Shown in pieces: positions 1 to 16,415 of a DNA stretch of 16,415 nt. The DNA lies in contig JAOADG010000040.1 in the NCBI GenBank assembly GCA_026417415.1, positions 1-16,415 of the forward strand, given 5' to 3'. Every line of letters starts with the position of its first letter. Within the stretch, counting starts at the first letter, position 1. The position numbers were made by a program, and so were the translations under genes. The notes under the pieces are model-generated. The model was not told where the DNA came from and searched no databases. It saw nothing but the letters and a program-made list of their open reading frames with translations. Source of the stretch: a bacterium (GTDB lineage: Bacteria; Electryoneota; JAOADG01).

Positions 1-98
1 CAATAATGACAATTTAATCCATTTAAAGTTTTGCAACAAATTGATAAGTTAATTCATTTTGACTATTACAACAAAACTGGTGTTATTCCAAAATATCT

Positions 99-174
99 TA
101 TCCCCCCTTTTCGACGAGCCGATTTGCATAAAACCAACGGCTTTAAGCATCGAAAAGGGGGGACACAGGGGGGT
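99..174 (-). repeat. 76-bp G/C-run palindromic element, copy A
   Basis: Read on the minus strand, this element starts ACCCCCCT, then three bases, then TCCCCCCT, and ends AGGGGGGATAA. A perfect 13-bp inverted repeat (plus-strand positions 102-114 and 150-162, CCCCCCTTTTCGA with its complement) closes a hairpin. AGCCG (117-121) and CGGCT (138-142) form an inner stem. It matches copy B with six differences over 87 bp (101-187 versus 325-411, no gaps). Two of the differences, at 127 and 135, break pairs that copy B keeps, so this copy looks partly decayed. It could be a REP/MITE-like mobile palindrome or a structured RNA. No protein is encoded. Confidence 0.8.
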
Positions 175-246
175 GAACGACATTAGAACAACTCAGCAAA
201 CATGTACACCTTGACTAAAAAGAGCACACCGGCACTAAAAAGATGG

Positions 247-322
247 ACCCCCCTTATTCCCCCCTAAGCGGACATCACACACCGTCCATCTAATCTGACA
301 TACCTCGCGCTTAGGGGGGATA
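247..322 (+). repeat. 76-bp G/C-run palindromic element, copy C (opposite orientation)
   Basis: This copy has the same frame as copies A and B but lies on the plus strand: ACCCCCCT (247-254), three bases, TCCCCCCT (258-265), and AGGGGGGATA at the end (313-322). Its total length is the same 76 bp. The hairpin arms are CCCCCCTAAGCG (259-270) and CGCTTAGGGGGG (308-319), so the stem bases next to the C/G runs differ from A and B yet still pair. A second inverted repeat, AGATGGAC (241-248) with GTCCATCT (284-291), interleaves with the first, giving a pseudoknot-like topology. The loop sequence is largely unrelated to that of A and B, apart from CTCG just inside the distal arm. Confidence 0.72.
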
Positions 323-398
323 TATCCCCCCTTTTCGACGAGCCGATTCGTATAAAACGAACGGCGTTAAGCATCGAAAAGGGGGGATACAGGGGGGT
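323..398 (-). repeat. 76-bp G/C-run palindromic element, copy B
   Basis: This is a near-identical partner of copy A, 224 bp downstream in the same orientation. The arms are 326-338 and 374-386 (13 bp, perfect). The inner hairpin is better preserved than in A: GCCG pairs with CGGC, and TTCGT (347-351) pairs with ACGAA (357-361). It abuts copy C head to tail, so that AGGGGGGATATATCCCCCCT (313-332) forms a 20-bp perfect palindrome at the junction. Similarity to copy A continues past the element for 13 bp (175-187 and 399-411, ending ACATTAGA). Confidence 0.8.
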
Positions 399-622
399 GA
401 ACAACATTAGATGTTGGATGAATAGGGTTGGGAAGATCTAAAAAATTTTCAATAACCGTTCTCACCAAACCCTATTTTACTCTACGACAGGATTCTATAC
501 TTTAGGAAAATGTCAACGAAAAAGCGATATTTCGGGTTAAGTTGGTTCATATTTTACTATGAGTGAAACATATTAAAGAACAATGTACTAAAAAGTGAGA
601 TTTCGTATTCAGAGTAATGCCA
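399..622. other. Non-coding region downstream of the lipid operon
   Basis: I see no coding frame here. The only structure is a 9-bp inverted repeat, AATAGGGTT (421-429) with AACCCTATT (468-476), separated by a 38-base spacer and followed on the plus strand by TTT. No plus-strand gene upstream in the window would use it as a terminator, and on the minus strand it lacks a T-run. No clear terminator for the minus-strand lipid operon is visible. Confidence 0.4.
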
Positions 623-1366
623 TCACGCCTTTGCTGGAAGAGGTTTTAGCACACCTACCCAAAACAACGGCTTGGACACCCAATAAACAACATCCAACTC
701 AAACCATTTATGAGCAAAATTAAAGCGATGGGGTGCTTTATGGTGATTATTCTGGAACAATTCACCAAAGGTAATCAAATCCAAAGGGAGCGTATTCCGT
801 GAGTGATCGCCCAAGTCACGGTAATTCACATAGCCAACTTTGTGTCCAAACCAATTGACAATAGCACCTTGCAAAGGACCGGTAACAAACTGAATGGGCA
901 ATAGCACAAACCAAATGGGCGAGGGGGCAAATTGAAGATACACCAAAAAGTAAATCCCCATCATAAGAAAGCGGGGAACCCAACGATTAGCAAAACGTTC
1001 AAACGATTCCCAATTTGGTATCTGTTGTTCAATTGCTGTATCTTGAATAGGGTACTCCCTCTTGATAATGGCTTGATAGACCTTATAGGTTCGCAACATC
1101 ATACGAAAGATGTTAGCGTGTTGCATTGGAGAATGAGGGTCATCGGGGGTATCGCTATACTTGTGATGTAAACGATGCAAGATGGCATAAGCCCGTGGAT
1201 TGAGGGCAGAAGGTCCTTGAATCAAATAGGTCAACACGCTGAACACTTTGAATGTTCGTTCCGACATGCAGTACATCTGATGCGATACATAACGATGTAG
1301 AAACAATGAATGAAAAAAAAGGGATAGAAACCAATGAAGGCCGAAAAAGGTTAAAATGACTTCCAT
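623..1366 (-). CDS. Membrane fatty acid desaturase (acyl-CoA/acyl-lipid desaturase family)
   Basis: This is a predicted integral-membrane di-iron desaturase that puts a double bond into a fatty acyl chain using O2 and reducing equivalents. The histidine boxes are clear: H24-RYVS-H29, H64-RL-H67-H68 and NNH208-H209-KAP-H213, with further ligand-like residues in GH (H175) and DHSRN (187-191). Hydrophobic segments lie at about 2-22, 41-55 and 134-165. At 247 residues it belongs to the short bacterial acyl-CoA desaturase class and looks full length. It is the last gene of the lipid operon and the only one separated from its predecessor, by a 17-bp gap. An AGGAG lies about 14 bases before the ATG, farther than usual. 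The family is certain; substrate and regiochemistry cannot be read from sequence. Confidence 0.92.
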   Translation of the reverse strand: MEVILTFFGLHWFLSLFFHSLFLHRYVSHQMYCMSERTFKVFSVLTYLIQGPSALNPRAYAILHRLHHKYSDTPDDPHSPMQHANIFRMMLRTYKVYQAIIKREYPIQDTAIEQQIPNWESFERFANRWVPRFLMMGIYFLVYLQFAPSPIWFVLLPIQFVTGPLQGAIVNWFGHKVGYVNYRDLGDHSRNTLPLDLITFGELFQNNHHKAPHRFNFAHKWFELDVVYWVSKPLFWVGVLKPLPAKA

Positions 1367-1383
1367 AATTGTATGTGATTCTC

Positions 1384-1857
1384 CTAAGTATTTTTCTTTG
1401 GCACTTGAAAAATTGATTGGATGGATTGCTCTCTATACTGAAAAATGTTTTCTAATTTGGGTTGTACCAAAAATTTACGAATGGCTCCTGTGAACCATCC
1501 AAAAGGCAAAGCATAATGCACAATATCTTCCATGAGTACCCCCTCTGGTGTCTCGTAAAACCGATGGAGATGGTGCCAATAGCGGTATGGTCCCACAATT
1601 TGAATGTCAGCAAATTGTTCCATTTCTATCACCTGTGTAATTTCGGAAACCCAAGTCAAGGGAATACCGAATATGGGCTTTACTTGATAGTGAATGTGCA
1701 TTCCATTCCGAATGGGGATGGATGGTTGATTGGTGATTTCAAATCCCATTTCAGGTGGAGTGATCTTTTTCAAATTGTATGGATTAGAAAAGAAGGACCA
1801 CACCTCACCCAAGGGTGCATTGATCCAAATGCGTTTATGTAAGACCGACAACGTCAT
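1384..1857 (-). CDS. SRPBCC-fold (START-like) ligand-binding protein
   Basis: This is a predicted soluble protein of 157 residues with the SRPBCC/polyketide-cyclase fold, whose deep hydrophobic cavity binds lipids or other apolar ligands. Family-like features are the N-terminal strand ending in NAPLGEVW (13-20), the SNPYNLKKITPP segment (24-35) typical of the cell-division-inhibitor-like SRPBCC subgroup, and GPYRYWHHLHRF (89-100). I chose the ATG at 1857 because it makes an ATGA overlap with the upstream methyltransferase stop and has AAGGTG about ten bases upstream. An upstream in-frame ATG at 1902 would lie inside the methyltransferase gene and lacks this support. It has no signal peptide, so it is probably cytoplasmic. 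Context suggests it binds or presents an acyl lipid to the neighbouring enzymes, which is inference. Confidence 0.8.
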   Translation of the reverse strand: MTLSVLHKRIWINAPLGEVWSFFSNPYNLKKITPPEMGFEITNQPSIPIRNGMHIHYQVKPIFGIPLTWVSEITQVIEMEQFADIQIVGPYRYWHHLHRFYETPEGVLMEDIVHYALPFGWFTGAIRKFLVQPKLENIFQYREQSIQSIFQVPKKNT

Positions 1858-2891
1858 TGACCGTGAGCACCTTTCTGAAAAAGCATATGGGATACATACC
1901 ATTCTTCTCCTTGGTGATACGAAAAAAGCTCTTCACACGCCAGAAAAAAGACCTTCCATCGGATAAACCAACGTTTGGCTTCGGTTTTGCCATAATGTTG
2001 TTCCAGCAAAGGAAGCAATTCTGCTCGGTGTGTTTCCATTTGTTGGATCCAATGGCGTGCAGAATAGGCATAATGTTTTCCATTCACACGCCAATGTTTA
2101 ATCAGTTCCAATTGGTCCGTAAAACGCTGCGGTAGCAGTTCAGAAGGCATCAGTCCACCACTAAAAAAGTATTTTCCCATCCAATCGTCTGGATGTTCGG
2201 TGTTAAACGGATAGGTGTACTCTCGGTGGCAAAAAATATGAAGAAAGAGTTTGCCATTGGGCTTTAACCAAGCCGCCACACGTCTCATTAACTCACGATA
2301 GTTGTGCATATGTTCAAACATTTCTACCGACACAATTCTATCAAAGGTTTTCTCCGTATGGAACTCATTCATATCCGCGGTAATGACCGTCACGTTTTTC
2401 AAACCACGATGATGAGCCAATTTTTCAATTTCAAGCCGTTGTGAAGTGGAATTAGAAACCGCAGTAATTGGGCTATTGGGATACTGTTTTGCCATCCATA
2501 AGGTCAGTGATCCCCAACCGCACCCCAACTCTAAAATCTCTTGACCATCTTGTAAATCGGCTCGTTCACAAGTGAGTTGGAGCATGGCCTCTTCTGCTTC
2601 TGCCAGTGTGCTTTCTGCCGATGGATAGTACAAAGAAGAATATTTTCGGTGCGGTCCCAACACCAATTGAAAAAATTCTGGTGGCAATTCGTAATGTTGT
2701 TCATTCGCTTTCTCGGGAACTTTAGCAATCGGCCCTTCATTTAAGCTTTGTAAAAAAGCATCCATTTGACCAGTTTGCTTTTCTTGTTCACACATTTTCA
2801 AACGGGTTTCCAATAGTTTACGAATTCCTAAACGGATAAGGAATGTGGGAATAACTCCCATTTCCATCCATGCGATAGCAGATCGGATCAT
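1854..2891 (-). CDS. CFA-synthase-family SAM methyltransferase, second copy (coclaurine-NMT-like)
   Basis: This is a 345-residue SAM-dependent methyltransferase of the COG2230 family, shorter at the N-terminus than true cyclopropane synthases. The SAM site is ELGCGWGS (121-128), and the family's HYELPPEFF appears at 66-74. MFEH (191-194) gives the Glu-His pair that is catalytic in plant coclaurine N-methyltransferase. Compared with the E. coli Cfa bicarbonate site, the cysteine is replaced by serine (YSS, S86), while Glu (E193), His (H218) and Tyr (Y274) remain. A strong AGGAGGT precedes the ATG, which overlaps the upstream cfa-like stop by 4 bases. The substrate is unknown: it may methylate the product of the adjacent enzyme, as FufM does when it makes dimethyl furan fatty acids, or it may act on another lipid. 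Confidence 0.88.
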   Translation of the reverse strand: MIRSAIAWMEMGVIPTFLIRLGIRKLLETRLKMCEQEKQTGQMDAFLQSLNEGPIAKVPEKANEQHYELPPEFFQLVLGPHRKYSSLYYPSAESTLAEAEEAMLQLTCERADLQDGQEILELGCGWGSLTLWMAKQYPNSPITAVSNSTSQRLEIEKLAHHRGLKNVTVITADMNEFHTEKTFDRIVSVEMFEHMHNYRELMRRVAAWLKPNGKLFLHIFCHREYTYPFNTEHPDDWMGKYFFSGGLMPSELLPQRFTDQLELIKHWRVNGKHYAYSARHWIQQMETHRAELLPLLEQHYGKTEAKRWFIRWKVFFLACEELFSYHQGEEWYVSHMLFQKGAHGQ

Positions 2892-4168
2892 ACGGAACCT
2901 CCTAAAATTGGGAGTGTATCATAATCGCTTTGCGATTTACGAAATACCAGTTGACTATTGCTGATAAAGTGTTCTGCAAATCCACCTTCGCAATAAGCGA
3001 AATAGTAATCCCACATTCGGATAAATGAATCTGAAAACCCTAACGCTTTGACTTTGTCTTCATTCTTATGAAAATTGTTTCGCCAGGCGTGTAGTGTTTT
3101 GGCGTAATGAATTCCAATATCTTCTAAATGAACCAGCCGCAAATCGGTCCTGTTTTGAATTTCCCTAAGCAAATGGGATATAGAGATTAAGCATGATCCG
3201 GGAAAGATGTAACGTTGAATAAAATCGGTGGATTTGCGATAACGTGGATACACTTGATCAGGGATGGTAATCGCTTGCAAAGCCATTACCCCTTTTGGTT
3301 TCAGTAAGCGGGAACATTGTTGGAGGTATTCACCAAGGTATTGGTGTCCCACGGCTTCAATCATTTCAATAGAAACCAGTTTATCAAATTTTCCTTCCAG
3401 TTGGCGGTAATCTTGTTTGAGTAAGGTAATTTTGTGGTCTAACCCTTTTTCACGGATCAATGCTTGAACATATGCATATTGCGCTTCAGAAATGGTGGTG
3501 GTGGTCACCCTACAGCTGTAATTTTCTGCCGCATAAACAGCAAAACTACCCCATCCACAGCCAATTTCCAGTACGTGATCATTCGGGGTAAGTTGCAATT
3601 TTTTGCACAAACGGTCATATTTTGCGATGGACGCTTCTTTTAAGGAAGTTGTTTCGTTTTCAAAAATACCGCAAGAATAGGTCATGGTTTCATCTAAAAA
3701 AAGTTGGTAAAAATCATTGCCTAAATCGTAATGTGCAAGGATATTCTGTTTACTTCCCTTAATGGTATTGCGGTTCCAAAGGTGATAGAGACGATGGAGA
3801 AAGTTGGTAACAAAAGCCAGTCCCCCTTCTAATCCTTCCAACACATCGCGGTTGCGAACCATTAACCGAATCGTTGCAACCAAATCCTCACTTTCCCAAT
3901 CCCCATCCATATAGGATTCGGCCGCTCCTATGCTCCCTCCAAAAATGATTTTTTCGTAGAAGCGAAGGGAGTGTAAACGAATTTTAGCAACGATTTCATC
4001 GCCAATTCCAAAACGGACGGTTTCAAATTCGTCCGTAATCCATAAACTTCCGTATCGTATTTTACTTAATTGTTGATGGAGCATGCGTCGTAGAAGTTTG
4101 GTTAATGTAAAACTACGCGTAGAGTTCTGTTTTCTGCTTTCTACCATTTGGGCAATATTTTGGCTCAT
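2888..4168 (-). CDS. cfa: Cyclopropane-fatty-acyl-phospholipid synthase family methyltransferase
   Basis: This is a full-length (426 aa) CFA-synthase-family enzyme that transfers a methyl or methylene group from SAM to the double bond of acyl chains in membrane phospholipids. The N-terminal lipid-binding region (about 35-120) includes SYMDGDWE (85-92). AHYDLGNDFY lies at 145-154, and the SAM motif EIGCGWGS is at 201-208. Aligned by motif to E. coli Cfa, C166 (YSCG), E261 (MIEAVG), I290 and Y345 are kept, but the bicarbonate-ligand histidine is Q288 (LQAIT). This Gln form is usual in COG2230 members next to COG2907/DUF1365 genes, so the product may be a methyl-branched chain rather than a cyclopropane. 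AAGGAA precedes the ATG, with a 4-base overlap with the DUF1365 gene. Confidence 0.9.
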   Translation of the reverse strand: MSQNIAQMVESRKQNSTRSFTLTKLLRRMLHQQLSKIRYGSLWITDEFETVRFGIGDEIVAKIRLHSLRFYEKIIFGGSIGAAESYMDGDWESEDLVATIRLMVRNRDVLEGLEGGLAFVTNFLHRLYHLWNRNTIKGSKQNILAHYDLGNDFYQLFLDETMTYSCGIFENETTSLKEASIAKYDRLCKKLQLTPNDHVLEIGCGWGSFAVYAAENYSCRVTTTTISEAQYAYVQALIREKGLDHKITLLKQDYRQLEGKFDKLVSIEMIEAVGHQYLGEYLQQCSRLLKPKGVMALQAITIPDQVYPRYRKSTDFIQRYIFPGSCLISISHLLREIQNRTDLRLVHLEDIGIHYAKTLHAWRNNFHKNEDKVKALGFSDSFIRMWDYYFAYCEGGFAEHFISNSQLVFRKSQSDYDTLPILGGSV

Positions 4169-4956
4169 AGGATATTTCCTTGTTTTTCAATAAGTGTTTT
4201 AGGATGTGGATAAAATGGCATTTTTTTCCACCATAAACGAAATGCTTCCCAATAAATGGCGCCAATTACCTTCAGGGTCATCAGTGGATAAGTTAGAAAT
4301 GACCATAGTAAGCGCTTTTGGGTGATAGGGTGGCGTTTAAGGTTCAAAAAAGCATTGAAACGCAACTGGTTAACTTCATAATTTGCCATATATACTTGAA
4401 TCGTTTCCGAAGGGGTGGTAAACCGCCAATCATAATCCTGTGTCATTGGCATAAACGGCGATACATGAAAAGATTTCGGCATTTTCCAACGTTTCCATTG
4501 ACGAATTCTATCGGCTTTTTGGATGGGTAGGATATAGGCATATTTTTCATTCCAAGGGGTATTGTTTACCTCTGCCAGAATGCATTCTACAGTTTGGTTG
4601 TCTTCGGCAAAACAATAATAGAACACCACGGGGTTAAAACAATAACCGAAGTACCTCAAATGGGCTAACATTCGGATTGCCCCTTGGGGTCGTTTTCCGG
4701 TGCGTTTTTCAACGGTATCACGGATGGCAACATCCAAAGGGAGTTTGGGATCGCCATGAAAATCGCTACGTCTGAACTCAATGAAGGCGCGGTGACGAAC
4801 GCTAAAAAAAAGCGAATCAGAGAAAAGTTGGTTCAATTCACTTAAATCTAAGTAAAGCATAAACAACGAATAGGTAAAGCGATGCTTTCGTGGGTACAGA
4901 CGGTTATGGGTAACTTGTCCAACGTAGATGGCACTCTGGACTTTGGTGTTTACCAT
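4165..4956 (-). CDS. DUF1365 family protein
   Basis: This 263-residue DUF1365 protein nearly always accompanies COG2907 oxidoreductases and CFA-family methyltransferases, and its biochemical role is not established. Family signatures include the N-terminal YVGQVTHNRLYPRKHRF (11-27), the LAHLRYFGYCFNPVVFYYCF segment (97-116), EVNNTPWNE (127-135), and a C-terminal region ending in hydrophobic helices that may touch the membrane. The start overlaps the oxidoreductase stop by 7 bases, with GGGGGT just upstream. The arrangement in one coupled operon suggests that it works in the same acyl-chain modification step, perhaps as an accessory or oxygen-handling factor; that role is inference. Confidence 0.9.
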   Translation of the reverse strand: MVNTKVQSAIYVGQVTHNRLYPRKHRFTYSLFMLYLDLSELNQLFSDSLFFSVRHRAFIEFRRSDFHGDPKLPLDVAIRDTVEKRTGKRPQGAIRMLAHLRYFGYCFNPVVFYYCFAEDNQTVECILAEVNNTPWNEKYAYILPIQKADRIRQWKRWKMPKSFHVSPFMPMTQDYDWRFTTPSETIQVYMANYEVNQLRFNAFLNLKRHPITQKRLLWSFLTYPLMTLKVIGAIYWEAFRLWWKKMPFYPHPKTLIEKQGNIL

Positions 4957-6221
4957 TCTACCCCCAACGCTTGAACAACATCCAAGGCACTATTTACCCC
5001 ATCTTCGTGAAACCCATAATACCAATAAGCCCCGCAAAAGTAGGTGTTGCGTACACCGTTAATTTCGGAGCGTCTGGATTGCGCCAGAAAAGATTGGACG
5101 GTATATTGAGGATGGTGGTACTCAAAGGTCTGTAGTATTTTTTGGGGATCAATTTTTTCTGGATAATTCAGTGTAATTTGAATGGGTGTACGGATGGGTA
5201 AGTTTTGCAAAATATTCATCTGATAGGTAAGAGTAGCGACCTTTTTCTTCTCTTTTGGTAAGTGACTATTCCAAGCCGCCCAAGCCAATTTCCGTTGTGG
5301 GAGTAAAGAAGTATCCGTATGTACATAAGCCATATTGGGTTGATAACGGATAGAAGATAAAATTTCTTTCTCTGCTAAAGAAGCATCAGCAAGCATTGAC
5401 AATGCTTGATCGGAATGAGTGGCAATGATGACTTGATCAAAATACACCACTTCACCGGAGTCCAAAATCAAGCGTACTCTGTTTTCTTCACGAAACACCT
5501 GTTTAACTTTTTGGTTCAGATAGGTTTTCGTGTTCATTTGACTTAATATGGCGTTGACATAGGTACGAGAGCCCTGGCGTATGGTCTTCCAAACAGGGCG
5601 ATTATTCACTTCTAACATCCTATGATGGTTAAAAAAATTGCAAAAGAATTTCGCTGGAAAGGTAAAAATGTCTTGTGGATCCGATGACCAAATGGCGGAT
5701 GCCATAGGAATGATATACCAATCGTAAAACGCTTTTCTGTAGCCACCATCTTTTAGGAATTCACCGACCGTGGTTGATGGATCCCCTTCTTGGGCAAAGG
5801 TTTTGGCATGTTGATGAAATCGTAAAATATCCCGTATCATCCCGTAAAATCGTGGCGAAAGAAGGTTAGAACGTTGAGCAAACAAAGTATTTAGGGATGT
5901 TCCGTTGTATTCTAACCCGGTGTTTTCATCTTTTACACTAAACGACATGGAAGAATCTTGATAAGAAACCTGAAGCATCTTTAGCAAACGCGTGAAATTA
6001 GGGTAAGTCACTTCATTGAATACAATAAAGCCGGTGTCCACAGGAACGGTTTTTCCTTCTAAATGGAGATCTATGGTATGGGTGTGGCCACCGAAGTAGT
6101 TTGCTTGTTCGTACAGGGTAATGTGGTGTTTGCGGCTGAGCAAATAGGCACAGACCAGTCCAGAAATCCCCGAACCAATAATTGCAATGTTTTTGCGTTC
6201 ACTCACTTGGTTTTGCTCCAT
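4950..6221 (-). CDS. FAD-dependent oxidoreductase, COG2907 (amine-oxidase-like)
   Basis: This is a predicted FAD/NAD-binding oxidoreductase of 423 residues. The N-terminal Rossmann motif GSGISG (16-21) is followed by the ribose-binding acid E38 and GGHTHT (44-49). The C-terminal FAD motif GAYWYYGFHEDG is the COG2907 hallmark. Related clusters in photosynthetic and marine proteobacteria use such an enzyme in modifying acyl chains of membrane lipids, and I expect a desaturation or oxidation of a methylated acyl chain here. The ATG at 6221 overlaps the lipocalin stop by 23 bases. A GTG at 6206, preceded by GGAG at a 9-base spacing and giving an 8-base overlap, is an equally good start. A longer frame up to 6284 adds residues with no family resemblance. 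Confidence 0.9.
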   Translation of the reverse strand: MEQNQVSERKNIAIIGSGISGLVCAYLLSRKHHITLYEQANYFGGHTHTIDLHLEGKTVPVDTGFIVFNEVTYPNFTRLLKMLQVSYQDSSMSFSVKDENTGLEYNGTSLNTLFAQRSNLLSPRFYGMIRDILRFHQHAKTFAQEGDPSTTVGEFLKDGGYRKAFYDWYIIPMASAIWSSDPQDIFTFPAKFFCNFFNHHRMLEVNNRPVWKTIRQGSRTYVNAILSQMNTKTYLNQKVKQVFREENRVRLILDSGEVVYFDQVIIATHSDQALSMLADASLAEKEILSSIRYQPNMAYVHTDTSLLPQRKLAWAAWNSHLPKEKKKVATLTYQMNILQNLPIRTPIQITLNYPEKIDPQKILQTFEYHHPQYTVQSFLAQSRRSEINGVRNTYFCGAYWYYGFHEDGVNSALDVVQALGVEW

Positions 6222-6750
6222 TCCAAATTTGAGGTACAGGCAGAACGCGCTTCGGGTCATACCCGTGCTTTCGCAATCCTTCAATGGCGTTGGTCACCAC
6301 AGAATCCTCAGGATTGGGAGTACGGCTCATTAGCCATACATACTTGCGGTTGGGAACACCAATCACCGTAAAAGTGTAGGCAGTATCCAATTCTATCACG
6401 TAGTAAGGTAGTTTGATGGGCCAGATAAATTGAACTCTCCACTCGCTATTGGTCTGACGATTGACCACAAACCCTCGTGCTTTGAACTGTTTGCGTTTTC
6501 CACGAACCGAATCTTGAAAAAAGGTATAGGATATTTCTATATCACCGTCACTTCGTAAACGGTAGCGTTCAATTCCATTCACAGCCCCTTTTTCTAAAAA
6601 GGTTGGGATGTTGGCGATAACGTACCAATCGCCCATAAAGCGCTCCAAATCTACCTTAGGAACTGGTTGTAAAGGTGTCAAAGGGACCTCCTCTTTGCAA
6701 GAAACAAGAACCATACAAACAAGGAAACCAAAAAAAGAATAACGTTTCAT
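6199..6750 (-). CDS. blc: Blc-like lipocalin lipoprotein
   Basis: This is a 183-residue bacterial lipocalin. The signal peptide ends in a lipobox (VSC, Cys18), so the mature protein is predicted to be lipid-anchored, probably at the outer membrane facing the periplasm. Lipocalin block 1 is MGDWYVIANIP (39-49), and the late conserved segment KYVWLMSRTP (136-145) closes the barrel before a C-terminal helix. E. coli Blc binds lysophospholipids and fatty acids, so in this operon it may carry modified or damaged acyl lipids between membranes (inference). The start makes a 4-base ATGA overlap with the DUF1295 gene, with AGGT a few bases upstream. Lipocalin genes recur in proteobacterial COG2907/CFA clusters. 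Confidence 0.92.
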   Translation of the reverse strand: MKRYSFFGFLVCMVLVSCKEEVPLTPLQPVPKVDLERFMGDWYVIANIPTFLEKGAVNGIERYRLRSDGDIEISYTFFQDSVRGKRKQFKARGFVVNRQTNSEWRVQFIWPIKLPYYVIELDTAYTFTVIGVPNRKYVWLMSRTPNPEDSVVTNAIEGLRKHGYDPKRVLPVPQIWNGAKPSE

Positions 6751-7520
6751 ATTGACCTATGTTTTGGAAACCAAGGAAAAAAGGCATTGGTAGTTTTACA
6801 ATAGTCAGCATACCCCTCTTTTTTCATCATAGATGTTTCAAGTAAAGGTACCCCGGAAAAGAACCGTAATAACACGGTTATAAGAATTGGTGACACCAAT
6901 GCCCAAACTTCACCGACACTCACAGCAAACAATCCAAACCCCCACCACAACACGGCTTCACCAAAATAATTGGGATGTCGTGTATAGCGCCATAACCCTG
7001 TTCGTAAAAAAGGCGGGCGGTCGGGTTGCTTCAGAAACCGAACCAGTTGACAATCCCCTATCAGTTCAAATCCAAAACCGATTGCCCATAAGAGAACAGC
7101 AAGTGAATCCCAAAGTTGCCAAGCGGTTGATGCAGCACTTATGGAAACGGCTAAGGGCCTAGCAACGATCCAAAGAATTGCCGCTTGTAAAAGGAACACA
7201 CGAAAATAACTTTGCCACCACCACGACGATCCACCTTCTTCACGCCATTTTCTGTATCGTGCGTCTTCAGGTTTTCCGCGATGTCGTAAATAGATATGGC
7301 CACTTAAGCGAACCGCCCAAATGGAAGTGAGTAGCAGTACCACCGTCCCTCGTAGCGTGGGTGGCTGCAATAGAAAATGAAGCAAGGCAAGCAACAGAAA
7401 CCCGATTCCCCAAGCAATATCTACAATGGAGACATCTTTCTTGAAAACACTCAGGAACCATATCCAAGTAAAGTAAACGACCACAATTGCTATTTCTAAA
7501 TACACGATAGAAGGCATCAT
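6747..7520 (-). CDS. DUF1295 integral membrane protein (steroid 5-alpha-reductase-like fold)
   Basis: This 257-residue polytopic membrane protein has several hydrophobic helices: about 6-24, 35-51, 58-71, 107-130, 138-157 and 188-220. The C-terminal signature GLWRYTRHPNYFGE (175-188) is shared by DUF1295, steroid 5-alpha-reductases and isoprenylcysteine methyltransferases, where this region binds the cofactor. KPEDARYRKWR (83-93) is also typical of DUF1295. The activity is unproven, but reduction or methylation of a lipid substrate is plausible. Tandem ATGs occur at 7520 and 7517. The first makes an ATGA overlap with the START-domain gene and is preferred. Its loss of translational coupling to that broken gene is discussed separately. 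Confidence 0.88.
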   Translation of the reverse strand: MMPSIVYLEIAIVVVYFTWIWFLSVFKKDVSIVDIAWGIGFLLLALLHFLLQPPTLRGTVVLLLTSIWAVRLSGHIYLRHRGKPEDARYRKWREEGGSSWWWQSYFRVFLLQAAILWIVARPLAVSISAASTAWQLWDSLAVLLWAIGFGFELIGDCQLVRFLKQPDRPPFLRTGLWRYTRHPNYFGEAVLWWGFGLFAVSVGEVWALVSPILITVLLRFFSGVPLLETSMMKKEGYADYCKTTNAFFPWFPKHRSI

Positions 7521-8200
7521 GATTTATCCCATCGTTTGGCTTCTTGAACCACATCTTCCACTTGATCCACGATCCCCGTTTTGTTGATGGTGTTCATCAA
7601 AAAAGCAGGTAAACTACCGGCGGGGTCCATAAAGATACGGTGGGTGAGTTGGGTCTTTCCGTTTGGCAAAGGTTTGCATTCCCAATATCCAGCCCCGTAC
7701 ACCATCCGAATAGAATTTTGAAAAATTTCTTTCGGAATGGAATAGTGTTGATCTTCATGTTGTGGAATCAGGACCCAATACGCAATGGTAGATTGTGGGT
7801 TTTCTTGGACTCGCAGAGAAAAAATCAAAGTCCGATCTTTCCAAATCGGTAACCACCAACGTTGGTAGCCAATCAGAATGCTGTCTTGTTGAGCAATGAC
7901 CGTGGATTTGAGCCGTTTCCCAGCACGCAGAAATTGTGAATAACGATTCACGGCTTGAAGCGTTTAAATGATTTGTTTAGGTGTGGCATCGGTCATTCCC
8001 GTAACTGAAAGTGCATAAACGCTGGCATGGGAAATTCGTTTCCGTGAGAGTGTCCATCCATTGGGGTGAGTGTGCACCATTTCCCAGCCATAGGAAGATT
8101 GTAGGTTTTTTAACAATAGCAAATTTTGCTCAACGGAAGCACTCAAGCCGTAGGAACTTAAAACGAGAATGAAAACCAAGGCAACCATCTTGCTAACCAT
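7517..8200 (-). pseudogene. START-domain lipid-binding protein interrupted by an in-frame TAA
   Basis: Both parts lie in one reading frame of 228 codons and together match a single exported START-domain protein. Codons 1-78 (8200-7967) hold a signal peptide (hydrophobic 5-17, possible cleavage after GLSA) and the start of the domain: YGWEMVHTHPNGWTLSRKR, then VTGMTDATPKQII. Codon 79 is TAA (7964-7966). The frame continues with TLQAVNRYSQFLRAGKR, exactly where family members read on into the NRY helix, and runs to a normal TGA at 7517. The downstream part could only restart at a GTG (7949-7951) that lacks a ribosome site. This may be a recent nonsense mutation, an assembly error or stop readthrough. 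An intact protein would be 227 residues. It overlaps the DUF2878 gene by 8 bases and DUF1295 by 4. Confidence 0.78.
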
Positions 8201-8759
8201 CTCTTTTGTGAATAGAACGATGGAAAAGAAAGAAGATACCAGCCCAACCCACGATAAGCAAAGGGATAGTAACCATCGGTTGTTGGATCACGACAGCCCC
8301 TAATCGTTCAGCACCCAGATAAGACAACGGTCCACCTATACCACCTAAACCTATCGCGATCAAAGGATTGCTTAACCAAGTACGAAACGAGTGGAAGATG
8401 GTCATAGAAAAACCAAGCCACAATGCACTTATCCACAACGGAGCAAGAAAAGGAAAATGTGAATAACCGCTTTGGTATTGGATTAGTCCTGTGAAAGAAA
8501 AAAAAGTGTCAAACAGGGTACCGAAAAAAACGGTTTTCAACAAGAATGGCCATTCCTTTTTTTGAATGGTTTTACTCAAGATGTGCCATAACAGCATGGC
8601 AATTGCGGCGATAGGGCCTACAAAAGCATATCCTTGGGCTGCACCAAGAACGGCAATCCACCACACCAAAAGATACCCCATTGCGTTCAACCATTGATCT
8701 ACCCGAGCAGAAGCATGGGTGGGTGAAGGGGTAACTGTGGATTTGGACCTATGGTTCAA
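8193..8759 (-). CDS. DUF2878 integral membrane protein
   Basis: This is the first gene of the lipid operon, encoding 188 residues with about six membrane helices (near 26-42, 46-61, 71-92, 102-122, 131-148 and 160-179). DUF2878 features are the GTLFDTFFSFTGL segment (80-92), APLWISALW (106-114), and GGPLSYLGAERLGA (142-155). Members are common in COG2907/DUF1365/CFA clusters, and no biochemical function is known to me. The start is TTG (8757-8759), supported by a full AAGGAGG seven to eight bases upstream. The next in-frame ATG, codon 27, would cut into the first helix. The stop lies 8 bases inside the START-domain gene. Confidence 0.86.
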   Translation of the reverse strand: MNHRSKSTVTPSPTHASARVDQWLNAMGYLLVWWIAVLGAAQGYAFVGPIAAIAMLLWHILSKTIQKKEWPFLLKTVFFGTLFDTFFSFTGLIQYQSGYSHFPFLAPLWISALWLGFSMTIFHSFRTWLSNPLIAIGLGGIGGPLSYLGAERLGAVVIQQPMVTIPLLIVGWAGIFFLFHRSIHKRDG

Positions 8760-8765
8760 AGAGAA

Positions 8766-8772
8766 CCTCCTT
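8766..8772 (-). promoter_or_regulatory. Shine-Dalgarno AAGGAGG fixing the TTG start of the DUF2878 gene
   Basis: On the minus strand, AAGGAGG is followed by TTCTCT and then TTG. It is a full match to the anti-Shine-Dalgarno core at normal spacing, which decides for the TTG start over the internal ATG. It also shows that the host uses canonical ribosome sites. Confidence 0.75.
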
Positions 8773-8785
8773 GGATAAAAGGGTA

Positions 8786-8791
8786 GTTATA
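8786..8791 (-). promoter_or_regulatory. Possible -10 element (TATAAC) of the lipid operon
   Basis: TATAAC on the minus strand lies 14 bases before the Shine-Dalgarno site, which would give a leader of roughly 20 bases. The hexamer 17 bases upstream (CCAACA) is a poor -35. Overlapping it, CATCC and CGTAT loosely recall the -35/-10 pair used by ChrR-type ECF sigma factors, but the spacing is too long. I regard this as a weak candidate. Confidence 0.25.
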
Positions 8792-9004
8792 CGAGAAGTT
8801 TGTACGTTTGTTGGATGTGTTAAAAAATTGTAAAATTTGAAAAATAGAGAATTGTTTTTATATTGATTTTGAAAAATAAACATTGTGTACATAATTACGA
8901 AATCGTTTCTTATCGTCAAAACAGCCCGATTCCGTTTGGTATAGGGTCTGCTAAGGGATAGTAATTATGTCTTTTATTTTTTCTACAGAACTTGAAAGGA
9001 TGAA

Positions 9005-10399
9005 ATGAAACGACAATCTGCTTTTAAAACCTTTTTATTTTTTACAGGGTTGTTGGTTATTACGGTGGTGATTGCTTATTATTTTTCTCACCGTTCTCCA
9101 CGAACCGCAACACCTACTCAATTGGAAACAAGCGAGGATACGGTTGCCGCCTCTCAGCCCAGCCCAACCGTCTCCAAACGACCCCAGAAAGGGCCTAAAT
9201 CCACTTCAAAACCGCTGCCGTATGTTGAAGGTAGAAAACTTCATCCGACCACACATGTTCACGATTATGCTATTCAATCGCCCCATGGGTTAATCACTTT
9301 GTTTCAAGCGTTGAAAAACTCTCAGAAAGATCAAAAAACGTATCGTATTGCGTATTATGGTGATTCCATGATTGAAGGCGATCTTATTACTCAAGATTTT
9401 CGTAAATCCTGGCAAGAACGGTTTGGAGGCAACGGTGTCGGATATGTACCTTTAGCAACAGCGGTGGAACTATTGCAATGGACCGTTCGTCTAAAAAACT
9501 CGGAGAATTGGCTTGTACAAACTGTCGTTCAAAAAAATGAGGATTATTCCAAATTAGGAATCGCAGGAATGATTGCACGACCCATCTCCAAAAAGCGGTC
9601 CAATGCAAATGCTTTCTATTGGGTGGAATGGTTTGGAAGCCAATCAAATCCATATTATCAGTCGTTTCAAGAGGTATCCCTTTGGTACGCTTCAACCGAA
9701 CCAGTAAAGATATCGTGTGGTTTTTCTAAAGATTCGTTAAACGAGGTAACGTTGTATTCAAAGGATATGCCATCTATACATACACTTGTAGCTCCAACGC
9801 CTCAAAATCGTTACTTTCGGTTGGAAACCAAAGAAAATCCGAATGTGGTATTTTATGGCGTCAGTTTGGAAAATGGCAAAGGGTGGTACATAGACAATTT
9901 TTCATTGCGTGGTGCAGGAGGTTGGGAACTGGCACATCTGCCCACGGAGCGTGTCCATCAGTTGTCCTATTTGCTTAACTACCAAGCGGTGTTGTTGGAA
10001 TTTGGTGCCAATGTCTTTAGCCCTCGCGGGGGTGACTACCATTGGTACTTTCGTAAATTGACGGCTGCGATTGATACGCTGAAGCGCTGTTTTCCACAGG
10101 CAACCATCATTCTCATTAGCAACCCCGATCGTTGCCATAAAACGCCAGGCGGTTATGAAGCGGATGAAAATGTCCCTTTGCTGATTCAAACTCAGCAACG
10201 ATGTGCGGAAAAGACCCAAATTGTGTTTTGGAATCTCTATGAAGCCATGGGGGGAAAAGGTTCATCCATTCAAATGCAAGAAAAACGCTGGATTGCTAAA
10301 GATCATGTCCACCTAAGTCCCCAAGGGGGTAAGTTCATTGCCAATCTGTTGTTAGAGGACTTAATGAAAGAATACGAAATTTGGTTGCAATATGAATAA
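9005..10399 (+). CDS. Membrane-anchored SGNH/GDSL-like protein (O-acyltransferase partner)
   Basis: This 464-residue protein has an N-terminal signal anchor (hydrophobic 8-27), a Pro/Ser/Thr-rich linker to about 75, and an extracytoplasmic SGNH-like domain. Block I is YYGDSMIEGD (117-126) with predicted nucleophile S121. The third-block Asn is in FGAN (N336), and the final dyad is DHVH (D433, H436). The family includes AlgJ/AlgX-type proteins that take acyl groups delivered across the membrane by an MBOAT protein and place them on polysaccharide hydroxyls. It may be an acetyltransferase or an esterase. GAAAGGA lies just before the ATG. It is the first gene of a four-gene operon and overlaps the next gene by 8 bases. 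Confidence 0.85.
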   Translation: MKRQSAFKTFLFFTGLLVITVVIAYYFSHRSPRTATPTQLETSEDTVAASQPSPTVSKRPQKGPKSTSKPLPYVEGRKLHPTTHVHDYAIQSPHGLITLFQALKNSQKDQKTYRIAYYGDSMIEGDLITQDFRKSWQERFGGNGVGYVPLATAVELLQWTVRLKNSENWLVQTVVQKNEDYSKLGIAGMIARPISKKRSNANAFYWVEWFGSQSNPYYQSFQEVSLWYASTEPVKISCGFSKDSLNEVTLYSKDMPSIHTLVAPTPQNRYFRLETKENPNVVFYGVSLENGKGWYIDNFSLRGAGGWELAHLPTERVHQLSYLLNYQAVLLEFGANVFSPRGGDYHWYFRKLTAAIDTLKRCFPQATIILISNPDRCHKTPGGYEADENVPLLIQTQQRCAEKTQIVFWNLYEAMGGKGSSIQMQEKRWIAKDHVHLSPQGGKFIANLLLEDLMKEYEIWLQYE

Positions 10400-11789
10400 A
10401 ATTTTTATCCTTGTGCTTAGTACTGCGGTTTTACTGGGTTGTATGCGGATGGTGAGGCAAAAGCCAGCAATCTCCGAACCCCCGTTGCCAACCGAAGAAG
10501 AGATTGTTGTGGATACCCTTTCTGCCCCCACTCCCTTAGAAGATACCTTGATGAACCTGTTTGTACGCCAATACCGACAGGAACTTCAGAAACAGATAGA
10601 TTCCATTAAAGAAAGGGTATCCTTATACTCCCATCTGAATTTTTCAGAAAATTCCATCCAATATAGCAACGTACTAATCCCGCTGTTTCAACGTTTCAAA
10701 CAACACAAATACAAACCCAGTCAACTGATAGAAATCATTCATATTGGTGATTCCCATATCCAAAGCCGTTTGATGACCCACCCCATTCGCGATGGTTTGC
10801 AAAAAATATATGGGAATGCTGGTCCCGGTTACTTTTTTGGTTTTGTGGTAGAAAAAAAGAAGCGAAAACGTTCCCGTTCAAAATCCAAAACGTTGCAGCC
10901 GCAGTTTCAAGCTCGTGCTCCCCTGACACAACAATTGGAGATTATCGGTCCCCCTGTTGGACTGGCGGGGTTTGCAGCACAACCGAAACGAAGCACATTT
11001 GATTTAGAAATTCCAGAAAGTTTACAACTCTTGGATAGCAGTACCACTATTCAATTGACCCTCTTTTGTGATGTAAATCGCTTTTCATTTCAAGCGATTT
11101 CTCTGTGGAACCATTCAACACCAAGCGTTCCCTTCACTACCACCATAGAACCGAATGCTTTATGGAAGGAGACCATTCTAACACCCAAATACAGGTTAGG
11201 GAGTCATCTTCGCATGGTGCGAAAAGATACCGCTCAGCCGATCCCTCGTTGGTATGGTTGGTCTTTTCAAACCGCAGATAGGGGGCTACTTTATCACACC
11301 ATCGGGATGAATGGTGCGTCGTATTTCACCTACAATCAAAATATCCTCTTTTGGGAACAAATCCAATCGTTTCAACCACAACTCATCATCATTTCCTTAG
11401 GGACCAACGATGGGTATGGATCACCATTGCAACTGGATAAATGGATTAATGAAGTCAATCAAATGGTTTCTTCCTTACGACGAATACACCCGCAAGCCCA
11501 AATTCTCTTGACTTCGCCTGCCGATGCTGCACGGGGTAAAGGTAAAAGAAAAAAAGGGATTGAACAGTATGCTGCTATGAGCCACGAATTAAAACGGTAT
11601 TGCAATGACAACCGACTTGCTTTTTGGGACTTTTATCGCGTGATGGGGGGGAGCGGGAGTATCAAACAATGGGTGCAATTGGGTTTAGCCAAACCCGACT
11701 ATGTCCATTTTACTCCCGAAGGGTATCAACTGCAAGCGAACCTCTTTCTGATGGCGTTTTTTCAAGCCATGGTGGAGCATCTTGAGTGA
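10392..11789 (+). CDS. SGNH/GDSL-like lipoprotein (O-acyltransferase partner)
   Basis: This 465-residue exported protein has a lipobox (LLGC, Cys17), so it is a predicted lipoprotein. It has a short coiled region (about 50-75) and an SGNH-like domain with all core residues: HIGDSHIQSR (117-126, S121), block III SLGTND (N339, D340) and the final PDYVH (D436, H439). It is paralogous in layout to the preceding protein, with the nucleophile at the same residue number, but it carries the more canonical GTND block. A KKKRKRSRSKSK stretch (about 154-165) is unusually basic and may contact an anionic polymer. The start overlaps the upstream stop by 8 bases and has no clear ribosome site, so it probably depends on coupling. 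It is likely the acyl transferase or esterase partner of the MBOAT protein. Confidence 0.87.
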   Translation: MNKIFILVLSTAVLLGCMRMVRQKPAISEPPLPTEEEIVVDTLSAPTPLEDTLMNLFVRQYRQELQKQIDSIKERVSLYSHLNFSENSIQYSNVLIPLFQRFKQHKYKPSQLIEIIHIGDSHIQSRLMTHPIRDGLQKIYGNAGPGYFFGFVVEKKKRKRSRSKSKTLQPQFQARAPLTQQLEIIGPPVGLAGFAAQPKRSTFDLEIPESLQLLDSSTTIQLTLFCDVNRFSFQAISLWNHSTPSVPFTTTIEPNALWKETILTPKYRLGSHLRMVRKDTAQPIPRWYGWSFQTADRGLLYHTIGMNGASYFTYNQNILFWEQIQSFQPQLIIISLGTNDGYGSPLQLDKWINEVNQMVSSLRRIHPQAQILLTSPADAARGKGKRKKGIEQYAAMSHELKRYCNDNRLAFWDFYRVMGGSGSIKQWVQLGLAKPDYVHFTPEGYQLQANLFLMAFFQAMVEHLE

Positions 11790-11795
11790 GTCAAC

Positions 11796-13238
11796 ATGTT
11801 TCTTTTTTCTCTTGAGTTTATCACATTTTTTAGTTTACTACTGCTTTTTTTGGTGATTGCAGCACCTTATCCAACCATAAAAAAGTGGGGGCTGCTACTT
11901 TTCTCTTTAATCTTTTTCATAGCACTCAATTCCAAAGGGATTGTGGCTTTGGTAGGATATGTGGGAGTGGATTATATTCTGAATCAATGGGTTTACCGTA
12001 CCTCGTCTAAGAGAAAAAAAACCGTCCTCTATTTTTTCTGTATTTTTTGGGAACTTGCGTTTCTCTTGACTTTCAAACTGGTGCAACAGCAGAATTGGAC
12101 TATTGCTTCCCAATGGGAGCAGATTCAGTCGGGTCTGATTTGGGTTGGGATATCCTTTTTTGTTTTTAAGTCCGTTACCCTTTCTACTGCGATTTATCAG
12201 GGTAGTATCACCCGTTTGAGATTTGTGGACTATGCCAATTATTTGTTGTTTTTTCCGCAACTGATGGCTGGTCCCATTGCACCTGCTACGCAGTTGTACC
12301 CGCAGTTAGAGCATTTTGATCATTCTCTTCCCGTTCCCTATGGCAAAATTACGTTGCTCATTGGTCTGGGATTAGTAAAAAAGATTGTGGTAGCGGATTA
12401 CTTAGGATACAATTATGTTCAACGGGTGTTTGAATATCCGTCGCGGTTTACGGGAGTGGAGGTGTTGGTTGGTATCTATGCTTATGCGTTGCAAATATTT
12501 TCAGATTTTTCTTCTTATACTGACTTGGCAATAGCAATGGGGTTGTTGTTAGGAATACAAACACCAAACAATTTTGACAGGCCTTATTGGGCGCATTCAA
12601 TCACCGATTTTTGGAGAAGGTGGCACATCACGCTTTCGCAATGGTTGTGGCAATATTTGTTTAATCCCATCAACAATCGCATTGCACGCTGGGTAACACG
12701 GCGCAAAGAACTTCCAAGCCGAACGTTAGGGTTAATCACCTATCCTTTTTCCATTGGGATTACCATGGGAATTGCAGGTCTGTGGCACGGTTTCAAAGGG
12801 ACATATCTGGTGTGGGGGTTGTGGTTTGCTTTGGGGTTAATTCTGGAAAAAATCTTTCGCTTTGAAAAATGGTCCCAAAAGCGTGCGTATCGCAGATGGA
12901 TTGCTCGTCTCCTTGTGTTCCATTGGGTTTGTGTGGGTTGGATATTTTTTCGCTCTGAAAATTTTGAAACGGTAGGATGGATGTTTTATCAACTCATCTT
13001 TTCCCAATTTTTATCCTTGCTTGTCCCATTTTGTGTGGCTTATTGGAAGATCGTTTTATTGATGGTTTTAGGATTTGGGATTCATTTCTTGTTTTCCAAT
13101 GAAAGGGTGGAACGGTGGGGAGCGAAAATGGAACGATGGGGTTGGTTGGGGTTATTTCTTTTTTATGCTCTAATTATAGTTTTGGTGTTATCGGTTCAAA
13201 CTGCAGATGTAGAGCCGTTTATTTATTTACAATATTAA
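11796..13238 (+). CDS. MBOAT family O-acyltransferase (AlgI-like)
   Basis: This 480-residue polytopic membrane protein of the AlgI/PatA/DltB branch passes an acyl (usually acetyl) group from a cytoplasmic donor to an extracytoplasmic acceptor. Key motifs are FPQLMAGPIAPA (153-164), DFWRRWHITLS (271-281, H277) and GLWHG with the invariant MBOAT histidine H331, followed by VWGLWFALG. The length and the roughly ten or more hydrophobic segments match the family. It starts six bases after the SGNH lipoprotein gene. With two exported SGNH-like partners it forms a complete O-acylation module, but no glycan-synthesis genes are in view, so the acceptor (exopolysaccharide, LPS or other glycan) is unknown. 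It is followed 19 bases later by mazG. Confidence 0.93.
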   Translation: MFLFSLEFITFFSLLLLFLVIAAPYPTIKKWGLLLFSLIFFIALNSKGIVALVGYVGVDYILNQWVYRTSSKRKKTVLYFFCIFWELAFLLTFKLVQQQNWTIASQWEQIQSGLIWVGISFFVFKSVTLSTAIYQGSITRLRFVDYANYLLFFPQLMAGPIAPATQLYPQLEHFDHSLPVPYGKITLLIGLGLVKKIVVADYLGYNYVQRVFEYPSRFTGVEVLVGIYAYALQIFSDFSSYTDLAIAMGLLLGIQTPNNFDRPYWAHSITDFWRRWHITLSQWLWQYLFNPINNRIARWVTRRKELPSRTLGLITYPFSIGITMGIAGLWHGFKGTYLVWGLWFALGLILEKIFRFEKWSQKRAYRRWIARLLVFHWVCVGWIFFRSENFETVGWMFYQLIFSQFLSLLVPFCVAYWKIVLLMVLGFGIHFLFSNERVERWGAKMERWGWLGLFLFYALIIVLVLSVQTADVEPFIYLQY

Positions 13239-13257
13239 CAAAAGAGGGGTTAGTCAG

Positions 13258-14301
13258 TTGTCAGAACAAAAACCATCACGTTGGGATAAAGATCAGCGAT
13301 TGGGAATCCCACCTTTGGGAGTGGGTGAGGCGGTAGAGCGTCTTGCTGCAGTGATGGCGCGATTGCGCGCGCAGGACGGCTGTCCCTGGGATCGATCAAT
13401 GGACCACCAATCGCTTCGGATGTATTTATTGGAAGAAACCTATGAAGTGCTTAAAGCATTGGATGATGGGGATATCCAGGAATTGAAAACAGAGTTGGGT
13501 GATCTGTTGTTGCAGGTGGTATTTCATGCGCGAATTGCGGAAGAGCGTGGGGAGTTTACTTTAACGGATGTTGCCAATGGGATTGTTGAAAAACTGTTAT
13601 CTAGACATCCCCATGTCTTTGGTGATGCGGTGGCTCACACACCTTCCCAAGGGATTGCCAATTGGGAAGCCACCAAACGCAAAGAAGGAAAGCGATTGTT
13701 GGAGGGAGTCCCTCGTGAGTTACCGGCATTGTTGCGCGCGTACCGCGTGCAAGAAAAAGCCGCCAACGTGGGTTTTGATTGGGAGTTGCCCGATGATGCT
13801 TACCAAAAGTTGAAAGAAGAGTTAGAAGAGTTGTACCAAGCGTCGCTGGTTGCATTCCCCCATTCTACGAAACCCTCCCTTAGCCGAACAGATGATAAGA
13901 AGGATAATGAAGGGGATAACCAGAGTGGTCCCCCTCTTGACCCCGCAAGTAAGCCACCAGAAGGTGAAGATAAATTTTTCTACCCCGGTGGTACCTCAGA
14001 AAATCCCTCTGAAGGTTCAACCACCCACCCCCCTTCCAGCGGTGGAGCAAAGGGGGGTGTGGATCCAAAAACAAACTGGGAAGAAGAGTTAGGCGATGTT
14101 CTTTTCTCTATCGTAAACCTTGCTCGCAAACACGGGGTTGACCCCGAGTCCGCCCTACGTAAAACCATTGATAAATTCCACACCCGCTTTGCCTACATTG
14201 AAGACCGTTTGCGCGAGCAAGGCAAATCGCTCTACCAAGCCACCCTCGAGGAGATGGATCAGTTGTGGGAAGAAGGAAAAATTTTATTCAAATTTAAGTA
14301 A
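13258..14301 (+). CDS. mazG: Nucleoside triphosphate pyrophosphohydrolase MazG with an inserted low-complexity segment
   Basis: This cytoplasmic MazG hydrolyses (d)NTPs to NMP and pyrophosphate. It has two MazG domains. The first has GCPWD (41-45) and the metal-binding set LLEETYEV (57-64) with E79 and D82. The second has YRVQEKAANVGFDW (172-185) and WEEELGDVLFSIVNLAR (274-290), followed by KFHTRFAYIE. Typical MazG has about 260-270 residues; this one has 347. The excess is a Pro/Gly/Ser/Asp/Lys-rich stretch at about 198-273 between two helices of the second domain. It keeps frame, so the enzyme may still work. The start is TTG with GAGGGG eight bases upstream. It is the last gene of the O-acylation operon, probably by co-transcription rather than shared function. 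Confidence 0.92.
   Translation: MSEQKPSRWDKDQRLGIPPLGVGEAVERLAAVMARLRAQDGCPWDRSMDHQSLRMYLLEETYEVLKALDDGDIQELKTELGDLLLQVVFHARIAEERGEFTLTDVANGIVEKLLSRHPHVFGDAVAHTPSQGIANWEATKRKEGKRLLEGVPRELPALLRAYRVQEKAANVGFDWELPDDAYQKLKEELEELYQASLVAFPHSTKPSLSRTDDKKDNEGDNQSGPPLDPASKPPEGEDKFFYPGGTSENPSEGSTTHPPSSGGAKGGVDPKTNWEEELGDVLFSIVNLARKHGVDPESALRKTIDKFHTRFAYIEDRLREQGKSLYQATLEEMDQLWEEGKILFKFK
13849..14076 (+). repeat. In-frame low-complexity insertion in mazG containing a G/C-run palindrome
   Basis: These 228 bp encode residues absent from ordinary MazG and contain CACCCCCCTT (14026-14035) and its exact complement AAGGGGGGTG (14050-14059). CCA and TGG pair inside, around a short loop. The C6/G6 arms resemble those of the 76-bp elements at the left of the window, and an upstream segment (ACCCC after GTCCCCCTCTTG) loosely recalls their leading half. 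Common origin is possible but unproven, because length and interior differ. Confidence 0.5.
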
Positions 14302-14343
14302 TAAGTAATATTATCATTATTTATCTTATCTCTATAAACAGTA

Positions 14344-14883
14344 TTACTTGTTTACCTCAACTTGATAAGAACCAGCAGTATATGCCGTAATATTTTTACC
14401 TGAAGGTATAACAGCTTCTTTACCCTTCATGAAAAGAAATAGAAAACAGAGAATTATTGTTAAAGCAATAGCAGTGCCTTGAGTCGATTCACCTTCGTTT
14501 CGAATAGCATTACTCGCTAACATTATTGATGTACCATCTACTGCTGTAACTGATTCTACCTGAATTTCTATTGTTCCAGGTTCGCCGACGATACCAGCTT
14601 TATTACAATATGTGACTGTAGCAATAGCAGGGGTGCCTGCACGAATAACTGTCTTTCCATTTACAATCACATCAGAAGAAGTAATAACATTGACATTTTT
14701 ACCTTGCACATGAGTCTTTGATGAGACAGTTTCCATTAGTTTCAATTGGACAGGTGTTCCAGATTTAATCTCAATTTTCTCGGCTGAATATGAAAATTCA
14801 TACATGAAAATTGTGAACACCAACGAAAAGATCACAGTAAGTACTGTTGGTGTAAAGTACCTAGAGCATCTTATTGTTTTCAT
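14344..14883 (-). CDS. Small exported protein with beta-rich domain and C-terminal membrane helix (function unknown)
   Basis: I do not recognise a named family. The 179-residue protein has an N-terminal signal peptide (hydrophobic 12-29, possible cleavage after SYSA). A Gly/Val-rich beta-type domain (37-122) includes SGTPVQLKLMETVSSKTHVQ (41-60), VIVNGKTVIRAGTPAIATV (72-90) and GEPGTIEIQVESVTAVDGT (100-118). A strongly hydrophobic helix (137-153) follows, and a short tail has VIPSGKNITAYT. The pattern of GTPV, then AGTPA, then VDGT recalls VirB10/TrbI-like beta domains, though at low confidence. The ATGA overlap with the upstream gene and a GAAAGGA ribosome site support the start. It is the last gene of the AT-rich three-gene operon and converges on mazG with a 42-bp gap. 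Confidence 0.7.
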   Translation of the reverse strand: MKTIRCSRYFTPTVLTVIFSLVFTIFMYEFSYSAEKIEIKSGTPVQLKLMETVSSKTHVQGKNVNVITSSDVIVNGKTVIRAGTPAIATVTYCNKAGIVGEPGTIEIQVESVTAVDGTSIMLASNAIRNEGESTQGTAIALTIILCFLFLFMKGKEAVIPSGKNITAYTAGSYQVEVNK

Positions 14884-15728
14884 TTGTGATTCCTTTCTTC
14901 TAAAGGTTCGTAAAAATGAGATTTGAAATCATTTTCTCTTTTTTTATTCATTCTATCTGCAGCATTATAAGAACCGTAAAGACTTCCTATATACCATGCT
15001 GAAGATAAAAAACCAGTAAAATACGCAACAGGTTTATTATTTAATTCGTAAGATCTAATTGTCATTATTGAAAAAGCGGTAATCACTACCATAGCGGATA
15101 TAGCAGTATGGTAATGTTCACTATAAGCGTAACCTAAGCCCGGAATAACTGCAAGTAGAGTAGATAAAGTTTTAGATTTTTTTTGTATCTTTGGCATTTG
15201 ATTAATTTTCTGGATAAAAGAAGTTGCTAATTTGTAATATTTTGACTGATCTCGTATGTTATTAAACATTAATTTTGCTTCGTCAACTTTTAATTGTTGA
15301 ATTAAAGATAAACCTAAGTAGAAATAAACAGTATCATTAATTATTGAATTTCTTTTTTTTTCTAATTCGTATAATAAACTTTTTAATTGAACCTCTGTAT
15401 CAAAATATTTTCCCAATTTGTAAAAAGAAAGACTTTTTAATACTCTCAGAGTTAACAAAGCAGAATCAGAAACATTCTTTTGTGAAAACTCAATCCAATT
15501 GATAGCATTTTGAAAATCGTTTTGTAAGTAGTAAGTATCAAAGATTTTAACAATTAATTTAATGTTTGTACTATCAGAATAATATTCCTTTAGGTACTCT
15601 GATCGTGCCAATTCAAAGAAGTTGTTTCTAAAGAGCCAATTTGAGTAAGTTTCACAAGTAGCAGTTGAAACTAACACTAATGAAAGTGATAGGGTTTTAT
15701 GGAGTATCGACATAATACAAGCGGCCAT
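14880..15728 (-). CDS. Exported TPR-like protein with C-terminal membrane segments
   Basis: This 282-residue protein has a signal peptide and then a helical region at about 31-175 with TPR-like spacing, for example DFQNAINWIEFSQKN, FYLGLSLIQQLKVDEAKLMF. A membrane module follows: LSTLLAVIPGLGYAYSE (188-204) and hydrophobic helices at about 209-224 and 235-251. The PGLGYAYSEHY motif resembles the PGLGQxYxG signature of small two-helix membrane domains found in Bacteroidota and spirochaete proteins. The function is unknown. The ATG at 15728 overlaps the YidD-like gene by 32 bases. An ATG at 15713 gives a cleaner signal peptide (MSILHKTLSLSLVLV) and a 17-base overlap, and is a good alternative. 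Neither start has a Shine-Dalgarno site. Operon position suggests a partner of the YidD-like protein. Confidence 0.7.
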   Translation of the reverse strand: MAACIMSILHKTLSLSLVLVSTATCETYSNWLFRNNFFELARSEYLKEYYSDSTNIKLIVKIFDTYYLQNDFQNAINWIEFSQKNVSDSALLTLRVLKSLSFYKLGKYFDTEVQLKSLLYELEKKRNSIINDTVYFYLGLSLIQQLKVDEAKLMFNNIRDQSKYYKLATSFIQKINQMPKIQKKSKTLSTLLAVIPGLGYAYSEHYHTAISAMVVITAFSIMTIRSYELNNKPVAYFTGFLSSAWYIGSLYGSYNAADRMNKKRENDFKSHFYEPLEERNHK

Positions 15729-16095
15729 TGATGATTTTAGTATTGTAAAGATTTAAATCATGGGAGCATCTATTTAACCTATCAACTGATTTTAAAATCC
15801 CAAGAACTAAACCGTATTTTTTAAGCGATTCGAAACTAAATCTTGAACAAGACGGATACATAGGACAATTGTGATCGTCGATATCACTAACGTATTTTCT
15901 GTAAATAAAGTACATCACTTTTACAGGAAAAAGTACAAATTCTGTTTTAACGTTATCTTTTATTTGTTCATTATGGCTTTTATCATTCAAAGATGGATTT
16001 GCTTTAGATGAACAAAAGTAAAAAAAAACCAGTAAGAAATTTATTAAAAAAATCTTTCTAATAAAACTTTGATTGGATGAATTATATGGTTTCAT
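15697..16095 (-). CDS. yidD: YidD-like protein with N-terminal signal or anchor segment
   Basis: The C-terminal part (about 53-120) is a YidD domain (membrane protein insertion efficiency factor, Haemolytic domain). It contains CPMYPSCSRFSFESLKKYG (77-95), with the CxxYPSCS motif (C77, C83), and DRLNRCSHD (105-113, C110). Ordinary YidD is 70-100 residues and starts close to the domain. This one is 132 residues and carries an N-terminal hydrophobic stretch (12-28) ending in a Cys-containing segment (FCSSKA), which suggests export or anchoring. The usual GGYDPV tail is replaced by GRLYYVDTP. It is the first gene of a low-GC three-gene operon behind a near-consensus sigma-70 promoter, with no visible Shine-Dalgarno site. 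It may not serve YidC-dependent insertion as classical YidD does. Confidence 0.83.
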   Translation of the reverse strand: MKPYNSSNQSFIRKIFLINFLLVFFYFCSSKANPSLNDKSHNEQIKDNVKTEFVLFPVKVMYFIYRKYVSDIDDHNCPMYPSCSRFSFESLKKYGLVLGILKSVDRLNRCSHDLNLYNTKIINGRLYYVDTP

Positions 16096-16160
16096 TTAAT
16101 TGCAAAGTTAAAGTACTTTACGAAATTATTTTGAAAAACACACTACTGGCGTCCTTTTTA

Positions 16161-16189
16161 ATTATACAAAAATTAAAGACGGTTTTCAA
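16161..16189 (-). promoter_or_regulatory. Sigma-70-type promoter of the YidD-like operon
   Basis: On the minus strand, TTGAAA (16184-16189) and TATAAT (16161-16166) are separated by exactly 17 bases. This is five of six matches at -35 and a perfect -10. Transcription would start near 16154, giving a leader of about 59 bases before the ATG at 16095. Confidence 0.65.
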
Positions 16190-16266
16190 GTATTAACACC
16201 CCTCTATACATTTCAATAAAATCTTAGAGCGACGCACGTACATTGTCATTTGCGATTGTTAATCGG

Positions 16267-16415
16267 TCAATGCACTTCTCCCAATACCATCACATTCCTT
16301 CTTGGGAAATAGCCCACGACTCTATCGTGCAGAATTGGATTCCCTAGAATTCCATCTACACCGAACATAGACAATAAGTGGCTTGATTCTTCAGGAAAAA
16401 TTCCACACCGCACAG
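16267..16415 (-). CDS. Partial gene, C-terminus possibly of a retropepsin-like aspartic protease
   Basis: A minus-strand frame enters from the right edge and stays open for 48 codons to a TGA at 16267-16269. The peptide includes SHLLSMFGVDGILGNPIL and ends VVGYFPRRNVMVLGEVH. VDGILGN followed by a Val-rich strand and FPRR is typical of the C-terminal half of retropepsin-like proteins (hydrophobic-hydrophobic-DG-hydrophobic-hydrophobic-G). The N-terminal half with the catalytic DTG is outside the window, so the assignment is tentative. The other two frames on this strand are soon closed. About 80 bases separate its stop from the promoter of the YidD-like operon. Confidence 0.42.
   Translation of the reverse strand, partial: VRCGIFPEESSHLLSMFGVDGILGNPILHDRVVGYFPRRNVMVLGEVH

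Follow-up and report, generated by a model that had tools for sequence, protein, structure and literature searches.

The ten genes between positions 8759 and 623 on the minus strand of the window, i.e., of the whole stretch of 16,415 nucleotides analysed here, quite probably encode a self-contained furan fatty acid pathway acting on membrane phospholipid chains. Furan fatty acids are thought to be antioxidant membrane lipids and are found in plants, fish and microbes, but their synthesis has so far been worked out in two alphaproteobacteria only. The host lies outside the group in which these lipids have been studied, and relatives of all four known enzymes are assembled in one operon. Judged by its genes, the operon is a variant of the known pathway that is all-in-one, has its own desaturase and occurs outside the proteobacteria. 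The following features were recognised:

8760..9004, no strand assigned: divergent intergenic region, presumed promoter, with one weak sigma-70-like match at 8919-8891 on the minus strand
8193..8759, minus strand: DUF2878 membrane protein, first operon gene (PF11086, E 2.3e-33), with a TTG start behind the ribosome site AAGGAGGT
7517..8200, minus strand: START-like lipid-binding protein with signal peptide and one in-frame stop
7964..7966, minus strand: in-frame TAA, codon 79 of the START gene
6747..7520, minus strand: DUF1295 membrane protein, steroid 5-alpha-reductase-like, likely auxiliary (PF06966, E 1.1e-66)
6199..6750, minus strand: Blc-type lipocalin lipoprotein (PF08212, E 4.6e-36; NCBIfam Blc, 2e-26)
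4950..6221, minus strand: UfaD-like FAD desaturase of COG2907 type (Amino_oxidase and NAD_binding_8)
4165..4956, minus strand: putative UfaO-like DUF1365 oxygenase (PF07103, E 1.6e-80)
2888..4168, minus strand: CFA1, UfaM-like fatty acyl methyltransferase (CMAS, E 1.7e-85)
1854..2891, minus strand: CFA2, FufM-like methyltransferase of coclaurine N-methyltransferase type (6gkv, E 2.9e-74)
1384..1857, minus strand: SRPBCC or polyketide-cyclase-like lipid-binding protein (PF03364, Polyketide_cyc, E 8e-4, under the cut-off)
623..1366, minus strand: predicted di-iron acyl desaturase (PF00487, E 8.6e-14; boxes HRYVSH, HRLHH and QNNHH)

The layout given in the original prediction, ten genes in one direction with eight of nine junctions overlapping by 4-23 bases, was recovered: in order of transcription the overlaps measure 8, 4, 4, 23, 7, 4, 4 and 4 bases, the 23-base and the last 4-base overlap being counted from internal ATGs at 6221 and 1857, and a 17-base gap follows. 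An unrelated gene pair at 10392-10399 likewise overlaps, gene overlap being ordinary on this DNA. Pfam matches over the cut-off were obtained for DUF2878, DUF1295, Lipocalin_2, Amino_oxidase/NAD_binding_8, DUF1365, CMAS (twice) and FA_desaturase. All ten listed genes are present, but the START gene is not whole, as it is broken by the in-frame TAA at 7966-7964. The gene set is far beyond chance: in the neighbourhood comparison it was met again in Xanthomonadales, Acinetobacter and Cupriavidus as well as in two relatives. A promoter scan of the upstream region gave matches close to chance.

The pathway of Rhodobacter sphaeroides and Rhodopseudomonas palustris, consisting of UfaM, UfaD, UfaO and FufM, draws on the four protein families predicted in the operon (PMC7380195); further literature bears on such clusters (PMC12089945, PMC10940516, PMC10012899), and PMC10940516 gives the UniProt entries Q3J4I7 for UfaM, Q3IYV7 for UfaD, Q3IYV8 for UfaO and Q6NBA4 for FufM. 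UfaD has been described as a FAD/NAD-binding protein resembling phytoene desaturases, and UfaO as containing DUF1365 (PMC7380195). These descriptions indicate which families correspond to UfaD and UfaO, a point initially left open: the COG2907 protein, a FAD/NAD-binding desaturase, fits the former and the DUF1365 protein the latter, so that the window would read UfaD-UfaO-UfaM-FufM without interruption, a match drawn from published family descriptions and gene order. The order of COG2907, DUF1365 and CFA1 is that of ufaD-ufaO-ufaM in R. palustris RPA2571-2569 (PMC7380195), and in Halomonas the ufaD, ufaO and ufaM genes are consecutive as well. With all four families contiguous and the R. palustris order retained, the proposal of a furan-type lipid operon gained support. 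Whereas the FufM gene of R. palustris is situated elsewhere in the genome (PMC7380195), the FufM-like gene of the host lies inside the operon, which compared with both alphaproteobacteria also adds the desaturase, DUF1295, DUF2878, lipocalin, SRPBCC and START genes. In a genome of yet another phylum, CFA2-COG2907 occurs with DUF1365 and CFA1 fused in one frame of 649 amino acids.

In the proposed route, the di-iron desaturase would use O2 to desaturate a saturated chain, leaving a cis double bond, the UfaM-like enzyme would convert this with SAM into a methyl-branched trans-alkene, and the UfaD-like flavoprotein would yield a conjugated methyl diene. The UfaO-like DUF1365 protein would then close the furan with O2-derived oxygen, and the FufM-like enzyme would put a second methyl on the ring. 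Homologues from R. sphaeroides and R. palustris have been shown to carry out the four steps from methylation onwards (PMC7380195); for the host we infer these steps by homology and gene order. If this is true, relatives of every known pathway enzyme, together with a desaturase that makes the substrate, would form in one operon a ready-made cassette for heterologous production.

Like UfaM, CFA1 is a CFA-family methylase adjoining ufaD- and ufaO-type genes, and it is 40% identical to the Ensifer enzyme in the ufaM position. In the tree it forms a clade of its own (support 100/99). It shares the sequence family and the SAM-binding core with E. coli Cfa (6bqc); however, where the latter has His240 and His266, CFA1 has Ala and Gln (H240A, H266Q), the Cfa motifs MFEH and LLH being replaced by MIEA and LQ. 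This His pair of cyclopropane synthases is also missing from all operon copies of CFA1 that were checked. The product of a CFA-family enzyme cannot be read from sequence, and plant cyclopropane synthases resemble CFA1, yet make cyclopropanes. The two methyltransferases might give only cyclopropane or methyl-branched chains, while COG2907 and DUF1365 act in a different redox reaction of the membrane and no furan arises. Both do match PF02353 (CMAS), the top NCBIfam model for each is a Cfa model, and overexpression of UfaM in E. coli was also accompanied by cyclic fatty acids. This explanation is nevertheless improbable in view of the replaced His pair, the direct coupling to UfaD- and UfaO-family genes, and scores below the NCBIfam Cfa equivalog cut-off for CFA1 (280/400 bits) and CFA2 (149/400 bits) alike.

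Of the two genes preceding CFA1, the COG2907 protein is 35-52% identical to its positional counterparts elsewhere, and its nearest solved structure is LkcE (E 3e-40). For the DUF1365 protein a search by sequence found no solved relative. Its model (pLDDT 82.6) displays a beta-barrel and a long C-terminal helix, with Ycf58 (fatty-acid-binding-like), nitrobindin and OlmO as best structural matches; these are too weak (best Foldseek E 3.5e-3, with Z 6 to 7 and an rmsd above 4 A) for a cofactor to be assigned. Among 26 DUF1365 sequences H17 is the sole invariant His, hence there is no obvious metal triad.

CFA2 is much closer to coclaurine N-methyltransferase (6gkv, E 2.9e-74) than to Cfa (6bqc, 3.6e-28), and clades with plant N-methyltransferases, solved ones included, at 100/100. 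As the plant FufM homologue AT4G33110, with 37.9% identity to FufM, is of this broad family, CFA2 would be related to FufM through it. The coclaurine N-methyltransferases 6gkv and 5kn4 belong to the same sequence family; however, the plant members act on alkaloid nitrogen, whereas the gene context of CFA2 is membrane lipid. It was considered that the pathway ends at a mono-methyl furan and that CFA2 methylates another target, e.g., a lipid or amine nitrogen, since the solved structures closest to it are those of alkaloid N-methyltransferases and the FEH motif is retained in several. We regard this as unlikely, given the kinship with the plant FufM homologue and the fact that CFA2 stays within clusters of furan fatty acid type in Xanthomonadales, Acinetobacter, Cupriavidus, Shinella, the host phylum and the genome G045. 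A second ring methylation by CFA2 is retained as the predicted last step, and the active site of CFA1 together with the placement of CFA2 in the coclaurine N-methyltransferase clade offers a sequence rule to find other producers.

The last gene of the operon has the PF00487 domain and three His boxes of a di-iron fatty acid desaturase. That this enzyme is itself UfaD was ruled out, UfaD being described as a flavoprotein (PMC7380195). The original prediction had named desaturation as one of the steps that the set could carry; the di-iron gene does lie in the operon, but it is not a member of the published pathway and is more likely a substrate supplier. It stays below the NCBIfam DesA equivalog cut-off (85/400 bits) and is the only PF00487 member in the host genome, which scored 100% complete. 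The same genome contains no PF03405 match and no FabA, the sole FabA/FabZ match being an LpxC-FabZ fusion. The Xanthomonadales and Acinetobacter clusters (L005-L020, L034) share the desaturase, COG2907, DUF1365, CFA1, DUF1295 and CFA2, mostly also the lipocalin, and in Xanthomonadales DUF2878; their desaturases, however, belong to another subfamily, parted from that of the host by a 98/99 branch in a thinly sampled tree, from which a motif filter had removed the other desaturases of the host phylum (an earlier tree had too few outgroups). This position in different subfamilies suggests that desaturases joined such operons in two separate recruitments. Since the host has a single PF00487 gene and no FabA, and the other operons have a desaturase of another subfamily, the enzyme probably supplies the double bond that the UfaM-like enzyme methylates. 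The furan pathway of R. sphaeroides runs without an additional desaturase, and the host encodes an NMO/FabK-like protein, through which double bonds might arise in another way. It is also conceivable, if somewhat doubtful, that the gene encodes a desaturase for the host membrane in general and lies within the operon without serving a dedicated step: the genome has no other, and the sister genome G001 carries a second copy outside the cluster, 54% identical to that of the window. On the other hand, two desaturase subfamilies occupy ufa clusters of three lineages, and substrate-making and whole-membrane roles are compatible.

The usual regulators were noted as absent beside the operon, and this extends to the whole host genome (G000), in which no PF12973 match (ChrR cupin anti-sigma factor), no MerR-B12 regulator of LitR/CarH type and no photolyase match was found. 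The proteobacterial loci, from which the host phylum stands apart, differ in this respect: the lack of ChrR distinguishes the host from R. sphaeroides and R. palustris, ECF/ChrR and a photolyase lie near the cluster in Rhodanobacter, and a photolyase in Acinetobacter. In G001 a CarH/LitR-like gene is placed directly upstream of the operon. The START gene has no Pfam match and was identified because it aligns, at 33% identity, with the unbroken protein of G001; the stop falls inside the aligned region, the copy in G018 is open too, and the START product of the host is probably not functional. A broken START gene, the loss of light and singlet-oxygen regulators and a small genome (2.2 Mb vs 3.6 and 4.6 Mb) could indicate that the operon is decaying in the host. 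Such decay is very improbable, as the nine remaining genes keep open, coupled frames and conserved motifs, one stop could be an artefact of assembly, and no START homologue was detected in the clusters of proteobacteria, where the gene is therefore dispensable.

The lipocalin, SRPBCC, START, DUF1295 and DUF2878 proteins are probably accessory, with roles in lipid handling or an undescribed side step. The DUF1295 gene co-occurs with DUF1365 within the host phylum and adjoins the FufM-like gene in proteobacteria, standing directly before CFA2 in Xanthomonadales and Acinetobacter, unlike in the host operon. Singlet oxygen jointly induces CFA1, a coclaurine N-methyltransferase-like CFA2, DUF1365 and DUF1295 in Chlamydomonas (PMC4067076). 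RPA0923 was deleted together with fufM in R. palustris, and the paper gives no identity for it (PMC7380195); our guess is that it is a DUF1295 protein. The operon marks DUF1295 as a candidate missing part of the pathway. A bolder reading, distinctly unlikely in our estimation, is that the operon, by means of a dedicated desaturase, makes the furan lipid from a saturated chain and that DUF1295 and the lipid-binding proteins perform an undescribed step, such as a further modification or outer-membrane export, which would give an end product other than the known 9M5 and 9D5 furan fatty acids. The DUF2878 gene heads the second block in G001 and G018, and a 36% homologue of the SRPBCC protein lies beside COG2907 in a Myxococcales contig (L011).

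The operon is a variant of a pathway-cluster type already known. In furan fatty acid synthesis, cis-vaccenate on phospholipids is methylated by UfaM, a methyl diene is the product of UfaD, an FAD/NAD-binding, phytoene desaturase-like protein, O2-derived oxygen is inserted by the DUF1365 protein UfaO, and a second methyl is added by FufM (Lemke et al., 2020, PMC7380195). Judged by these published family descriptions, the COG2907 gene of the operon is classed as UfaD-type and the DUF1365 gene as UfaO-type, and the core genes are:

4950..6221 (-), COG2907 FAD protein, UfaD-like
4165..4956 (-), DUF1365 protein, UfaO-like
2888..4168 (-), methyltransferase CFA1, UfaM-like
1854..2891 (-), methyltransferase CFA2, FufM-like

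The order COG2907-DUF1365-CFA1 matches ufaD-ufaO-ufaM in Rhodopseudomonas palustris (RPA2571-2569), and the three types are likewise consecutive in Halomonas, whose ufaM gave an 11-methyl product in E. coli. On an Ensifer plasmid ECF-ChrR adjoins FAD-DUF1365-CFA, followed by SDR, MFS and DUF3833 genes, which we take to resemble the remaining R. sphaeroides operon genes, RSP1087-1089. The host may be expected to make a furan product by the same order of steps, and the genes other than these four and the desaturase would have accessory roles.

A tree that included solved references placed the CFA1 proteins of 25 loci in a single clade (support 100/99), and in it CFA2 grouped with coclaurine and pavine N-methyltransferases (100/100), separate from Cfa and CFA1. 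At the position of E. coli Cfa His240 every CFA1 covering the region has Ala, and at His266 Gln, or Lys in the sister genome G001, whereas the Cfa references in the alignment retain both histidines (E. coli Cfa numbering). The nearest solved structure to CFA2 is coclaurine N-methyltransferase (E 2.9e-74, versus 3.6e-28 for E. coli Cfa). FufM has a plant homologue, AT4G33110, with which it shares 37.9% identity (PMC10940516), and in Chlamydomonas CFA2 carries the annotation coclaurine N-methyltransferase (PMC4067076). Judged through these plant and algal relatives, CFA2 is supported as a putative FufM-like enzyme.

The operon desaturase is the sole PF00487 member in the host genome, which has no PF03405 member and a single FabA/FabZ-family match, a bifunctional LpxC-FabZ; an NMO/FabK-like protein is encoded as well and may provide an anaerobic route to the double bond. 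In most of the Xanthomonadales loci a desaturase lies within the cluster, directly before COG2907, and one is also within the cluster in Acinetobacter and in the three genomes of the host phylum. In a thinly sampled tree the phylum's operon desaturases cluster with Leptospira and DesA-like proteins, and proteobacterial operon desaturases lie across a 98/99 branch; the neighbourhood of the Leptospira gene holds no ufa cluster. With sampling this thin, the simplest reading would be that a desaturase was recruited twice, and two separate recruitments would argue that desaturation belongs to the pathway. The operon desaturase would make the alkene used by UfaM. On a Polaromonas plasmid (L073:343-1812) an acyl-CoA desaturase, an acyl carrier protein and a CFA-family gene are consecutive, which is a different kind of desaturase-methyltransferase pairing.

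DUF1365 occurs in three of 39 genomes of the host phylum, which are also the only three with full-length DUF1295 (E below 1e-60). In G001, COG2907-DUF1365-CFA1-CFA2-desaturase runs one way and DUF2878-START-DUF1295-lipocalin the opposite way; in a second relative, G018, the COG2907-to-desaturase block and DUF2878-START-DUF1295 are on different contigs. In Xanthomonadales, Shinella, Acinetobacter and Cupriavidus, DUF1295 immediately precedes CFA2. One genome from a different phylum carries CFA2-COG2907 and then a UfaO-UfaM fusion (DUF1365+CFA1; 649-aa single frame, L027:7798-9747). The three UfaM copies of the phylum form one clade, sister to a proteobacterial MAG, a placement that the COG2907 and DUF1365 tree did not resolve. 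Among the Chlamydomonas singlet-oxygen genes are CFA1, coclaurine-NMT-like CFA2, DUF1365, DUF1295 and DUF2177, which belong to the families of bacterial ufa clusters (PMC4067076, tables 5 and 9). A Shinella plasmid (L033) carries ECF-ChrR-DUF1295-CFA2 and next to it a gene for a MASE7-like membrane protein; DUF1365 and CFA1 lie close by.

The original prediction tied related clusters to light and singlet oxygen and found the usual ECF/ChrR, LitR and photolyase neighbours absent here, and both points held. In Rhodanobacter, ECF sigma, ChrR and photolyase lie 3-6 kb upstream of the cluster, and in G001 a CarH/LitR-like MerR protein with B12-binding domains stands directly upstream of the ufaD homologue (L025:26-919). 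Matches to this protein, the ChrR cupin and the photolyase FAD domain (present in both G001 and G018) are absent from the whole host genome. The cluster therefore typically has a light/singlet-oxygen setting, which this host lacks.

The window is one complete contig of 16415 bases in a host genome of 2.2 Mb (40 contigs, completeness score 100%). Coordinates bear out the predicted ten genes in one direction, from 8759 to 623 on the minus strand, with eight of nine junctions overlapping, by 8, 4, 4, 23, 7, 4, 4 and 4 bases if the internal ATGs 6221 and 1857 are start codons, and a 17-base gap last. Pfam matches exceeded the cut-off for eight of the ten; that of the SRPBCC gene was weak, and the START gene had none. 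START, initially counted as intact, has an in-frame TAA at codon 79 (7966-7964, -), across which the protein aligns to the intact G001 homologue, and the G018 frame is likewise open, so that the gene is probably broken, or else misassembled.

The model of the UfaO-like protein (pLDDT 82.6) shows a beta-barrel and a long helix at the C-terminus, and its best structural matches, at Z 6-7, were fatty-acid-binding-like Ycf58, nitrobindin and OlmO. The matches are compatible with a barrel that would hold an acyl chain, but they fall below the level showing kinship. One His, H17, is invariant in 26 sequences.

Near the contig end an 89-base direct repeat (99-187 and 323-411, copies 93% identical), both copies with complementary arms CCCCCCTTTTCGA and TCGAAAAGGGGGG, is a possible REP-like element. 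A pair of GDSL-like proteins in tandem with an MBOAT acyltransferase (9005-13238, +) resembles a polysaccharide O-acetylation set, and at 13258-14301 the second half of a MazG protein is interrupted by a Pro/Ser/Gly-rich insert.
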